Below, one piece after another: positions 1-64,000 of a stretch of 64,000 nucleotides of DNA. The stretch comes from an uncultured Pontibacter sp. (GTDB lineage: Bacteria; Bacteroidota; Bacteroidia; Cytophagales; Hymenobacteraceae). A program made the position numbers and the translations under genes. The notes beneath the pieces were generated by a model that had not been told where the DNA came from, did no database searches, and worked only from the letters and a program-made list of their open reading frames with translations. Where the stretch lies: assembly GCF_947499215.1 (NCBI RefSeq), contig NZ_CANMNI010000002.1, positions 1,054,001 to 1,118,000 on the forward strand, in the 5' to 3' direction. Within the stretch, counting starts at the first letter, position 1; each line of letters opens with the position of its first letter.

Positions 1-1182
1 AGCTCTACTATTGACATCACCGACATTAAAGAGGCAGACCGCAAAGTAAAACAGAACGCGGAGCTCCTGCAGAAACTCTTTGTTGAGGTGCCGGCTTTGG
101 TGGGACTTGTGCGTGCTTCGGATCAGCAGTATCTATTGGCCAACCCATTGTATCGCAAACTGTTTGGCAATAGACTACTGGTAGGTAAAAACCTGCGCGA
201 AGCGCATGCCGAGTTGCTCCACCAAGGTATTTTCGAGGAAATAGACAAAGTGTTTGAGACCGGCACGCCTTACGTGGGCAAGGAAGTGCCGCTCATAATC
301 GATCGTCACAACAATGGCACCCTGACGGAAAGCTTCTTTAACATAGCGGTACAGCCGCTCCTCGATAGTAAAGGCAAGCCTGAGGCGGTGCTCATCTTTG
401 CGGTGGAAGTGACCGAACTGGTGCAGGCCCGTACCAAACTGGTGTCGACCAACGAAGAGCTGAGTTACAAGAATGTGGAACTGCAGCGCACCAACAACGA
501 CCTCGACAACTTCGTGTACACGGCTTCGCATGACCTGAAGTCCCCGATCGCCAACATGGAGGGGCTCACGAACCTGCTGCGCGATATACTGCCGGGCAAG
601 TTAGACGATGAAGACCAACAGGTGTTGGACATGCTGGCCGACGCCATCGACAAACTCAAGCAAACTGTAGCCGACCTCGCCGAGATAACCAAAGTGCAGA
701 AGGAGCTGCATGCCAAGGTGGAGCCACTGGTCTTTGAGCAGGTGCTGCAGGACGTGATGGATGACATCGACGGGCTGATCAAAGAAACGGACGCGACAGT
801 TCAGGCAGATTTCAAAGTGAAAGAACTGCTCTACGCTCGCAAAAACCTGCGCAGCATCGTCTACAATCTGGTGTCCAATGCCATTAAGTACCGGGACCCT
901 CAGCGTGATCCGGAAGTGCGCATCAACACCTTCGCAGAAGGCGACTTCGTGGTGCTGCAGGTACAGGATAATGGTCTGGGTATCAAAAAAGGGCAGCAGC
1001 ACAAGCTGTTTAACATGTTCAAGCGCCTGCACAACCACGTGGAAGGTACCGGTATCGGACTTTACATTGTGAAGCGCATCATCGAGAACAACGGTGGGCG
1101 TATAGAAGTGGAGAGTGAGCTGGGCGAAGGCACCACTTTCAGGGTTTATTTCCGACAGGAGCCGGTGCAGATAATGGCATAA
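1..1182 (+). CDS. PAS-domain sensor histidine kinase, 5' end outside window
   Basis: The reading frame is open from base 1, so the N-terminus lies upstream; the GTG at 88 is only an internal codon. The visible part has the end of one sensory domain, a PAS-like domain (about the first 115 residues after position 88), a short coiled-coil linker, and a kinase core. The H-box reads YTASHDLKSPI with the phospho-acceptor His codon at 529-531. It is followed by the N-box (NAIKYRDP), G1 (DNGLGI), an F-box (LFNMFKRLH) and G2 (GTGIGLYIVKRI). The family autophosphorylates on His and passes the phosphate to a response regulator. No receiver gene is visible downstream, so the partner is unknown. No transmembrane segment is seen in the visible part. 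Identification as a histidine kinase is secure; the signal sensed is not known. Confidence 0.93.
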   Translation, partial: SSTIDITDIKEADRKVKQNAELLQKLFVEVPALVGLVRASDQQYLLANPLYRKLFGNRLLVGKNLREAHAELLHQGIFEEIDKVFETGTPYVGKEVPLIIDRHNNGTLTESFFNIAVQPLLDSKGKPEAVLIFAVEVTELVQARTKLVSTNEELSYKNVELQRTNNDLDNFVYTASHDLKSPIANMEGLTNLLRDILPGKLDDEDQQVLDMLADAIDKLKQTVADLAEITKVQKELHAKVEPLVFEQVLQDVMDDIDGLIKETDATVQADFKVKELLYARKNLRSIVYNLVSNAIKYRDPQRDPEVRINTFAEGDFVVLQVQDNGLGIKKGQQHKLFNMFKRLHNHVEGTGIGLYIVKRIIENNGGRIEVESELGEGTTFRVYFRQEPVQIMA

Positions 1183-1293
1183 CAACCTGCGTAAAAAACA
1201 AGGTCTTTGTTCGTTAGAAGCAGAAGCGTTTTTTAATTCAATTATTGTTTTCAAAGCCTGCTTGCAATCAATGCGGGCTACATATAAAGCTGA

Positions 1294-2679
1294 ATGGCTA
1301 AGATCAAAACCTCTTATTTCTGCCAGAATTGCGGGGCGCAATCCGCCAAGTGGATCGGCAAATGCCCTGCCTGCGGGGAGTGGAACACCTATGTGGAGGA
1401 AGTAGTGCAGCGCGAAGAGCTCACGCCCACCAGCGTGTGGAAAGTAGGCAACACCAGCAGTTCGGCACAGGTGGCGAACAAGCCAAAACCAATCGCTGAT
1501 ATCAGTTACCAGGAGCAGCAGCGCATCCAGACAATCGATCAGGAGTTGAACCGAGTGCTGGGCGGCGGCATTGTGCCGGGTTCTATGGTACTCATCGGTG
1601 GCGAACCGGGTATAGGCAAATCCACGCTTATGCTGCAAATCGCACTGAGCCTATCCGGCCTCCGGGTATTGTACGTGAGCGGTGAGGAGAGTGAGCATCA
1701 GATCAAAATGCGGGCCGAGCGCCTCAATGCCCAAACCTCCGACTGCTTTATCCTGACCGAGACCGGCACACAGAACATCTTCAAGCAAATAGAGCAGTTG
1801 CGACCGCAGGTGCTCATTATCGACTCCATTCAAACGCTGCACTCCTCTTTTATAGAGGCGGGGGCAGGCAGTGTAAGTCAGGTGCGGGAGTGTACCGCTG
1901 AGCTGCTCAAATTTGCCAAGGAGAGCGGTACGCCGGTTTTCCTGATCGGCCACATCACCAAAGAAGGCAACTTGGCCGGTCCTAAGATATTGGAGCACAT
2001 GGTCGACACGGTCCTGACCTTCGAGGGCGACCGCCACATGACCTACCGCATCTTGCGCACCTCCAAAAACCGCTTTGGCTCCACTTCAGAGTTGGGAATA
2101 TACGAGATGTTGGGTACTGGTTTGCGAGAGGTAAGCAATCCTTCGGAGATCCTGATTTCGCAGCGCGAAGACGCTTTCAGTGGCATTGCCATTGGGGCCA
2201 CTTTGGAAGGCAACCGCCCCTTGCTGATTGAGGTGCAGAGCCTTGTGACACCGGCCACTTATGGTACGCCACAGCGCACTAGCACCGGTTTCGACGGTAA
2301 GCGATTGAATATGCTCTTGGCTGTGCTAGAGAAGCGTGGCGGGTATAGACTGGGCACACAGGACGTGTTCCTCAACATAGCCGGTGGTCTGAAAGTGGAG
2401 GACCCGGCGCTTGACTTGGCCGTTTGCGCCTCTATCCTTTCCTCTTTCGAGGACATTGCCATACCTAGCACCTCTTGCTTTGCCGCAGAAGTGGGCCTTG
2501 GTGGCGAAGTAAGGGCAGTCAATCGCATCGAGAATCGTATTACCGAAGCCGAGAAACTGGGTTTCCGGGATATTTACATTTCGAAGTACAATAAAAAGGG
2601 GGTGGACCTGAGCAAGTTTTCCATCAATGTGCATGCCTTCGGCCGATTGGAGGAAGTATTTGCCGCTCTCTTTGGGTAA
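1294..2679 (+). CDS. radA: DNA repair protein RadA (Sms)
   Basis: A 461-residue protein with the full RadA layout. It has an N-terminal C4 zinc finger (Cys10, Cys13, Cys24, Cys27), a RecA-like ATPase with Walker A GGEPGIGKST near residues 102-111, Walker B (VLIIDSIQT, about 173-181), the RadA-specific KNRFG motif at about 258-262, and a C-terminal Lon-protease-like domain. In other bacteria RadA is a hexameric helicase that drives branch migration of recombination intermediates in the cytoplasm. Length is normal for the family. It stands alone: the kinase upstream ends 111 bp away and the next gene starts about 200 bp downstream. The ATG start gives an N-terminus that runs straight into the zinc finger, as expected. 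Confidence 0.97.
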   Translation: MAKIKTSYFCQNCGAQSAKWIGKCPACGEWNTYVEEVVQREELTPTSVWKVGNTSSSAQVANKPKPIADISYQEQQRIQTIDQELNRVLGGGIVPGSMVLIGGEPGIGKSTLMLQIALSLSGLRVLYVSGEESEHQIKMRAERLNAQTSDCFILTETGTQNIFKQIEQLRPQVLIIDSIQTLHSSFIEAGAGSVSQVRECTAELLKFAKESGTPVFLIGHITKEGNLAGPKILEHMVDTVLTFEGDRHMTYRILRTSKNRFGSTSELGIYEMLGTGLREVSNPSEILISQREDAFSGIAIGATLEGNRPLLIEVQSLVTPATYGTPQRTSTGFDGKRLNMLLAVLEKRGGYRLGTQDVFLNIAGGLKVEDPALDLAVCASILSSFEDIAIPSTSCFAAEVGLGGEVRAVNRIENRITEAEKLGFRDIYISKYNKKGVDLSKFSINVHAFGRLEEVFAALFG

Positions 2680-2875
2680 AATTGTGCTTTAAGCAGGAAC
2701 TTGTTCTATCTTTCGTATAAAATCAGACAAAGGCTGGGAAGTCGGAATTATAATCTATAAAATTAGTGTTCAGAGCATTATCTGCCCTCAATATAGCTTT
2801 TAGCGATATTGCGTGTAGCAGAGTTTAATTGGACCATAAAACGATAGTTATAGAATACATCTACCGGCCTTACCT

Positions 2876-4291
2876 ATGAAACGAATGCTGTTACCCTTGC
2901 TGGCGATTTTGCTGGCAATCCCCTCTCTCTTTGCCCAAGGGAAAGTAACCCTGACAGGCAAAGTGCAAAAAGGCCATGAAAGCGATATTTTCATCGCAAC
3001 TCTACCATCTTTGCTTTACCCCGAAGAGTTACGCACTATTGCCAAGCTGCAGAAAGGACAGTTTACCTTAGATATTCCAGTTGATAAACCCGTCACCGTG
3101 GAGCTGGTGTATGGCAATGAGTCGGTGCCGCTATACCTCGAGCCCGGCTTTGACTTGACAGTCTCTTTTACGGCAGGCAAAATGCTGAAGACGCTCAACT
3201 ATAAGGGTAACGGAGCGAATGAGAATAATTACTTTGCTTTGCATACCCAGCGTTTTGACGAAGAGGAAGACTATCAGACCCTTCCCGATAATGTGAAACT
3301 GTCAGAAAAAGAGTTTCTTCAGTTTCTAGAATACCGCAAAGAAGACCAACTGGCCGTCTTTGAAAAGAAAGTGGCCTCCAAACCAGTGAGTGATTACTTT
3401 AAAGAACTCATATTGGCTGAGATCGAATACAGCTACGCCAACGATCGGCTTACCTTCTTCGATATGCGGGAGCGCATGATGCTGCCTGCCCGACTGACAC
3501 CATCGGCTGCTTATTTCAGTTTTCTGGACCAGCTCGATCTGCAGCAAGTGGCTAGCTTAGAGAGTATGACGTTTCCGGCTTTTTTACGCAATTACATTAT
3601 ACACCTGACGCGTGAAGTACAGCTCAATCCCACAGACAAGCATTATTATAAGTACGCCTACGATCTGGTGAGTCAGCGCTTGCGGGGACCGTCACGCGGT
3701 ATGGCACAAGCGCATGTGATCAGACAATCACTGCAGCAGGGCAATGTGCTGCACGTACCGGCTATGCTGCAGCACTATGAGAAAAATACCGGAAATCTGC
3801 TCGTGCATGCTGCGCTGCTACGGCAGTATGAGAGCCACCCCGGTTTAGGGATAGGCAGTCCAGCCCCAGCATTTACGCTGCGCAGTATCAACGGCGACAC
3901 GGTAGCGCTGAGCGACTTTAAAGGAAAAATCGTATACCTGAGCTTTTGGCGCACCGACTGTGGCCTCTGCATGGTAGAGCAACCCCATGCGCAGGAACTA
4001 GGCCGTAAGCTGCAGCCCTATGATGTGGTAATGGTGAACATCGGCGTAGACGACAATGAGCAGACGTGGCGAAGTGTGGTGCAGTCAAGAGGCTTGGGCG
4101 GCGTGCAGCTATACCTGCAGGGACAGGGACATGAAATCGCCCGTAAATACGGACTAAAGGATGTGCCTGCCTATTTTCTGATAGACGAGGCGGGTACCAT
4201 CCTGAGCACCAAACCCCGTAGGCCAATAGATCGTGAAGCCGAGAAAGAGATACTGCAGCATGTATTGAGCAACAGAGCCTCGCGCAAGTAA
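2876..4291 (+). CDS. TlpA-like thiol-disulfide oxidoreductase, exported
   Basis: A 471-residue protein with a Sec signal peptide (MKRMLLPLLAILLAIPSLFA). A beta-rich N-terminal region resembles the DUF4369-type domain often fused to thioredoxins in Bacteroidota, followed by a helical middle section. The C-terminal AhpC/TSA-TlpA domain starts near residue 325. The redox motif is Cys362-Gly-Leu-Cys365 in the context FWRTDCGLC, and a cis-Pro loop (KDVPAYFLID) follows. It probably reduces or exchanges disulfides in the periplasm; the substrate is unknown. The gene is monocistronic, ended by a strong terminator at 4317-4357. The CGLC pair is less common than CxPC, so its redox potential may differ (inference). 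Confidence 0.85.
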   Translation: MKRMLLPLLAILLAIPSLFAQGKVTLTGKVQKGHESDIFIATLPSLLYPEELRTIAKLQKGQFTLDIPVDKPVTVELVYGNESVPLYLEPGFDLTVSFTAGKMLKTLNYKGNGANENNYFALHTQRFDEEEDYQTLPDNVKLSEKEFLQFLEYRKEDQLAVFEKKVASKPVSDYFKELILAEIEYSYANDRLTFFDMRERMMLPARLTPSAAYFSFLDQLDLQQVASLESMTFPAFLRNYIIHLTREVQLNPTDKHYYKYAYDLVSQRLRGPSRGMAQAHVIRQSLQQGNVLHVPAMLQHYEKNTGNLLVHAALLRQYESHPGLGIGSPAPAFTLRSINGDTVALSDFKGKIVYLSFWRTDCGLCMVEQPHAQELGRKLQPYDVVMVNIGVDDNEQTWRSVVQSRGLGGVQLYLQGQGHEIARKYGLKDVPAYFLIDEAGTILSTKPRRPIDREAEKEILQHVLSNRASRK

Positions 4292-4316
4292 GCATTTTAT
4301 ACGCTATACTTTACAG

Positions 4317-4357
4317 AGCCGCCCGTCGTGATAGCATGATGGGCGGCTTCGTTTTTT
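4317..4357 (+). terminator. Rho-independent terminator after the TlpA-like gene
   Basis: An 8-bp GC-rich stem (AGCCGCCC at 4317-4324 paired with GGGCGGCT at 4341-4348) is followed by a T-rich tail. It lies 25 bp past the stop codon. Confidence 0.8.
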
Positions 4358-4500
4358 AGTGCCCATTCCCTTCTTTCTGACAGCATCAATAACCGTGCAT
4401 TTGATTAGCTCGTAATTAAAGCCTAACCCCCTACAAGAGCGGGGGCATCAAGAGGAATTGATTATTTGAGATATCCTATTCATTTAACCGCTAGAAAAAT

Positions 4501-5688
4501 ATGGCATTAATCAACAAAGGGGACATTGAGAAACTGCTCAACGTTCAGAACAACACGAAAGACGCACTTTGCATCTCTATCTACATACCTACGCACCGAG
4601 CTGGTCACGAAACCTTAAACGGACAGGACAACATACTTTTTAAGAACAAACTAAAAGAGGCGCGCGCCCTATTGGCAAGGCACGATGTTCCTGATTCTGA
4701 AATTGACGCTTACATGAAGCCTGCAGAAGAGCTCCTGAACGATAATGGATTCTGGCGTCACCAGTCGGAGGGCTTGGCCGTGTTCATCACCAAAGGCTTC
4801 TCTGCGCACTATACGCTGCCCACCACGATGCCAGATGTGGTATACGTGCTCGACCAGTTCTATTTCACACCGATATTGCCAATCCTGAGCCAGAACGGCC
4901 GTTTCTTCATCCTGTCGCTGTACCGCGAGCGCATTGGCTTCTACGAGGCCACGATCGACCGTATCCGTCAGATAGATGTGAGCGACTTCGCTCCTGAGAG
5001 CATGAATGAGGCGCTAAAGTTTACCATCAAGGGCCACGATCAGGATTTCCATAACTCTACCACGACCGTGAACGGCTCAAACATTGTGCATGGGGCGGGC
5101 GCCACCAAAGGCGATGATGAGCATGACGAGGTGATCGAATTTATTCATGAGATCGACAATAGCCTGCAGAAGATCCTACACAACGCAACAGAGCCTCTTG
5201 TGCTGGCGGGTGTAGACCACTACTGCTCGCTCTACCGTAAGTTCAGCAAGTATAAAAACATAGTGGCGCAAAACATTAACCTGAACGAGACAGCAGCAGG
5301 TATGAGTCCGCAGACAATACACGAGAAGGCGCTGGACGTGATGAAGCCACTAATGCAGCAAAGCCACTCTGACTCACTGAGCCGCTACGAGAATGTGGCA
5401 GGCACTGGCGTAACGTCTGAGGACATTGCCACCGTTGCCGCTGAGGCTGTGCATGGACGTGTAGACACATTGTTTATTGCTCCAAGCAGCCCCGTATGGG
5501 GACGCTATGACGCGAAGAGCGCTGTGGCCGAAGTGCACAAAGATTACCAGCGCGGCGATGATGACCTGATTAATCTGGCAGCTATCAAAACACTGGCGCA
5601 AGGCGGGAAGGTATACGTGAGCAGCTACAATGGTCTGGCTGAAGTCGGTGAAGAAGGCGGCAGTGTAAAGGCGCTATTCCGCTACTAG
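4501..5688 (+). CDS. Bacterial archaeo-eukaryotic release factor (baeRF)-like protein
   Basis: A 395-residue cytosolic protein with no signal peptide. The start MALINKGDIEKLL, then CISIYIPTHRAG, a central segment GRFFILSLYRERIGFYEA, and a late segment DTLFIAPSSPVWGRYD match the bacterial eRF1-like families (baeRF) as I know them. These have domains related to the archaeal and eukaryotic peptide release factor aRF1/eRF1 and the ribosome-rescue factor Pelota. Which numbered baeRF family it belongs to is uncertain. No GGQ tripeptide is visible, so a canonical peptidyl-tRNA hydrolase role is not supported. It is a single-gene unit between two terminators. Biological role unknown; a stress- or ribosome-linked role is only an inference from the fold. 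Confidence 0.7.
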   Translation: MALINKGDIEKLLNVQNNTKDALCISIYIPTHRAGHETLNGQDNILFKNKLKEARALLARHDVPDSEIDAYMKPAEELLNDNGFWRHQSEGLAVFITKGFSAHYTLPTTMPDVVYVLDQFYFTPILPILSQNGRFFILSLYRERIGFYEATIDRIRQIDVSDFAPESMNEALKFTIKGHDQDFHNSTTTVNGSNIVHGAGATKGDDEHDEVIEFIHEIDNSLQKILHNATEPLVLAGVDHYCSLYRKFSKYKNIVAQNINLNETAAGMSPQTIHEKALDVMKPLMQQSHSDSLSRYENVAGTGVTSEDIATVAAEAVHGRVDTLFIAPSSPVWGRYDAKSAVAEVHKDYQRGDDDLINLAAIKTLAQGGKVYVSSYNGLAEVGEEGGSVKALFRY

Positions 5689-5734
5689 TCATGTGATAAT
5701 TTTGGCCGTTAGCGCCATAAAGTTTAATTTAGTG

Positions 5735-5764
5735 GGGCAGCCTTTGTGGGCTGCCCTTTCTTTT
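5735..5764 (+). terminator. Rho-independent terminator after the baeRF-like gene
   Basis: The stem GGGCAGCC (5735-5742) pairs with GGCTGCCC (5749-5756) and is followed by TTTCTTTT. It lies downstream of the upstream gene's stop codon and inside the longest possible reading frame of the next gene, which argues that the next gene starts after it. Confidence 0.78.
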
Positions 5765-5776
5765 GCATACCCATAC

Positions 5777-6799
5777 ATGAAGCTGCACCTAGCCGACAAG
5801 CTCAATTTCCTGTCTAAACTAACGCCACTGCGTATGCTCAATGCGCTGCAGGTAGCGGGCAGCTATTGGTATGCACGCATGTCGCGCAAGGCAGTGCACT
5901 GGGGTGACCCGCTCAGCATTTCGTTTGAGCCGACCACTTCCTGCAACCTGCGTTGTCCGGAGTGCCCAAGTGGACTCCGCTCTTTTACAAGACCTACCGG
6001 TATGCTGCAAAATGATCTTTTCAAAGAGACCATTGACCAGTTGCACAAGCGATTGCTATACCTGATCTTTTACTTTCAGGGAGAGCCATACCTGCACAAG
6101 AGTTTTCTGGAACTGGTGAAGTACGCCTCGGACAGGGGCATCTATACCGCCACCTCAACCAACGCCCACTTCCTCGACAGCGAAACGGCCCGCAAAACCG
6201 TGGAGTCAGGGCTGGACCGTTTGATCGTATCGATTGACGGCACCACGCAGGAAACCTACGCGGCCTACCGTGTGGGTGGCAAACTCGACAAGGTGTTGGA
6301 AGGCACGCGGCAGGTCGTGAAATGGAAAAAAGAACTGAAGTCGCACACACCGCATATCATGTTTCAGTTTCTAGTGGTGCGACCCAATGAGCATCAGATA
6401 GAAGAGGTGCAGGCGCTGGCCGACGAACTGGGTGTAGACGAAGTCGTATTCAAGACGGCGCAAATCTACGACTACGAGCAGGGTTCTCCGCTTATACCTA
6501 CCATCGACTACTATGCAAGGTATAGAAACAACGGCGACGGCAGTTACTCCATCAAAAACAAGCTGCTCAACCAGTGCTGGAAGATGTGGCACTCCTGTGT
6601 CATTACATGGGACGGCTTGGTGGTGCCCTGTTGCTTCGATAAGGATGCCGAGTACCGTATGGGCGACGTAAAGGCCCAAAGCTTTAGAGAGGTATGGCGA
6701 AGTGCGGGGTATAACCAATTTCGCAAATCGCTGTTACAGTCACGGGAAGAGATAGAAATGTGTCGTAACTGCACCGAAGGTACGCGGGTATGGGCGTAA
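5777..6799 (+). CDS. Radical SAM protein with SPASM domain
   Basis: The radical SAM cluster motif CxxxCxxC is at Cys56, Cys60 and Cys63 (context TTSCNLRCPECPSG), counted from the ATG at 5777. A C-terminal SPASM-type cysteine set follows (CWKMWHSC, VPCCFD, CRNC) for an auxiliary iron-sulfur cluster. SPASM enzymes usually modify peptides, proteins or small molecules; substrate and neighbour clues are missing here, so no reaction is assigned. A GTG at 5693 would add 28 residues, but those codons run through the upstream gene's terminator, so the ATG at 5777 is preferred. It reads as a single gene. No precursor peptide gene is seen nearby. Confidence 0.88.
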   Translation: MKLHLADKLNFLSKLTPLRMLNALQVAGSYWYARMSRKAVHWGDPLSISFEPTTSCNLRCPECPSGLRSFTRPTGMLQNDLFKETIDQLHKRLLYLIFYFQGEPYLHKSFLELVKYASDRGIYTATSTNAHFLDSETARKTVESGLDRLIVSIDGTTQETYAAYRVGGKLDKVLEGTRQVVKWKKELKSHTPHIMFQFLVVRPNEHQIEEVQALADELGVDEVVFKTAQIYDYEQGSPLIPTIDYYARYRNNGDGSYSIKNKLLNQCWKMWHSCVITWDGLVVPCCFDKDAEYRMGDVKAQSFREVWRSAGYNQFRKSLLQSREEIEMCRNCTEGTRVWA

Positions 6800-6941
6800 G
6801 GCTGCGCCAAATTAAAAATTAAAAATTAGAAATGATGCGAAGATAGACCTACCCATTTTTTGAAAAGAAATCTGTTTACGAAAGTTAAATTAGCGCGTGG
6901 GTAGCGTGTAAAAAAAAATCTGAAACGACACCGAATATTAT

Positions 6942-7868
6942 ATGAACGATATTAACAAAGCACTGTCACTTTTATTGAGCAAACTGGAGGACTGGGGGGA
7001 GCATTTGATCCTGATGCTGCCAAATCTATTTGTGGCGCTCGTTCTTCTGATCATTACCTTCTATGTAGCCCGTGTCATACGCGACGGCCTCGACAAAGTA
7101 ATAGTTCGCTTCTCACACAGTCCAGCGCTTAACAACCTGATCTCGACGCTGCTATACCTTGCTTTGTTGATGATCGGCTTTTTCTTTGTACTCAGCGTGC
7201 TTCAGCTCGACAAGGTGGTGGTGTCTTTGCTGGCTGGTGTTGGTATCATCGGTTTGGCATTGGGTTTCGCTTTTCAGGACATCGCGGCCAATTTTATTTC
7301 GGGCATTATCATCGCGGTGCAAAAGCCCTTCGGAGTGGGCGATATGATCGAGACCAACGATTATTTCGGTGTGATTGAGCGGGTAACCCTGCGCACGATC
7401 GACATACGCAAACCGACAGGTGAACTGGTGAAACTGCCCAACAAAATGGTGTTTGAGAACCCTGTTACCAATTTTTCGAGCAACGGGATCAGACGCCTCG
7501 ATGTGGAGGTAGGAGTATCTTATGGAGAAGATCTGGAAAAGGTGCAGCAGGTTGTGATAGATGCCCTGCAGGAAGTGAAAAATCGCGTTAAGACGCGGGA
7601 TATAGAGGTAATGTATGATGCTTTCGGTGACAGCTCTATCAACTTCAAGGCGCGTTTCTGGATTACCTATTCCCGACAGATAGACTTTGTGTCGGCCAAG
7701 AGCGATGCCATTATTAAGATCAAAAAGGCTTTTGATGCGAACGATATCATGATTCCGTTCCCGATCCGTACGCTGGACTTTGGAATAAAGGGAGGGGAAA
7801 AGCTAAATGAGCACCTCGAGAGTCTGCAGGCCCAAATACAGAACGGCCGTAAGGTGTCAGACAATTAG
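6942..7868 (+). CDS. MscS-family mechanosensitive channel
   Basis: A 308-residue inner-membrane protein. Three predicted membrane helices occupy the first ~130 residues, and the last has the glycine/alanine-rich pore-helix pattern of MscS (GVGIIGLALGFAFQD), followed by AANFISGIIIAVQKPFGVGD. The C-terminal part is the cytoplasmic beta/alpha vestibule. The family opens under membrane tension to release solutes on hypo-osmotic shock. Length is close to E. coli MscS (286). It is a single gene ended by a strong bidirectional terminator at 7893-7921. Upstream 6800-6941 is AT-rich with short AATTAAAA repeats and no recognised gene. Confidence 0.95.
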   Translation: MNDINKALSLLLSKLEDWGEHLILMLPNLFVALVLLIITFYVARVIRDGLDKVIVRFSHSPALNNLISTLLYLALLMIGFFFVLSVLQLDKVVVSLLAGVGIIGLALGFAFQDIAANFISGIIIAVQKPFGVGDMIETNDYFGVIERVTLRTIDIRKPTGELVKLPNKMVFENPVTNFSSNGIRRLDVEVGVSYGEDLEKVQQVVIDALQEVKNRVKTRDIEVMYDAFGDSSINFKARFWITYSRQIDFVSAKSDAIIKIKKAFDANDIMIPFPIRTLDFGIKGGEKLNEHLESLQAQIQNGRKVSDN

Positions 7869-7892
7869 GTGTAGCTTATGCAGGTATAAAAC

Positions 7893-7921
7893 AAAAAGGG
7901 CCGATCAGTCGGCCCTTTTTG
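7893..7921. terminator. Bidirectional terminator between convergent genes
   Basis: AAAAGGGCCGA pairs with TCGGCCCTTTT, with A-tract and T-tract on the two sides. It serves the MscS gene on the plus strand and the small gene at 7924-8262 on the minus strand. Confidence 0.85.
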
Positions 7922-7923
7922 TT

Positions 7924-8262
7924 TTATTTATCTTTTTTATCAAGGTTCTTGCCAAGGTCTTCCAACTGTTTCAGGAAGTCATCTACTTTCTCATCGGCAT
8001 AAGGGCCGTAGGAGTTGGAGATGGTGCCTCTCAGGCCAGTGCTGGTTTCCACAGCATAGAGTATCGACATATCGTCTGGGTTGCTTTCACCTTCGAAGCG
8101 GTAAAAGTCCACGATACGCACTTGGTCTGGTCCGAATGTGTGCTTGTCCTCCATGGTGCAAAGCTTGCCCTCACCCGATACTTTAAAGTCATAGGTATAG
8201 CCGTCTTTGCGCAGGCGGTTCAGCACATTCACCAAGGATCTTTCTTCTACTTTATCTTGCAT
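7924..8262 (-). CDS. Small conserved Bacteroidota protein (often mislabelled PRPP synthetase)
   Basis: A 112-residue soluble, charged protein with no signal peptide. The pattern DFYRFEGESNPDDMSILYAV followed by GLRGTISNSYGPYAD matches a family of ~100-residue proteins in this phylum. That family often carries the database name phosphoribosylpyrophosphate synthetase. At this length it cannot hold the ~310-residue PRPP synthetase fold, and no PRPP-binding loop is visible, so I reject that name. The function is unknown. It is convergent with the mscS-like gene and shares its terminator. Upstream (8263-8307) lies a GTATAG-AA-CTATAC inverted repeat that may be regulatory. Confidence 0.75.
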   Translation of the reverse strand: MQDKVEERSLVNVLNRLRKDGYTYDFKVSGEGKLCTMEDKHTFGPDQVRIVDFYRFEGESNPDDMSILYAVETSTGLRGTISNSYGPYADEKVDDFLKQLEDLGKNLDKKDK

Positions 8263-8491
8263 AGCGTATAGTTTTAAGGGATGTTCTAGTTTAGTATAGA
8301 ACTATACGCAAAATCGGCTTTGAGATACGAAAAAGGGACTGGAATAATTAGGAGGGGTCAGGTATGGCGGGCGCAAAATAATGTTGCTTGGGCCTTTAGA
8401 GCAGGCCAATAGGTATAGCGGCACCCGAAGATTAAGAATTTATACCTTAATTATATCTGACATAACAAGGGGACAGCTTATCAAATACAGC

Positions 8492-8668
8492 CTACGCTCC
8501 CTTCTTCTCGAGTTCTTTCTGGATTTTGCTGAAGTCGATGGCCGAGCAACTGCCGCAGCCTTTGGCGCAGCCCGCGTTCTTGTTGGGCATAAAACTGCGG
8601 TAAAGCACCCAACCCATGTAGGCCACCGCGACCGCGAAAATCAGGAAAATGATAATTTGCTGTACCAT
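8492..8668 (-). CDS. FeoB-associated Cys-rich membrane protein
   Basis: A 58-residue protein from the ATG at 8668. It has one transmembrane helix (VQQIIIFLIFAVAVAYMGW), a short basic stretch and a cysteine cluster (CAKGCGSCS), then a charged tail. This matches the small FeoB-associated Cys-rich family that usually accompanies ferrous iron transport genes. A longer TTG start at 8680 is possible, but the -7 promoter element at 8686-8693 puts the RNA start almost on that TTG, so the ATG is preferred. No feoA or feoB is visible within this window, so here the gene stands alone. Confidence 0.85.
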   Translation of the reverse strand: MVQQIIIFLIFAVAVAYMGWVLYRSFMPNKNAGCAKGCGSCSAIDFSKIQKELEKKGA

Positions 8669-8685
8669 ACGCTCTATCAACTACA

Positions 8686-8693
8686 CAAATTTA
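8686..8693 (-). promoter_or_regulatory. -7 promoter element for the FeoB-associated gene
   Basis: TAAATTTG on the minus strand fits the Bacteroidota -7 consensus TAnnTTTG, 17 nt upstream of the ATG at 8668. A -33 TTTG element is not clear. Confidence 0.5.
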
Positions 8694-8747
8694 CAAAAAG
8701 TTTAGAGGCTACTTTGATTTTATTGTTGGAGGCGAAAAGGGGGTATT

Positions 8748-8870
8748 TAGGGTTTTGGCGAGACTCCTTTTGAGTGGCATAGCAGCGCTATGGCGCGATA
8801 AAGAGATGAAGCCAAGTTCCGAAAAATGCCCTTTGCAGCCCAATGAATAAATTTAAAATAGCCTCTTAGG
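8748..8870. repeat. Dispersed intergenic repeat, copy A
   Basis: 123 bp matching 27035-27157 without an obvious length difference. The core GCATAGCAGCGCTATGG (8777-8793) is identical in both copies and contains the inverted repeat CATAGC-AGC-GCTATG. The 29 bp before the core differ at about 8 positions. The tail shares TTTGCAGC and an AATT-rich end. The right edge overlaps the stop codon of suhB (8866-8868). Confidence 0.75.
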
Positions 8871-9669
8871 GAAGCGGCTCTTTCCAGTGCTCGGCTATGG
8901 TGTCGAACATTTCTTGATGGATGTTGCCGTTGCTGGCCACGATCTCCCGCCCAAAGATATAGTCCCCGTCTTCCATGAACTTGGAAACACGGCCACCCGC
9001 CTCCTGCACGATAATGGCACCGCCTGCCACATCCCAAGCATTCAGGTTGAACTCGAAGAAGCCCTCAAAACGTCCCGCTGCCACATACGCCAGATCCAAG
9101 GCTGCTGATCCGAGTCGGCGCACGCCATGCGACTTGGCCATAAAGCTACCCAACACCTGCAGGTACTGCTGCGTGAGCCCAAATTCATAATAAGGGAAAC
9201 CTGTGGCGATAAGCGAGTCTTTCAGCCCTTCGGCAGGCGACACCTTGATGGGGTTGTCGTTCAGGAAAGCCCCGCCGCCTTTGGTAGCATAGAAGCATTC
9301 GTCTTTGTTGATTTCGTACACGATGCCCAACACCACCTCGTCATCGTCGAGTAAGGCCACGCTTACTGAGAAAAGCGGCAAACCGTGTGTGAAGTTGGTG
9401 GTGCCATCCAGCGGGTCGATAATCCAGTTGAAGCGCTCGCCGCGGGTATTGTCGGTTTCCTCTTCGGTGATGAAGCCAGCCTCTGGCAGGAGCGTGCGCA
9501 GTGCATCCACCAGCTGTTGCTCTGCCTCCTTGTCCACGTAAGACACCAAATTGTTGAAGCCCTTCATCTCGACCCTGCTCTTGTCGAAGTTCTCGGCTTC
9601 GTGCTTGATGAAGGCTCCCACTCGTCTGACGATTACATTGGCATTCTGGCAAAGTTGCTGCAGGTTCAT
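8866..9669 (-). CDS. suhB: Inositol monophosphatase family protein (SuhB-like)
   Basis: A 267-residue cytosolic protein with the complete family signature. It has the metal-binding Glu pair (FITEEET), the DPLDGT motif in WIIDPLDGTTNFTHG, and the C-terminal NAWDVAGGAIIVQEAGG motif that supplies the last metal-ligand Asp. The enzyme is a Mg2+-dependent, Li+-sensitive phosphatase acting on inositol monophosphates or related sugar or nucleotide phosphates; the real substrate here is not determined. It is the last gene of a minus-strand operon with DUF4105, whose stop overlaps its ATG by 4 bp (translational coupling likely), and rsmI. Its stop codon sits inside a dispersed repeat. Confidence 0.93.
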   Translation of the reverse strand: MNLQQLCQNANVIVRRVGAFIKHEAENFDKSRVEMKGFNNLVSYVDKEAEQQLVDALRTLLPEAGFITEEETDNTRGERFNWIIDPLDGTTNFTHGLPLFSVSVALLDDDEVVLGIVYEINKDECFYATKGGGAFLNDNPIKVSPAEGLKDSLIATGFPYYEFGLTQQYLQVLGSFMAKSHGVRRLGSAALDLAYVAAGRFEGFFEFNLNAWDVAGGAIIVQEAGGRVSKFMEDGDYIFGREIVASNGNIHQEMFDTIAEHWKEPLP

Positions 9670-10904
9670 ATACGCTCTTTTATTTTGGGATTGGTGCTAC
9701 TTGCAGGGTTGACTTCCTTGGAAGCCCAAACCATATACGCGGCACGGAGGCCCAAGGCTAACACGATAGGGAAAACGGCGGTATGTAGTTGTTGTGGCCA
9801 AACGAGCCAAAGCAGCAGGGTAAGGCCTGCCAGCACAGCTGTTACCAGCATGTACTTCGGAAGCCAGTTAGGTGCCACGCGTCTGGCCAGAAAGGCCGCT
9901 GCTACCACATGGGTTGGTAGAGCCCACAGTAGGTTATAGTTATTGGCAGCCGCCTGATGGTCTGTGGCAAACCACAGCAGAAAGAGCAGTACTCCTAGCA
10001 GACCTGTTACAAGGAACAGGAATACATCGAAGGTGCGGCTGCGGGTTTTGCGCTTAAAATCAAAAAACGTGATGATTAGCACCACACCGAAAAACAGCCA
10101 CCACACCAGCACGGGGTTAAAGAGGCTTCCTGCGCTGGGCGCTGGCGGCGTGTTCTGGAAGATCACTTGCGGTGCTCCCACCAGCGGCACACGTTGTCCG
10201 CCTTGTGTAATGGTAGCGCTGGCAAAGCCCTCGGACAGGTAGTCGGGCAAGAACATGTATTCATAAGCCTCCGCTTTCTGGTCAATCGGCGCTCCCAAGG
10301 CAAGGTCTATTCCGAAATCGGACCAAGGCTGCGGCGGCAGGTATAGATCGATGATGTTGCGGAAGCTCATGTCTTGGTCAATGTGATCGATATCAAAGGC
10401 GACCTGCTTCGGGAAAGTGGCCTCAATGCCGTCCCGGATGCGGGTAGCGCAATTGTCGAAAAAGAAATCGTAGAGGTAGAAGCGGTTCTCAGGAAGGTAG
10501 TTGTGCGTCAGGAACTGCCAATACTGCTGCTTTTGGTCCTCCGTCAGGTTAAGCTGTTGCTCGTAGATGGAGCGGTTGTCCATGGTATAGCTGTAGGCGA
10601 AATCCTGAAAATAGGCAATGGAGAGCTTGTAGTTGAGCTTGCCCCGGATAAACTTGAGATAAAAACCCGGCTCGTTGAAGTCGAAGGTGCCGTAGTTGAA
10701 CACGATGTCCATACCGGAGACAGGGTCATTCACGCGCACGGCACTGTGGCCAAAGATGGCATACAACTCATCACCGGGAGAGCAGGTGATCAAACTGATC
10801 TTCGCCGTCGGTGACAGCCGTATGTCCTCAAACTGCGCCTGCGCCTGCAAAGTGACAAACAGCAGTGTAATAATCAGTGAAAGCTTTTTAAGGTATAGCT
10901 TCAT
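9666..10904 (-). CDS. DUF4105 (Lnb N-terminal periplasmic domain) membrane protein
   Basis: A 412-residue protein with a Sec signal peptide (MKLYLKKLSLIITLLFVTLQ, then AQA). The periplasmic domain has the NlpC/P60-like pattern expected of the Lnb N-terminal family: a His in GDELYAIFGHSAVRVND and a Cys in FFFDNCATRIRD. The C-terminal ~150 residues contain about five transmembrane helices. The catalytic-looking Cys and His suggest a papain-fold hydrolase or acyl-transfer role in the envelope, which is an inference. It is the middle gene of the rsmI-DUF4105-suhB operon, 27 bp after rsmI and overlapping suhB by 4 bp. Confidence 0.87.
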   Translation of the reverse strand: MKLYLKKLSLIITLLFVTLQAQAQFEDIRLSPTAKISLITCSPGDELYAIFGHSAVRVNDPVSGMDIVFNYGTFDFNEPGFYLKFIRGKLNYKLSIAYFQDFAYSYTMDNRSIYEQQLNLTEDQKQQYWQFLTHNYLPENRFYLYDFFFDNCATRIRDGIEATFPKQVAFDIDHIDQDMSFRNIIDLYLPPQPWSDFGIDLALGAPIDQKAEAYEYMFLPDYLSEGFASATITQGGQRVPLVGAPQVIFQNTPPAPSAGSLFNPVLVWWLFFGVVLIITFFDFKRKTRSRTFDVFLFLVTGLLGVLLFLLWFATDHQAAANNYNLLWALPTHVVAAAFLARRVAPNWLPKYMLVTAVLAGLTLLLWLVWPQQLHTAVFPIVLALGLRAAYMVWASKEVNPASSTNPKIKERI

Positions 10905-10931
10905 ATTTTCTTTATTCGTGTCGTGATCGAT

Positions 10932-11624
10932 TTACTTTGCCCCCGCCCCGGAAACAACGATCACAAACTCCCCTTTAATTGCTTTGGTTGTGAAAAGCTC
11001 GATCAGCTCGTCCAGCGTGCCGTTAACGGTTTCTTCAAACATCTTCGAGATTTCACGTGAAACAGAGGCCATGCGCTCTCCTCCAAAATATTCTTTGAAC
11101 TGTGTGAGCGTCTTGAGCAGACGGTGCGGCGATTCGTAAAAGATCATAGTGCGTTCTTCTTCAGCCAAACTGATCAAGCGCGTCTGACGGCCTTTTTTCA
11201 GAGGCAGAAATCCTTCGAAAGTAAAGCGATCGGTACTGAAACCCGACTTGACCAAAGCAGGCACAAAAGCGGTTGCTCCGGGCAGGCACTCTACCTTAAG
11301 ACCAGCCTTGAGGCACTCCCGCACTAACAAAAACCCGGGATCAGAAATTCCGGGAGTACCCGCATCTGAGATCAGGGCCATCACCTCACCGCCTTTCATA
11401 CGCTCCGCCAGATGGGCACTGGCCTTGTGTTCATTATGCAGGTGGTGACTGTGCATGCGCTTCTCTATACCTAAGTGCTGCAACAGCTTGCCGCTGGTGC
11501 GGGTGTCTTCGGCCAGAATAACGTCCACCTCCTTCAGCACGCGAATAGCCCGCAGCGTAATATCCTCCAAGTTACCAATGGGCGTCGGCACTAGGTATAG
11601 ATTGGTTTTTTCAGGTTCCTGCAT
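10932..11624 (-). CDS. rsmI: 16S rRNA (cytidine(1402)-2'-O)-methyltransferase
   Basis: A 230-residue SAM-dependent tetrapyrrole-methylase-fold protein. The N-terminal YLVPTPIGNLEDITLRA and the following LAEDTRTSGKLLQHL are hallmarks of RsmI; SDAGTPGISDPG is the SAM-binding loop. The enzyme 2'-O-methylates C1402 in the decoding centre of 16S rRNA. E. coli RsmI is longer (about 286) because of a C-terminal extension, and this shorter form is usual in Bacteroidota. It is the first gene of the operon with DUF4105 and suhB. A -7 element lies only 4 nt before the ATG, so the mRNA is probably leaderless. Confidence 0.95.
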   Translation of the reverse strand: MQEPEKTNLYLVPTPIGNLEDITLRAIRVLKEVDVILAEDTRTSGKLLQHLGIEKRMHSHHLHNEHKASAHLAERMKGGEVMALISDAGTPGISDPGFLLVRECLKAGLKVECLPGATAFVPALVKSGFSTDRFTFEGFLPLKKGRQTRLISLAEEERTMIFYESPHRLLKTLTQFKEYFGGERMASVSREISKMFEETVNGTLDELIELFTTKAIKGEFVIVVSGAGAK

Positions 11625-11628
11625 GTAG

Positions 11629-11636
11629 CAAAGATA
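11629..11636 (-). promoter_or_regulatory. -7 promoter element of rsmI, leaderless spacing
   Basis: TATCTTTG on the minus strand, followed by CTAC and the ATG at 11624. The fit to TAnnTTTG is perfect. With the element centred at -7, transcription would begin at or next to the start codon. Confidence 0.65.
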
Positions 11637-11696
11637 AGTAGATTAATGACAAAGGTATAGCCGCGGGCTTTCAGAAAAAGGCCATGCGAAAAAGAG

Positions 11697-11951
11697 CTAT
11701 ACTTCTGAAGCTAGTAGCTCGTCGGCAATCTGGTCAATGCGGCGGGCCAGTTTCTTGTCCTTATCTGTTACGGTATTGCCGGCGTCGTGTGTGGTCAGCT
11801 CGATCTCCACTTTGTTATATACATTGCTCCACCACGGGTGATGATTGAGCTCCTCAGCCACGTCGGCCACTTTGTTCATAAAAGCCATTGCTGCTCTAAA
11901 GTCCTTGAACTCAAAGCTGCGGGTGAGTTTATTTTCTTCTTCTTTCCACAT
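11697..11951 (-). CDS. phhB: 4a-hydroxytetrahydrobiopterin dehydratase (PCD)
   Basis: An 84-residue protein. ELNHHPWWSNVYNKVEIELTTHD is cut here to its key part ELNHHPWWSNVYN, the signature of pterin-4a-carbinolamine dehydratase with the two catalytic His residues. The enzyme dehydrates 4a-hydroxytetrahydrobiopterin to recycle the pterin cofactor of aromatic amino acid hydroxylases. No phenylalanine hydroxylase is visible in this window. The short length (PCDs are 95-115 residues) reflects a trimmed N-terminus. It is a single gene separated from rsmI by about 70 bp containing one AGGTATA motif. Confidence 0.9.
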   Translation of the reverse strand: MWKEEENKLTRSFEFKDFRAAMAFMNKVADVAEELNHHPWWSNVYNKVEIELTTHDAGNTVTDKDKKLARRIDQIADELLASEV

Positions 11952-12075
11952 AGGTTAGTTTCATTTTAAGGTATAAACGGACAGACACCTGATTAGATGG
12001 TTATGCCGGGTAACTACGTCAAAAATGCAGGCGTATAGGTATGGAACTGTCTGCAGGCAGCGACCACACTAAACT

Positions 12076-12945
12076 ATGAAAACTATGGCAAACAAACCAA
12101 AAGAACTACCCGCCCAGAAACAAGCAGAGCAACCGGGCAAAGAACATAAGATGACCCCGCAGCCCGAGTACATACGCGAAAATTACAAAGGCAGCGAGAA
12201 GCTGAAAGGCAAAAAAGCCCTGATTACAGGTGGCGACAGCGGTATAGGCCGTGCTGTGGCAGTACACTTCGCCCGCGAAGGAGCCGACGTGGCTATTGTA
12301 TATCTGAACGAAGACAAAGACGCCAAGGACACGCTGAAACTGATAGAAAATGAAGGACGCAAAGGCTTGATCATAGCCGGTGACATAGGCGACGAAGCTT
12401 TCTGCAAAAAAGCGGTGCAGCAAGCCGTGAAGGAGCTCGGCGGATTGGACATACTGGTCAACAACGCCGCCGAGCAGCATGAGCAAACGGATTTGAAAGA
12501 TATTTCGAAGGACCAGCTCCAGCGCACTTTTCAGACCAACATCTTCTCGATGTTCTACATGACCAAAGCGGCACTGGAGCACATAAATGAAGATGGCGCC
12601 ATTATCAACTCTACCTCCGTGACCTCCTACCGTGGCAGTGACCACCTCATGGATTACGCCTCTACCAAAGGTGCTATCACAGCCTTTACCCGTTCCCTAT
12701 CAGCCAATCTGGCCGAAAAGAAAATCCGCGTGAATGCCGTAGCGCCCGGCCCGATCTGGACACCGCTTATACCTGCCTCTTTTGATGAGAAGAAAGTAAA
12801 AGAATTCGGACAGAATGTGCCGCTGAAGCGTCCGGGACAGCCATCGGAAGTGGCACCAGCCTACGTGTTGCTTGCTTCAGAAGACGGCTCTTATATAACG
12901 GGCCAAGTGATACATGTGAATGGCGGCGAACAGGTAGGCAGCTAA
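12076..12945 (+). CDS. SDR family oxidoreductase, general-stress type
   Basis: A 289-residue short-chain dehydrogenase with a hydrophilic ~40-residue N-terminal extension typical of the YghA/YhdG/GSP39 subgroup. The Rossmann glycine motif is TGGDSGIGRAVA, then NNAAEQ, the catalytic Ser in NSTSVTSYRG, and the active-site YASTKGA (Tyr and Lys). The C-terminal INGGEQ-type end reads HVNGGEQ. Such enzymes reduce carbonyls with NAD(P)H; the substrate is unknown. Two start codons are possible (12076 and 12085). The following two genes encode small disordered proteins, which together suggest a stress or desiccation cluster (inference). Confidence 0.92.
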   Translation: MKTMANKPKELPAQKQAEQPGKEHKMTPQPEYIRENYKGSEKLKGKKALITGGDSGIGRAVAVHFAREGADVAIVYLNEDKDAKDTLKLIENEGRKGLIIAGDIGDEAFCKKAVQQAVKELGGLDILVNNAAEQHEQTDLKDISKDQLQRTFQTNIFSMFYMTKAALEHINEDGAIINSTSVTSYRGSDHLMDYASTKGAITAFTRSLSANLAEKKIRVNAVAPGPIWTPLIPASFDEKKVKEFGQNVPLKRPGQPSEVAPAYVLLASEDGSYITGQVIHVNGGEQVGS

Positions 12946-13021
12946 TCAGACTAAACCATAGCGGCCGAAATGGAGTAAAAACAGGTATGGCTCCCGAGCG
13001 GAGTATAATAAAGCTAGAACT

Positions 13022-13336
13022 ATGGAAAACAAAGAAAACGATAAAGAGAAGCAAGGTCAGTCTAACCACGGCACTGGTCCGAAAGACAGACCAGTGCGTG
13101 TCATAGAAGACGATACAACCGATCAGGAGTTCCGTGCGGGGCACATCATTCCGGGTGCTGATCCGCCCAAGAACGAGCACCAGCGCGGAGGTTTCGGCAA
13201 CCGCGACGGCAAAGAGGGCTTCGGCAGCGACACTGCCTCCGAAGGACCTTCCGCTACCGGTGTAAATGACTACGCCGACGACGGCACACCGCCACCTGAT
13301 AATATGCGAACCGAGGACGAAGGTCGCGGGACTTGA
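13022..13336 (+). CDS. Small disordered hydrophilic protein
   Basis: A 104-residue protein, very rich in Gly, Asp, Glu, Asn and Pro, with almost no aliphatic residues. It is predicted intrinsically disordered and has no signal peptide or membrane segment. Some phrases (FRAGHIIPGADPPKNEHQRG, GVNDYADDGTPPPDN) look like short conserved motifs but I do not recognise a named domain. It lies 76 bp after the SDR gene on the same strand. The composition resembles hydrophilin/LEA-like stress proteins; this is an inference from composition only. Confidence 0.65.
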   Translation: MENKENDKEKQGQSNHGTGPKDRPVRVIEDDTTDQEFRAGHIIPGADPPKNEHQRGGFGNRDGKEGFGSDTASEGPSATGVNDYADDGTPPPDNMRTEDEGRGT

Positions 13337-13426
13337 TTTTGAGGAGAACAGAATTTTACTCGAGGTGTAGCCGCATGCAGGTATAGTGCCGGGGCGGCTT
13401 GCCCATTTTATTTTTAACTTAATTAC

Positions 13427-13433
13427 AAGGAGG
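13427..13433 (+). promoter_or_regulatory. Unusually strong Shine-Dalgarno site
   Basis: AAGGAGG sits 7 nt before the ATG at 13441. Bacteroidota genes mostly lack such sites, so this supports the small gene being real and well translated. Confidence 0.7.
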
Positions 13434-13440
13434 ACACATT

Positions 13441-13680
13441 ATGCCATCATATAAGCATACCCAGCCTGGAGGAGAGAATTCAGGAAATCCAACAGGTAAG
13501 GGCCAAGACAAGTCGGCTGGTGGTAAGCCAGTAGATCCGAACAGCACACGTGCTGAAAATGAGGAGTTGGAAAAGAAGTATACCGTGGACGATGCGGATG
13601 AGACAGGGGCGAACGTACGCACCAATAATCCGAACCGTAACCACAACAAGCCGGGAATAGACAATAATAAGTATAACTAA
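13441..13680 (+). CDS. Small disordered hydrophilic protein
   Basis: A 79-residue protein rich in Asn, Gly, Lys, Asp and Glu, with no hydrophobic core, signal peptide or cysteine. It ends NNPNRNHNKPGIDNNKYN. Its start is fixed by a near-perfect Shine-Dalgarno sequence. A strong terminator follows within 20 bp of the stop. Composition is similar to its neighbour at 13022-13336 but I see no clear sequence identity between them. Function unknown; a dehydration or osmotic-stress role is an inference from composition and from the adjacent general-stress-type SDR. Confidence 0.72.
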   Translation: MPSYKHTQPGGENSGNPTGKGQDKSAGGKPVDPNSTRAENEELEKKYTVDDADETGANVRTNNPNRNHNKPGIDNNKYN

Positions 13681-13698
13681 GCTTAATAAGCTGAAAGG

Positions 13699-13734
13699 AA
13701 TAGCACCTGCTCTAAAAACAGGTGCTATTTTTTT
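13699..13734 (+). terminator. Rho-independent terminator
   Basis: AATAGCACCTG pairs with CAGGTGCTATT (11 bp) and is followed by TTTTT. It closes the small-gene cluster. Confidence 0.87.
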
Positions 13735-13772
13735 AGCACTTCCAAACCGACTCAGACCAGACGCATCCCGCC

Positions 13773-14468
13773 ATGGCCCGATACGCGATCAGTGACATAC
13801 ACGGCTGCGCCCGCACCTTCAAAACGCTCGTGCTCGATCAGCTGCAGCTCAAAAAGACTGACGAACTATACCTGCTCGGCGATTATGTGAATAAGGGGCC
13901 CGATAGCAAAGGTGTGCTCGACTTTATCATCCACCTCCAGAAACAGCAATACCAAGTACACTGCTTGCGCGGCAACCACGACCAGATGCTAATCAAAGCC
14001 GCCTCTAAAGGCGAGTCAGCACTCAACCTCTCGGAGCCTGAGAAGCAAATGGTGCTGCAAAACTTCGGGATGAGCGATTTTAAAAAGCTTCCCATCCCCT
14101 ACGCCAGCTTTATCGACTCTCTCCCCTACTACCTCGAACTGTCGGACTACTTTTTGGTGCACGCCGGCTTCGACTTCCACCAAACCGACCTCTTCAGCGA
14201 CAAAGAGGCCATGCTGAATATCAGACACTTCGAAGTGGACTGGAAGCGCATTGATAATAAGCGACTCGTGCACGGCCATACCCCCACGGCTTTGCACACT
14301 ATCAAAAAAAATGTTGCACACCAAAACGCCCGAATCAACCTTGATGCGGGTTGCGTTTACTACAAAAACGCCGCCTATGGCAACCTGATAGCATTGGATT
14401 TAGATACTAATTTATTGAATATTCAGTGCAATTTAGACCGCCCCTATGCAGTTCGCAGAAAGAGCTGA
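13773..14468 (+). CDS. PPP-family serine/threonine metallophosphatase
   Basis: A 231-residue cytosolic phosphoesterase. The metal-binding motifs are in order: DIHG (residues 8-11), GDYVNKGPDS, RGNHDQM, LVHAGFDF and LVHGHTP. These place it with the bacterial PrpA/PrpB-like PPP phosphatases, which use two metal ions to hydrolyse phosphoserine, phosphothreonine or other phosphomonoesters. The second motif departs from the usual GDxVDRG: Asn and Lys replace Asp and Arg, and the Arg normally contacts phosphate. The first GD pair that binds metal is kept. It reads as a monocistronic gene. Substrate unknown; bis(nucleosyl)tetraphosphatase activity is an alternative. Confidence 0.88.
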   Translation: MARYAISDIHGCARTFKTLVLDQLQLKKTDELYLLGDYVNKGPDSKGVLDFIIHLQKQQYQVHCLRGNHDQMLIKAASKGESALNLSEPEKQMVLQNFGMSDFKKLPIPYASFIDSLPYYLELSDYFLVHAGFDFHQTDLFSDKEAMLNIRHFEVDWKRIDNKRLVHGHTPTALHTIKKNVAHQNARINLDAGCVYYKNAAYGNLIALDLDTNLLNIQCNLDRPYAVRRKS

Positions 14469-14874
14469 TAATTAAATGTTTAAATCATTATAATTGCTGA
14501 TTACGAATATGTAAATTATTGTAAAAACAGTGCTATTTTAGTGCAATTTGTAAAAAGCCAATAAAAAAAATAACAATAATTGCATGGATTTTTATATCCT
14601 AATAGCTAATATTGCCTTATATAAATAAAGAATTATACTTATTTATTTAAAGGCAAAACAAAATTCACAAATATTTCAGATGCGGTAAAGCCACTCAAAA
14701 AAGTGGATTGACTACTTATTGTCTTATAAGTAGTTAGAATATGCTGCAAGGTTTTTTTAGGCAAGATCAGTGCTAAAAATAACCCGAAAAGTATAGTGAC
14801 TTTGACCGTAAGGTGGCCTTCCGCTCCTGAATGGGGCTTTCATCCTGAATTTTCTAATTTTTTCCGTTTTCTAT
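14469..14874. other. AT-rich intergenic region upstream of T9SS gene
   Basis: About 400 bp with no supported gene. It holds two small hairpins: CCACT/AGTGG (14691-14706) and a 9-bp stem ACTACTTAT/ATAAGTAGT with a 6-nt loop (14711-14734). The latter could be a terminator-like or regulatory structure. No T-tract follows it and no clear -7/-33 pair is seen. Confidence 0.5.
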
Positions 14875-17118
14875 ATGAAACACTTCTACAACCTATCTTC
14901 GGCTGCTAACACCCTGCAGTCAACTACTTCGGCCTTGGGAACGGCTTTAAGTGGTAAAATCATTTCGTTACTGTTCGTTTGCTTTTTCCTGCTGGTAAGT
15001 GGGGAGAGCATGGGGCAGGGTGGGGTAACTGTTTATAATAATCCATTTACAACCCAAGCGCAACAGAATGCAACTGCGAGCTTAACTAAAGGTTTAGGGC
15101 CAACATATCCAAGTGGGGAATTGACAATAGAGACAACAGGATCGGGAACGAATGGAGGTTACCAAGGGTGGATTTACATATCTACAAACTATCAAGCTAA
15201 AATAGGGTATTCTTATACTTTTGCTTTAAATGCGAGGGTTAGCGGTAGTGGAACAAATAAAAATGGGGCATTTTCTGTAAAAGTTGGTAGCGATGCTACT
15301 AATTTTTCTACTGGGGGAGTGGTAGTGATTCCAACTACTGAGCTGAGTGATAACAATACCACCATGCAGAATTTCATTTCCTCCTCTATGCAATTTGCAA
15401 GTCAGCAAACATTGGTTGTCGCAATCTATATCAATGGAAGTCGTAATAACGCAGCCATTCACTTTGATGACATTGTAATTACAGAAACATGCGCTCCGGC
15501 AGCGCCACAGGTAACATCGGCAGCCACTTGTGCTTCGTCAGGGAGTTTGACGTTAAGTGCCACCGGCGCTACTGGGAGTGATTATTACCGTTGGTACAGA
15601 GTGGCAGAGGGAGGTACTGCTATAGCTGGCCAAAACGGTCCTCAGTATACCACTGAAGTTCTGACACAAACGACTACATATTATGTGTCAATTGTAAACG
15701 GTGTTGTTGATTGTGAGAGCCGAAGAGTACCTGTTACTGCTAGTATCGCCAAGCTTACGGCCCCTACAGTTACATCAGATGCACAATGTAGTAATGGCGC
15801 GCGCACCATTACATTTACTGCAAGTGGTGCAGGGGCAAATGAAGATTATAGATGGTATAATAGCAGTGATGTCCCAGTAGCAACAGGTTCAACGATAACT
15901 CGTTCAACTAACACGCAAGGTGATCCGGGGGTTTATTATGTTGTTAAGTTTAGCACTGTTACGGCAGGATGCGAAAGTGATAAAACCTACTTAGTCGTAC
16001 CTACTAATGATCCGACTCCAAGTAAGCCTGCAAATTTGACAGCTAGCCGTTGCGTGGGTGGTTCATTAACTATTGAGCCTGTTGCTGAATTAGGTATGAC
16101 ATATAGATGGTATAACTCAAGCGGGCAATATTTAGCGGATGGTTTAACTTACACGATAGCATCAGTAAGTAGTGGTACCACGACTTACAGTTACAGGAAA
16201 GTAAACACTGCCACAGGTTGTATGAGCGATCCGGCTACAGTAACAGTTACAGGAGCTTCTGCTATTGCTGCAACAGGAGATATCGTGCAGCCTGAAAACC
16301 CTGTTGTTGGCCAACCTGCCACATTTAGTTTTACATCTAACATTCCGGCACAAGAAATAGCGTCATATCAATGGTTCTATCATGAAACTGGCAGCTCTGC
16401 TGACACTTGGGTGAGAGCAGCTAACACTCCTAATTTAACCTTTGGCTCAATGCCCGGGAATATTGATGGTGTTAAAGTAGAGCTAACGGTTAGCGAACAA
16501 AATGCTGCATGTTACACTAATTTGCTTTCCAACAGAATCTATGAAATTAGCAATGCCAGTATCACCCCCCTCCCAGTAGAACTCATTTCCTTCAATGCGC
16601 AGCGCCATACCCAAGGGGTAAACCTAACTTGGGTAACCGCATCGGAGTTGGATAACAAAGGGTTTGAGGTGCAGGTGTCAACCGACAGCAGAAACTTTAC
16701 GACTATTGGATTTGTGGAAAGCAAAGTAGGAACCACTGTCCTGAAGCAGTACTACAACTTCCTCGATACCAAAGCCGTGTCTGGTACGCGTTACTACCGC
16801 TTGAAGCAGATCGACTTCGATGGTAAAAGTGCCTTCTCGAATATTAAGGCGGTTTCGCTGAACGGCAACAACGGTGTAATAGCCGCATATCCAAATCCAT
16901 TTGATGATGTAGTAATCGTAACGCTAAATGGAACAGAGGCCCGTAATGTGCATGTCATCCTGACAAATACGATGGGTAAAGTAGTGCACGAGAGCTTGGA
17001 AGAAACTTCCGGTAACTCTATCAGCGTAGATATGACAAAGGCAGCGGCTAAAGGTATGTACATGCTGCACGTGATGGATAATGGCTCCAAGCATGTTTTC
17101 AAATTGATGAAGCGCTAA
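14875..17118 (+). CDS. T9SS-exported Ig-like domain surface protein
   Basis: A 747-residue secreted protein. The N-terminus has an extended polar region before the hydrophobic core (IISLLFVCFFLLVSG), then a jelly-roll-like cargo domain to about residue 205. Two to three Ig-like repeats follow, with paired Cys and the phrase TTTYYVSIVNG. A fibronectin-like region beginning LPVELISFNA leads to the type A T9SS sorting domain, which starts at AAYPNPFDDVV and ends FKLMKR. The cargo part is AT-rich; from about 16,560 the DNA turns GC-richer and codon use matches housekeeping neighbours. Cargo function is unknown; adhesion or carbohydrate binding is possible. It is convergent with the next T9SS gene and shares a terminator. 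Confidence 0.9.
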   Translation: MKHFYNLSSAANTLQSTTSALGTALSGKIISLLFVCFFLLVSGESMGQGGVTVYNNPFTTQAQQNATASLTKGLGPTYPSGELTIETTGSGTNGGYQGWIYISTNYQAKIGYSYTFALNARVSGSGTNKNGAFSVKVGSDATNFSTGGVVVIPTTELSDNNTTMQNFISSSMQFASQQTLVVAIYINGSRNNAAIHFDDIVITETCAPAAPQVTSAATCASSGSLTLSATGATGSDYYRWYRVAEGGTAIAGQNGPQYTTEVLTQTTTYYVSIVNGVVDCESRRVPVTASIAKLTAPTVTSDAQCSNGARTITFTASGAGANEDYRWYNSSDVPVATGSTITRSTNTQGDPGVYYVVKFSTVTAGCESDKTYLVVPTNDPTPSKPANLTASRCVGGSLTIEPVAELGMTYRWYNSSGQYLADGLTYTIASVSSGTTTYSYRKVNTATGCMSDPATVTVTGASAIAATGDIVQPENPVVGQPATFSFTSNIPAQEIASYQWFYHETGSSADTWVRAANTPNLTFGSMPGNIDGVKVELTVSEQNAACYTNLLSNRIYEISNASITPLPVELISFNAQRHTQGVNLTWVTASELDNKGFEVQVSTDSRNFTTIGFVESKVGTTVLKQYYNFLDTKAVSGTRYYRLKQIDFDGKSAFSNIKAVSLNGNNGVIAAYPNPFDDVVIVTLNGTEARNVHVILTNTMGKVVHESLEETSGNSISVDMTKAAAKGMYMLHVMDNGSKHVFKLMKR

Positions 17119-17136
17119 GTCTTATACAGCAATAAA

Positions 17137-17174
17137 TAAAAAGGGGCTGCCTACATTGGCAGCCCCTTTTTATT
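17137..17174. terminator. Bidirectional terminator between two T9SS genes
   Basis: AAAAGGGGCTGCC pairs with GGCAGCCCCTTTT (13 bp), with A- and T-tracts on both sides. It serves both convergent genes. Confidence 0.88.
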
Positions 17175-17189
17175 TGTTTAGAGCAGATA

Positions 17190-19409
17190 TTATTCGGTAA
17201 TCATGATCTTGAAAGTCTGAACACCGAGCTCTGTTACCACTCTACCGATGTAGATATTGTTCGGGCCTATGCTGCGCTTTAGATCAAAATTCAACTCTTG
17301 TCCCTCGTTAGCCGGGCCATTGTGAAGTTTGCGCACCACCTTGCCATTCATATCTAGGATGTCGATTGTGATAATGCCCTGTACCTTGGCAACAACCCGC
17401 AGTTGAGATTGGTCTACCATTGGGTTAGGGAAGACAGCTACGGAGGCGCCTTCTGCCTTTTGGTTTGGTCTGCCTGATGAGATCTCGCTGCAATCACCCA
17501 GCACATCACCGTGATCTAGGTGAGCCTGAACAGCCTGCGGTGCTATGCAGATTGGTTTACCATTATGGCACACCACCACTTTGTCCATCTTATTGCCGCA
17601 ACGCACGTCCTGTACGAATACAGTCACCTCATCGCTGCTTGTGCAGCCATATTGGTCAGTTATAGTAACAGTGTATACTGTGGTAGTGGAAGGGCATACC
17701 TCAATGCTCTGGGTTGTGGCACCTGTGCTCCAAAGATAAGAAACGGCGTTTGCACTGCTAGCCGTCAGTGTGGCGCAGGCAAAGCTGTTGTTATATCCTA
17801 TAATAACTGTCTTGTCAGCTCCAGCCGAAACAGCCGGTGCGGCATTTACTTCTACTTCCTGAGAAGTTGTGTTGGTGCAGCCGTTCCCATTGGTAAAGCT
17901 ATACGTGATGGTATGCTTGCCAAGTCCTGCTGCCGAAGGGTAAAATACGCCGTCTACCACGCCATTACCAGTAAAGGTGCCACCTGCAGGGCTGCCTACG
18001 GTAAGCGTAGCCGGTGCAGAATTAAGGCAGTAAACATTGTTAGTTAGATTGAAGTTAACCTGTGGCAATGCCTCCTCTGCAACCGTAACCTGAGCACTGC
18101 TAACACAGCCCTTAGCATCTTTCACAACGGCTTCGTAAGCGCCACCAGCCAAACCGCTGAATGTAGTTTCGGGTTGGAATGTTTGTCCGCCATCCAAAGA
18201 GTAGGTATAAGGAGCGATGCCGTTGCTACCCGATAAAGTTACTCGGCCATTGCTGCTGCCAGCGCAAGGCGTTTGATCTAGGGTATAGCTAGCCTTTACG
18301 TTGCACGCCTCGGCCAGTACGTTAACATACACGGTCATCTGGGATGAAAGCGGTACTACATCGGAGTCAGTAGCGGTGAACTGCACCGCGAAACGACCTA
18401 CATGCTCCGCTTTAGTTGCCCAAGTAAATGTACCCTTAGCATTGGAGCCAGTGGCTGTCTGGGTGAAAGTGGCTCCCTTTTCAAACATAGAGCTGGTAGC
18501 TTGTAGCTTTATATTCTGCTCCTGTGCGTCTGTTGCCGCAACGTCAAAAGAAACAGTCTCGCCTTTCGTTACATATTGCTCTACAACTTTAGTAAGAACA
18601 GGGGCTGTATTGGTTCCGTCAGTTATGTTGAGGATGAAGTCGCGAAGAACAAAAGCTCCTGTAAATTCGCCGTTTACTTTTTCACGGATCTTCACATTTA
18701 CAAGCCACAGGCCCTTTAGCGGGCGCTCCCAGTTAACAGCGCCATCGTTGCTGATACTGAATCCTGTTTCTTTCATGAGTTTGTAAGGGTCGCCGCTTAT
18801 TCCGAAAGGAAGTTCTAGCGAATACTCCTGTTCATGTCCTTCCGGATCCTCAATATTCATACTGTAGCTGATGTTATTGTCAACAGTAAAGTTGAAGATA
18901 GGCAGGTCATAAAACTGGGGAGAGGAGCTTAATTGCTCAGGATTGTAGTCCACTGCCGCAAAAAGACCATTTTGCTCATCTCCAAAGTTGGATCCCTTGG
19001 CACGGCAGCAGCTTTTCCAAGACACTTGGTACAGGCCGGGTTTAGACCACGTAATACGCTGCCGCTGTACGTGCTCAATCGTCATACCATCAGGGAGCAG
19101 CGTTCTTGATACGGTCTGGCTGGGTGTATTAAGCTTTGGCGAGCCTTCGTATGATAGGATGATGCTGCCAACCGCGTCTTTGTCCCAATAGCCTTTGATC
19201 AGCATTTCATACTGACCTCCGCCAAGATACTTATAAGTTACTTGCCCACCTTTAAAGTGTGAAGCCATGGCCGAAAGGCTGGTCAAAAAGAGCATCAATA
19301 AAATTAAGTTACATCTCAGTTTCCACCTTGAGGGGCTCATTAATTGCACTGAATCTGAGGGCTTTTTTTCGCTTTGAAAAAAAGAATTAACGGGTAGAGT
19401 TTGTTTCAT
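17190..19409 (-). CDS. T9SS-exported protein with cadherin-like, SprB and PKD-type repeats
   Basis: 739 residues from the ATG at 19409 (ATG at 19340 is an alternative; a longer frame to 19523 has no support). The signal core is CNLILLMLFLTSLSAMA. After cleavage comes SHFKGGQVTYKYLGGGQYEM, a domain found at the N-terminus of many Bacteroidota gliding or surface proteins. Then follow a cadherin-like region (TDSDVVPLSSQM), a SprB-type repeat (GIAPYTYSLDGGQTF, then VKDAKGC), Ig-like domains with conserved Cys pairs, and the HLDHGDVLGDC motif. The type A sorting domain starts at VFPNPMVDQ. It is probably an outer-surface adhesin. Divergent from the T9SS gene at 20070. Confidence 0.9.
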   Translation of the reverse strand: MKQTLPVNSFFQSEKKPSDSVQLMSPSRWKLRCNLILLMLFLTSLSAMASHFKGGQVTYKYLGGGQYEMLIKGYWDKDAVGSIILSYEGSPKLNTPSQTVSRTLLPDGMTIEHVQRQRITWSKPGLYQVSWKSCCRAKGSNFGDEQNGLFAAVDYNPEQLSSSPQFYDLPIFNFTVDNNISYSMNIEDPEGHEQEYSLELPFGISGDPYKLMKETGFSISNDGAVNWERPLKGLWLVNVKIREKVNGEFTGAFVLRDFILNITDGTNTAPVLTKVVEQYVTKGETVSFDVAATDAQEQNIKLQATSSMFEKGATFTQTATGSNAKGTFTWATKAEHVGRFAVQFTATDSDVVPLSSQMTVYVNVLAEACNVKASYTLDQTPCAGSSNGRVTLSGSNGIAPYTYSLDGGQTFQPETTFSGLAGGAYEAVVKDAKGCVSSAQVTVAEEALPQVNFNLTNNVYCLNSAPATLTVGSPAGGTFTGNGVVDGVFYPSAAGLGKHTITYSFTNGNGCTNTTSQEVEVNAAPAVSAGADKTVIIGYNNSFACATLTASSANAVSYLWSTGATTQSIEVCPSTTTVYTVTITDQYGCTSSDEVTVFVQDVRCGNKMDKVVVCHNGKPICIAPQAVQAHLDHGDVLGDCSEISSGRPNQKAEGASVAVFPNPMVDQSQLRVVAKVQGIITIDILDMNGKVVRKLHNGPANEGQELNFDLKRSIGPNNIYIGRVVTELGVQTFKIMITE

Positions 19410-20069
19410 GTGCTTATAACATTTAAATGAAAAAATGTGATTTTTGTGTTTTGCTGATGTGCGGCTTTCCATAGAATGGAAAATCCGACCAGAAAATATA
19501 TTGAGGGTATAATATATATACAAATATATGTCCCTTTATTTTATAAAAATGTTGATTAATTTATGATACTTGTGAGATAATTATAACATAGTGCAGAAGC
19601 ACGTGAATTTGTATATAGTAGAAGTTTATATTTATAATGAGAAAGTGCTAAATGAGGTTTTTGTAGGTGATTATGAGATTGTTAGGTATAAAGAGACAGG
19701 AAATGTATCGTTGTCGTTATGCAAAATTGCTATGAGGTATGAGGAGGAGATTCATGAACTTGCCTATTCTAATTGTACAAGTTTGATAGGGTACTAAACC
19801 AAAAAAATTTTATATATAAATTTTTGACTAAGATATTTGTCTTTTGTTTTAACTTTGCACTATATTTATCGAGCAATATTAAAAAATACTAATATACAGG
19901 TGAGGGTTATAAGCTTTAAAATGAGATTTATTGTGTGAATGATTGCACAAAATATTCTCAAGAAATAGGCTTGTTTAAAATCAGCCTGTGTACTAAGTTT
20001 TAGAGCAGCATACAATCATATTCATATTACATACATTAAATTATTATTGGGTTATTAAATCGCTACACT
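19410..20069. other. AT-rich divergent intergenic region
   Basis: About 660 bp between divergent T9SS genes, very AT-rich with TATATA runs near 19,505-19,530 and 19,810. A 68-codon frame starting at GTG 19591 (MQKHVNLYIVEVYIYN) is open to 19797, but its composition follows the background and I recognise nothing in it. One AGGTATA motif lies at 19684. Promoters for both flanking genes are expected here but no clear TAnnTTTG is seen. Confidence 0.4.
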
Positions 20070-22727
20070 ATGGCACAAACTTCTACCCTTTTAAAATTCC
20101 TTTATAGGAAACACACCATGAAGCTGCTTTTGCTGTTTCTGCTATTCTGCTTTGCAAATGTTATTGAAACTCATGGACAAACAAATGGAATTGCCAATTT
20201 GCCGGCAAAATGGGAAGGTCCATGGCAAACAGGGTTGCCAACAGGATGGTCACAAGCTGGCTTAGGATTAGATAAAGAACCTAGTATAGGAACTAGTACA
20301 ACAGGAGGAACTGCTACTTTTGATGGTGTAGGAGACCGCATAGAAATACAATTTGATGACGTTGCCGGCCAAGTAGGATTCTATTTGAAGGCAGATGGTG
20401 GAAGAAACTACAAGGGATTAACTTTTGATGTTCAAGAATCTTCTGATAGAACAAACTTTACAACAGTTGGTCAAGTTACTAATCCCAAAGCCACGGAAGT
20501 GAAAAAATATATTTTTAATATTTCGCCTTCTACAAGAGCAGTAAGGTTAGTATTAGCAAGTGTATCAGGAACATCTGTGTCAGTAGATGAGGTTATTGTA
20601 GCCAAGTTAGTACCTAAAATTAATGTAAAGCAGGGTAGTTCCGATATATTAAGTAGTACTGGAACGTACGCATTTGGAAGATATTCTCTTGGTAGTCAAA
20701 GTGATCCAGTATCATTTACTATCGAAAACTTAGGAAATGCAGACTTGATTCTTACTGACCCTTCTGTAATTACTATATCTGGTTATAATCCATCAGATTT
20801 TATATTAGACTTATCAAATACAGCAACTACTATTGCTCCAGGTGCTAGTACCTCATTTAACGTTATGTTCAAACCCGTTGATGTTGGTTCTAGGTCAGCA
20901 ACTATAAGTATTGCCAACAATGATGAGGAGATAAACCCGTATACTTTTACGGTAACTGGAGAGAGTGTATACTGTCCTGTTATTGATAGATTAGATGTGT
21001 ATGAGGGTGAGGTTGGTGATTATGTCTATGTTATTGGTTCTTATTTGGATAGAACAACAAGAGTTACAGTTGGAGGTGTAGATGCCTCTTTCTACATAGT
21101 GAACGCTGACACAATAGATGTGACAGTGCCGATGGGAGCTATTACAGGACCTATAGAAGTATTTACTTCTGAGTGTTCAGCTCAGAGTGCTACATTCACT
21201 GTGCTGAATCCAACTATAACAATTTCGAAAACAGGAATTAGTATGAGTGCGGAAGTTGGTCAAAGTATTGTTGATCAATATCAGGTGAGTGCATCATATA
21301 TTTATGAGGGTGATAGTGTAGTATTAAATGTAGACGGTTTAGGAGGTCCTTTCACTATATCTAGAGACGGGGTCACGTATGGGCAGAGTATTATTTTCTC
21401 TTCATCAGAAATTATTGACGGATCTTTAGGTCTTACTACAATTTATGTAAAATATACTCCTATAGAAGAAGGTTCTCATACAGCAAATATTTCTCATAAC
21501 TCTAGTGGAGCGGAAACACAAAACCTCACATTAAATGGAACAGCGACAGCACCACCAGTTTGTAGCATAACCCTAGATAGATTAGATATCTATGAAGGAA
21601 GAGTCGGAGACTATGTTTATGTTATAGGCTCAAACTTAAATCAGGTTACAAGAGTTACAGTTGGAGGTGTAGATGCCTCTTTCTACATAGTAAATGCTGA
21701 CACAATAGATGTGACGGTGCCAGTGGGAGCCATTACAGGACCAGTTGAAATCTATTCAGCAGAATGCTCTGTGCAAAGCGATACCTTTACAGTAATCAAG
21801 CCGACCATCTTCCTTTCAGAAAATGAGATGAGCATAATTGCAGAAGTTGGTTCAACCGATACAAAATTTTACACCATACGTGCTGAGTACCTCAATGATG
21901 GTGCAAACATTACAGTAGACGTGAGCGGTACTTCACAAGACTATCTGATATCCAAAACGGGAGAGGAAGGGACTTTTGTGAGATCTCTCACGTACGAACC
22001 GAACGTGCAAATGGAAATTCAGGATAATTGGCTGAATGAAACATATTTATATGTACGATACACGCCAAGCGCAACCGGAACATCTTCAGTACAGATACTG
22101 CATGCTTCAGAAGGCGCTAACACAGAAATCTTAACTGTAAACGGGTCAACTCCAACTACTCCTCTCCCAGTAGAACTCATCGCCTTCAATGCGCGCAAGC
22201 AGAACGGTGGAGTATTGCTGACGTGGGCGACGGCTTCTGAGCAGGACAACGACTACTTCGAAGTGCAGATGACCGACAACTTTAAAGGTGAATTCAAGAC
22301 AGTAGGTAAAGTACACAGCAAAGTAGGAACTACCTCGCTTCGTCAGGACTACAAGTTCGACCACAAGGGTGCTTTCCTCGGTACGCGTTACTACAGACTG
22401 AAGCAAGTGGACTTCGACGGTACTACTGACTACAGCAAAGTGGTAGAGGTGAAAGCAGGTCAGTTGGATCTGGCAGTTGAGCCAAGAGTTTACCCTAACC
22501 CGATCGCGCCTAACTCTAAGCTGGAGTACACAGCGCCTGAGGCTGGCAAGCTAAATGTTTCGGTAGTAAACATGAGCGGAACCAGAATCCAGAGCAAGTC
22601 TTACGACATCGAGGCTGGCGAGAACACCATCGAACTGAACCTGAGCGACAACCTGCCAACAGGCATCTACATCCTGATGACAGAGTTCAATGGCAAGACG
22701 CAGCAGGTGAAACTCCTGAAGCAGTAA
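20070..22727 (+). CDS. T9SS-exported protein with Hydin-like and tandem IPT/TIG-like repeats
   Basis: 885 residues from ATG 20070, or 869 from ATG 20118, where a more typical signal peptide begins (MKLLLLFLLFCFANVIETHG). Domain order: a beta-sandwich cargo domain, a choice-of-anchor D/Hydin-type domain (YSLGSQSDPVSFTIENLGNA), and two copies of an IPT/TIG-like unit. Each copy contains VTVGGVDASFYIVNADTIDV and is followed by a Hydin-like segment. Then LPVELIAFNA begins the GC-richer tail with a fibronectin-like region, and the type A T9SS sorting domain (VYPNPIAPNSK) ends at KLLKQ. The two repeat units share a 44-bp identical stretch. Surface location is likely, ligand unknown. Confidence 0.9.
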   Translation: MAQTSTLLKFLYRKHTMKLLLLFLLFCFANVIETHGQTNGIANLPAKWEGPWQTGLPTGWSQAGLGLDKEPSIGTSTTGGTATFDGVGDRIEIQFDDVAGQVGFYLKADGGRNYKGLTFDVQESSDRTNFTTVGQVTNPKATEVKKYIFNISPSTRAVRLVLASVSGTSVSVDEVIVAKLVPKINVKQGSSDILSSTGTYAFGRYSLGSQSDPVSFTIENLGNADLILTDPSVITISGYNPSDFILDLSNTATTIAPGASTSFNVMFKPVDVGSRSATISIANNDEEINPYTFTVTGESVYCPVIDRLDVYEGEVGDYVYVIGSYLDRTTRVTVGGVDASFYIVNADTIDVTVPMGAITGPIEVFTSECSAQSATFTVLNPTITISKTGISMSAEVGQSIVDQYQVSASYIYEGDSVVLNVDGLGGPFTISRDGVTYGQSIIFSSSEIIDGSLGLTTIYVKYTPIEEGSHTANISHNSSGAETQNLTLNGTATAPPVCSITLDRLDIYEGRVGDYVYVIGSNLNQVTRVTVGGVDASFYIVNADTIDVTVPVGAITGPVEIYSAECSVQSDTFTVIKPTIFLSENEMSIIAEVGSTDTKFYTIRAEYLNDGANITVDVSGTSQDYLISKTGEEGTFVRSLTYEPNVQMEIQDNWLNETYLYVRYTPSATGTSSVQILHASEGANTEILTVNGSTPTTPLPVELIAFNARKQNGGVLLTWATASEQDNDYFEVQMTDNFKGEFKTVGKVHSKVGTTSLRQDYKFDHKGAFLGTRYYRLKQVDFDGTTDYSKVVEVKAGQLDLAVEPRVYPNPIAPNSKLEYTAPEAGKLNVSVVNMSGTRIQSKSYDIEAGENTIELNLSDNLPTGIYILMTEFNGKTQQVKLLKQ
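21057..21100 (+). repeat. Intragenic direct repeat, copy 1
   Basis: 44 bp identical to 21648-21691, offset by exactly 591 bp (197 codons), inside the IPT/TIG-like unit. It is followed by further near-identity. Confidence 0.85.
21648..21691 (+). repeat. Intragenic direct repeat, copy 2
   Basis: Second copy of the 44-bp identical stretch. Flanking codons differ much more than this core. Confidence 0.85.
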
Positions 22728-22745
22728 GTCTAAGCACAACTCTTA

Positions 22746-22782
22746 AGAAAGCCCGCCAGCAATGGCGGGCTTTCTCGTTTTA
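22746..22782 (+). terminator. Rho-independent terminator after T9SS gene
   Basis: AGAAAGCCCGCC pairs with GGCGGGCTTTCT (12 bp) and is followed by CGTTTT. It lies 18 bp past the stop codon. Confidence 0.85.
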
Positions 22783-22894
22783 ATGCTTTGCCATCGGAGA
22801 GAATGCGAGAACAAATTTAAAAGCCAGAAATCCAAGGGCAGAGGCGGCTCCGTAGATAAACTTTTGAAACATTGGTTTATTCCGGCGCAAGCTT

Positions 22895-22902
22895 TAATTT
22901 TG
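22895..22902 (+). promoter_or_regulatory. -7 promoter element of glyA
   Basis: TAATTTTG, a perfect TAnnTTTG, 24 nt before the ATG at 22927. A TTGG at 22873 lies about 20 bp upstream and may serve as -33. Confidence 0.6.
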
Positions 22903-22926
22903 AAGGATTATAAAACCAAAGCAGCC

Positions 22927-24201
22927 ATGCAGAAAGACACAGCTATATTTGACCTGATTGCAAAAGAGAAAGCACGCCAGACCCACGGCATCGAACTGAT
23001 CGCGTCCGAGAACTTTGTTTCGGATCAGGTGATGGAGGCCATGGGTAGCGTAATGACCAACAAGTACGCCGAAGGCCTACCGGGCAAGCGCTACTATGGT
23101 GGCTGCGAAATTGTGGATCAGTCAGAGCAACTGGCTATCGACCGGGCAAAAGAGCTTTTCGGAGCTAGCTGGGCCAACGTGCAGCCGCACTCCGGTGCGC
23201 AGGCAAACGCCGCCGTTATGCTGGCCGTGTTGCAGCCGGGCGATAAAATACTGGGTTTCGACCTGTCGCATGGCGGTCACCTGACGCATGGTTCTCCTGT
23301 GAACTTCTCAGGCAAGCTGTACCAGCCGTCATTCTACGGCGTGGAGCAAGAGACTGGCCTGATCGATTTTGATAAAGTAGTAGAGACAGCGCGCCGCGAA
23401 AAGCCGAAGCTGATCATCTGTGGTGCCTCGGCATACAGCCGTGACTGGGACTACAAAAAACTGCGTGCCGCCGCCGATGAGGTAGGTGCGCTCCTGCTGG
23501 CTGACATCTCCCACCCTTCAGGTCTTATCGCCAAAGGGCTTCTGAACGATCCATTTGAGCATTGCCATATCATCACCACTACCACGCATAAAACACTACG
23601 TGGACCAAGGGGCGGTATGATCATGATGGGCAAAGACTTCGAGAACCCGTTTGGACTTAAAACCCCGAAAGGCGAGGTCCGCATGATGTCTTCTTTGCTG
23701 GACGGTGCGGTATTCCCGGGAACGCAGGGTGGCCCATTGGAGCACGTGATCGCGGCTAAGGCGGTTGCTTACTACGAGGCGCTGTCTGACGACTATATGG
23801 GTTACATCAAGCAAGTGCAGCAAAACGCACAGGCGATGGCAAGTGCGTTTGTGGAGCGTGGCTACAATATCATCTCCGGTGGCACCGACAACCACATGAT
23901 GCTGATTGACCTGCGTTCGAAAGGCATAACCGGCAAGCTGGCAGAAAACACACTGGTGAAAGCCGACATCACCATCAATAAAAACATGGTTCCATTCGAT
24001 GACAAGTCGCCGTTCGTGACCTCCGGTATGCGTGTAGGCACGGCAGCCATCACAACACGTGGTCTGAAAGAAATGGATATGGACCGCATTGTGGAATTTA
24101 TGGATGTGGTGCTAACCAACCACGACAACGAAAGCAAAATAGATACCGTGCGCAAAGAGGTAAACAGCTGGATGCAGCAGTACCCGCTTTTCGCCTACTA
24201 A
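22927..24201 (+). CDS. glyA: Serine hydroxymethyltransferase
   Basis: 424 residues from the ATG at 22927, the normal length for the family. The frame can be extended upstream to 22762, but that extension covers a terminator and the promoter, so it is rejected. Motifs: [13 protein letters not shown] near the N-terminus, [10 protein letters not shown], and the PLP-binding [14 protein letters not shown] with its catalytic Lys. The enzyme interconverts serine and glycine and loads one-carbon units onto tetrahydrofolate in the cytosol. It is followed 32 bp later by tatC, which may be partly cotranscribed. Confidence 0.97.
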
Positions 24202-24225
24202 TCACCCTTTACTTTTAAAGCGCCA

Positions 24226-24233
24226 TAATTTTG
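24226..24233 (+). promoter_or_regulatory. -7-like element abutting tatC start
   Basis: TAATTTTG fits TAnnTTTG and ends directly before ATG 24234. If active, the RNA would begin inside the annotated frame and favour the ATG at 24276. The -33 is weak. Confidence 0.4.
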
Positions 24234-25076
24234 ATGGACCAACCACAACTCGAGGGAGCGGAACAGCAGCAAGAGATGTCCTTTGTGGACCATTTGGAGG
24301 AGTTGCGGTGGCATATTATCCGGTCAGTGGCTTCGATCCTCGTCTTCGCTACGGCTGCGTTCTTGGCTAAAGGCTTCGTATTCCACGACATTATTCTGGC
24401 CCCCTCGCGCACAGACTTCCTAAGTTATAGGATGATGTGCGAGATCGGGCAGTATTTTGGCTCAAGCGTCCTGTGTATTGAGGACCTAGGGTTTACGATC
24501 CAGAGCCGGCAAATGAGCGGGCAGTTTTCGATGCACATCATGGTGTCACTAATAATCGGCTTAGCCTTGGCTTTCCCCTATGCTTTTTGGGAGATATGGC
24601 GTTTTGTGAGGCCCGGCTTATATCCACAGGAGCAGCAGAACTCACGCGGTGCGGTGTTCTGGGTATCGATTCTGTTTGCGATGGGCTTGCTCTTCGGCTA
24701 CTATGTGGTGGCTCCGATCTCGATCAACTTCTTGGCTGGCTATCAGGTGGACCCGTCCATCCTCAACGAGTTTGACCTGTCATCCTACATCTCGACACTC
24801 ACCACGCTGTGTCTGGCCTGTGCTTTTATGTTTGAGATGCCGGTTATCGTATACTTCTTTACGAAAGCAGGCCTGCTCTCACCGGAGATTATGAAGCTAT
24901 ACCGTCGACACGCCATTATCGTTATTCTGATTGTGTCCGCTGTTATCACGCCGCCGGATGTGATCAGCCAGTTGCTTATATCTTTCCCGCTGATAGTCCT
25001 GTATGAAGTAAGTATCAGCGTGTCAAGAAGAATCATCAAACGTGATCTGAAAAGGTTAAACGAAAATAACGACTAA
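24234..25076 (+). CDS. tatC: Sec-independent (Tat) translocase subunit TatC
   Basis: 280 residues from ATG 24234; an in-frame ATG at 24276 gives MSFVDHLEELRW, the usual TatC start. The conserved N-terminal motif SFVDHLEELRWHI, a long first periplasmic loop and six predicted membrane helices are present. A conserved phrase FPYAFWEIWRFVRPGLY and the late VITPPDVISQ also match. TatC recognises twin-arginine signal peptides in the inner membrane. A -7 element directly abuts the first ATG, so the second ATG may be the true start. rpiB follows 4 bp later. A probable Tat substrate (amidohydrolase, 58331-59767) is in this window. tatA is not seen here. Confidence 0.96.
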   Translation: MDQPQLEGAEQQQEMSFVDHLEELRWHIIRSVASILVFATAAFLAKGFVFHDIILAPSRTDFLSYRMMCEIGQYFGSSVLCIEDLGFTIQSRQMSGQFSMHIMVSLIIGLALAFPYAFWEIWRFVRPGLYPQEQQNSRGAVFWVSILFAMGLLFGYYVVAPISINFLAGYQVDPSILNEFDLSSYISTLTTLCLACAFMFEMPVIVYFFTKAGLLSPEIMKLYRRHAIIVILIVSAVITPPDVISQLLISFPLIVLYEVSISVSRRIIKRDLKRLNENND

Positions 25077-25080
25077 AACT

Positions 25081-25518
25081 ATGGGATATAAAATTGCCAT
25101 TGGCGGCGACCATGCCGGCTTCACGTACAAAAACCTGTTAAAGGAGCAGCTCACCGCAGCTGGCCACGAGGTGACTGACTTCGGCCCCGGCTCTGATGCC
25201 TCCGTAGACTATCCGGACCACGTGCATCCGCTGGCTAAGGCGGTCGTTAACAAAGAGGCTGATTTTGGTATTTTGATCTGTGGTAGCGGCAATGGCGTGG
25301 CCATGACGGCCAACAAATACCAAGAGGTGCGTGCGGCCCTGTGCTGGCAAACAGAACTGGCTAAGCTTGCCCGTGAGCACAACAATGCTAATATACTCTG
25401 CATACCTGCCCGCTTTGTATCGCAGGAGGTAGCCGCCGACATGACACGCGTGTTTTTGGAAACTAAGTTTGAAGGAGGCCGCCACCAGAACCGCGTAGAC
25501 AAGATTCCGGTTTGCTAA
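25081..25518 (+). CDS. rpiB: Ribose 5-phosphate isomerase B
   Basis: A 145-residue protein with the RpiB/LacAB pattern: IAIGGDHAGFTYK at the start, DYPDHVHPLAKAV, then the active-site loop LICGSGNGVAMTANK with the catalytic Cys. It interconverts ribose 5-phosphate and ribulose 5-phosphate in the pentose phosphate pathway. Length is normal. It follows tatC by 4 bp, so the two are probably cotranscribed. It is convergent with the membrane protein gene ending at 25534. Only 15 bp separate them and I see no strong terminator. Confidence 0.95.
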   Translation: MGYKIAIGGDHAGFTYKNLLKEQLTAAGHEVTDFGPGSDASVDYPDHVHPLAKAVVNKEADFGILICGSGNGVAMTANKYQEVRAALCWQTELAKLAREHNNANILCIPARFVSQEVAADMTRVFLETKFEGGRHQNRVDKIPVC

Positions 25519-25533
25519 GGCAAGCCTGAGACT

Positions 25534-26940
25534 CTAACGAATTTTTTGATAGACTGCCGCTGTTTGCGTGGGCTCATAACCTTCGAAAACAGACGGCAGT
25601 TTGTGTTTTAACTGGGGCATGAGTCCGACTTGGTCCACAATGTAAGCCGGGCTTTCCTGTCGGAAATTCTGGTAGAGCTCATACACCGCCTGATATTCGT
25701 CTAAGCGGCCGAAGTGTCGCTGCGCCAGCTGCCAGTTCAGGTATGGGGTAGCCTGTTTATTGTGTGCGTAGTAGCTCTTATCCTCGCCGAGCACGAGCAC
25801 GGTGGTGTTAGAAAGTCCCGGCACGGGCTGCGTAGGAAGAAGCAGAAGCCGGGAGTCATCCACTGGCACATACTGTGCTATACCTATAGGCTCCCGATAA
25901 CGCAGCAGCAGCACCCCACCTAACAGGACAAAGAACATCAGATTGAGAATCCACTTCTTCGTGCGGCTGGTAAACAGGAACTCGCCAAAATAGGCGATGG
26001 GCGGAAGCATGATCAGGAAAGTGCCCACCGACAGCTGGTTACGTGTGATCACAATAATAATACTCACGAGGAGCCATACCGTCATCAGCTGCTGAAACTT
26101 GCCTTGAAAAACCAGTCGCTGCGGCAGGGAGGTGGTGCTGATGAGCGACAGCAGCAGCAAAATAGCCGGGAGCGCCAGCGCCGTGGCCAAATGCGCGGGC
26201 GGCAGCAGAAATTCGGCACCAAATTGCCAAGGCTGCAGCAGGTGCATCTCTAAGAAATAAGAAGTCGTGTTGGTGTACAGGTAATAGGTTATCAGGACCG
26301 CATATGGAAAGGCAAAACCGCAGAGCATGAGCAGGAAGCTGCGGAACGTATTAGAGGCGAACAGCACAACCCCAAAAGCTGCCACCAACAGGAAAATAGC
26401 CAGCGGCAGATAGCTCATTGCCGCCAAGCCCACCATGAAGCCTCCCACAAAAAGCCGGTTGTTCTCAAAACCCTCTCTGGAGATGGTAATGATATAAGGT
26501 AGCGACATGATCAGGAACGTGTTGCCGATCAGCAGCGGTGTGAGCATGTCGAACTCAGCCGTGATGCTCCCCAGCAATAGGTATAGCAAGGCAGGTATGT
26601 AGCCTTTGCCGGCGTATACCTGATTTCGGTTGAGCGTGGTATTGAGCAGCACTGCCTGCAGTAGCAGCAAGAAGGTCGCCGTCAGTCTGTAGGTCAGGTA
26701 AGAGCGCCCGGCCACCACATCAATGGTCCAGTACACAAAGGCGGAAAGCGGGGCGGTCGTGTCGTAAATGTCGCGGTACATGGCAAACCCGTCAGCCATG
26801 CGCTCGCCCACCAGCATGTAGAGCAACTCAGGAGCCGTGGCCGGAATACCCAACAGAATGAGCGGGATTCGGATAGCCAGAAACAGCAATATCAGGGCAA
26901 CAAGACGGGAAGGCAGTATGCTTCGGAAGTAACTAATCAA
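25534..26940 (-). CDS. Polytopic membrane protein, GT-C-like topology
   Basis: A 468-residue integral membrane protein with about ten to twelve predicted helices and a C-terminal soluble tail of roughly 90 residues. An early loop reads GERMADGFAMYRDIYDTTAP, resembling the first external loop of GT-C glycosyltransferases (GT39 type), where acidic residues are catalytic. That placement is tentative. Bacteroidota carry related uncharacterised proteins near ribosome-maturation genes, but I cannot name the family with confidence. It is a single minus-strand gene convergent with rpiB. Its upstream region carries copy B of the dispersed repeat. Confidence 0.75.
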   Translation of the reverse strand: MISYFRSILPSRLVALILLFLAIRIPLILLGIPATAPELLYMLVGERMADGFAMYRDIYDTTAPLSAFVYWTIDVVAGRSYLTYRLTATFLLLLQAVLLNTTLNRNQVYAGKGYIPALLYLLLGSITAEFDMLTPLLIGNTFLIMSLPYIITISREGFENNRLFVGGFMVGLAAMSYLPLAIFLLVAAFGVVLFASNTFRSFLLMLCGFAFPYAVLITYYLYTNTTSYFLEMHLLQPWQFGAEFLLPPAHLATALALPAILLLLSLISTTSLPQRLVFQGKFQQLMTVWLLVSIIIVITRNQLSVGTFLIMLPPIAYFGEFLFTSRTKKWILNLMFFVLLGGVLLLRYREPIGIAQYVPVDDSRLLLLPTQPVPGLSNTTVLVLGEDKSYYAHNKQATPYLNWQLAQRHFGRLDEYQAVYELYQNFRQESPAYIVDQVGLMPQLKHKLPSVFEGYEPTQTAAVYQKIR

Positions 26941-27034
26941 AGGAAGACGGAGTTAGAAAGAACTATACACCAGCTTGAACCGAAATGAGCAGAGCTTATT
27001 TAAATTTCGTTTTTGCAAGCGAAAATTGGACCTA

Positions 27035-27157
27035 TAGGGTTCTGTCGAAACGATTTATGAGTCGCATAGCAGCGCTATGGGGCGAATGAATAGTGATGAC
27101 AGGTTCCTGTAGGAGCGATTTGCAGCGCAAAGGATGAATTTTAAACAAGCTCTCAGG
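27035..27157. repeat. Dispersed intergenic repeat, copy B
   Basis: 123 bp matching 8748-8870. The core GCATAGCAGCGCTATGG is at 27064-27080. It lies between the start of the membrane protein gene and the rbfA promoter, in the same orientation as copy A. Confidence 0.75.
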
Positions 27158-27206
27158 CACAATTGGGGTAAAAATGCGAAATTAATATGATATTTGCATC
27201 TTCAAT

Positions 27207-27602
27207 ATGGAAAGTAAAAGACAACAGAAATTTTCGCGCCTAATACAAAAGGAATTGGCAGAGATCTTCCAGCGGGAAGTGCCACACCTTTTTAGTGGCG
27301 CCTTCATATCAGTGAGTATTGTACGCGTGTCACCCGATCTTGGCTTGGCACGCACATACCTGAGCGTGATGAACTCCAAAACTAGCAATGAGATGCTACT
27401 GCAGGAACTGCGCGCCAACACCAAGACGATCCGTCACTTGCTGGCCCAGCGCATTAAAAGCCAAGTGCGCGTTGTTCCGGAACTGGTGTTCTACCTAGAC
27501 GACAGTGCCGAGTACGCCGCCAACATCGACAAGCTATTCTCCAACATAGACATCCCGCCGGCCCCAGAGGAAGACGAGGACGACGATACCTATACCCGCT
27601 AG
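27207..27602 (+). CDS. rbfA: Ribosome-binding factor A
   Basis: A 131-residue small KH-like protein. The start MESKRQQKFSRLIQKELAEI and the middle VSPDLGLARTYLSVMN, then RVVPELVFYLDDS, match RbfA. It helps process the 16S rRNA 5' end and mature the 30S subunit, notably in the cold. The C-terminus is acidic. A near-consensus -7 element (GATATTTG, ending 27196) lies 10 nt before the ATG, implying a very short leader. The methyltransferase gene begins 17 bp after its stop, and a LolC/E-type permease follows, an arrangement common in this phylum. Confidence 0.95.
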   Translation: MESKRQQKFSRLIQKELAEIFQREVPHLFSGAFISVSIVRVSPDLGLARTYLSVMNSKTSNEMLLQELRANTKTIRHLLAQRIKSQVRVVPELVFYLDDSAEYAANIDKLFSNIDIPPAPEEDEDDDTYTR

Positions 27603-27619
27603 CATTTAGCATCACCCTT

Positions 27620-28429
27620 ATGCAGTATGACCCGATTAAGCGTGTGCTGGGCAATGTGTTCAACCAGACGCCTTTCCTGCGCCGCGTATTTTACAATTTG
27701 CTTGACCTGTTGCTGTTGCGCGCTTGGCATGTGCACAAAGAGCTCCGGGAGTGGGCCGACAATCGCAAAGGCGAGGAACAGCACATACTGGATGCCGGCT
27801 CCGGATTCGGGCAGTATACCTACTGGCTCTCCAGCCAGAGCAGCAAGTGGAGTATCTTGGCCGTGGATGTAAAGAAAGAGCAGATTTCGGATAGCAACCG
27901 CTTTTTCAGGGCGATCAATCGACAGAACGTACTGTTCCGTATTGGCGACCTCGTGAAGTACCGGGAGGAAAATACCTACGACCTCATTCTTTCAGTGGAT
28001 GTGATGGAACACATTCTGGAAGACGTGGAGGTGTTCCGCAACTTTCAGGCATCGCTTGTGCCGGGCGGTATGCTGGTTATCTCCACCCCTTCTGACCAAG
28101 GTGGCTCCGATGTGCACGGCGATGACGAGACCTCTTTCATAGAAGAACACGTGCGCGACGGGTATAACATAAAGGAAATAGAGGACAAGCTCAAACTGGC
28201 TGGCTTCAGTAAGGTGGAGGCGCGTTACTCCTATGGCAAGCCGGGGCAGATCTCATGGCGCCTGTCTATGAAGTACCCAATGCTGATGCTGAACACTTCC
28301 AAGGCATTCTTTTTAGTGCTGCCATTCTACTATCTTCTTACTTTTCCGATAAGCTTAGTCCTAAACTGGCTTGACGTGAAAGGAAACCACCCATCTGGCA
28401 CTGGCCTGATCGTAAAGGCGTGGAAATAA
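27620..28429 (+). CDS. Class I SAM-dependent methyltransferase
   Basis: A 269-residue protein. The SAM-binding motif I is LDAGSGFGQYTYWLSS near residue 55, followed by an acidic motif II (VDVKKEQ) and DLILSVDVMEHILED (post-I/motif II). The C-terminal ~45 residues contain a hydrophobic stretch (FFLVLPFYYLLTFPISLVL), so it may be attached to the membrane, which fits a lipid or envelope substrate (inference). It sits between rbfA (17 bp upstream) and the permease gene, probably in the rbfA transcript. Substrate not determined. Confidence 0.9.
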   Translation: MQYDPIKRVLGNVFNQTPFLRRVFYNLLDLLLLRAWHVHKELREWADNRKGEEQHILDAGSGFGQYTYWLSSQSSKWSILAVDVKKEQISDSNRFFRAINRQNVLFRIGDLVKYREENTYDLILSVDVMEHILEDVEVFRNFQASLVPGGMLVISTPSDQGGSDVHGDDETSFIEEHVRDGYNIKEIEDKLKLAGFSKVEARYSYGKPGQISWRLSMKYPMLMLNTSKAFFLVLPFYYLLTFPISLVLNWLDVKGNHPSGTGLIVKAWK

Positions 28430-28430
28430 T

Positions 28431-28500
28431 TGAATTGTTGATTGCTTAATTGTTAAATTGTTGATTCAATATATTTATGTACTTTATTTAACAATTAAGC
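28431..28500. repeat. AATTGTTGATT-type short repeats
   Basis: AATTGTTGATT occurs twice in this spacer and recurs after the SNF2 gene at about 32,923. Together with TTAACAATTAAGC it forms imperfect inverted repeats (TTAATTGTTAAA with TTTAACAATTAA), able to form a hairpin downstream of the methyltransferase gene. Confidence 0.5.
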
Positions 28501-28521
28501 ATCTAACCTATAAGCAATTAA

Positions 28522-29745
28522 ATGAACGTCCCTTTTCTCATAGCGAAGCGTTATTTTTTCTCTAAGAAGAAGAGGAACATTATTAGCATTATCTCCAATA
28601 TTGCCATGATTGGTGTGGCGGTGGGCACGGCGGCACTGATTATTGTGCTGTCGGTGTTCAACGGGCTCGAGGATCTGATCCGGACCATCTATACCAGTTT
28701 CGACCCCAACCTAAAGATATCGGCAGTGGAAGGCAAGTCTTTCGAGACCGATACGGAGTTTATGAACCGCATACGCAACACCCCCGGGGTAGCACTGGTG
28801 ACGGAGGTGATTGAAGACAACGCCCTGTTGCGCTACAACGACCGCCAAATGGTGGTAAAGGTGAAGGGCGTGAGTGAGAACTTCTTTGAACAGAACAAGA
28901 TTGGTTCATCAGTGGTAGAGGGAGGCTACGACCTGTACGCCAACAATAATTACTATGCTTTGGTGGGCCGCGGGGTGCAGTACCAGCTCTCAGTCAGGCT
29001 GAGCAACCAGTTTACGCCTCTGCAGTTTCTGTATCCGCGCAACACCAAGTTCAGTCCCCTCAATCCCGAGGGCTCTTTTAACTCCCTGAATATAACGCCG
29101 GGTGGCGTGTTTGCCATCGAGCGGCAGTACGACGACGCCTATGTGTTCGTGCCGATACAATTTGCTGAGGAACTGATGGAGTATGGCCGGAAGCGCACGG
29201 CCATCGAGATTAAGGTGGAGCCAGACTTCCGGATAGAGACTGTGAAGAAGTCTTTGCAGAAAGTGCTGGGAGATGGTTTTAAAGTACAGAACAGCGACGA
29301 ACAACACACCAGTCTGTTGCGGGCCGTTAAGGTCGAGAAGCTGTTTGTGTTCATCACGTTCGCCTTTATCCTGCTCATCGCCTCGCTCAACATCTTCTTC
29401 TCGCTCTCCATGCTTGTGATCGATAAGAAAAAGGACATTGCCATACTGGCTTCTATGGGGGCCACGAAAGAACAGATCCGCAATATCTTCCTGTTCGAGG
29501 GAGCGCTGGTAGCCTTTATCGGAGCCTCCTATGGGCTGTCGCTGGGTATGCTGATTGCGAACCTACAACAGACCTTCGGCTTTGTGTCGATGGGCATGGC
29601 GACCTCGGTAGTGGACTCCTATCCTGTAAAGCTCCAACTCATGGATTTTGTGCTGACTGGCGCTGCCATTGTCATCATTACCATGCTCGTCTCAATCCGC
29701 CCTGCCCGCAAAGCCGCCGCAATGTCGGTGCGCGACAACATCTAA
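28522..29745 (+). CDS. LolC/LolE-type ABC transporter permease (FtsX superfamily)
   Basis: A 407-residue membrane protein with one N-terminal helix after the basic stretch YFFSKKKRNIISIISNIAM, a large periplasmic domain of about 230 residues, then three C-terminal helices. The pattern GVAVGTAALIIVLSVFNGLE and the late SIRPARKAA box are typical of LolC/LolE permeases, which extract lipoproteins from the inner membrane with the LolD ATPase. No LolD is encoded nearby. In Bacteroidota such a permease often follows rbfA. The strict substrate is inferred from family membership. Confidence 0.88.
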   Translation: MNVPFLIAKRYFFSKKKRNIISIISNIAMIGVAVGTAALIIVLSVFNGLEDLIRTIYTSFDPNLKISAVEGKSFETDTEFMNRIRNTPGVALVTEVIEDNALLRYNDRQMVVKVKGVSENFFEQNKIGSSVVEGGYDLYANNNYYALVGRGVQYQLSVRLSNQFTPLQFLYPRNTKFSPLNPEGSFNSLNITPGGVFAIERQYDDAYVFVPIQFAEELMEYGRKRTAIEIKVEPDFRIETVKKSLQKVLGDGFKVQNSDEQHTSLLRAVKVEKLFVFITFAFILLIASLNIFFSLSMLVIDKKKDIAILASMGATKEQIRNIFLFEGALVAFIGASYGLSLGMLIANLQQTFGFVSMGMATSVVDSYPVKLQLMDFVLTGAAIVIITMLVSIRPARKAAAMSVRDNI

Positions 29746-29953
29746 GGAATACCTGCATTAACCAGTCCGATTGAGGCGGAAGTCTTTTAATATGAAGCTA
29801 AGTGATCAGTTTTATATAGAACAAGCAATATATATTGAAATAGAAAGTCGCTCATTCGCTGGTTTAGGTTATCTTCTTCTGAAAATATAAAAATATTTTG
29901 ATTCACAGGCCTGTTTGGGGTGTTGCGAGATAGGAAATCAGGAGTTTTGGGAG

Positions 29954-29961
29954 TAAATTTG
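29954..29961 (+). promoter_or_regulatory. -7 promoter element of the SNF2 helicase gene
   Basis: TAAATTTG, perfect TAnnTTTG, 21 nt before ATG 29983. No well-spaced TTTG -33 is obvious. Confidence 0.5.
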
Positions 29962-29982
29962 AAGTCCTAAAATTGTACCTGC

Positions 29983-32919
29983 ATGAAAGTATACACCACA
30001 CAGCCATTTCAGGTGATATACTCGTTGTTTGAGCACGAGTATCTGGGATATCTGTTCGAGTCTTTTGTGGTGCAGATAAATACCAAGGGCCAGCTGACTT
30101 TACAGCACCAGAATATTTCTGCCAAAAACGCCGATGAATTTGCCTCTCGCCTCGATGCGAAGGACTTTAAACTGATCGCACTGATCGACCAGATCCAACA
30201 GGACGCGGTGCTGAAGAAATTCTCTCCAAAGAAACTTTCCCCAATTGATTTTTTCTTGAAGGTATACGACCCTGAGAAAGGTGACAAAACCATGCAGGAG
30301 GCCATCAGCCACTACATACAGGTGCGCATGGGCAAGATTCTGGACATGCTCAGCGACCGCAGGACCTTCATTATGGGCAAGGACGGCGATCCGGCTTGGA
30401 AGGAGATACAGGTGGCACCCGAAAAGGCAAGCGTGCTGTTTCACTTCCGCCGCAACGAAGACAACACCCACTACTACCCTACCATCAAATACAAAGGCGA
30501 GCAACTGCACTTTCAGTACCGTAACGCGGCCCTGATATGCTATGAGCCCGCTTGGCTGATGCTGGATGGCATGATCTACAGTTTTGAAAAAGACATAGAC
30601 GGCAAAAAGCTGCAGCCCTTCCTGAACAAGAAGTTTATTCTGATTCCACGCTCAGTGGAGGAGAACTACTACCGCAAGTTTGTGACAGCGCTGGTGGAGT
30701 CCTTCGATGTGCGCGCCACCGGCTTCGACATAAAATCGGAACGCTATACCCCAAGCCCCTACCTGACCTTTTCAGAGATAAAAGCTGCCGATGCCTCGGC
30801 CTTGTACAGCAACGGCAGCACAGATAACGGCAAGGCTGACCGGGCCGCAGCCGCTGCCGATAAAATCCTCTTTAACCTGTCGTTCAAGTATGGCGACTAT
30901 GTCGTGGAGACGCAGGAGGCCAAGCGCATTAGCGTGAGTATGGAGAAAACGGAGGATTCCTACATTTTCCATAAGCTGATTCGCGATGCTGTGCATGAGA
31001 AACAGTATGTGAAAGAACTGGCCAAGCGCGAGCTGGAAGTGAGGAATGGGCAGGCGGTGTTGGACAAAAGCTCGGCTTTTTCGTGGCTCAACAGCAACCT
31101 GCAGGAGCTCGAAGAACTGGGCTTTACGGTGGCGCAGGGCGAGAGAAACGGAAAGAACTACTTTATCGGGGATATTTCGGTGAACGTAGGTATAACCGAG
31201 AACAATGACTGGTTCGACATCTATGGTACGGTGCGCTTCGGCGAGTTCGAAATTCCTTTCATCAAACTTAAAAACCACATCCTCACCCGCAACAACGAGT
31301 ACCTGTTGCCTAACGGGCAGGTAGCGATTATACCTGAAGAGTGGTTTACGCAATACATTGAGCTCTTCGCTTTTTCGGAGGGAGAGCACCAGCTCACGCT
31401 GCGCAAGCACCACATGGCGCTGGTAAATGATTTGCAGAACGGAAATCTGGCGCAGGTTACCATGACCCGCAAGCTGGAAAAGCTGCGTGAATTTGACACC
31501 ATAGAGGACAAGCCGTTGCCGGCAGGTTTTCTGGGCGAGTTGCGCCCATACCAGAAGGCGGGCTACAATTGGCTGCACTTCGTGAAGGACTTTAAGTTCG
31601 GAGGATGTCTGGCCGACGACATGGGTTTGGGCAAAACTGTGCAGACGCTGGCCATGCTGCAGCACCGCAAGGAGAATGGCGCTGAGTCGGCCACTTTGCT
31701 TGTTATGCCGACCTCACTGATTTACAATTGGCTGAACGAGGCCAAAAAGTTCACGCCGGAGCTGCGCATACTGACCTATACCGGCACGTACCGCGACAAG
31801 AACGTGGAACAGTTCAAGGACTACGACCTGATCCTGACTTCTTATGGAATTGTGCGCCTCGATACGGAACTGCTTAAGACCTATTACTTCGACTACATTA
31901 TACTGGACGAGTCGCAGGCCATCAAAAACCCGGACTCCAATACCTCAAAAGCCGTGCGCTCGCTCAAGTCGCGCCACCGCCTGATATTGACCGGTACGCC
32001 GGTGGAGAACAGCACCATGGACCTCTGGTCGCAGATGTCGTTCATCAATCCGGGTTTGTTGGGCAACCAACACTTCTTCCGCAACGAGTTCCTAAAACCG
32101 ATCGAGAAGGAGAAGGATGAGCATAAAACGCGTCGTCTGCATACGCTGATCAAGCCGTTCATCTTGCGCAGGCACAAGTCGCAGGTGGCCCGTGAATTGC
32201 CGCCGAAGATTGAGAATACCACCTTCTGCAAAATGACGGAGGAGCAGGAGCACGCCTACGAGGAAACCAAGTCCTACTACCGCAACAAGATCCTGACGAG
32301 TCTGGAGGAAAGCGGGCCGGGCAATACGCAGTTCATGCTCTTGCAGGGCCTGATGAAGCTTCGCCAGATCGCCAGTCACCCTTCTATGACTGACCCTAAC
32401 TACGAAGGTGAGTCAGGTAAGCTGAAGGAAGTACTGCGCATGACCAAGAACATTGTGGGCAAAGGGCATAAGGTGCTTATCTTTAGCCAGTTTGTGAAGC
32501 ATCTAGAGATCATCAGACAGGCGCTAAACGAAAAGGAGATAACCTATGCCTACCTAGACGGCAACACCAAAAACCGTCAGCAGCAGGTAGAGCTTTTCCA
32601 GAATGACCCGAGCATACAGGTATTCTTGATCTCGCTAAAAGCCGGAGGTGTGGGGCTCAACCTTACCGCCGCTGACTACGTGTTCATTCTGGACCCATGG
32701 TGGAACCCAGCCGTAGAGGCGCAGGCCGTGGACAGGGCACACCGTATTGGGCAGCAGAACAAGGTATTTACCTACAAATTTATCACCAAAGACACCGTAG
32801 AAGAAAAGATACTGGCCCTGCAGAACCGCAAGATCCAGCTCGTAACCGACCTCATCAGCACCGACGAAAACATCATCAAGAGCCTGACGAAAGAGGATAT
32901 AGACAATCTGTTGAGTTAG
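29983..32919 (+). CDS. SNF2-family DEAD/DEAH helicase with N-terminal SWIM-less associated domain
   Basis: A 978-residue protein. The first ~520 residues are the bacterial SNF2-associated region. The Swi2/Snf2 ATPase follows: motif I LADDMGLGKTVQT, motif II DESQ in place of DEAH, motif III LILTGTPVENS, then a helicase C lobe with KAGGVGLNLTAADYV and motif VI AVDRAHRIGQ. Such proteins translocate on double-stranded DNA and remodel protein-DNA or RNA polymerase complexes (HepA/RapA relatives). Role here is not known. It is a single gene with its own promoter and a terminator at 32976-33012. No phage or defence genes adjoin it, so a defence role is not supported. Confidence 0.93.
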   Translation: MKVYTTQPFQVIYSLFEHEYLGYLFESFVVQINTKGQLTLQHQNISAKNADEFASRLDAKDFKLIALIDQIQQDAVLKKFSPKKLSPIDFFLKVYDPEKGDKTMQEAISHYIQVRMGKILDMLSDRRTFIMGKDGDPAWKEIQVAPEKASVLFHFRRNEDNTHYYPTIKYKGEQLHFQYRNAALICYEPAWLMLDGMIYSFEKDIDGKKLQPFLNKKFILIPRSVEENYYRKFVTALVESFDVRATGFDIKSERYTPSPYLTFSEIKAADASALYSNGSTDNGKADRAAAAADKILFNLSFKYGDYVVETQEAKRISVSMEKTEDSYIFHKLIRDAVHEKQYVKELAKRELEVRNGQAVLDKSSAFSWLNSNLQELEELGFTVAQGERNGKNYFIGDISVNVGITENNDWFDIYGTVRFGEFEIPFIKLKNHILTRNNEYLLPNGQVAIIPEEWFTQYIELFAFSEGEHQLTLRKHHMALVNDLQNGNLAQVTMTRKLEKLREFDTIEDKPLPAGFLGELRPYQKAGYNWLHFVKDFKFGGCLADDMGLGKTVQTLAMLQHRKENGAESATLLVMPTSLIYNWLNEAKKFTPELRILTYTGTYRDKNVEQFKDYDLILTSYGIVRLDTELLKTYYFDYIILDESQAIKNPDSNTSKAVRSLKSRHRLILTGTPVENSTMDLWSQMSFINPGLLGNQHFFRNEFLKPIEKEKDEHKTRRLHTLIKPFILRRHKSQVARELPPKIENTTFCKMTEEQEHAYEETKSYYRNKILTSLEESGPGNTQFMLLQGLMKLRQIASHPSMTDPNYEGESGKLKEVLRMTKNIVGKGHKVLIFSQFVKHLEIIRQALNEKEITYAYLDGNTKNRQQQVELFQNDPSIQVFLISLKAGGVGLNLTAADYVFILDPWWNPAVEAQAVDRAHRIGQQNKVFTYKFITKDTVEEKILALQNRKIQLVTDLISTDENIIKSLTKEDIDNLLS

Positions 32920-32975
32920 AATGAATTGTTGATTATTAATTGTCGATTGTTAGTTCGATAATGAATGATTATACC

Positions 32976-33012
32976 AAAGCCGCAGCATGATAAGTGTTGC
33001 GGCTTTTTCTTT
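32976..33012 (+). terminator. Rho-independent terminator after SNF2 gene
   Basis: AAAGCCGCA pairs with TGCGGCTTT (9 bp, 13-nt loop), followed by TTCTTTT. Confidence 0.75.
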
Positions 33013-33040
33013 TATTGGGCGTAATAGGAATAGATAGGTA

Positions 33041-33048
33041 TAACTTTG
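33041..33048 (+). promoter_or_regulatory. -7 promoter element of the SRPBCC-like gene
   Basis: TAACTTTG, perfect TAnnTTTG; TTG at 33015-33017 about 23 bp upstream is a candidate -33. The element overlaps an AGGTATA motif at 33037. Confidence 0.55.
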
Positions 33049-33101
33049 AAGAAAGTCAGCGGTTAACAACAGTATCTTAAAAACAACCAACAATTCAACA
33101 C

Positions 33102-33542
33102 ATGCGCCTCCACCTCCAGACAACCGTTCAACAAGACTACCTAAGCGTTTTCCACGCATTTGATGAGCGGCTTTTTCGGAGGCTGTCGCCACCCTACCCG
33201 AAGTTGAAACTTTTGCGGTTTGATGGCAGCGAGGTGGGCGATGTGGTGGAAGTGGAATTGCAGACAGGTATAAAGTCTTTCCGCTGGACGAGTCTGATTA
33301 CGGAGCGGGAGATCACCGAGATAGAAGCTTGGTTTGTGGATGAAGGGCAGGAATTGCCCCCACCCCTACGCAACTGGCGACACAAGCACCTAGTCGCCAA
33401 GCACGGTGATGGTGCCATTATTCACGACATCATCGACTTTAGTACAGGCTTCAAGCCTTTGGACGTATTGCTATACCCGCTTATGCTGGCACAGTTTGGT
33501 ATGCGGAAGCCGATTTATAAGAAGGTGTTTAAGAAGGTATAG
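33102..33542 (+). CDS. SRPBCC (START-like) ligand-binding protein
   Basis: A 146-residue soluble protein, MRLHLQTTVQQDYLSVFHAF at its start. The length, the early beta strands and the helix-grip C-terminus (DFSTGFKPLDVLLYPLMLAQ) fit the SRPBCC hydrophobic-ligand-binding fold. It also resembles Bacteroidota proteins labelled ligand-binding SRPBCC. Ligand and partner are unknown. It ends 1 bp from the convergent SanA-like gene and starts after its own -7 element, so it is a single-gene unit. The assignment rests on pattern memory rather than catalytic residues. Confidence 0.65.
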   Translation: MRLHLQTTVQQDYLSVFHAFDERLFRRLSPPYPKLKLLRFDGSEVGDVVEVELQTGIKSFRWTSLITEREITEIEAWFVDEGQELPPPLRNWRHKHLVAKHGDGAIIHDIIDFSTGFKPLDVLLYPLMLAQFGMRKPIYKKVFKKV

Positions 33543-33543
33543 C

Positions 33544-34212
33544 TTAGTAGTGCAACAAGGCGTTCGAAGGGCCCTTGATGCTCACTTGCTCCCCCAGAAA
33601 TTTTGGCTTACGCTGAAGATTTACCTCCACAAAAGCGTTGACAGTTGCCAGCATTTCACGAAGCATGTTGCTGCGATATCCTCCATAATAGCCAGTATCC
33701 GCTGCATAGCCATAGCTATCCAGCCCAAGTGACCTGCCAATGTAAATAGCCCGATCGAGGTGGTAATTTTGTGAAACTAGCACAGCTTTATCGACCTCGA
33801 AAATTTCTTTTGCACGATACAGTGTAGAGTAGGTGTCGAATCCCGCAAAGTCCAGAAACAGGTCCTCTGCTTTCACATTTTTAGCAAGACAGTAATCCCG
33901 CATCACCTTTAGCTCATCGTAATTGCGACTTCCATTATCGCCAGATAACAAAAGGCGCTGCACCTTGCCGGCCTTGTATAATCTGATCCCAGCATCCAGT
34001 CGATCTTTTAAATACTTACTCGGCTTGCCATTACGTATACCGGCGCCAAAAACAATCGCTGTGTAGCACTCCGGTATATTTTCGGTAGAGCTATAGGTAT
34101 AGCGGTTCGCTCTATGCTTAATGACAGTTATCAATGTAGCGAAAGCCACAGCTGCCACCATGAGTGCTGCTATGGATACTTTAACGAATCTCTTATTAAG
34201 GAAAGCTTTCAT
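33544..34212 (-). CDS. SanA/YdcF family (DUF218) envelope protein
   Basis: 222 residues from ATG 34212; the longer frame to 34485 crosses the divergent promoter region and is rejected. There is one N-terminal membrane anchor (IAALMVAAVAFATLITVI). The DUF218 signature follows: AIVFGAGIRNGKPSKYLKDR, LLLSGDNG, and VLVSQNYHLDRA. E. coli SanA is linked to vancomycin resistance and envelope barrier function; the reaction is unknown. The domain probably lies in the periplasm. It is convergent with the SRPBCC gene and divergent from the carotenoid genes. Confidence 0.9.
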   Translation of the reverse strand: MKAFLNKRFVKVSIAALMVAAVAFATLITVIKHRANRYTYSSTENIPECYTAIVFGAGIRNGKPSKYLKDRLDAGIRLYKAGKVQRLLLSGDNGSRNYDELKVMRDYCLAKNVKAEDLFLDFAGFDTYSTLYRAKEIFEVDKAVLVSQNYHLDRAIYIGRSLGLDSYGYAADTGYYGGYRSNMLREMLATVNAFVEVNLQRKPKFLGEQVSIKGPSNALLHY

Positions 34213-34369
34213 CGAAACTCTAGCTGGTTTACTAATGCAGGTATAATATATTATTTTTAACCTATATACAGAACATTTCGCACTAAATAGTGAAACTTGT
34301 ATTAACCAAAACCTTTGCCCTACCCAAACAGTTAAGTGCAGGGAAGAAATATTCTGCGTAAATTGAGGT

Positions 34370-35866
34370 ATGACGAAAGCGGCCATCATCGGTTCAGGTA
34401 TAGGGGGCATCGCCACGGCTATTCGGCTGGCGGTGAAGGGATATGATGTGACCATGTTTGAAGCCAATGCTTCGTTCGGCGGCAAGATGCACCAGTTCGA
34501 CCTGCAAGGCTACCGTTTTGATGCCGGTCCCTCGCTTTTCACGCTGCCGCACTTGGTAGATGAACTGTTCACACTGGCTGGCCGCACGCCTTCCGATTAC
34601 TTTACCTATACCCGTCTCGATCCAATCACGCATTATTTCTGGCCGGATGGCAGTAAGCTCAAAGCCTATGCCGACCCAGAGGATTTTGCCGCAGAGGCGG
34701 AGCAACAATTGGGCGTACCAGCGCAAGATGTGCGTGATGTATTAGCTAAAAGCGCCCGGCTTTACGAAGGAACTGCCGACACCTTTCTGCACAAGTCGCT
34801 GCACAAGGCGGGCACTTACCTGAGCATTGATGTACTGAAAGCGCTGGGCTGTCTGTCGGATTTGGGCCTGACTACAACCATGCACGGTGCCAACGTCAAG
34901 CTGTTCGACGATCCGCGCTTTGTGCAGTTGCTCGACCGCTTCGCCACTTACAATGGCTCTGACCCGTATCAGGCGCCGGGCACACTTAACCTGATTCCAC
35001 ACTTGGAGCACAATATTGGCGCCTTCTATCCGAAAGGCGGCATTTACAGCATTGCCGCCAGTCTGGTGAGGCTGGCCGAAGAGCTAGGCGTGACGTTCAG
35101 GTATAACGAGCGGGTGGAGCGGATTATCACCCAAAACGGAAAAGCAACAGGTATAGCAACCAGTGCGGGCAGGTATAATGCTGAGGTGGTGGTGAGCAAC
35201 ATGGACGTAGTGCCGACTTACCGCCGACTTCTGCCCGACCAGCCGGCACCGGAACAGACCTTGCAACAACCGCGCTCCAGCTCGGCGCTTATCTATTACT
35301 GGGGTATAACCCATGAGTTTCCAGAGTTGCACCTGCACAACATCTTCTTTAGCGAAGACTACAAAAAGGAGTTTGAGCACATCTTCCAGCACAAGTCCAT
35401 CAGCCCGGACCCAACGGTATACGTGAACATCACCTCTAAACTGGAAAAAGAAGATGCGCCGCAGGGTTGCGAAAACTGGTTTGTGATGGTGAACGTGCCA
35501 CACCACCAAGGGCAGGACTGGGAGCAACTAATCAATTCAACCCGGGAGGCCGTGACTGCAAAGCTAAGCCGTATGCTACAGACCGACCTGACTAAGGTTA
35601 TTGCTTGCGAACAAGTGCTGGACCCGCTGCTAATTGAGCAACAAACATCGTCATATGCCGGAGCGCTGTATGGCAGTAGTTCCAACAACCGTATGGCTGC
35701 TTTTCTGCGACACCCTAATTTCAGCTCAAAGATAAAGGGGCTGTACTTTTGCGGGGGCAGCGTGCACCCGGGTGGCGGCATACCTTTGTGCCTGCTTTCT
35801 GCCAGCATAGTGGGCAACCTCGTGCCTGTCGTAACACCAGCTAATAAGTCGAAACAACATGCCTAA
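34370..35866 (+). CDS. crtD: Carotenoid desaturase, CrtD-type
   Basis: A 498-residue FAD-dependent enzyme of the CrtI superfamily. The N-terminal dinucleotide-binding motif is IGSGIGGIATAIRLAVKGYD, then FGGKMHQFDLQGYRFDAGPS. The C-terminal FAD-contact motif is LYFCGGSVHPGGGIPLCLLS. Because it overlaps a CruF-type hydratase gene by 8 bp, the better call is 1-hydroxycarotenoid 3,4-desaturase (CrtD) rather than phytoene desaturase CrtI. That is based on context and known Bacteroidota saproxanthin/flexixanthin pathways. Phytoene synthase, CrtI and lycopene cyclase are not in this window. Four AGGTATA motifs lie within the gene, a dense run. Confidence 0.85.
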   Translation: MTKAAIIGSGIGGIATAIRLAVKGYDVTMFEANASFGGKMHQFDLQGYRFDAGPSLFTLPHLVDELFTLAGRTPSDYFTYTRLDPITHYFWPDGSKLKAYADPEDFAAEAEQQLGVPAQDVRDVLAKSARLYEGTADTFLHKSLHKAGTYLSIDVLKALGCLSDLGLTTTMHGANVKLFDDPRFVQLLDRFATYNGSDPYQAPGTLNLIPHLEHNIGAFYPKGGIYSIAASLVRLAEELGVTFRYNERVERIITQNGKATGIATSAGRYNAEVVVSNMDVVPTYRRLLPDQPAPEQTLQQPRSSSALIYYWGITHEFPELHLHNIFFSEDYKKEFEHIFQHKSISPDPTVYVNITSKLEKEDAPQGCENWFVMVNVPHHQGQDWEQLINSTREAVTAKLSRMLQTDLTKVIACEQVLDPLLIEQQTSSYAGALYGSSSNNRMAAFLRHPNFSSKIKGLYFCGGSVHPGGGIPLCLLSASIVGNLVPVVTPANKSKQHA

Positions 35867-36542
35867 TACAGCCAAGACATACCTGCCTGCTATCCCTTTG
35901 CAACAGCGCCTGAAGCCCTATGCCTTTGCCGCAGCGCTGGGCGTGCTGGTCATTTTCCATGCCGTGGGTTTTTGGGGCTTGCTGTTCAGCGGAGAGCCTG
36001 AGAAGTTTCAGAGGCTCACGCCCATGAATCTGCTGCTCACCAATGCATTGCTCTTCGCCTTTCATATGCGCTGGAATGTAGCTTTTGTGTTGTTTGCTTT
36101 AGTGGTGATGTTCGCTGGGTTTTTTGCGGAAGTGGTGGGTGTGCATACCGGCCTGCTCTTCGGAGACTATGCCTATGGCGAATCTTTAGGTCTGAAATTC
36201 CTTGATGTGCCGCTGCTAATAGGGCTCAATTGGCTGATGCTCGTTTATACCACAGGGCATTTGATTAACTATACCTCCCTGCACTGGGTAGCCAAAGCCA
36301 TTGCGGCCGCGATGCTAATGGTGGGACTCGATTTTTTTATGGAACCTGTCGCCATGGAGTTTGACTTCTGGGACTGGCAGGGCGGGCATATCCCATGGTC
36401 AAACTATGCAGGCTGGCTTGGTCTGTCGATCTTGCTGCAGCTCTACTTCCAAAAGGCCCCCATTTTTAAAGAAAACAGGTTAGCGCCTTACGTATTTCTG
36501 GTGCAGGTGGCGTTTTTTGTGAGCCTTTGGACGCTGCTATAA
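35859..36542 (+). CDS. cruF: Carotenoid 1,2-hydratase, CruF-type
   Basis: A 227-residue membrane protein with six to seven predicted helices. Conserved polar phrases inside helices include GVHTGLLFGDYAYGE, VPLLIGLNWLMLVY, and GLDFFMEPVAMEFDFWDW, typical of CruF (DUF422). The enzyme adds water across the 1,2 bond of psi-end carotenoids, the step that pairs with CrtD desaturation. The start codon overlaps the last 8 bp of crtD, so translation is probably coupled. Together these two genes explain a red or orange pigment. It ends about 170 bp before the TetR gene. Confidence 0.9.
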   Translation: MPNTAKTYLPAIPLQQRLKPYAFAAALGVLVIFHAVGFWGLLFSGEPEKFQRLTPMNLLLTNALLFAFHMRWNVAFVLFALVVMFAGFFAEVVGVHTGLLFGDYAYGESLGLKFLDVPLLIGLNWLMLVYTTGHLINYTSLHWVAKAIAAAMLMVGLDFFMEPVAMEFDFWDWQGGHIPWSNYAGWLGLSILLQLYFQKAPIFKENRLAPYVFLVQVAFFVSLWTLL

Positions 36543-36709
36543 ATGTTTCCTAATCATAGCCATGCATTGTTGCAGTACGCTGCTTATTGTTATACCTTTG
36601 CCTGTTCGATTCAGAACACAGAAATAATCTTAAATATACATTACCGCTATATCTTCGTAAGGAGTACTAACAATTCACCTTGTAGAATTTTGATGCGTTA
36701 GCTTACCAC

Positions 36710-37318
36710 ATGACTTTCCTAGAAACCATATTAGATGAGCTCCTGCAAATTTTTAAGCGGGAAGGCATAGAGGCGAATTCAGATGAGGAGCTGATCAGGA
36801 AACTCGACATCCGGCAGTCGACTTTTCACGAACTATTCTTTAGCAGGGAGAATATGGTGAAACAGGTGATCCTGTATGATATTGAGGTGCAAAGTAAACA
36901 CCAAAGCGCTCTGTTAGCAAAAGCCACAAATCCTGTTGAGGAAATCATGATTTTGCTAAAGGACGGTATAAAAAATATACGGGAAATAAACCCTATTTAT
37001 ATCGCCGACTTACAGAAATATCCTGAGGCTTGGCAGATAAGCATGCAGAACGTGATTGATAACAACCAGCACGTGAATGCGGAGATCTTGAATAGAGGCA
37101 TCTTACAGGGCTACTTCCGTAGAGATATCAACCTGCAGCTTGTTACCAAGATCATTCTGGAGCAGTTCTTTATGATGATTAATCCAGTTTCGTTTCCGCC
37201 AGACAAGTATGACCTTTCGGAGGTGTTTCGTAGCATCTTTTTGTATTATGTGCGTGGCATCTGTACAGATCAGGGAGGCAAAATGGCTGAAGAATTCTTC
37301 TCTAGAAACACGATCTAA
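36710..37318 (+). CDS. TetR/AcrR-family transcriptional regulator
   Basis: A 202-residue protein of helical composition. The N-terminal helix-turn-helix is at about residues 22-45, with RKLDIRQSTFHELFFSRENM covering the recognition part. The helical ligand domain follows. The HTH is somewhat atypical for TetR: the usual GxxxxTFYxYF appears as DIRQSTFHELFFS. It follows the carotenoid pair, but the promoter-like TACCTTTG near 36,593 suggests a separate transcript. The target is not known. A remarkable hairpin terminator comes right after its stop. Confidence 0.85.
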   Translation: MTFLETILDELLQIFKREGIEANSDEELIRKLDIRQSTFHELFFSRENMVKQVILYDIEVQSKHQSALLAKATNPVEEIMILLKDGIKNIREINPIYIADLQKYPEAWQISMQNVIDNNQHVNAEILNRGILQGYFRRDINLQLVTKIILEQFFMMINPVSFPPDKYDLSEVFRSIFLYYVRGICTDQGGKMAEEFFSRNTI

Positions 37319-37329
37319 CAGCAATTCTA

Positions 37330-37386
37330 CACTGTAAAAAGGGCCGGCCCGCAGCTATAAACTGCGGGCCGGCCCTTTTTACAGTG
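37330..37386. terminator. Bidirectional terminator with a 25-bp perfect stem
   Basis: 37330-37354 pairs perfectly with 37362-37386 around a 7-nt loop (CTATAAA). The stem contains an inner GGGCCGGCCC GC block plus A- and T-tracts. It lies between the TetR gene and the convergent gene at 37401. Confidence 0.93.
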
Positions 37387-37400
37387 ACTAAAGCGCTGCC

Positions 37401-37643
37401 TTAGCTGATAGACACGCGCACCTTTTTGGTGTACTCACGGAGGGCCGTTTTAAAGTCCACTCCGTTGTCTTCCATATAGTTCAGAATCCAAGCGGCGGCT
37501 ATCACGTGCGTCAGCTGTTCGCCTTCGTCGTTGCCTTCCACCTCAATGGCTAGCGGTTGCTCTTCCATTAGGGCCTCTTCGGCTGCTACCAGCGCCTCCA
37601 GCGATTCGTTTTCTACCAGTTTCTTTATTGCGGGAATCTTCAT
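37401..37643 (-). CDS. Small acidic conserved protein, probably DUF6952
   Basis: An 80-residue acidic protein beginning MKIPAIKKLVENESLEALVA, with GEQLTHVIAAAWILNYMED in the middle. Sequence and position behind a thioredoxin gene match a family I know as DUF6952 in Bacteroidota; the number is from memory. It is mostly helical, has no cysteines and no export signal. It follows the thioredoxin gene by 5 bp in the same operon, which suggests a role with that thioredoxin (inference). Confidence 0.8.
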   Translation of the reverse strand: MKIPAIKKLVENESLEALVAAEEALMEEQPLAIEVEGNDEGEQLTHVIAAAWILNYMEDNGVDFKTALREYTKKVRVSIS

Positions 37644-37648
37644 GGTAT

Positions 37649-37969
37649 TTAGACAGTCAGTTTTGTGATAAGGTCACGTACGGCTTCCTCTTTGCTGGCG
37701 GCCACGGTGTCAACCAGTTTGCCGCTCTTGAATATGGCAAAGAAAGGAAGATTGGTAACGCCAGCCAGTTTGCGAGCCTCTGGGCTTGTCTCAGCGTTTA
37801 CGTCCACAAAAGCTACGTTGGCAAAAGTCTCGTCGTCTGACATGCGCTTGAACTTAGGCGAAAACAGACGGCAGCTGCCGCACCAGTCAGCGTAGTATTT
37901 CACCACCACGTTCTGGTTAGAGTTGAGTACATTATTGAAATCGTTATCGGTTGCTACAATTACAGCCAT
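37649..37969 (-). CDS. Thioredoxin-family protein
   Basis: A 106-residue cytosolic thioredoxin fold. The active site is YADWCGSCRLFSPKF, a CGSC pair instead of the canonical CGPC. The cis-Pro loop is VTNLPFFAIF. Thioredoxins keep cytosolic disulfides reduced; the Ser in the motif may shift the redox potential (inference). It is the first gene of a two-gene operon with the DUF6952-like gene. Upstream 37970-38116 is non-coding with one AGGTATA at 37999 and no clear -7 element. Confidence 0.92.
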   Translation of the reverse strand: MAVIVATDNDFNNVLNSNQNVVVKYYADWCGSCRLFSPKFKRMSDDETFANVAFVDVNAETSPEARKLAGVTNLPFFAIFKSGKLVDTVAASKEEAVRDLITKLTV

Positions 37970-38116
37970 GTTATCTTTCTTATAAGTTGAAACATCAGAT
38001 CAGGTATAGCCTAATCATACTGGGTGCAAAGTTAAAAGTTTCAGACCAAACATGCAGTGACGTTCGTCACCAAAGCGTGGTCGTTCGGGCCATAAACAAC
38101 TGCAAAGAGATAATGT

Positions 38117-38809
38117 TTAGCGTGGGCGGCGGCTTTTTTTGGGCTGGTCGTTGAGGTAGGCCACTAAGTCCGACTTGTCGAAAGTAAGTTGCCACACTCC
38201 CATTAGGTCACCTTTCTTGTAATTGATGGCTTGGTCATCGGGATACTTTTGCTTGATAATGGCATAGTCTGCCTCAGCGATGTCCTGACCCACGGTGCCG
38301 TGGCAGCGAAGGCAGCTTTCGTTTCTAAGATAGATCGGAGCGGTATACAGCAATTCCTCCTGATTGATCGCTTCTACTTTAGCGTTTCGCTCCTGCCCCT
38401 TGCTATACCTTGCCAATGCATCGTTTGCCAGTGCATCGGGCTTGTTTTTTGGGTTGCGTGGCTTCATGCTGATGCGGCGGGAAATGGCTCCAAACTTATC
38501 TTGTAAGGCCTCCACCTCTTCGTAATTCTCAGGCTGGCAGTAAGGCATGGCGGCGGCAACCCCACCCTGCTCTAAGTGCTCCACTAAGCGTGTGTCTTGC
38601 AGTCGCTGGGCTACCACCACTATGGAGTCGCCGTGCTTCAAGGCGGCGTTCAGGATGTCCTGTTGTGTAAGACGCTTGATCTTGTGGCGCTCCAGTTCTT
38701 GGGCGATTTCCTTGCCTCCTTCTATCGGTTTCACTTTCACGTCGCAGCCTGAAACTATAAAGGCGGTGGTAAGGGTTATAGTAGCGAGCAAAGAACGGGC
38801 TTTGAACAT
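38117..38809 (-). CDS. DUF3365 (Tll0287-like) heme-binding lipoprotein
   Basis: 230 residues from ATG 38809; the frame to 38866 adds residues of no clear use. The lipobox TAFIVSGC predicts a lipidated Cys. The C-terminal heme motif is CLRCHG (CxxCH), inside the DUF3365/Tll0287-like sensor fold with LYTAPIYLRNESCLRCHGTV. The protein is probably membrane-anchored in the periplasm and binds one c-type heme, sensing redox or a gas (inference). Divergent from prfA. No cytochrome biogenesis genes are visible nearby. Confidence 0.87.
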   Translation of the reverse strand: MFKARSLLATITLTTAFIVSGCDVKVKPIEGGKEIAQELERHKIKRLTQQDILNAALKHGDSIVVVAQRLQDTRLVEHLEQGGVAAAMPYCQPENYEEVEALQDKFGAISRRISMKPRNPKNKPDALANDALARYSKGQERNAKVEAINQEELLYTAPIYLRNESCLRCHGTVGQDIAEADYAIIKQKYPDDQAINYKKGDLMGVWQLTFDKSDLVAYLNDQPKKSRRPR

Positions 38810-38896
38810 CTTTCTAAACAAATTTGTAGTAGGATAAATCAGTAATATAACAGCTGTAACCAGCACTAATGTTTTATTACTTAAACGCCAATTTAG

Positions 38897-38904
38897 TATC
38901 TTTG
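38897..38904 (+). promoter_or_regulatory. -7 promoter element of prfA
   Basis: TATCTTTG, perfect TAnnTTTG, 23 nt upstream of the ATG at 38928. The GTTTTATT at 38871 is 21 bp upstream and is a weak -33. Confidence 0.65.
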
Positions 38905-38927
38905 CAGCTTAAAACCATAACAGAGCG

Positions 38928-40004
38928 ATGTTAGATAAATTAGAAGCCATTAATCACCGGTTTGAAGAGGTAAGCCAGCTGCTTATCCAGCCTGATGTGG
39001 CCAGCGACATGAAGAAGTTCAAATCGCTGAATAAAGAGTATAAGGACCTTGACAAGATAGTAGTAGAGTATAAGAAGTACCTCAACATCCTGAGCAACAT
39101 CGACAGCGCCAAGCAGGTGATCGCGACGGAAAAAGACGAGGACTTCCGTGAGATGGCCAAGGAGGAGCTGGACGAACTGCTTCCGCAGCGCGAGGAAATG
39201 GAAGAGTTGCTGAAGGAGCTGCTTATACCTAAAGATCCGAACGACAGCAAGGACATCATCATGGAGATCCGTGCCGGTGCCGGTGGCGACGAGGCTTCTA
39301 TCTTCGCCGGTGATCTGTACCGCATGTATACCCGCTTCGCTGAGAAGATGGGCTGGCGCACTGAACTGATCGATGCCACAGAAGGTACGTCAGGCGGTTA
39401 TAAAGAAATTATCGTAGGCATGTCGGGTGAGGACGTGTACGGCAAGCTCAAGTTTGAGTCGGGCGTACACCGTGTGCAGCGTGTGCCTGCCACCGAAACG
39501 CAGGGCCGTATCCATACCTCGGTTGCCTCAGTGGTAGTACTGCCAGAGGTAGAGGAATTCGACATCGACCTTGACATGAACGACATCCGCAAGGACCTGT
39601 TCTGTTCTTCAGGCCCGGGTGGTCAGTCGGTGAACACGACTTACTCAGCTGTTCGTCTGACGCACTTACCAACAGGTCTGGTGGCTCAGTGCCAGGACCA
39701 GAAGTCACAGCTCAAGAACTTCGATAAAGCCCTTGCCGTATTGCGCTCGCGTATTTATGAGCAGGAACTTGCCAAGAAACTGGAAGCCGAAGGTGCTCAG
39801 CGCAAGAGTATGGTGGGCAGCGGCGATCGCTCTGACAAGATCCGTACCTACAACTATCCACAGGGCCGTGTGACGGACCACCGCATTGGCTATACCGTGT
39901 ACAACCTGCCTAACGTAATGGACGGCGGTATTGAGGACTTTGTAGAGCAGCTGCGTATAGCCGAGAACTCTGAGCGTCTGAAAGAAGGTGCTACTGCGGA
40001 GTAA
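38928..40004 (+). CDS. prfA: Peptide chain release factor 1
   Basis: A 358-residue protein. The GGQ motif is at residues 231-233 ([13 protein letters not shown]), matching the usual position. The codon-recognition tripeptide PAT is at 187-189 (RVPATE), which marks RF1 and reading of UAA and UAG, not RF2. Function is termination of translation on the ribosome. Normal length and single gene. It has a well-formed -7 promoter element and a terminator at 40029-40069. Confidence 0.98.
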
Positions 40005-40028
40005 TCTGCTTCCGTAAGATATATTTAG

Positions 40029-40069
40029 GAATGTGGTGCAGCCGAAAGCTGCGCTGCATTCCTTTTTTG
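40029..40069 (+). terminator. Rho-independent terminator after prfA
   Basis: A stem with G-U pairs from GAATG...GCAGC to GCTGC...CATTC around the loop CGAAA, followed by a T-tract. Confidence 0.75.
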
Positions 40070-40117
40070 TTTTATCTTGTTGAATGTTAGAGGCCAACCA
40101 TTCTGAGAAATTAGGGT

Positions 40118-40513
40118 ATGAAAAGCTTAATTTTATATGGTAGAGAAAGACTGAAGAATATAGGTAAAGCTGATAGTCTAATCAGGATAGGGTTATTCAT
40201 CATAGCTGGAGCTGTTGGGACTCATAAGTACGGCTTATATGCTACTGCAGTAATCATATTCATTTTATACGCTGCCATTACATTGTTTGAGATTGTTTTT
40301 TCGGGAAAGGAAATATTTAACTTGAACAACTTAAGAAAGATGAACTCAGTCGAACAGGGCAGACTCTTTTACCATTTCATTGCTTTAATTATTGTTCTTT
40401 GGGGTATGTTTTACTTCCAAAGTAGAACGGTGTATGTTCTTACGGCTGCGCTCACCATTGTCTTATGCTTTGCGACAGGTGTTGGTCTGCTTTCTACCAG
40501 ATTTAACAAATAG
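40118..40513 (+). CDS. Small integral membrane protein, unknown
   Basis: A 131-residue protein with four predicted transmembrane helices (for example LIRIGLFIIAGAVG, ATAVIIFILYAAITLFEIV, FIALIIVLWGMFYF). The N-terminal ~18 residues are basic and cytosolic in appearance. I recognise no family. It is 22 bp upstream of the lipoprotein gene that starts with TTG at 40536, so they may form a transcript. Codon use and AT content are slightly higher than the neighbours. Function unknown. Confidence 0.65.
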   Translation: MKSLILYGRERLKNIGKADSLIRIGLFIIAGAVGTHKYGLYATAVIIFILYAAITLFEIVFSGKEIFNLNNLRKMNSVEQGRLFYHFIALIIVLWGMFYFQSRTVYVLTAALTIVLCFATGVGLLSTRFNK

Positions 40514-40535
40514 AATAACAGATAATCTCAATACT

Positions 40536-41906
40536 TTGAAATACCTCCTCGCCATTCTGCCCCTGCTCTGCCTGCTGTCGATGGTCGGCTGCGAACCGAA
40601 GGACGAGGTCATCACGACTGATCCGGATGCCGTGTTGCGTTTCTCAGCGGACACAGTGCTTTTCGATACCGTGTTTGTGACGCAGGGAAGCGTAACGCGA
40701 CGACTCAAGGTATACAACACCAACCAAAAGGCTGTGCGCATCAGCAGCATCAATCTGGCGGGCGCAAACGCCTCTCCTTACAAACTCATCATCAATGGGG
40801 TCGAAAGTCCGGTAGTGAACGACTTGGAGTTGCGCGGACAGGACAGCCTGTATATTCTGGTAAGTGTCAACGTGAACCCAGCTGACCAGAACCTGCCTTT
40901 TTTGGTGGCAGACTCCATTCTGTTCCATACGAACGGTAGCCAACAAAACGTGAAACTGGTGGCGTATGGACAAGATGCCGTTTTTCACCGGAAGAGCGTA
41001 TTGGGCACCACCAAGTGGGCTGCCGGCAAGCCGCATGTGCTTCTCGATACCGTGTTGGTACGTGAAGGAGCCACACTGACAATAGAGAAAGGTGCTCAGG
41101 TATTTGCCAGCAACAAAGCGGTACTACTCGTTAACGGCACCTTACGGGTAGAAGGCACACCCGAAGAGCGGGTGAGGTTCTCTGGTTTGAGGCGTGAGCC
41201 GGCTTATGTGAACGCCCCGGGCCAGTGGGAAGGTATACGCATCCTCACTCGCAGCGAAAACAATGTCATCCGGTATGCCGACATCCGAAATACCATGTAC
41301 GGACTACGTATCGGCAACCCCGGTAAAGGTGGCACACTGTTGGAGGGCTGTGCTATACAATATGCTTTTCTCGACGGAATAGTGGCTTTTACATCAGACG
41401 TAAAGGTGGTGAATACGCTCATCCATAACTGCGGGCAGTATGGTTTCGGGGGACTTGGCGGCGGTAACTATGAAGTGCTATACTCTACTATTGTGAACTA
41501 CAGCAACCAGTTGCAGCGCGAAACGCCCGCTTTTGTAATAACTGATTACATACCCGGCACTGAGATTAAGAACCAGCCTACGCAGTTGCGGCTTGTCAAC
41601 TCCATCGTATACAGCGACGGGTCCAGTTATAAAAATGAGGTGCTGCTTGATGGCAGTATACAAGCTGAGATAGCCCACAATATCCTGCGGACAGAGGCGT
41701 ACAAGAATACGCTAGATGTAAACAGTAACCTGCTGAATGTAGACCCGAAATTCAAAGAGGTGCGTAAACAGAACTTCAGCCTAGATACGCTCTCTCCTGC
41801 CAGTGGCGCAGCCACTCCTTTACAAGGTATAAACAAAGACCTCAGAGGTATAAACCGCAGCACCACTAAGCCGGACATAGGCGCTTTCGAGCGAACGATC
41901 GATTAA
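40536..41906 (+). CDS. Lipoprotein with right-handed beta-helix repeats
   Basis: 456 residues from a TTG start at 40536. The lipobox is LSMVGC in LLCLLSMVGCEPKDEV. A beta-sandwich region (about residues 25-150, with FSADTVLFDTVFVTQGSVTR) is followed by a parallel beta-helix region of repeated turns such as NVIRYADIRNTMYGLRIGN, and a C-terminal choice-of-anchor Q end (DLRGINRSTTKPDIGAFER). The protein is likely outer-membrane or surface attached. Beta-helix proteins often bind or degrade polysaccharides, but no catalytic residues are clear. A longer frame to 40392 overlaps the upstream gene and is rejected. Confidence 0.82.
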   Translation: MKYLLAILPLLCLLSMVGCEPKDEVITTDPDAVLRFSADTVLFDTVFVTQGSVTRRLKVYNTNQKAVRISSINLAGANASPYKLIINGVESPVVNDLELRGQDSLYILVSVNVNPADQNLPFLVADSILFHTNGSQQNVKLVAYGQDAVFHRKSVLGTTKWAAGKPHVLLDTVLVREGATLTIEKGAQVFASNKAVLLVNGTLRVEGTPEERVRFSGLRREPAYVNAPGQWEGIRILTRSENNVIRYADIRNTMYGLRIGNPGKGGTLLEGCAIQYAFLDGIVAFTSDVKVVNTLIHNCGQYGFGGLGGGNYEVLYSTIVNYSNQLQRETPAFVITDYIPGTEIKNQPTQLRLVNSIVYSDGSSYKNEVLLDGSIQAEIAHNILRTEAYKNTLDVNSNLLNVDPKFKEVRKQNFSLDTLSPASGAATPLQGINKDLRGINRSTTKPDIGAFERTID

Positions 41907-41974
41907 ATAAATGAGCGAATAAGTAAATGTGAGTGAAAATCCAGCGGATGACAATTACAGTAAGATTGTCACGG

Positions 41975-41991
41975 CAATTATTCAATAATTG
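41975..41991. repeat. Perfect palindrome upstream of yjbQ
   Basis: CAATTATT-C-AATAATTG, 52 bp before the ATG at 42043. It could be an operator or a weak terminator of the lipoprotein gene. Confidence 0.5.
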
Positions 41992-42042
41992 GGAAAATGA
42001 ATTCACTCATGCACTCAATCACTCAGTCAAAATTAAACAGAT

Positions 42043-42468
42043 ATGTGGTTTCAGAAAGAAATACGCCTGCCGGCCGTGAAACGCGGCTTCCATTTGATCA
42101 CGGATCTGCTGATGGCGCAGCTGCCAGAACTGGAGAACTATAAAGTCGGTTTGGCGCATATCTTTATCAAGCATACTTCGGCAAGCCTTTGCATTAACGA
42201 GGATGCCGACCCCACTGTGCGACAGGACTTCGAAAGCCACTTTAACCACATGGTGCCCGAGAACGCCTCGTACTACCGCCATACCTTGGAGGGACCCGAC
42301 GATATGCCGGCTCACTTGAAAGCCGCTTTGCTCGGGAGTTCGGTGACAGTGCCCATCTCTAATAGGGAGTTTAATTTAGGCACTTGGCAAGGAGTATACC
42401 TATGCGAGCACCGCAACCACGCCTCTAAACGCACCGTGGTGGTTACCTTACAGGGCGAGGCATACTAA
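42043..42468 (+). CDS. yjbQ: YjbQ family protein (UPF0047)
   Basis: A 141-residue protein of the YjbQ family, previously called secondary thiamine-phosphate synthase. Motifs: HIFIKHTSASLCINEDADP and the late LGTWQGVYLCEHRNH. The family forms trimers with a conserved metal-binding site of His residues. E. coli YjbQ can replace ThiE weakly in thiamin phosphate synthesis, but the physiological role is open. Normal length, single gene between non-coding AT-rich DNA and a convergent metalloprotease. Confidence 0.92.
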   Translation: MWFQKEIRLPAVKRGFHLITDLLMAQLPELENYKVGLAHIFIKHTSASLCINEDADPTVRQDFESHFNHMVPENASYYRHTLEGPDDMPAHLKAALLGSSVTVPISNREFNLGTWQGVYLCEHRNHASKRTVVVTLQGEAY

Positions 42469-42492
42469 TCGGTGCCAATTAGAGCCATTCTG

Positions 42493-43986
42493 CTATTTTA
42501 CAATACTGATCTTTTGTACGGCGGTGCCGTTGGTGCTGGCTAAGCGCAGAATATACATGCCTGCCGGAAGCCCACGCACATCCAGCCGTACCACCCTGTC
42601 CTGCACCTGCTCGCTTAGCACAACCTGTCCGTAGCGGTTCAGCAGTTCCACGTGCTGTACCTGCTGTTTCGCGGCCTGCTCAATCGTAATGAAGCCGGAA
42701 GCAGGGTTCGGGTATACCCGCACATTATCCGAAGTCACATAGATGTACTTCTCCTTTTCCAAGGTATGGCTTGAGTTTGCGTTAGAAGTGGTAAGCGTGA
42801 CGCGGTACTTGCCCGGCCGGTCATACTTGACGGTTGGGTTTTGTTCGGTGGAAGTAGCCGGTATGCCTCCTTCGAAATACCACAGCCACGAAGTGGGTTT
42901 AAAACCGGCAAAGGAACCTTGGAACTGCACTTGATCGCCGGGTGCCAGCAGTGTGTCTTGCGGCTGTGCCACTTGAAAGCGTGAACGCAGCTCGCCTGTG
43001 CAGCCTGTAGAATTGTAAAGATAACTACGCGCCGATAGTAAAATCCCTTGCATGTAGGAGGCTTGGCCCTGTGTGAACAGGTTCATACAGGCATCATCGG
43101 CATAATCCATGTAATTTTGCCACATATTGCCATAAGGGCCGTTGTCGCAGGATATCTCTATGCCGCTGGGGCAGCCTTGGGTTTGAGTCTGCTGGTTTGG
43201 GGTATCGTCTATGCCATCAGAGTCGTTGCAGGTTAGCCCATTCCCCCATATGTGTTTGAGCCCTAGCCAATGGCCGACCTCGTGGGTGCCGGTGCGACCC
43301 ATATTATAATCCCCAAGACTGTTGTTAAACGGAGCGGCGCCTACTGTGCGGAAGTGCAGCACCACGCCGTCGCGCTCCGGGTTCACCCCGGGTGTCGAGG
43401 CATAACCGATGCTGGAAATACCGAGATTGCCGATCCATATGTTCAGGTACTGGGTCGGATCCCAAGCGTCTACACCTCCGTTGGCCGAGGATTTGATGTG
43501 ATCAGAGAAATAACTGAAGCTTTCTTTGCTTGTCTGGGTGCGGGTGATACCGGATGTCGGTTCGCCGTTTGGGTCCACAATGGCGAGGCAAAACTCAATG
43601 CGGGTATCCGCCGCAAAGGGGCGAAAATGCTCCGGTGTGTTCACGGTGTCGGCGTTGAGACGGCGGAAGTCATCGTTCAGCACAGCTAACTGAGACAGCA
43701 CTTGCGCGTTGCTGATGTTTTCGGCGCCCGCTCTGTACACCACATGAAAAACTACAGGTATGGTAATAGTGGCCTGCTGCAAAGCTTGGCCTAAAGAACG
43801 ATGGCGCATGGCCACCTGTGCCGCCTGCTGAGTTTTCAGGCTGCGCTCTTCAAAACTCGGATCCTGCCGTTTGAGGTATTCCATATAGGCATCTGTGCTA
43901 CAGCCGCGCCCCTGTTCTGCCGTTTGGCCATAAGCCAGTCGGGTAAAAGCAAGCAGCGAAAGGAGGAACAGGGTATAAATACGCAT
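42493..43986 (-). CDS. Secreted M43 (pappalysin-type) zinc metalloprotease with PKD and T9SS domains
   Basis: 497 residues from ATG 43986 (a GTG lies 6 bp further up). The signal peptide is MRIYTLFLLSLLAFTRLAYG. The zinc site is HEVGHWLGLKH (HExxHxxGxxH) and the Met-turn is NYMDYADDACM, both diagnostic of M43B pappalysin/cytophagalysin. A PKD domain follows (FEGGIPATSTEQNPTVKYD), and then a type A T9SS sorting domain starting VYPNPASGF. It is secreted and surface-retained or released, and cuts extracellular protein. Convergent with yjbQ. Base composition is like the housekeeping genes, unlike the AT-rich T9SS island. Confidence 0.95.
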   Translation of the reverse strand: MRIYTLFLLSLLAFTRLAYGQTAEQGRGCSTDAYMEYLKRQDPSFEERSLKTQQAAQVAMRHRSLGQALQQATITIPVVFHVVYRAGAENISNAQVLSQLAVLNDDFRRLNADTVNTPEHFRPFAADTRIEFCLAIVDPNGEPTSGITRTQTSKESFSYFSDHIKSSANGGVDAWDPTQYLNIWIGNLGISSIGYASTPGVNPERDGVVLHFRTVGAAPFNNSLGDYNMGRTGTHEVGHWLGLKHIWGNGLTCNDSDGIDDTPNQQTQTQGCPSGIEISCDNGPYGNMWQNYMDYADDACMNLFTQGQASYMQGILLSARSYLYNSTGCTGELRSRFQVAQPQDTLLAPGDQVQFQGSFAGFKPTSWLWYFEGGIPATSTEQNPTVKYDRPGKYRVTLTTSNANSSHTLEKEKYIYVTSDNVRVYPNPASGFITIEQAAKQQVQHVELLNRYGQVVLSEQVQDRVVRLDVRGLPAGMYILRLASTNGTAVQKISIVK

Positions 43987-44066
43987 ACACACAGATCAAT
44001 CGGACAATAGCCACTTGCATGTATAAAGCGCAAGGCTTGAGTGGCTTAGTGTAGCAATATACAAAT

Positions 44067-44642
44067 TTACAGGTTGGCGTCTATACGGTAGCGAAGCGAA
44101 TCTCCAAAAATGAGCTTCTGCACACCCTCTACCCGGTAGCCTGTTAAGTTGCCGGAGCCGGATTCGGCAGTTAAGGTGATGTTCCGCTTAGAATAGAAGA
44201 GCATATTTTCTTCCAGTACAATAGCTTCGAGGTGTTCAAGACGTTGGAAGGGGGAAACCGTAAGTTGCAGACGTTCTACCGGAGCGGCCGCTTCGGCATC
44301 TTTGGTAAAGATGCTCACGGTACTACCGTTAGGTAGGGTGTGGCGCTCTTCTCGGTAAAAATCACGCAGGGCGGGCCGGCTCAAATCCACTTCCTGAAAA
44401 ATAGCCAACTCCTTCTCCCAATCCACATCATCCATTTGGGTGGTTTCAGGCTGCTGACCTTTCGTGGTTACAGATTTGAGTACGGGTGGCTTCCGCTGCT
44501 GCAGGCGGGCTGTCTGCTCCTGCAGGTAGCCTGTCAGGTCATAGGCAGGCTCCGCCCCATTCGCAAGGCGTGGCGTTGGCCGCTCGCAGGCCGCAAAGCC
44601 CAACAAGAGAGCCAAAAATCCGATGATGCGAAGCCTGCCCAT
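44067..44642 (-). CDS. Lipoprotein of unknown function downstream of gpmI
   Basis: A 191-residue protein with a lipobox at LGFAAC after a short signal (MGRLRIIGFLALLLG). The rest is hydrophilic in the first third, then a beta-rich C-terminal domain (VERLQLTVSPFQRLEHLEAI, GYRVEGVQKLIFGDSLRY). I do not recognise it. Its ATG lies 1 bp past the gpmI stop, so it belongs to the same transcript. It ends about 80 bp from the start of the metalloprotease gene. Lipid-anchored periplasmic or outer-membrane location is likely. Confidence 0.75.
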   Translation of the reverse strand: MGRLRIIGFLALLLGFAACERPTPRLANGAEPAYDLTGYLQEQTARLQQRKPPVLKSVTTKGQQPETTQMDDVDWEKELAIFQEVDLSRPALRDFYREERHTLPNGSTVSIFTKDAEAAAPVERLQLTVSPFQRLEHLEAIVLEENMLFYSKRNITLTAESGSGNLTGYRVEGVQKLIFGDSLRYRIDANL

Positions 44643-44643
44643 T

Positions 44644-46176
44644 TTATTGCGCCCGTTGAAGAAGTGATTCGCCTGTCATCTCTGCCGGCTGTTCTATACC
44701 CATCAGGTCGAGTATAGTCGGGGCGATGTCGCCCAGTTTGCCGGGCCTAAGCGTGCCGTTGTAGTCGTTGCTCACCAATACACAAGGCACCAAATTGGTG
44801 GTATGCGCTGTGTTTGGCGTGCCGTCTGGGTTGATCATGAAATCAGCGTTGCCGTGGTCGGCGATCACGATCGTGTCATAGTTGCTCGCTAGGGCGGCAT
44901 TGATGACCGCTTCTGCACACTGATCCACGGTTTCGCAGGCTTTTACGGCGGCTTCAAATACGCCGGTATGGCCCACCATATCGGGGTTGGCGAAGTTAAG
45001 ACAGATGAAGTCGGCGGTTTTTTGCAGCAGTTCCGGCACGATAGCGTCGCGTATCTCGTAAGCGCTCATCTCCGGCTGCAGATCGTAAGTGGCCACCTTC
45101 GGTGATGGGCACAGTAAACGCCTCTCGCCGTCGAAAGGAAGCTCACGTCCGCCCGAGAAGAAGAAGGTTACGTGCGGGTATTTTTCTGTTTCGGCTATAC
45201 GGATCTGTTTACGGCCGGCGTCAGCCACTACCTCGCCCAGTGTATTGTTCAGATTATCTTTCTCAAAAATAGCATCTACGCCTACAAAAGTGTCGTCGTA
45301 GTTGGTCATGGTGATGTAGTGCAGGTTAAGCTTATGCATGTTCTGCTCCGGGAAGTCCTGCTGCGTGAGCGCCTGCGTGATCTCGCGGCCACGGTCGGTG
45401 CGGAAGTTAAAGCAGATCACCACATCACCTTCTTTGATGGTGGCGATCGGCTGCTGCGCGTCGGTCACTTTCACGATTGGCTGAATGAACTCGTCCGTAA
45501 CGCCGGCATTGTAAGAGTCCAGCACCGATTTGATGAGGTTCTGCGAAGGGGTGCCTTTGCCGTGTACAAGCAAGTCGTAGGCCAGCTTCACACGCTCCCA
45601 GCGGTTGTCGCGGTCCATGGCATAGTAGCGGCCGATGATAGAGGCGATAGTGCCGGTCGTATTCTCCAAGTGCTGCTCCAGCTCGTTGATGTACTTCACG
45701 CCGCCTTTCGGGTCGGTGTCGCGGCCGTCCATAAAAGCATGGATGTACACATTACTCAAGCCATGGTCAAACGCTGAGGTACAGAGTGCCTTTAAGTGCT
45801 CAATATGTGAGTGCACGCCACCATCCGAAAGCAGGCCGATCAGGTGCACGTCTTTTCTGTTCTCTTTGGCAAAGGTATAGGCTCCGGACAAGGCGGGCAT
45901 GGAGGCCAGCTTGTGCTCCGAGATGGATTTGTTGATGCGCACGAGGTCTTGGTACACAACACGGCCTGCGCCGAGGTTCATGTGCCCCACTTCTGAGTTC
46001 CCCATCTGTCCTTCGGGCAGTCCCACTGCCTCACCTGAGGCCTGCAGCGTAGTATGCGGGTAGGCCTGCATAACGTGATCATAGAAAGGCGTGTGGGCCT
46101 TATGTATAGCCGAAACCTCTGGGTCGGTGGTGATTCCCCAGCCGTCCAGAATCATGAGCATTACCTTTTTATCCAT
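44644..46176 (-). CDS. gpmI: 2,3-bisphosphoglycerate-independent phosphoglycerate mutase
   Basis: A 510-residue cytosolic enzyme with the iPGM layout. The first metal site is LMILDGWGI and the catalytic Ser is in MGNSEVGHMNLGAGRVVYQD. The mutase-domain HAFMDGRDTDP and the late IVIADHGNADFM complete the two-metal phosphatase-type site. It interconverts 3- and 2-phosphoglycerate in glycolysis. A -7 element lies 4 nt upstream of the ATG, implying a leaderless message. It is followed by a lipoprotein gene. Confidence 0.97.
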   Translation of the reverse strand: MDKKVMLMILDGWGITTDPEVSAIHKAHTPFYDHVMQAYPHTTLQASGEAVGLPEGQMGNSEVGHMNLGAGRVVYQDLVRINKSISEHKLASMPALSGAYTFAKENRKDVHLIGLLSDGGVHSHIEHLKALCTSAFDHGLSNVYIHAFMDGRDTDPKGGVKYINELEQHLENTTGTIASIIGRYYAMDRDNRWERVKLAYDLLVHGKGTPSQNLIKSVLDSYNAGVTDEFIQPIVKVTDAQQPIATIKEGDVVICFNFRTDRGREITQALTQQDFPEQNMHKLNLHYITMTNYDDTFVGVDAIFEKDNLNNTLGEVVADAGRKQIRIAETEKYPHVTFFFSGGRELPFDGERRLLCPSPKVATYDLQPEMSAYEIRDAIVPELLQKTADFICLNFANPDMVGHTGVFEAAVKACETVDQCAEAVINAALASNYDTIVIADHGNADFMINPDGTPNTAHTTNLVPCVLVSNDYNGTLRPGKLGDIAPTILDLMGIEQPAEMTGESLLQRAQ

Positions 46177-46180
46177 ACTG

Positions 46181-46188
46181 CAAATATA
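46181..46188 (-). promoter_or_regulatory. -7 promoter element of gpmI, leaderless spacing
   Basis: TATATTTG then CAGT then ATG on the minus strand. A perfect TAnnTTTG match, 4 nt from the start codon. Confidence 0.65.
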
Positions 46189-46461
46189 GCATATTATGCG
46201 CTGCCTTACCGGTCAAAGCGGCTGATTTATACGTCAAGTCTGTGAAGCTAAGCAAGAATTGTTTAAATTGTAGCTGATCACGATGATTGTAAGCGGCATC
46301 GAGACATCGGAGTCTAAATTGACTTCGCTACTGAAACGTCCCGCATATTTATACCGTTACATCGGTATATATTGATTATTCCGGTTAAATTTAGGTCCTT
46401 GCTTGCGACTTTTGTTGGCATAGTTTTAGCTAATATGAGGACGAGATTACTTATACACCTT

Positions 46462-46884
46462 ATGAAAAACTTTAAAAACATTGCTGTAGTACTTTTCTTA
46501 GCTTTTGTAGCTTCCATATTCACTACCGGACAGGCCGTGGCCCAGAAGGATGTGTTTGACGGAGTGGAGGCCGCCTTGCGGGCAGGGTCGGCTAGAGACT
46601 TGGCAAAACACTTCGACAGTAAAGTGAGCCTGTCGTTTGCCGATGAAAAATCCACAGACTATAGCAAGACACAGGCGGAGTTCGTGATGAAGAACTTTTT
46701 CAGTAAAAACCCGCCTGCCGGCTTTGCTTACAACTTTCCGACTCCAAGCGAGTCGGTGAGAAAAGACAAGCGCTATGTGATCGGCACCTATACGCATCGC
46801 AACGGATCTTATACAACTTTGATCCGGGTGAAGGACGTAAAAGGCAAGTTTCTGATCCATTCCATCGATTTCATAAAAGATTAA
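46462..46884 (+). CDS. DUF4783 exported protein
   Basis: 140 residues from ATG 46462 with a signal peptide (MKNFKNIAVVLFLAFVASIF), cleaved near AVAQKD. The mature part resembles DUF4783, a small NTF2/cystatin-like fold, including FDGVEAALRAGSARDLAKHF and KNFFSKNPPAGF. Function unknown. In Bacteroidota it is often found next to nadC, as here. An upstream extension to 46372 is not needed. It is ended by the terminator at 46909-46941. Confidence 0.85.
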   Translation: MKNFKNIAVVLFLAFVASIFTTGQAVAQKDVFDGVEAALRAGSARDLAKHFDSKVSLSFADEKSTDYSKTQAEFVMKNFFSKNPPAGFAYNFPTPSESVRKDKRYVIGTYTHRNGSYTTLIRVKDVKGKFLIHSIDFIKD

Positions 46885-46908
46885 GCAGATAATAGTGAGA
46901 TTTTTAGC

Positions 46909-46941
46909 AAGGCTCGGGATATATACCGGGCCTTTTTTTAT
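46909..46941 (+). terminator. Terminator whose U-tract overlaps the nadC promoter
   Basis: AAGGCTCGG pairs with CCGGGCCTT (one mismatch) around GATATATA. The T-run at 46933-46939 runs directly into the -7 element TATTTTTG (46939-46946). Confidence 0.7.
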
Positions 46942-46946
46942 TTTTG
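46939..46946 (+). promoter_or_regulatory. -7 promoter element of nadC, leaderless spacing
   Basis: TATTTTTG, perfect TAnnTTTG, then CACC and GTG at 46951. Confidence 0.6.
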
Positions 46947-46950
46947 CACC

Positions 46951-47808
46951 GTGAAAGCATCATACCTGACAGAAAAAAGCATAGCTGAGTTTATATCCCG
47001 GGCCTTGGCCGAGGATATAGGCGATGGCGACCACTCGTCGCTGGCTTCTATTCCGAACGATGCCCAGAACCAAGCACGACTGCTGGTGAAGGGTGACGGC
47101 ATACTGGCGGGCGTGGAGCTGGCCGGTTACATCTTTAATCAAGTGGACCCCGACCTGCAGGTGGAAGTGCTGCTAAAAGACGGTGCCGAAGTGAAGTACG
47201 GCGACGTGGCCCTGACCGTTAAAGGCAAGGCACAGTCCATCCTTACGGCTGAGCGACTAGTACTGAACTGCATGCAGCGTATGAGCGGCATCGCTACCTA
47301 TACTCATTACCTGAACACGCTGATTGCCGGCACTAAGGCCAAACTGCTGGATACCCGCAAGACTACGCCGAACTTCCGCATCATGGAGAAGTGGGCGGTG
47401 TTAATTGGAGGTGGTGTCAATCACCGTTTCGGCCTGTTCGATATGATCATTCTGAAAGACAATCATGTGGACTATGCCGGCGGTATACGCGAAGCAATAG
47501 AAGCTACGCAGCGCTACCTGAAAGAAAAAGGCAAGGACTTGCGCATTGAGGTAGAGACCCGCAATCTGGAGGAAGTGAAAGAGGCGCTTGAGACGGGCGG
47601 CATCCACCGCATTATGCTCGACAACATGACACCGGAGATGATGCGCGAGGCGGTAGCTACGATTGGCGGTCGCTTTGAAACAGAGGCATCGGGCGGCATT
47701 ACGGAGGCGACTATTGCCGAAGTGGCCAAGTGTGGAGTCGACTTTATTTCGGTAGGTGCCCTGACGCATTCTATCAAGAGCATGGACCTGAGCCTAAAGG
47801 CTTATTAA
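46951..47808 (+). CDS. nadC: Nicotinate-nucleotide pyrophosphorylase (quinolinate phosphoribosyltransferase)
   Basis: 285 residues from a GTG start. Motifs: ALAEDIGDGDHSS, the substrate-binding RLVLNCMQRMSGIAT, LLDTRKTTPNFR and MIILKDNH, then the phosphate-binding EASGGITEATI loop. It makes nicotinate mononucleotide from quinolinate and PRPP in NAD synthesis. nadA and nadB are not in this window. The -7 element ends 4 nt before the GTG, so the mRNA is probably leaderless. An AGGTATA-type motif and non-coding spacer separate it from the next gene. Confidence 0.96.
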   Translation: MKASYLTEKSIAEFISRALAEDIGDGDHSSLASIPNDAQNQARLLVKGDGILAGVELAGYIFNQVDPDLQVEVLLKDGAEVKYGDVALTVKGKAQSILTAERLVLNCMQRMSGIATYTHYLNTLIAGTKAKLLDTRKTTPNFRIMEKWAVLIGGGVNHRFGLFDMIILKDNHVDYAGGIREAIEATQRYLKEKGKDLRIEVETRNLEEVKEALETGGIHRIMLDNMTPEMMREAVATIGGRFETEASGGITEATIAEVAKCGVDFISVGALTHSIKSMDLSLKAY

Positions 47809-47855
47809 TTGAACTTATACCTGCCCAATAGCGGGCAGGCGCTTATTTTATTTTT

Positions 47856-48437
47856 ATGCAACAAAACCAACGTTACCGGATGCAGTCAAGTGCTGCTCCA
47901 AATGCCATTCGTACCAAAAAGTACCAACTGGAGAAAAACACTTTTACAGGTATAGCCTTGGCCAAAGTATGGCGCAAAGACTGGTGGATGGCCCTTATCC
48001 CATTGGTACTGCTCCTACTGCCAGCCGTGTTTGATTTCTCTTGGTGGTGGGTGACAGCAGCCATTTTAGTTACCCTTATCTTCGTGCTGCTGCGTTCGGC
48101 GCAGGTAATGGGCGTCACGCAAATGGAGCAGGGCAACCCCCTGTTTGAGAAGCTGAGCTATGAGATCGACTCCCGTCAGATCATCCTGAAGCGTAATGAA
48201 CGCGAAGGCATGACTCTCACTTGGGACATGATCGGCACAGCGGAGCGCAAAGGCGAGTCCTATCTTCTCTGGCTGAAGCCTCCTACAGAAGCCCAACTGC
48301 CTAGCGGCTGGAAAGGCTGGCTGGCCAAAACGTTTCAGGCTCCGGTATTTGTGATGCTGCCATTCCGTATCTTCAACAATCCGAACGACATCAAATTGCT
48401 GGAGTCGATGCTGCGCCGAAAGAACCTGATTGCCTAG
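47856..48437 (+). CDS. Membrane protein with YcxB-like C-terminal domain
   Basis: A 193-residue protein. Two predicted membrane helices sit at about residues 46-84 (WWMALIPLVLLLLPAVF and WVTAAILVTLIFVLL). The C-terminal cytosolic domain (LSYEIDSRQIILKRNEREGM, then LTWDMIGTAERK) resembles the PH-like YcxB C-terminal domain. Function unknown. It follows nadC by 47 bp and may be cotranscribed. A hairpin that looks like a terminator is at 48488-48515. Confidence 0.78.
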   Translation: MQQNQRYRMQSSAAPNAIRTKKYQLEKNTFTGIALAKVWRKDWWMALIPLVLLLLPAVFDFSWWWVTAAILVTLIFVLLRSAQVMGVTQMEQGNPLFEKLSYEIDSRQIILKRNEREGMTLTWDMIGTAERKGESYLLWLKPPTEAQLPSGWKGWLAKTFQAPVFVMLPFRIFNNPNDIKLLESMLRRKNLIA

Positions 48438-48487
48438 TTGTTTTACAACCTTAGGTATAAGAGCAGCCGTATTTAAAGATTTGTTTT

Positions 48488-48515
48488 GCTACCATGCTGT
48501 GTGGTAGCGTTTTAA
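48488..48515 (+). terminator. Probable terminator after the YcxB-like gene
   Basis: GCTACCA pairs with TGGTAGC (7 bp, 7-nt loop), followed by GTTTTAAT. Confidence 0.5.
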
Positions 48516-48543
48516 TATAAAGACTATAACCTAAAAAATAGAG

Positions 48544-48840
48544 ATGAATAAGAACGTATTAGCTGTATTTTCCGCAGTATGTGGCTTGGCACTGATTTCA
48601 TGCGACACACCAAAGGACCAAAGACCAAGTGGCAAGGCATCTGTAGGCGAGGTAGCACCGGGTACGCGTGGAACTTATAACGTATCTGACGCTGGTGGCG
48701 ATGTAACTGTACATGAAGGCCATGGTGCGGATAAAGAAGTAATGCCAAACCATGACCAAGGTGCCAACACAATCCAGCTTGGCGATAGCATTCGCGAACG
48801 TGCTGAGACGAATACAGCAGCAGGCGCTGTTAAGCGTTAA
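48544..48840 (+). CDS. Small lipoprotein, unknown
   Basis: A 98-residue protein with a lipobox (LALISC) after a short signal (MNKNVLAVFSAVCG). The mature part is small, hydrophilic and low in complexity, with Gly, Asp, Ala and Glu, ending with AETNTAAGAVKR. I recognise no domain. It is probably an envelope lipoprotein. A strong hairpin terminator begins 27 bp after its stop. Confidence 0.75.
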   Translation: MNKNVLAVFSAVCGLALISCDTPKDQRPSGKASVGEVAPGTRGTYNVSDAGGDVTVHEGHGADKEVMPNHDQGANTIQLGDSIRERAETNTAAGAVKR

Positions 48841-48866
48841 TCGGCCTCATACATTGAGTATCTGAA

Positions 48867-48907
48867 GTCTGCCGCCACTGTACGCTACAGTGACGGCAGA
48901 CTTTTTT
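48867..48907 (+). terminator. Rho-independent terminator after small lipoprotein gene
   Basis: A 16-bp stem with one mismatch (GTCTGCCGCCACTGTA with TACAGTGACGGCAGAC), loop CGC, then TTTTTT. Confidence 0.88.
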
Positions 48908-48965
48908 GTAATCAACTATACCTGCCTACGCTGCGTGCGTATACCCATGTTCTGAAAATAAAAGG

Positions 48966-48973
48966 TATATTTG
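48966..48973 (+). promoter_or_regulatory. -7 promoter element of the methyltransferase gene
   Basis: TATATTTG, perfect TAnnTTTG, immediately after AGG of an AGGTATA motif, 27 nt before the ATG at 49001. Confidence 0.6.
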
Positions 48974-49000
48974 CAACCTTATTGCTTTTACATAGCACCT

Positions 49001-49735
49001 ATGGCCCAACAGGAAGAGTGGTTCAGCACTTGGTTTGACTCCCCTTACTATCACATCCTTTACAGTAACCGCGACGACCGCGATGCCCGGCTGTTTATGG
49101 ATAACCTGCTGGCCTACCTACACCCAAAGCCTGAGCACAAAATACTGGATCTTGCCTGCGGCAAAGGCCGTCACTCCCGCTACTTAAATGAGCAGGGCTA
49201 TGACGTAACCGGTATAGACCTATCGGAACAGAGCATTGCCTATGCCAAGCAGTTCGAGAACGAGCGGCTACACTTCGCTGTGCATGACATGCGGGAGGTG
49301 TATAAGCCCGAGTCATTTGACTTTGTGCTAAACCTGTTCACCAGTTTTGGGTATTTTGAGAGCGAAACCGAAAACGTAGTGGCCCTCAAAGCTGTTGCTG
49401 AGAGTTTGAAGCGCGGTGGCAAACTGGTGATCGACTTCATGAACACGGATCGCACCATTGAACGCCTTGTAACGCATGAAGAGAAAGAGGTGCAGGGCAT
49501 ATACTTCCATATTAGCCGCAAAGTAGAGCATGACTTTATTGTGAAAACCATTGAGTTCCGTGATAAGGGCCGCGACTATTGCTTTGAGGAGCGTGTGCGT
49601 GCTTTGCGGGAAGAAGACTTTATGGAATATTTCGGAATGGCGCAGCTTCGCTTGGTGGAGACATTCGGAGACTACAGCCTGCATCCATTCCATCCGGAAA
49701 ATAGTGAACGTGTCATTTTCGTGCTAAAGAAGTAA
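49001..49735 (+). CDS. Class I SAM-dependent methyltransferase
   Basis: 244 residues from ATG 49001; an upstream TTG at 48971 lies in the promoter and is rejected. The SAM-binding motif I is ILDLACGKGRHSRYLNEQGY, motif II VTGIDLSEQSI and motif IV FDFVLNLFTSFGYFE. The whole resembles Bacteroidota methyltransferases of unknown substrate, and the conserved tail IEFRDKGRDYCFEERVR is a good family match. The metal transporter gene follows by 6 bp, so they are probably cotranscribed. Confidence 0.92.
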   Translation: MAQQEEWFSTWFDSPYYHILYSNRDDRDARLFMDNLLAYLHPKPEHKILDLACGKGRHSRYLNEQGYDVTGIDLSEQSIAYAKQFENERLHFAVHDMREVYKPESFDFVLNLFTSFGYFESETENVVALKAVAESLKRGGKLVIDFMNTDRTIERLVTHEEKEVQGIYFHISRKVEHDFIVKTIEFRDKGRDYCFEERVRALREEDFMEYFGMAQLRLVETFGDYSLHPFHPENSERVIFVLKK

Positions 49736-49741
49736 CGCGTC

Positions 49742-50500
49742 ATGATCATAGCCATACTCGTCCTTTTTCTTACGGTAGTGCTTTCTAGCTTTCTGGTAAA
49801 GGTGTTCCCACCGGATAACAGCCGTTGGCTGAAGATGGCACTGGCCTTTAGTGGAGCGTACCTTTTCACCATTACAATTGTGCACCTCCTGCCGGATGTG
49901 CTGCTTGGTAACCCAAATCCACACAGTGTAGGGTACTGGGTGCTGGCCGGCTTCTTTCTGCAACTGGTGCTGGAGATTTTTTCGCATGGTGTGGAACACG
50001 GGCACATGCACACCAATCACCACCAGGGGCACAGCCACGCGGGATCAATGCCCTTCCTACTGCTCGGGTCCTTGTTCATACATTCCTTTCTGGAGGGTAG
50101 CATATTGGTGGAGGGCAATGAGCGGCATACGGGTCACCACCACGCAGGAGAAAACTTTTATGCGGTATTGCTAGGTATAGCCATACACCATGTTCCGGCC
50201 GCTTTTGCCCTGATGTCGGTACTTCTTTCCCGGATCGGTTCTTTTCGTAAAGCCTTCTTGTGGCTGCTCATATTTGCTGTCGGAGCTCCGATGGGTATAT
50301 TGGTGAGCAACTACCTAATAAAAGACAACGTGGGAGGTGGCTTGGTATTCACGGCGCTTACGGGGCTGGTAGCCGGTAACTTCCTGCACATCTCTACGAC
50401 TATTCTGTTCGAGACAAGCCCTGACCACCGCTTTAACAGAAACAAGCTGCTAGCAACGCTCTTTGGCCTAGGCTTAGCCTTACTGACAGATATCTTCTAA
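49742..50500 (+). CDS. ZIP-family metal transporter
   Basis: A 252-residue membrane protein with about eight helices. A His-rich loop (VEHGHMHTNHHQGHSHAG) lies between helices 3 and 4, and the ZIP signature helix carries FIHSFLEGSIL and later AIHHVPAAFALM, the metal-binding pore residues. It probably imports Zn2+ or another divalent ion. It is 6 bp after the methyltransferase gene. The hairpin after its stop is oriented for the minus-strand gene, so transcription may run on. Confidence 0.93.
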   Translation: MIIAILVLFLTVVLSSFLVKVFPPDNSRWLKMALAFSGAYLFTITIVHLLPDVLLGNPNPHSVGYWVLAGFFLQLVLEIFSHGVEHGHMHTNHHQGHSHAGSMPFLLLGSLFIHSFLEGSILVEGNERHTGHHHAGENFYAVLLGIAIHHVPAAFALMSVLLSRIGSFRKAFLWLLIFAVGAPMGILVSNYLIKDNVGGGLVFTALTGLVAGNFLHISTTILFETSPDHRFNRNKLLATLFGLGLALLTDIF

Positions 50501-50502
50501 AA

Positions 50503-50530
50503 ACAAAAAAGGCTGATGTAACATCAGCCA
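50503..50530 (-). terminator. Minus-strand terminator after the gene at 50556
   Basis: GGCTGATGT pairs with ACATCAGCC; on the minus strand it is followed by a T-tract. Confidence 0.65.
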
Positions 50531-50555
50531 GAACAGAAACAGAAATGAAAATCTG

Positions 50556-50900
50556 TTACATGATGGTGGAAAGTAGTGTTGCCGCAAGTGCCTTCAATGC
50601 GAGCACAACTACGCTAGGCTTCACATTCACTTCCGATTCATCCTCCTCTACTCCAGACACATCTTTGAAAAAAGAGAATGGGCTCTCAAGAGCATCCGCA
50701 TCCAGCACAGATTTTTGTTTTTTAGGCGCAGCAGGCTGTGCGGCAGTGGCGTTTGTCGCGGGAGCATCAGCTACCACAGTGGTTTGGGCAGATGTGTTTC
50801 CATTCTGAAGCTGTGCAGCATTAGGCGTAGTGGTAACGCCGAACAACAGGAGCGCTGCTAAACTTGCTGTAACAGAAATGGATTTCCACGATTGAAGCAT
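50556..50900 (-). CDS. Small exported protein, unknown
   Basis: 114 residues from ATG 50900. A signal-peptide-like N-terminus (ISVTASLAALLLFGVTTT) is followed by an Ala/Thr/Pro-rich low-complexity stretch, a charged segment and a hydrophobic C-terminal helix (VVVLALKALAATLLSTIM), so it may be membrane attached at both ends. I recognise no family. A -7 element ends 3 nt from the ATG; a start codon 6 bp higher lies in that element and is rejected. Confidence 0.7.
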   Translation of the reverse strand: MLQSWKSISVTASLAALLLFGVTTTPNAAQLQNGNTSAQTTVVADAPATNATAAQPAAPKKQKSVLDADALESPFSFFKDVSGVEEDESEVNVKPSVVVLALKALAATLLSTIM

Positions 50901-50903
50901 GCC

Positions 50904-50911
50904 CAAAGTTA
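50904..50911 (-). promoter_or_regulatory. -7 promoter element, leaderless spacing
   Basis: TAACTTTG then GGC then ATG on the minus strand. Confidence 0.6.
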
Positions 50912-51018
50912 AAATTTAAACTGCAGTATTCCAAATGATTAATAGGAGTATTTGGAGAAGAGCCCTAACAATAGGGTAAAAGCGACTTTAATTTAGGTGA
51001 AGCAAAGCAGCAGTTTGT

Positions 51019-51423
51019 CTAGCGTGACGGAGCTGCTTTTATCACCTTAACTTTAACAGGCACTATACCTGTATCAAGGTAGTCCAGTCGTTTGGCTGCC
51101 GCTTCGCTTAAGTCTATTACTCTGCCTTTTACAAAGGGGCCGCGGTCTGTTATCTTTAGCTTCACTGTTTTGTTGGTCTGCAGGTTGGTTACCTTCACTT
51201 TGGTGCCGAACGGCAGCGTGCGATGTGCGGCAGTGAGCCTGTGTCGGTTATAAGGCTGCCCGTTAGCCATTTTGCGGCCATGCAGCTTGTTGCTATAATA
51301 AGATGCCTTTCCTTCCTCTGTGTAGCCCCGTTGGCCTGCTGTGGGCTTGGAAGTGGTGCAAGAACTACTCCCAAGCACAATGGCTACTAATAAAAGTGTG
51401 AGGAGAGTGTGGTGTAAACGCAT
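51019..51423 (-). CDS. rlpA: RlpA-like septal ring / peptidoglycan-associated lipoprotein
   Basis: A 134-residue protein. The lipobox is LGSSSC. A double-psi beta-barrel domain covers most of the mature part: GKASYYSNKLHGRKMANGQP, then TAAHRTLPFGTKVKVTNL and ITDRGPFVKGRVIDLSEAAA, with the acidic residue expected of RlpA lytic transglycosylases. It lacks the SPOR domain found in Pseudomonas RlpA. It probably cuts or binds denuded peptidoglycan in the periplasm. Single gene. Confidence 0.9.
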   Translation of the reverse strand: MRLHHTLLTLLLVAIVLGSSSCTTSKPTAGQRGYTEEGKASYYSNKLHGRKMANGQPYNRHRLTAAHRTLPFGTKVKVTNLQTNKTVKLKITDRGPFVKGRVIDLSEAAAKRLDYLDTGIVPVKVKVIKAAPSR

Positions 51424-51459
51424 AAATACTGGAATTATAAAAACCGAAGAACTAGCTCT

Positions 51460-52158
51460 TTAAACGACATGCTCGCTAAAGAATTGCCTTATCTCCCACT
51501 GCAACCGCTGCAGCTCGACTTGGTCTAAGGGGTGACGTGTATCAGGCATCACAAGAAGGCTGGCTTGCGGCAATTGCTGGTAGGCCCAAACTGTCTCCTG
51601 TATACCCACCATGTTATCGCGATCGCCTACGCTTACACGCACAGGCTTGTCTAATTGGGCGAGGGCGGCTTCGGTGAGCAGGGGCTGCCGGCCAAGCGCT
51701 TGCATCATGTCGGCTGTGCGGGTCATCACCTCTCGCCAATCAGTAGGGCTGTGGCGCTCTGCCAGTACAGTGGCAAAGGCTGGTACCTTTTCCTCGATCT
51801 TCTGTGGCTGGAGCATCTTAACCTCTTTAGCTGCTGTTTCAGGGCTCCAAGCAAACTTGGTGGCAAGTGTGAAAATACGCCCAACGCGTGCAGGATGCTG
51901 CAGCGCAAGGTATAGCGCTACGTAGCCACCCATGCTGTAGCCGAATATGTCAACTGTTTGTAGGTCCTGCTCCTCGAGATAACGCAGCGTATCTTCCGCA
52001 AAAGCTTCAATGCTGAAGGCATCCGCTGACAAATCTGTGCCTCCATGCCCGGTGAAGTTGAGCGTGTGAACGGTATAATAGGGCTCCAGCAACTGTTGCA
52101 GTGGTTGTAAGGTAGTGGCTGAGCCTAAAGCGCCGTGCAGTAAAAGAAGATGCGGCAT
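51460..52158 (-). CDS. Alpha/beta hydrolase
   Basis: A 232-residue protein. The oxyanion-hole motif is LLHGALGS, the nucleophile elbow GYSMGG with catalytic Ser, the acid is in VGDRDNMV, and the His is in MPDTRHPLDQVE. Size and motifs resemble MenH or small carboxyl-ester hydrolases, but the reaction is not determined. It starts 1 bp after the stop of the gene at 52160-52909, so translation may be coupled. There is no export signal, so it is cytosolic. Confidence 0.92.
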   Translation of the reverse strand: MPHLLLLHGALGSATTLQPLQQLLEPYYTVHTLNFTGHGGTDLSADAFSIEAFAEDTLRYLEEQDLQTVDIFGYSMGGYVALYLALQHPARVGRIFTLATKFAWSPETAAKEVKMLQPQKIEEKVPAFATVLAERHSPTDWREVMTRTADMMQALGRQPLLTEAALAQLDKPVRVSVGDRDNMVGIQETVWAYQQLPQASLLVMPDTRHPLDQVELQRLQWEIRQFFSEHVV

Positions 52159-52159
52159 G

Positions 52160-52909
52160 CTACTGTCTCACTTGGTAGTTGTATACATCAACTGCCTGCG
52201 TCAGCTTGTCTTTGCGGAACAGCTGAATGACCAGAGGGACTGCAATTAGGCCGGCTCCAGCGTATACGATGGGAGAGATGTTGACGTCATTAGGGTTGGT
52301 GGAGCTTTGCGAGGAAGACAGCAAGCCGTACGTCAGCAAGCCAGCGCCTGCTATACCCATCACTGTGGAAATCACACGCTCACGCTTATGGCGCTGGATG
52401 AGCACCATGCTGGAGGCGTTGTCGGCAAGCGCCTGCTCTAGGTTCTGCTGGTTAAAGGTCATGAGCGGCCCATTATCCTTGGAGAAGAAATAAATACGGC
52501 GACGGCTCGAGCGCGGCATGCCATACCCGTAGGGGTGGTAGCCCATGGCCGAGTAGTCAATAGTGGTGGTGTAGAACTTGGAAATACGCGGGCCTTCCAA
52601 GATTCGCTTGGCAAAAGAGTCGAAACGGTTGCCTGCCGCTACCCTTGCGAAGTAGCCGTCGCTGCTTTGGTATACATCCACTAGTTCCGGTGCATACTTT
52701 AGGGAGTCGTCGAGCAGGAAGAAGTCCTGTTTAAAAATGGGCGACTTGTACTGCAGCTTGTTGGCATACACTACTTGGCCATTCCGAAGCTGTATAAAGT
52801 ACCTGCCCTGCTGGCGTTGCTGCTGATAATTGTCCTGTGAGTATTCCTGCGCTTGCAGACTGAAGCTAAGTATTAAGCCGGTTAGAAGTGCGATTATTGT
52901 TTTGTTCAT
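52160..52909 (-). CDS. Exported protein with C-terminal helices, unknown
   Basis: A 249-residue protein with a signal peptide (MNKTIIALLTGLILSFSLQA). The mature part contains QLRNGQVVYANKLQYKSPIF and YFARVAAGNRFDSFAKRILE, and a C-terminal region with two hydrophobic segments (VMGIAGAGLLTYGLLSS and VYAGAGLIAVPLVIQL). I do not recognise a domain. It is probably an inner-membrane or envelope protein. It is cotranscribed with the alpha/beta hydrolase behind it. Confidence 0.72.
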   Translation of the reverse strand: MNKTIIALLTGLILSFSLQAQEYSQDNYQQQRQQGRYFIQLRNGQVVYANKLQYKSPIFKQDFFLLDDSLKYAPELVDVYQSSDGYFARVAAGNRFDSFAKRILEGPRISKFYTTTIDYSAMGYHPYGYGMPRSSRRRIYFFSKDNGPLMTFNQQNLEQALADNASSMVLIQRHKRERVISTVMGIAGAGLLTYGLLSSSQSSTNPNDVNISPIVYAGAGLIAVPLVIQLFRKDKLTQAVDVYNYQVRQ

Positions 52910-52953
52910 GGGTGATTATGATTTCAGCTAAAATTCAAATTGGGCTTTCCCTT

Positions 52954-53259
52954 TCAGAAAATGAGCACCAGCATCAGGATCATGCCCACCAGCGAGAGGT
53001 ATACCCAGCCCATCAGCTGGCCTCGGTGCTTACGGGGCACAAGGTTGCTTACCAGTACAACGGCTATCAATACGCATAAAATATAAAGCAGTATAAAAGT
53101 AACGGCTTTTACCCAATTTGGCACGATGGTGTTTTCGGCTTGATACTGGTTGCTCATGCCCATACCAGAGACTAAGAACTGCAGTGCAAAGAATACCACT
53201 ACTTCAAACAGGGCGAAGTAGAACAGGCCATATAGCCAATTGGATTTGCTGTCAGCCAT
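52954..53259 (-). CDS. Small integral membrane protein, unknown
   Basis: A 101-residue protein with three predicted helices (LFYFALFEVVVFFALQFLV, AVTFILLYILCVLIAVVLV, WVYLSLVGMILMLVLIF). It has no recognisable motifs. It sits 44 bp upstream of the exported protein gene on the same strand and may share its transcript. Confidence 0.65.
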   Translation of the reverse strand: MADSKSNWLYGLFYFALFEVVVFFALQFLVSGMGMSNQYQAENTIVPNWVKAVTFILLYILCVLIAVVLVSNLVPRKHRGQLMGWVYLSLVGMILMLVLIF

Positions 53260-53745
53260 TTTTTTTAGCGTTTAGCTTAAAGGTTGAATCTGCTGTTTCT
53301 CCGTCATACCTGTGCTGCTATCTGCTCTAAGGCCTTTAGTTCAGTAACCCCTAGGGCCATATTGCGGGCAATTTTAGTAGGAGTGTCCATATTGTTTGCA
53401 AGACCTAATAAGTTTGAAGTCCCAAGGAGTGATTCACTTGTTAAATATAGTAATTGGTTTCGAAAAGCTACTATATAGACAACCGAGTTGGAATGACTTA
53501 TGTACTTAGGTATAAGTGCCTACTGCGCTAAAGTTATATTTTGTACAGCTATACAGGTGTATTGGTGTAGTATTTGCTATTAATAATGAAGCACATATAT
53601 AGCGTTGGGCATTAAGTCCGAGGTGTTATGTGAGTAAAATAAGTGCAATTTGTAGTAAGATTAAAAGAATATGATTGCACCTGAGTAATATAGTGAAACA
53701 ATTTTAGCGGCTTAGCCCGTTAAAATACCAGATGATTGTAGGGAT
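53260..53745. other. Intergenic region with possible minus-strand coding remnant
   Basis: Nearly 490 bp without a confident gene. On the minus strand a frame stays open from about 53,516 to the stop at 53304, giving a protein-like peptide that includes SESLLGTSNLLGLANNM and IARNMALGVTELKALEQIAA. Its only ATG is at 53390, yielding 28 residues. It may be a decayed or small gene. The rest is AT-rich, with AGGTATA at 53508. Confidence 0.4.
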
Positions 53746-53973
53746 ATGAGGTTATTGAAGAATGTTAAATTAGACAATCACTATTTCAACTATGGTGATA
53801 AGACGCGGAAGATCTTTAGCATTGGCTATGAAGATCTTCAGACGCTAATCTATTATCAGGATGCCAATAACAAGTATACGCTAGTGATTTCGAAAGAAGA
53901 CGATCCACCGCTGATAGTAGAAAAAAAGATATCGCGCGCGGAAGCGTTCAGATTAATGAATACCCGGCCCTAA
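53746..53973 (+). CDS. Small conserved-looking soluble protein, unknown
   Basis: A 75-residue protein starting MRLLKNVKLDNHYFNYGDKT. It has alternating strand-like charged and aromatic segments, no signal and no cysteines. No family is recognised. The gene is supported by a terminator whose stem overlaps the last codons and whose loop holds the stop codon, an economical arrangement. AT-rich sequence precedes it. The small membrane gene at 54002 follows after the terminator. Confidence 0.65.
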   Translation: MRLLKNVKLDNHYFNYGDKTRKIFSIGYEDLQTLIYYQDANNKYTLVISKEDDPPLIVEKKISRAEAFRLMNTRP

Positions 53974-53988
53974 GCCGGGTATTTTTTT
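53960..53988 (+). terminator. Terminator overlapping a stop codon
   Basis: ATACCCGGC pairs with GCCGGGTAT around CCTAA, followed by TTTTTT. The TAA stop of the gene at 53746 is inside the loop. Confidence 0.88.
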
Positions 53989-54001
53989 GTAGAGTCACAA
54001 A

Positions 54002-54181
54002 ATGAAAGACTGGAATAAATATTATAAAATAGCCTTTTGGGGGGCTTTGGCAACTTTTCTGATACAGTTAGTGGTTTCTGTAACTGTGGATCCATATTTA
54101 GCGGCGGTATTCACTCCTTTTTTTGCCGTATGGGTAATCATATTTGTGGTTGGGTGGCGCACAGACCATCCCCGCCGATAG
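54002..54181 (+). CDS. Very small membrane protein (59 residues)
   Basis: ATG at 54002 to TAG at 54179-54181. The product begins MKDWNKYYKIAFWGALATFL and has two hydrophobic helices (WGALATFLIQLVVSVTV and FTPFFAVWVIIFVVGW), then a basic tail (RTDHPRR). Helices, loop and basic tail are in a protein-like order, unlike most random frames. No Shine-Dalgarno site is evident. It lies between a terminator and the convergent Hsp20-like gene. Real expression is unproven. Confidence 0.55.
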   Translation: MKDWNKYYKIAFWGALATFLIQLVVSVTVDPYLAAVFTPFFAVWVIIFVVGWRTDHPRR

Positions 54182-54191
54182 CCCCAGCTTA

Positions 54192-54578
54192 TTACAGATG
54201 TTTGATGTCGATCTGATGCGGGTTAAGAGCCGAATCATGGTAAGGTAACTTCACGCGGAGTTCTCCATTTTTATAAACAGCCTCTATGCGGCTTAAATCA
54301 ACCTGCGGCGGCAGCATAAAGATGCGCGTAAACATCGGAATAGCCATCTCTGGATTCTCCTCATTTTGAAGCACAGAAAAAACGGTGATTTGATTCTGAT
54401 GTAACACCACCCTAAATGCCTCTGGGCTCACACCAGCAGCCCACACGCGTATAACGGCTCCCTTCTTCTTTTTCTTTATCTCTGTATATGTTTCGCTTAC
54501 CCCTCCACCCAGTGTGTTAAGCAAGTCAATTTGATGAGCAATACTTCTTAAAAACTCTTTATTCTTTATTATTTTCAT
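54192..54578 (-). CDS. Hsp20/alpha-crystallin-like small chaperone
   Basis: 128 residues from ATG 54578; 54602 gives an eight-residue longer form. A Shine-Dalgarno site GAGGAG lies 6 nt upstream of 54578, deciding the start. The alpha-crystallin domain is indicated by VIRVWAAGVSPEAFRVVL and, near the C-terminus, AVYKNGELRVKLPYHD, the last beta strands with the NGxLxVxLP pattern. The N-terminal arm is short. It would prevent protein aggregation in the cytosol under heat. A 15-bp palindrome (54600-54614) sits just upstream and could be an operator. Confidence 0.78.
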   Translation of the reverse strand: MKIIKNKEFLRSIAHQIDLLNTLGGGVSETYTEIKKKKKGAVIRVWAAGVSPEAFRVVLHQNQITVFSVLQNEENPEMAIPMFTRIFMLPPQVDLSRIEAVYKNGELRVKLPYHDSALNPHQIDIKHL

Positions 54579-54599
54579 TTCTTTCTCCTCTAAAGTTTT

Positions 54600-54614
54600 C
54601 ATCAAATTTTGATG
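54600..54614. promoter_or_regulatory. Palindrome upstream of Hsp20-like gene
   Basis: CATCAAA-T-TTTGATG, 22 nt upstream of the ATG at 54578. A candidate operator. Confidence 0.35.
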
Positions 54615-54629
54615 CAAATCAGGTGCCAA

Positions 54630-55075
54630 GACCCCAACACGACAAATTGACTTGTTCTAGCGTAATGCTAATCTTCTAATTGTGTCAGTATGACCTGTTT
54701 TGGGCATATAATTCGAAGTGGCCTATTAGCGATGGTGTAGTTTAATTGAAACTTTATTTTGGCGATTAGTGCTGAATTTTAGTGCAATAGAGAATAATTA
54801 AAAAGAGCTTAAATGTTCCCAAAACGGTGCAATTCTTCCCAAGTATGGAATTTTGTAATTTAATGTCTTATTTAAAGCCAATTTTACAACTGTATTTATT
54901 GAAGTTTATGTAGGAGGAGTACAAGTGGGGTTTGCTACAAGGTGCTGTTATACATTATATTAGGTATACAAGATAATTGAGGGTTTCCGTATCATGTAGG
55001 ACTTTATTAAAATAGAATAGAGCGATAGCTTGTTGGCATGCTTCTTACATAGAAAAGAGCATATACACTCAAGTT
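54630..55075. other. AT-rich intergenic region
   Basis: About 450 bp between the Hsp20-like gene and the divergent T9SS gene, AT-rich with no supported gene. AGGTATA is at 54962. No clear -7/-33 pair for the T9SS gene is seen. Confidence 0.45.
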
Positions 55076-56737
55076 ATGAAACACATTTACATCATTATCA
55101 TTGCAATTTTAGTTTTATTAGGACCTGCCCAAGCGCAAGTTGATATCTACAGAAACAGCTTTACTTCTCCAGCAGATACCTCCAGTCTGCGATTCAGCTT
55201 CACTAAGGCTTTCAAACCTGACGAACCGGTTTCTATAGTCAACTCCACAACAGAGAGCCACCTCAGCATAAGAGGTAGTAACGGTAGTGGCGCCTCTAGA
55301 GGGTATACAGGGTTTATTACAATCAAAGCCCCTATCACGCTTTACCCGGGCACGACTTACCGAATTTCATTTAGGGCTAGGACTATTGCGCAGGATGCTC
55401 AGATACGTTTCCAAAGAGGGGCTTCAGTTCAGATTGCAGGTAATACGGGTGGAACAAATATAGCTGGTGTAGCTCCAAGTAATGTCATTAGCGCTTCAGT
55501 TGCTGGCTATACAAATTTCACAACTACATTGACTGTGAGTAGCGTTCAAACCGAATACTTCTCTTTCTATGTCAACAGTATTCTGAATGAAAGTAACACT
55601 AACAACGAGTATCTTTATATAGATGAAATAGCTATAACAAGAGCTTGTACTGTTATAGCAGAGCCTACTACCAATTCAGTAAGCCGTTGCGGAAGAGGAA
55701 GTGAGACTTTGCGAGCTAGTGGAGCTCCTGTTGGAGGCGGATACAAGTGGTACAGCGCTTCTACAGGAGGTACAGTTTTGGCCGAAACATCCAACTACAC
55801 TACTCCTGTTTTAGAAAACACGACCACATACTACGTGAGCACCGTAAATGGCAATGGCTGTGAAAGTGCCAGAGTGCCGGTAACAGTTACAGTAAACCCT
55901 ATCCTGTTCGGGCTGACTGAATTTGTAAATGAGAATTTAGAAGTAGGCAAACCCGGTACGTTAAAACTGAATTCAGAGCTTTTTGGAAAAGGCCATGCCG
56001 TGAGTATTATGTGGCAGAGTGTTAGAAATAATGAAACCACAATATTGGGTATTACTGAAGCGCCTGCGGCTTCCCCTGCGACATTTAACCTTGTAAGTGC
56101 TCCGGGTGCTGATACGTATTTCCGTGCTATCATAACCCCTATCTCGTCAGTATGCTATGACGAGTCATCACTTAATGTTACATCTCAGGGAATAGTAGCG
56201 TTGCCAGTGGAGCTAGTATCTTTCAAGGCGCAAGCTAACGCAGATGGCATAAACTTAACTTGGAGAACAGCTTCAGAGCAAGATAATAAGGGGTTTGAAG
56301 TGCAGGTGTCTACTGATGGCAAGACTTTCAAAAACATAGGTTTCGTGGAAAGTAAAGTCGGCACAACATCTTTGGTGCAAAACTACAGCTTCCGTGATGC
56401 TAAAGCAGCCTCTGGCACAAACTACTATCGTCTAAAGCAGATTGACTTCGACGGCACTTCGGAATACTCTAAAACCATCGCTGTAAACCTAACACTGGCG
56501 TCTGCATCTGCCGTTTATCCTACCTTGGCTACAAACGACGTCACAGTTAGATTGACGCGTACGGATGAGCAAGTGACCATACTAGTCGCTGATATCGCTG
56601 GAAAGCAACTAGCAGCCGTGCAAAACCCCTCAGACCGCCAAGTAGTGGTGCCCGTACAACATTTGCAGAGCGGTATATACTTTGTTACTGTGATTACTGG
56701 AGTGAACAAAGAAGTTTTCAGATTTGTGAAGCGATAA
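55076..56737 (+). CDS. T9SS-exported Ig-like surface protein
   Basis: A 553-residue protein with signal peptide MKHIYIIIIAILVLLGPAQA. A beta-sandwich cargo domain covers about residues 20-190, ending at ACTVIAEP. One Ig-like repeat contains GGYKWYSASTGG, TTTYYVSTVNG and a Cys pair. The fibronectin-like region starts LPVELVSFKA, and the type A T9SS sorting domain ends FRFVKR. The architecture is the same as the protein at 14875-17118, which shares EDNKGFEVQVS-type phrases in the fibronectin-like part. The N-terminal cargo differs, so the ligand probably differs. A terminator follows. Confidence 0.9.
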   Translation: MKHIYIIIIAILVLLGPAQAQVDIYRNSFTSPADTSSLRFSFTKAFKPDEPVSIVNSTTESHLSIRGSNGSGASRGYTGFITIKAPITLYPGTTYRISFRARTIAQDAQIRFQRGASVQIAGNTGGTNIAGVAPSNVISASVAGYTNFTTTLTVSSVQTEYFSFYVNSILNESNTNNEYLYIDEIAITRACTVIAEPTTNSVSRCGRGSETLRASGAPVGGGYKWYSASTGGTVLAETSNYTTPVLENTTTYYVSTVNGNGCESARVPVTVTVNPILFGLTEFVNENLEVGKPGTLKLNSELFGKGHAVSIMWQSVRNNETTILGITEAPAASPATFNLVSAPGADTYFRAIITPISSVCYDESSLNVTSQGIVALPVELVSFKAQANADGINLTWRTASEQDNKGFEVQVSTDGKTFKNIGFVESKVGTTSLVQNYSFRDAKAASGTNYYRLKQIDFDGTSEYSKTIAVNLTLASASAVYPTLATNDVTVRLTRTDEQVTILVADIAGKQLAAVQNPSDRQVVVPVQHLQSGIYFVTVITGVNKEVFRFVKR

Positions 56738-56760
56738 GTATAAACAATATATCGATATGG

Positions 56761-56796
56761 AAAGGACTAGCGTTAAGCTGGTCCTTTTGTTTTTTA
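56761..56796 (+). terminator. Rho-independent terminator after T9SS gene
   Basis: AAAGGACTAGC pairs with GCTGGTCCTTT (one G-U pair), loop GTTAA, followed by TGTTTTTT. Confidence 0.85.
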
Positions 56797-56894
56797 AGCC
56801 GCTTCTACCTGAGTTAGTAAACATATGCTGTGGTTTGTTGAACGAATCATGTGTGGCAGCGTAGGTTTTAATAGGACTAACAACTAAATAAGAT

Positions 56895-57554
56895 ATGAGA
56901 AAAATAATAACATTAGCCTGTTTTGTATCTGCGAGTGCTTTTACAGCCTGCAGCGAGACCGATAAACGAGTTGAAAATGCTGAAGATGTGCAGGAGATGG
57001 CCTCGGCCGACACAGCTGTAATGTATGGCGATATGCCGGGTGTGACAGAGGCAGATGGCGCTGAAATAATTAGCGTAGATGATAGTTTCTGGTCGAATGT
57101 GGACTATGATGCCCCTGTGGTGACAGACCAAAACGTACAGGACCGCGATGTGGAAGTTCGAAGCAACCCGGGCTATACAGTCTACACCATGGATGACAGG
57201 GTGCTGTTTGACGTGGACAAGGCTACGTTACGTGCCGGAGCCGAAGATAAGCTACGCAGTATAGCGGAATCTATAAATGACCTGAGCAGCCGTGGGCCCA
57301 TCAGAATAATAGGGCATACGGACTCTACCGCTAGTGCCGCTTATAACGAAAAGCTGGCTGAGGACCGTGCGAATGCCGTAAAAAACTGGCTGGAGAAAAA
57401 TACTGACATTGCTGCCTCCCGCATGACAATTGAAGCAGCAGGACAGTCCAGACCAAGAGCTACTAATGAGACTGAAGAAGGGCGTCAGAAGAATCGTCGT
57501 GTAGCGGTGGTAGTGGCGACTAGAACTGATGCTGGACAAGGCATGCAACCTTAG
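56895..57554 (+). CDS. OmpA-family lipoprotein
   Basis: A 219-residue protein with a lipobox (SAFTAC) after a short signal (MRKIITLACFVSASAF). A hydrophilic linker runs to about residue 95. The OmpA C-terminal domain has RVLFDVDKATLRAGAEDKLR, IRIIGHTDST and the late RQKNRRVAVVV with the Asp and Arg that bind diaminopimelate. It probably anchors the outer membrane to peptidoglycan. Single gene ended by an 18-bp hairpin. The fold match is certain; the partner is not known. Confidence 0.9.
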   Translation: MRKIITLACFVSASAFTACSETDKRVENAEDVQEMASADTAVMYGDMPGVTEADGAEIISVDDSFWSNVDYDAPVVTDQNVQDRDVEVRSNPGYTVYTMDDRVLFDVDKATLRAGAEDKLRSIAESINDLSSRGPIRIIGHTDSTASAAYNEKLAEDRANAVKNWLEKNTDIAASRMTIEAAGQSRPRATNETEEGRQKNRRVAVVVATRTDAGQGMQP

Positions 57555-57580
57555 TGAGTTGCTGGTAATTTGTATTCAGT

Positions 57581-57623
57581 ACGCTTGGCTCTTATCTTTA
57601 AAGATAAGAGCCAAGCGTTTTTT
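57581..57623 (+). terminator. Terminator with an 18-bp perfect stem
   Basis: 57581-57598 pairs with 57601-57618 around TA, followed by TTTTTT. It closes the OmpA-like gene. Confidence 0.92.
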
Positions 57624-57769
57624 ATGGGGCAATATACCTCAATGCTATTTTCCCTATGCCAAGTAGCCTGCCTTAAACCACAGACTGGATAGAGCTCCTA
57701 GCGCTCTGTGTAATTTTGTAATGGCTGGAGGCATATTTTGTAGCCCCCTAAAGTAAAAGTGCAACTTCA

Positions 57770-57803
57770 TTTGTCGTATGTATACTGCAACTGAGTATAT
57801 TTG
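57770..57803 (+). promoter_or_regulatory. Full Bacteroidota promoter (-33/-7)
   Basis: TTTG (57770-57773) and TATATTTG (57796-57803) are 22 bp apart. Best-formed promoter in the window. The gene's ATG at 57889 is about 85 nt downstream. Confidence 0.75.
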
Positions 57804-57888
57804 CACCCCGGATTTATTTGCAGGAGCAGTACCACTTCAACCTTTAAACAGCTTCTTTTTACTTATTTTTTTCAAGGGGGCACTCCTC

Positions 57889-58326
57889 ATGCAACTTTAC
57901 TTTCAAAACAGCTTTGTCAAGCTTTCTTACGATAAACATCTCCAATTAGGCAAAGCCGAGTGGAGAGGCCGCTTGCAAGGGGCGGAATTAAGAGAAGCTT
58001 ATCTTCTGTGCCATGAAATGATCAACCGCTTTTCATTGGTAAGATGGCTGGCTGATGATCGATTAATGGGAAGCGTATCCCCTGCAGATCTAAAATGGAG
58101 CTTAGAGGTACATGTGCCGCAGATGGCTAAAAGCTCTCTGAAACGACTTGCCCGTATACCCTCCCAATTTGAGGAAAACCGCAAAGCTGTAGAGGTTATG
58201 ATTAACAAAGGGTATACGTTTGATCTCAGCCTTATCCTTCGTGATTTTATGCACTTAGAAGAGGCTATGGAATGGCTGCTGGAACCATCCGAAATGGCCG
58301 TTCCTCAGAACCGGTTTGCTACCTAG
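57889..58326 (+). CDS. Small cytosolic protein, unknown (possibly STAS-like)
   Basis: 145 residues from ATG 57889; a longer frame up to 57778 crosses the promoter and is rejected. The product (MQLYFQNSFVKLSYDKHLQL...) is mixed alpha/beta with no signal. The opening strands and helix pattern recall SpoIIAA/STAS-like or light-regulated proteins of this phylum, but I do not see the phospho-Ser region, so this is tentative. It converges with the amidohydrolase gene, whose stop lies 5 bp away. Confidence 0.7.
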   Translation: MQLYFQNSFVKLSYDKHLQLGKAEWRGRLQGAELREAYLLCHEMINRFSLVRWLADDRLMGSVSPADLKWSLEVHVPQMAKSSLKRLARIPSQFEENRKAVEVMINKGYTFDLSLILRDFMHLEEAMEWLLEPSEMAVPQNRFAT

Positions 58327-58330
58327 CGTG

Positions 58331-59767
58331 TTACCAGCCGCTTTTTCCCATTACCCTTTCGAACTCAGTTTGGGCTTCTGCCATAATCTTTTCCTTGTTG
58401 AGGTGAGTAAGAGTGTGATTTCTTTTCACTATTCTCCCGTCTATCATGACCGTATGCACATTGGCTGGTTGCATGGCCTCCACAACAAGCTGGTGCGGTG
58501 CCGTAACATATCCTGCATTTAAGGTATTAGCCGAAAGCATGATCAGATCGGCGCGTTTCCCGGGACTTAACGAGCCGGTTTGCTCCGCAAGGCCGAGAGA
58601 GCGTGCACCTTCGAGCGTACCGACTTCCAGTGTGCGTTTGGCACTTAGCGCAAATTCACTTCGATTAAGAGCATTGGCCAAGTTCAGAAGCAGCTTTAGT
58701 GTGGCAAAAAGGTCAGCATTGCCAGTGAGGGTGGTGGTGTCTACTGATATACCAAGCGTGACGCCGGCATCTAGCAGTTCTTTAACGGGAGGAATGCCAT
58801 ACCCGATTCGCAACTCCGAAAATGGCGATAAACTGGCTACAGCACCCGCCTTTGCTATACCCTGTATCTCACTTGATGTGGCATCCTTGCAATGAATAAG
58901 CTGCATGCCTTTAAAGAGCAGTTGCTCTTGCATGAGCCCGCTAATCACTCCTGCCCTGCTGGCATGGACAGATACCGGAATCCCTAGCTGGCGAGCGGTT
59001 TTCAACTCCTTTATACCTTGTTCCCTTCTATCGTTTATACCCGGCCAAGCCAAGCCGAGGTGCAATGTGTCGCTGGCGAGTTTGTTCCAGTCTCTTTTCA
59101 ATCTTTCGAGCAGCTGCAGGTCTACCACACCGCCTTTTCCTGCGGGCACGCCAAGTGAGTAGCGCGCCCGTATACCTGCCTCACGCAAGGCCTGCAGGCT
59201 CGCCTCCGCAAACTCCGGGCTTCTTGCGTTGTGGCTCCAGTCGTGTAAGGTGGTTATACCGGAGCTGATGGCTTCAGCGATTGCCAAGCGGCTGGCTGTA
59301 TACATGCTTTCAGGGGTGTAATGCTGTCCTACTGTGCGGGTGACAGAGAAGTAGCCACGACCTTCTGTATCACCCGCCATGCTGCGGAGCAGCGAGGTCC
59401 AGAGGTGCCAGTGTGTTTCAACGAGGCCCGGCATCACGATCATCCCATCGCCTGCCAGTACCTCTGCGCCAGCGGCGTTCAGGTTCTGGCTCACTTGCTT
59501 TATCTCACCATCCTGCACCAGTACATCGCCTTGCTTTAAGTCGCCCAGTTTTGCGTCCATGGTGAGCACGTATGCGTTTTTGATGAGGTAATGGCCTTGT
59601 GGCGGAAGGCCTTGGTCTTGTTCCGGGGCGCCTTGTTCTGTTACACGTGCGAAGGCCCCGGTATAACCTACAACTCCCGCTGCCCCTAGTAGCATAGACT
59701 TGCCTAAGAAGCTGCGACGGCTTATGCGGGACTGGTTCCGGTCGTTCTGGTCAGGTTGTGTGCTCAC
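58331..59767 (-). CDS. Tat-exported amidohydrolase
   Basis: A 478-residue protein with a twin-arginine signal (RISRRSFLGKSMLLGAAGVV), so it is probably folded and exported through the Tat system; tatC is in this window. The metal-dependent amidohydrolase motifs are VMPGLVETHWHLW (HxH), VHASRAG, LIHCKDATS and the Asp in GISVDTTTLTG. This is the TRZ/ATZ (atrazine chlorohydrolase/guanine deaminase) subgroup. It would deaminate or hydrolyse a heterocycle or amide in the periplasm; the substrate is unknown. Convergent with the gene at 57889. Confidence 0.92.
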   Translation of the reverse strand: MSTQPDQNDRNQSRISRRSFLGKSMLLGAAGVVGYTGAFARVTEQGAPEQDQGLPPQGHYLIKNAYVLTMDAKLGDLKQGDVLVQDGEIKQVSQNLNAAGAEVLAGDGMIVMPGLVETHWHLWTSLLRSMAGDTEGRGYFSVTRTVGQHYTPESMYTASRLAIAEAISSGITTLHDWSHNARSPEFAEASLQALREAGIRARYSLGVPAGKGGVVDLQLLERLKRDWNKLASDTLHLGLAWPGINDRREQGIKELKTARQLGIPVSVHASRAGVISGLMQEQLLFKGMQLIHCKDATSSEIQGIAKAGAVASLSPFSELRIGYGIPPVKELLDAGVTLGISVDTTTLTGNADLFATLKLLLNLANALNRSEFALSAKRTLEVGTLEGARSLGLAEQTGSLSPGKRADLIMLSANTLNAGYVTAPHQLVVEAMQPANVHTVMIDGRIVKRNHTLTHLNKEKIMAEAQTEFERVMGKSGW

Positions 59768-60145
59768 AAGTTTGCTGCAGTATGGTGAGGTATAGCCTAT
59801 TCTACTTTTCAGGTATAAAAGCTTTTACTGAAGCAAATTGTTTCGTGTTGTGGGTTGGGTGGTTTAGTTATGGGGCGGTATACTTGAGTGAATTCTTGTA
59901 GTCAGTTCATATTATGATATAACTTAATGTATCAGATAACCATCACTAATGGTAGATTTAAATGAGAATTTAAACTGATTCTGGATTTGAATCGATTAAT
60001 AAGCTATATTATAGCTAGGTAAAGGTTGAGGAAGTAAAGGCTTTTTGTAATATATAAGTAGTTGTTCCAGTAAGCTTACTAAAATAGGCCCACCCTTTGT
60101 AATTATGAAGGGTAGGCCTTGAGGAAGTCTCTGATTTAACAGTAG
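59768..60145. other. AT-rich intergenic region
   Basis: About 380 bp. Two AGGTATA motifs (59791, 59811) lie near the amidohydrolase start. A minus-strand terminator is at 60081-60119. No other gene is supported. Confidence 0.5.
60081..60119 (-). terminator. Minus-strand terminator of the nuclease gene
   Basis: AGGCCCACCCTT pairs with AAGGGTAGGCCT (one mismatch); a T-run follows on the minus strand. Confidence 0.6.
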
Positions 60146-61096
60146 CTAAGCAGCTAAGCATTTATTTTTTAAGTCATACACATTTACATAGATATTACCC
60201 ATCATTTGAGCTGCCTTAATTTTTTGGTCCAGTACCTCTGGGAAAGTGTATTGCCCTCCAACAATAAGCGCTAAATCATCTCCATCTATCAATATACAAT
60301 TGATGGGTTTGCCTCTAGTTAGTGCCTCAACTGACGTATAAGAAAAGCCATTTATTGATATGAAGATTCCTCTCCCATCCATTTTGCCGTTGACTTTATT
60401 GGCAAATTGATATAAAGCATTTGAAGCAATTAGCTTTTCCTGCCATTTTGCTTCAATAATGTAATAGTGGCCATCATGCTTCAATACTCCATCAATTTGC
60501 TCGCCAGGGATGCTCAATTTGTAATGCTCAGCAATTGTGAGTCCTTCATAAATGGCTAATTCCATTAAGAACTCCTCCAACAAGTATCCCCGTCTCTGAG
60601 AGCTAATTTCTATCCCATCCTCATCCATGCATTTATAGAGGAGGTGGTACTTTCTCTTAAGATTATCTCTTCTTATTATTTTCTGTGCCTCATTTTCGAG
60701 CTCCTGTCGTTTTTTTATTGCCGCACTAATTTGTAAGCCTTTAGCTTCTTGTAGCTCTTTTAGATGCCTAATCGCGTCTTTTGCTTTTTGTATATCTAAG
60801 CTTCCACCGGCTGCAAAATGAATATTGTTAAAGGATGACCACCCTTCTAATTCATGAATGATACTTCTTAACGGTATTATTCCATTATGTGTATTATTAC
60901 ATAGATTTTCTATAATGAAATCTATGATTGCTTTCCTTGACAATTCATCCTTTTTATTATAAACCAAGTTTAGAATATTGGATGAACAACCACATGATTT
61001 GAAAAAGTCTATCACATCCTTCTTGGGCCAGAAGATTGAAAGTATACACTCTCTTATAGAATCTAATATTTCCTTAGATATTATATATGGGTTCAT
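60146..61096 (-). CDS. Solitary PD-(D/E)XK restriction-endonuclease-like protein
   Basis: A 316-residue protein, AT-rich compared with its neighbours. The C-terminal nuclease core has Glu near 175-179, Asp202 (EQIDGVLKHDG), Glu215-Ala-Lys217 (YYIIEAKWQ) and Gln230, the order expected for Mrr-like PD-(D/E)XK enzymes. The N-terminal ~115 residues form a separate helical domain (ECILSIFWPKKDVIDFFKSC) that I know only as a companion of such nucleases, joined by a charged coiled-coil-like linker. No methyltransferase, helicase or toxin partner is adjacent. A single-gene defence role is possible; a DNA-processing housekeeping role is not excluded. Confidence 0.75.
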   Translation of the reverse strand: MNPYIISKEILDSIRECILSIFWPKKDVIDFFKSCGCSSNILNLVYNKKDELSRKAIIDFIIENLCNNTHNGIIPLRSIIHELEGWSSFNNIHFAAGGSLDIQKAKDAIRHLKELQEAKGLQISAAIKKRQELENEAQKIIRRDNLKRKYHLLYKCMDEDGIEISSQRRGYLLEEFLMELAIYEGLTIAEHYKLSIPGEQIDGVLKHDGHYYIIEAKWQEKLIASNALYQFANKVNGKMDGRGIFISINGFSYTSVEALTRGKPINCILIDGDDLALIVGGQYTFPEVLDQKIKAAQMMGNIYVNVYDLKNKCLAA

Positions 61097-61147
61097 TTTT
61101 AAATGAAAAGTTTAATTCAGCTAAAAGTCAAGACAACATAATTCCAT

Positions 61148-61168
61148 CCACTGACGAGGAATCAGTGG
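61148..61168. promoter_or_regulatory. Inverted repeat upstream of the nuclease gene
   Basis: CCACTGA-7nt-TCAGTGG, 52 bp upstream of the start codon on the minus strand. Candidate operator. Confidence 0.35.
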
Positions 61169-61193
61169 TAACACAAGGTACACTTAGGTAGGG

Positions 61194-61227
61194 TAAAAAA
61201 GAAGGAGGGCAGTAAGCCCTCCTTCTT
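61194..61227 (-). terminator. Terminator after nrdA
   Basis: A 12-bp stem AAGAAGGAGGGC/GCCCTCCTTCTT, loop AGTAA; on the minus strand followed by a T-tract. Confidence 0.88.
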
Positions 61228-61234
61228 CAGTTAT

Positions 61235-63616
61235 TTACGATCCGCAAGCTTCGCAAGCGTCTGGGTTATCCAGGGAGCAACTCATGTCGTTGCGATTCTG
61301 GTCCTGGTTGTTGTAGACTGGCTGCAGGGTCTCAGCGGCTTGTTTCTCTACCGTGAACTTGATAGCGTCTACAGCGGCTTTGGTGCGCAGGTAGTACATG
61401 CCTGTCTTCAAACCTCGCTTCCAAGCGTGGAAGTGCATCGAAGTCAGCTTGCCGAAGTTTACGTTCATTACGTGCAGGTTCAGCGACTGGCTCTGGCAGA
61501 TGTAAGCGCCGCGGTCAGCACTCATATCGATCACCGTGCGCTGGCTGATCTCCCATACCGTCTTATACAGGTCTTTGATGTTCTGCGGGATGTTCGGGAT
61601 GTCCTGTACCGAGCCGTTGGCTGCGATGATATCCTGCTTCATCTTGTCATTCCACAGACCCAAGCCGATGAGGTCCTTCAGGAGGTGCTTGTTCACGATC
61701 ATGAACTCACCTGAAAGCACACGACGCAGGTAGATGTTAGAGGTATAAGGCTCGAACGACTCGTTGTTACCCAAGATCTGAGCAGTAGAGGCAGTCGGCA
61801 TAGGGGCCAGCAACAGAGAGTTGCGTACTCCATGCTTCACTACTTCCTGACGCAGCTCTTCCCAATCCCAGCGGCCGCTGTCTGGTGTTACACCCCACAT
61901 GTCAAACTGGAACTTACCTTCTGATAGTGGCGATCCTTTGAATGTCTCGTAAGTACCATTCTTCTTAGCCAAGTCCTTAGAGGCTGTCATGGCAGCGAAG
62001 TAGATTGTTTCGAAGATGTCCTTGTTCAGACCACGTGCTTCGTCGCTCTCAAACGGCATACGCAGAGAGATGAAGGTATCAGCCAAGCCCTGCACACCCA
62101 AACCGATCGGACGGTGGCGCATGTTAGAGTTTTTTGCCTCAGGCACCGGGTAGTAGTTGATGTCGATTACCTTGTTCAGGTTCATGGTCACGTGATAGGT
62201 CACGTCGAACAGCTTCTGGTGGTCGAACACCTTGTGGCCGTTCTCCTCTTTCACGTAGCGTGGCAGCGCCAAAGAAGCGAGGTTACAAACCGCTACTTCG
62301 TCTTCGCTGGTGTACTCCATGATCTCGGTGCAGAGGTTAGAGCTCTTGATTGTGCCGAGGTTCTGCTGGTTGCTCTTGCTGTTGGCGGCATCCTTATACA
62401 ACATATAAGGCGTACCTGTCTCGATCTGAGACTCCAGCACAGCGAACCACAGGTCTTGCGCTTTCACGGTTTTGCGGGCACGGCCCTCGCGCTCATACTT
62501 CTCGTACAGGCGCTCAAAGTCCTGTCCCCACGTATCGCCTAAGCCTGGTGCTTCGTTCGGGCAGAACAGGCTCCAGTCGCCGTTTTGCTCCACACGCTTC
62601 ATGAACAAGTCTGGCGTCCAGAGGGCGTAGAACAGGTCACGGGCGCGGTTTTCTTCCTTGCCGTGGTTCTTCTTCAGCTCTAGGAACTCAAAGATGTCAG
62701 CATGCCAAGGCTCCAGGTAGATCGCGAAAGCGCCTTTGCGCTTACCACCACCTTGGTCCACGTAGCGAGCCGTGTCGTTGAACACTTTCAGCATCGGGAT
62801 GATGCCGTTAGACGTACCGTTGGTGCCTTTGATGTAAGAGCCCGTTGCACGCACGTTGTGAATGCTTAGGCCAATACCACCGGCGCTCTGCGAGATCTGC
62901 GCACATTGCTTCAGCGTGTCGTAGATGCCCGGTATACTGTCGTCCTTCATAGTAAGCAGGAAGCACGAAGACAGCTGCGGCTTTGGCGTACCGGCATTGA
63001 ATAATGTTGGTGTGGCGTGCGTAAACCACTTCTCAGACATGAGATTATAAGTCTCGATGGCAGATTCGATGTCTTCCTTATGGATACCCACGGCCACACG
63101 CATCAACATATGCTGCGGGCGCTCCACAATCTTGCCATCAAGGCGAAGCAGGTAGGAACGCTCCAGCGTTTTGTATCCAAAATAGTCGTAGTTGTAGTCC
63201 CGGTCATAGATGATGGTCGAGTCCAGCGTAGCGGCATGCTTACGGATGATCTCATACACATCTTTAGCCAGCAAAGAAGCGTTCTCACCCGTCTTCGGGT
63301 CCTCGTAGGTATAGAGGCGCTTCATGGTGTTGGAGAACGACTTGCTCGTTACCTTGTGCAGGCTCGAAATGGCCACACGTGCCGCCAGCACCGCGTAGTC
63401 CGGGTGTTTGGTCGTGAGCGAAGCGGCTGTCTCCGCGGCTAGGTTATCCAGCTCGATCGTGCTTACACCGTCGTAAATACCGTCAATCACTTTCTTAGCC
63501 ACCTCAATTGGCGACACATAGTCCATGTTCAGACCATAGCACAGCTTCTCGATGCGTGCGGTAATTTTGTCGAATTTGACGGATTCGCGTCTGCCGTCTC
63601 GTTTAACTACTAACAT
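61235..63616 (-). CDS. nrdA: Class I ribonucleoside-diphosphate reductase, alpha subunit
   Basis: A 793-residue protein. The N-terminal ATP-cone ([20 protein letters not shown]) is intact. Active-site elements are [22 protein letters not shown] and CNLASL (the catalytic Cys triad and Asn/Glu), and the radical-transfer Tyr pair in [14 protein letters not shown]. The C-terminal redox pair is CEACGS. It reduces NDPs to dNDPs using the NrdB radical, in the cytosol. The last codons of nrdB lie upstream at the window end, giving the order nrdB-nrdA. A 350-bp structured gap separates them. Confidence 0.98.
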
Positions 63617-63966
63617 AGCGTATACATTTAGCGGGAGTCAAATGCCCGGGTTAATTATAAGGTGTAGGTATAAAGGAACCGATGCCGATGCAACGGGTTG
63701 AAACATGCTAATATTTTCATAGGGAGATACGTGAATATATACGTAATCCGTTGAAATACTATACTTTAACAGCTAAAGCCAATTGCTTTTACAGATTGCT
63801 GGGGCGAACGCCCCATCTGGCGGTTAATGCCAGCGTTTGATTCCGGTGCCAGAAACAGTCACGAAAGTAGCCATACCTGCAACGGAGTATTCAAGGTAAT
63901 TAAGAAAGGGCCGAGCCTGATGCCCGGCGCCCTTTATCTCTTAAACTTACTAAGTATTTCAGTTTG
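63617..63966. other. nrdB-nrdA intergenic region with hairpins
   Basis: 350 bp with no gene. It contains the hairpins GGGGCG-AA-CGCCCC (63801-63814) and CTGGC-7nt-GCCAG (63817-63833). CAACGG at 63694 may pair with CCGTTG at 63749. A terminator-like hairpin for nrdB lies near 63905-63935. AGGTATA occurs at 63664. Confidence 0.55.
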
Positions 63967-64000
63967 TTAAAAGTCTTCGTCGAGCGAAAAAACATTTTTG
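63967..64000 (-). CDS. nrdB: Ribonucleotide reductase beta subunit, last ten codons
   Basis: On the minus strand the window ends in frame KNVFSLDEDF followed by TAA. This is the conserved C-terminal tail of NrdB that docks on NrdA (ending DEDF). The rest of the gene lies beyond base 64,000. Position directly upstream of nrdA supports the call. Only the tail can be seen. Confidence 0.8.
   Translation of the reverse strand, partial: KNVFSLDEDF

Follow-up and report, generated by a model that had tools for sequence, protein, structure and literature searches.

What is the sequence that stands twice in this stretch of DNA, how did it spread, and why has its middle been kept? The window, that is, the whole 64,000-nucleotide stretch analysed here, contains two 123-bp segments (8748-8870 and 27035-27157) that a preliminary description had paired as a dispersed repeat. 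They align without gaps and are identical at 87 of 123 positions, whereas 123-mers drawn from the window and paired at random 20,000 times gave a mean of 30.8 identities and a maximum of 50; the repeat pair is therefore real. The core reported for both segments, with its inverted repeat CATAGC-AGC-GCTATG, was also exact in the two copies (copy A, 8777-8793, GCATAGCAGCGCTATGG with an AGC triloop; copy B, 27064-27080; both on the + strand). The core alone is weak evidence, since at least two matches were obtained in 23 of 100 shuffles when three mismatches were allowed; the long alignment, in contrast, is strong evidence for a repeat. A third copy was located in the source genome at G000:C1:1517807-1517960. 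Three copies in all were found there, in searches that included a model scan of 9 of 890 candidates, and these do not bear out the tens to hundreds per genome that had been expected. Two further core matches in the same genome, each with two mismatches, were rejected for want of a covariance model match.

The 123-bp limits had to be redrawn. The full copies are 161 bp each, copy A at 8705-8865 and copy B at 26992-27152, both on the + strand (covariance model matches of 108.4 and 118.3 bits), with 110 of 161 positions identical. Both are short, have no coding capacity, and are bounded by inverted repeats at which the two arms pair: GAGGCTA...TAGCCTC in copy A (A-type ends) and GAGCTTATTT...AAACAAGCTC in copy B (B-type ends). 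The terminal inverted repeats occupy 8705-8720 and 8850-8865 in copy A, and 26992-27007 and 27137-27152 in copy B; between them lies an inner hairpin module (8729-8842 and 27016-27129, respectively), the part described by model R1. Comparison of the flanks revealed a target duplication around copy A (TTA at 8702-8704 and TTA at 8866-8868), and flanks with one mismatch around copy B (GCA at 26989-26991, TCA at 27153-27155). Copy A is antisense to an ORF on the - strand (8866-9669), putatively suhB in the preliminary description, which had placed the stop codon of this gene inside the repeat. The stop codon (TAA on the - strand) does coincide with the right 3-bp flank of copy A, but the element itself ends one base earlier. 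Copy B is flanked by an ORF on the - strand (25534-26940) and one on the + strand (27207-27602), presumably rbfA, which starts 55 bp after it; copy B thus lies between divergent ORFs.

The 3-bp flanks were compared in further copies. They were identical in 44 of 66 copies from the genus and different in the other 22, copy B included (three of the 66 represent one orthologous site). In G174, which belongs to a different family within the same class, 26 of 35 copies had identical 3-bp flanks, the count covering 35 of the 46 loci given. At one orthologous site, other than the two window copies, nine relatives were compared: three sites were filled, one held a 56-bp internally deleted copy, and five were precisely empty. 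The filled site is larger than the empty one by 164 bp, i.e. 161 + 3. This is an old insertion, the flanks of which are no longer identical (TTA/TTT), and the empty site reads TCA or similar. Together, the empty sites and the duplications show that the element is mobile. At the L026 insertion site, a terminator-like stem, ATCTTTCAG...CTGAAAGAT, appeared by eye to hold the element in its loop; the stem is also present in the empty sites. Short remnants consisting mainly of the two ends were seen at L512 and L093 (one place in G005), L098, L102, and L104, that of L512 being 56 bp long. Remnants such as L512 indicate that internal deletions remove the middle of the palindrome.

The duplications already contradict one early proposal, a palindrome of the REP or BIME type spread by a RAYT transposase. 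The element is palindromic, intergenic, and dispersed, as this proposal requires; its length of 161 bp, its terminal inverted repeats, its IS5-type ends, and its 3-bp duplications speak otherwise, and we regard such an origin as extremely improbable. We know of no target duplication in REP or BIME sequences. A REP-type palindrome of 20-40 bp was likewise rejected for an element of 161 bp with a 3-bp duplication. In the available text on RAYT-associated REP/BIME sequences (PMC3733652), the likeness is limited to dispersed palindromes, and those sequences differ in being tagged and 20-40 bp long.

The ends point instead to insertion sequences (ISs). Within the genus, eight of 16 fetched regions held ISs 864-880 bp long that end in sequences of the GAGCATGTTTAAATTT type, five of them with equal 3-bp flanks; no such IS was found in the other eight regions (L174-L181). 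The one transposase protein tested belongs to the IS5 family (NF033580, 157.5 bits against a cut-off of 110; PF13340 and PF01609). In addition, an 874-bp IS with ends GAGGCTGTTTTGATTT was present in three of 30 PF01609 loci (length window 800-960 bp), flanked by TTA/TTA or TAA/TAA in all three, and further end pairs about 880 bp apart were also seen. Copies A and B carry two end types, which match two IS5-family elements of other genomes in the genus, both with TNA target duplications there. Over 16 positions, each window copy has two or three mismatches to its own IS end type and five or six to the other: the left and right ends of copy A have two and three mismatches to the 874-bp IS end, compared with six and five to the 878-bp type, and both ends of copy B have two mismatches to the 878-bp IS end, compared with five to the 874-bp type. 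The helper ISs resemble ISLrh, an 857-bp member of the IS1031 group of the IS5 family that follows the TNA target rule in the available part of its description (PMC12016507), in length, in the style of the end sequences, and in the TNA duplication; the MITE differs in lacking a transposase, and its likeness to the IS is confined to the ends. A search of seven IS loci did not find the hairpin module.

Outside the genus the correspondence between ISs and MITEs (miniature elements with such ends) is partial. A PF13340 search of 14 other genomes returned no match in seven; of the seven genomes with PF13340 loci, three had IS ends like those of their own MITE, one only nearly so. In G174, ISs beside MITEs with such ends carry GAAGTGATTTAAACTTTTT at one end and GAACTCATTTAAACTTTTT at the other, and another IS carries GAASTCATCTTGACTTTTT. 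In G065, GAAGTTGTCTAAAGTTT occurs in both IS and MITE ends, the IS frame being decayed, and in G063 the ends are a near match (GAAGGTGTTTAAA and GAAGTTGTTTAA). In G289, G250, G324, and G067, the IS ends differed from those of the MITE or none were found. The duplications of G174 are 3 bp long but not TNA, so the strict IS1031 rule fails in that genome. The profile search of the source genome gave no DDE_Tnp_1 (PF01609) match; with no helper found there and with slightly decayed ends, copies A and B are probably relics.

We therefore consider it highly probable that the element is a non-autonomous, IS5-mobilised MITE, with ends of two subfamilies in the window, a hairpin module that outlives changes of ends, and a fold under selection. 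Each copy would be a 161-bp MITE moved in trans by an IS5-family (IS1031-like) DDE transposase, which would recognise the ends of about 16 bp and insert the MITE with a 3-bp target duplication (TNA in the genus). The window copies would represent two subfamilies, the ends of which match two different IS5 elements, and the ends match local IS5 elements where the two could be paired. The matching ends lead us to infer that IS5 transposases do act on the MITE. The module between the ends, however they change, would persist, its fold and much of its tip being common to distant Bacteroidota.

The fold of this module was analysed in an alignment. The whole element forms one long imperfect hairpin, with MFE z-scores of -6.0 for copy A and -8.4 for copy B. 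Alignment A2 comprised the inner modules of 41 of 48 representatives (L095, L101, one L207 match, L231, L264, L275, and L295 were dropped, of which some are chance hits and L264 and L275 look real). In A2, 87.3% of cells were paired, compared with 70.4% in shuffles; 32 of 41 pairs changed on both sides somewhere, and both-side changes occurred in 271 cells, against a shuffled mean of 88.8 and a maximum of 118 with slid partners. The structure was taken from copy B, itself one of the 41 rows, which favours the observed version over slid versions; the gap between 87% and the at most 48% paired in slid versions is more than one sequence can give. In 100 tree-based simulations without structure (tree of the A2 sequences, started from the paired consensus, under HKY with a fixed kappa of 2.5 and parsimony rates), at most 125 both-side cells were obtained, and 65% of cells were paired against the observed 87.3%. 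The covariation model that had been suggested as a check thus shows base pairs that covary strongly, beyond the phylogenetic null. The early alternatives of a MITE-like element or a structured RNA were both right in part: the duplications, IS5-type ends, empty sites, and high copy number of some relatives speak for the first, the covarying, strand-specific fold for the second. In one excluded member (L264:4483-4616), a second small hairpin is inserted near the tip, giving 192 nt in all.

The tip of the hairpin is well conserved (CATAGCAGCGCTAYG and variants) and is present in distant Bacteroidota. It is invariant over ten positions in A2, an invariance partly built in because the core motif was itself the means by which many members were gathered. 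Among 31 rows aligned with the model, all from genomes that the core pattern had not picked out, 15 tip columns had a mean identity of 0.84, compared with 0.64 elsewhere, the model itself favouring the tip and two of the 31 rows being opposite-strand matches; tip variants in these rows include CATAGCATCGCTACG. Within the genus, ATAGCAGCGCTA was exact in 58 of 66 copies collected by BLAST.

One strand folds better than the other. In a set of 61 representatives that keeps members of the kind dropped from A2, the + strand had the lower folding energy in 57 (mean -64.6 kcal/mol, compared with -45.4 for the - strand), and in G174 it folded better in 33 of 35 copies. G-T exceeded A-C at paired columns everywhere except in the innermost region: the G-T:A-C counts were 189:30 in the mid stem, 80:25 in the outer, 23:11 in the terminal, and 49:54 in the inner region, where 28 of the A-C cells come from one apical column. 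In A2 the ratio was 166:50, compared with a simulated mean of 240:156, and two pairs were mostly G-T (33 and 29 of 41 sequences). A palindrome without function could mimic part of this pattern, if it had begun as a foldback, its arms corrected each other by template switching and strand-biased C to T mutation supplied the G-T excess; correction between arms also yields both-side changes, and internal deletions through the palindrome do occur. Yet correction would erase mismatches and internal loops, which by eye recur at the same places, and it would leave unexplained the higher identity of the tip columns in the 31 rows (with the model favouring the tip) and the persistence of the two G-T pairs. 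This explanation is thereby weakened, and we hold it to be very unlikely.

Given the strong covariation and the much better folding of one strand, selection probably acts on the middle in the form of a folded single strand. A double-stranded DNA transposon needs no strand-specific fold, which leaves RNA, single-stranded DNA, or an odd mutational process mimicking both. With DNA parameters, the + strand was again preferred in 57 of 61 representatives (mean -30.8 compared with -24.0), which keeps single-stranded DNA in play: the element would fold on one strand during replication and bring its ends together for the transposase, and the terminal repeats are indeed included in the fold. In G296, moreover, 12 of 13 copies point in the same direction relative to the GC-skew halves, which were set by eye from 20 sampled stretches, at least two of which disagree. 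This bias is equally explained by gene orientation (ten tandem copies sense, none antisense); G174 gave no clear pattern (28 + and 21 -), the skew sampling being too noisy for replichores, and the two mostly G-T pairs suit G-U in RNA better. Folding as single-stranded DNA is thus rather unlikely in our view. RNA is the more likely selected form, since the G-T pairs persist and diverged copies show a mild bias towards the sense orientation; provided that the fold is selected at all, the balance leans somewhat towards RNA.

The orientation of copies relative to flanking genes lends weak support to RNA. Before copies were split by age, 46 were sense and 27 antisense (p 0.034). After the split, diverged copies were 25:8 sense to antisense (p 0.005) and young copies 45:40 (diverged versus young, Fisher p 0.036), in a set of 239 records at 218 sites with uncurated ORFs as flanking genes, from which four chance-hit loci and elements near locus ends were left out. 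The bias rests largely on G296 (10:0): once this genome is removed, the diverged copies are 15:8 (p 0.21). Taken by itself, the most diverged class was 11:3 (p 0.057). Under the preferred IS5-mobilised MITE reading, the likeliest reason for the middle would be transcription that starts from adjacent genes and runs through the copies, which would then form intercistronic or 3' UTR RNA. The fold of the + strand, a long duplex with recurring internal loops and a conserved tip, would be selected as RNA, because it spared the message harm from an insertion or even benefited it, or because it served the element through a binding partner. That one conserved, strand-specific hairpin is kept between ends resembling those of different IS5-type transposons suggests selection on the hairpin itself, perhaps as RNA.

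The distribution of the element was investigated by searches with copy B, the core pattern, and the covariance model (R1, the inner 114 nt). Copy B matched 25 of 59 genomes, its own included, all of the same genus except G056, which had short matches; the query had no match in plasmid or phage collections, and the core was not found in viral contigs. With 150 candidates scored per genome, the model matched 49 times in G174 and 46 times in G036, where two or more places were counted once per strand, so that copy number exceeds 40 in these two genomes. The core-pattern scan of named genomes gave at least 117 stretches; the 80 titles among the matches listed are, as we take them by name, all Bacteroidota, with the genera Pontibacter, Botryobacter, Rufibacter, Adhaeribacter, Lewinella, Flavilitoribacter, Phaeodactylibacter, Gilvibacter, and Robiginitalea, and also Saprospiraceae and Chitinophagales, among the matches listed. 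In a sample of the phylum, at least 9 of 395 genomes had a model match, a lower bound because nine candidates were scored per genome. In Robiginitalea, a diverged copy with ends GAACCCGAAG (L253:1198-1359) directly adjoins an RNase P RNA gene at 864-1194 (Rfam RF00010, 201.2 bits). A further sequence in G324 (L347:1501-1600) has the same architecture, ends GGGCGTGTTGAC, and a quite different tip, GATGCAGCGCATC; judging by this tip, the family may extend beyond members with the core motif.

A host small RNA gene, picked up secondarily by IS5 ends, might also yield an RNA hairpin of this kind. Diverged copies at L217 (Gilvibacter), L310, and L317 lie, by eye, just before terminator-like stems, and the neighbouring genes of L217 and L310 match in two records. 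The patchy distribution in the phylum sample (at least 9 of 395 genomes) is unlike that of a host gene, however, and a comparison of 13 loci and copy A with Rfam matched the element to no family; such an origin appears distinctly unlikely. In SINEs, an RNA body is moved by borrowed machinery. By analogy, and only tentatively, the element may be a mobile RNA module that Bacteroidota share: an ancient hairpin RNA, conserved at its tip, which survives by wearing the ends of resident IS5 elements, changes its helper over time, and keeps its own fold; such an RNA would act in trans or on its own message through a partner that recognises the tip.

MITEs are usually regarded as decaying stubs of one IS. 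As a mobile element, the present one is of an ordinary kind, a MITE of IS5-family helpers; the combination of a conserved one-strand hairpin body, distant Bacteroidota, and ends of different IS5 elements is new as far as literature searches show. The core as a string of letters had no match in the literature searched, and no description of a hairpin MITE family was recognised in the available parts of that literature. For Correia and ERIC sequences, we know of neither strand-specific covariation across a phylum nor a change of helper ends. In the available text of PMC10969869, these are likewise intergenic palindromic elements, the transcripts of which form stable stem-loops with reported RNase III and RNase E effects. 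MITECca01 of Cardinium, as described in the accessible part of PMC9769881, is an IS982-family MITE, reportedly restricted to a single strain and descended from a single IS; it is similar in being short and non-coding, with IS-matched ends and a Bacteroidota host, whereas the hairpin MITE occurs in distant Bacteroidota, carries the ends of several IS5 elements, and has a covarying fold. With different helper-type ends around a middle with a one-strand fold, selection on the body of a non-autonomous element can here be put to the test. The copy-rich genomes G036 and G174 (more than 40 copies each) provide natural material in which an RNA from the element, a partner for it, and an influence on host messages could be sought. 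In G036, contigs C5, C18, and C37 (bases 1-80) start inside the element near its midpoint, as if the palindromes break the assembly.
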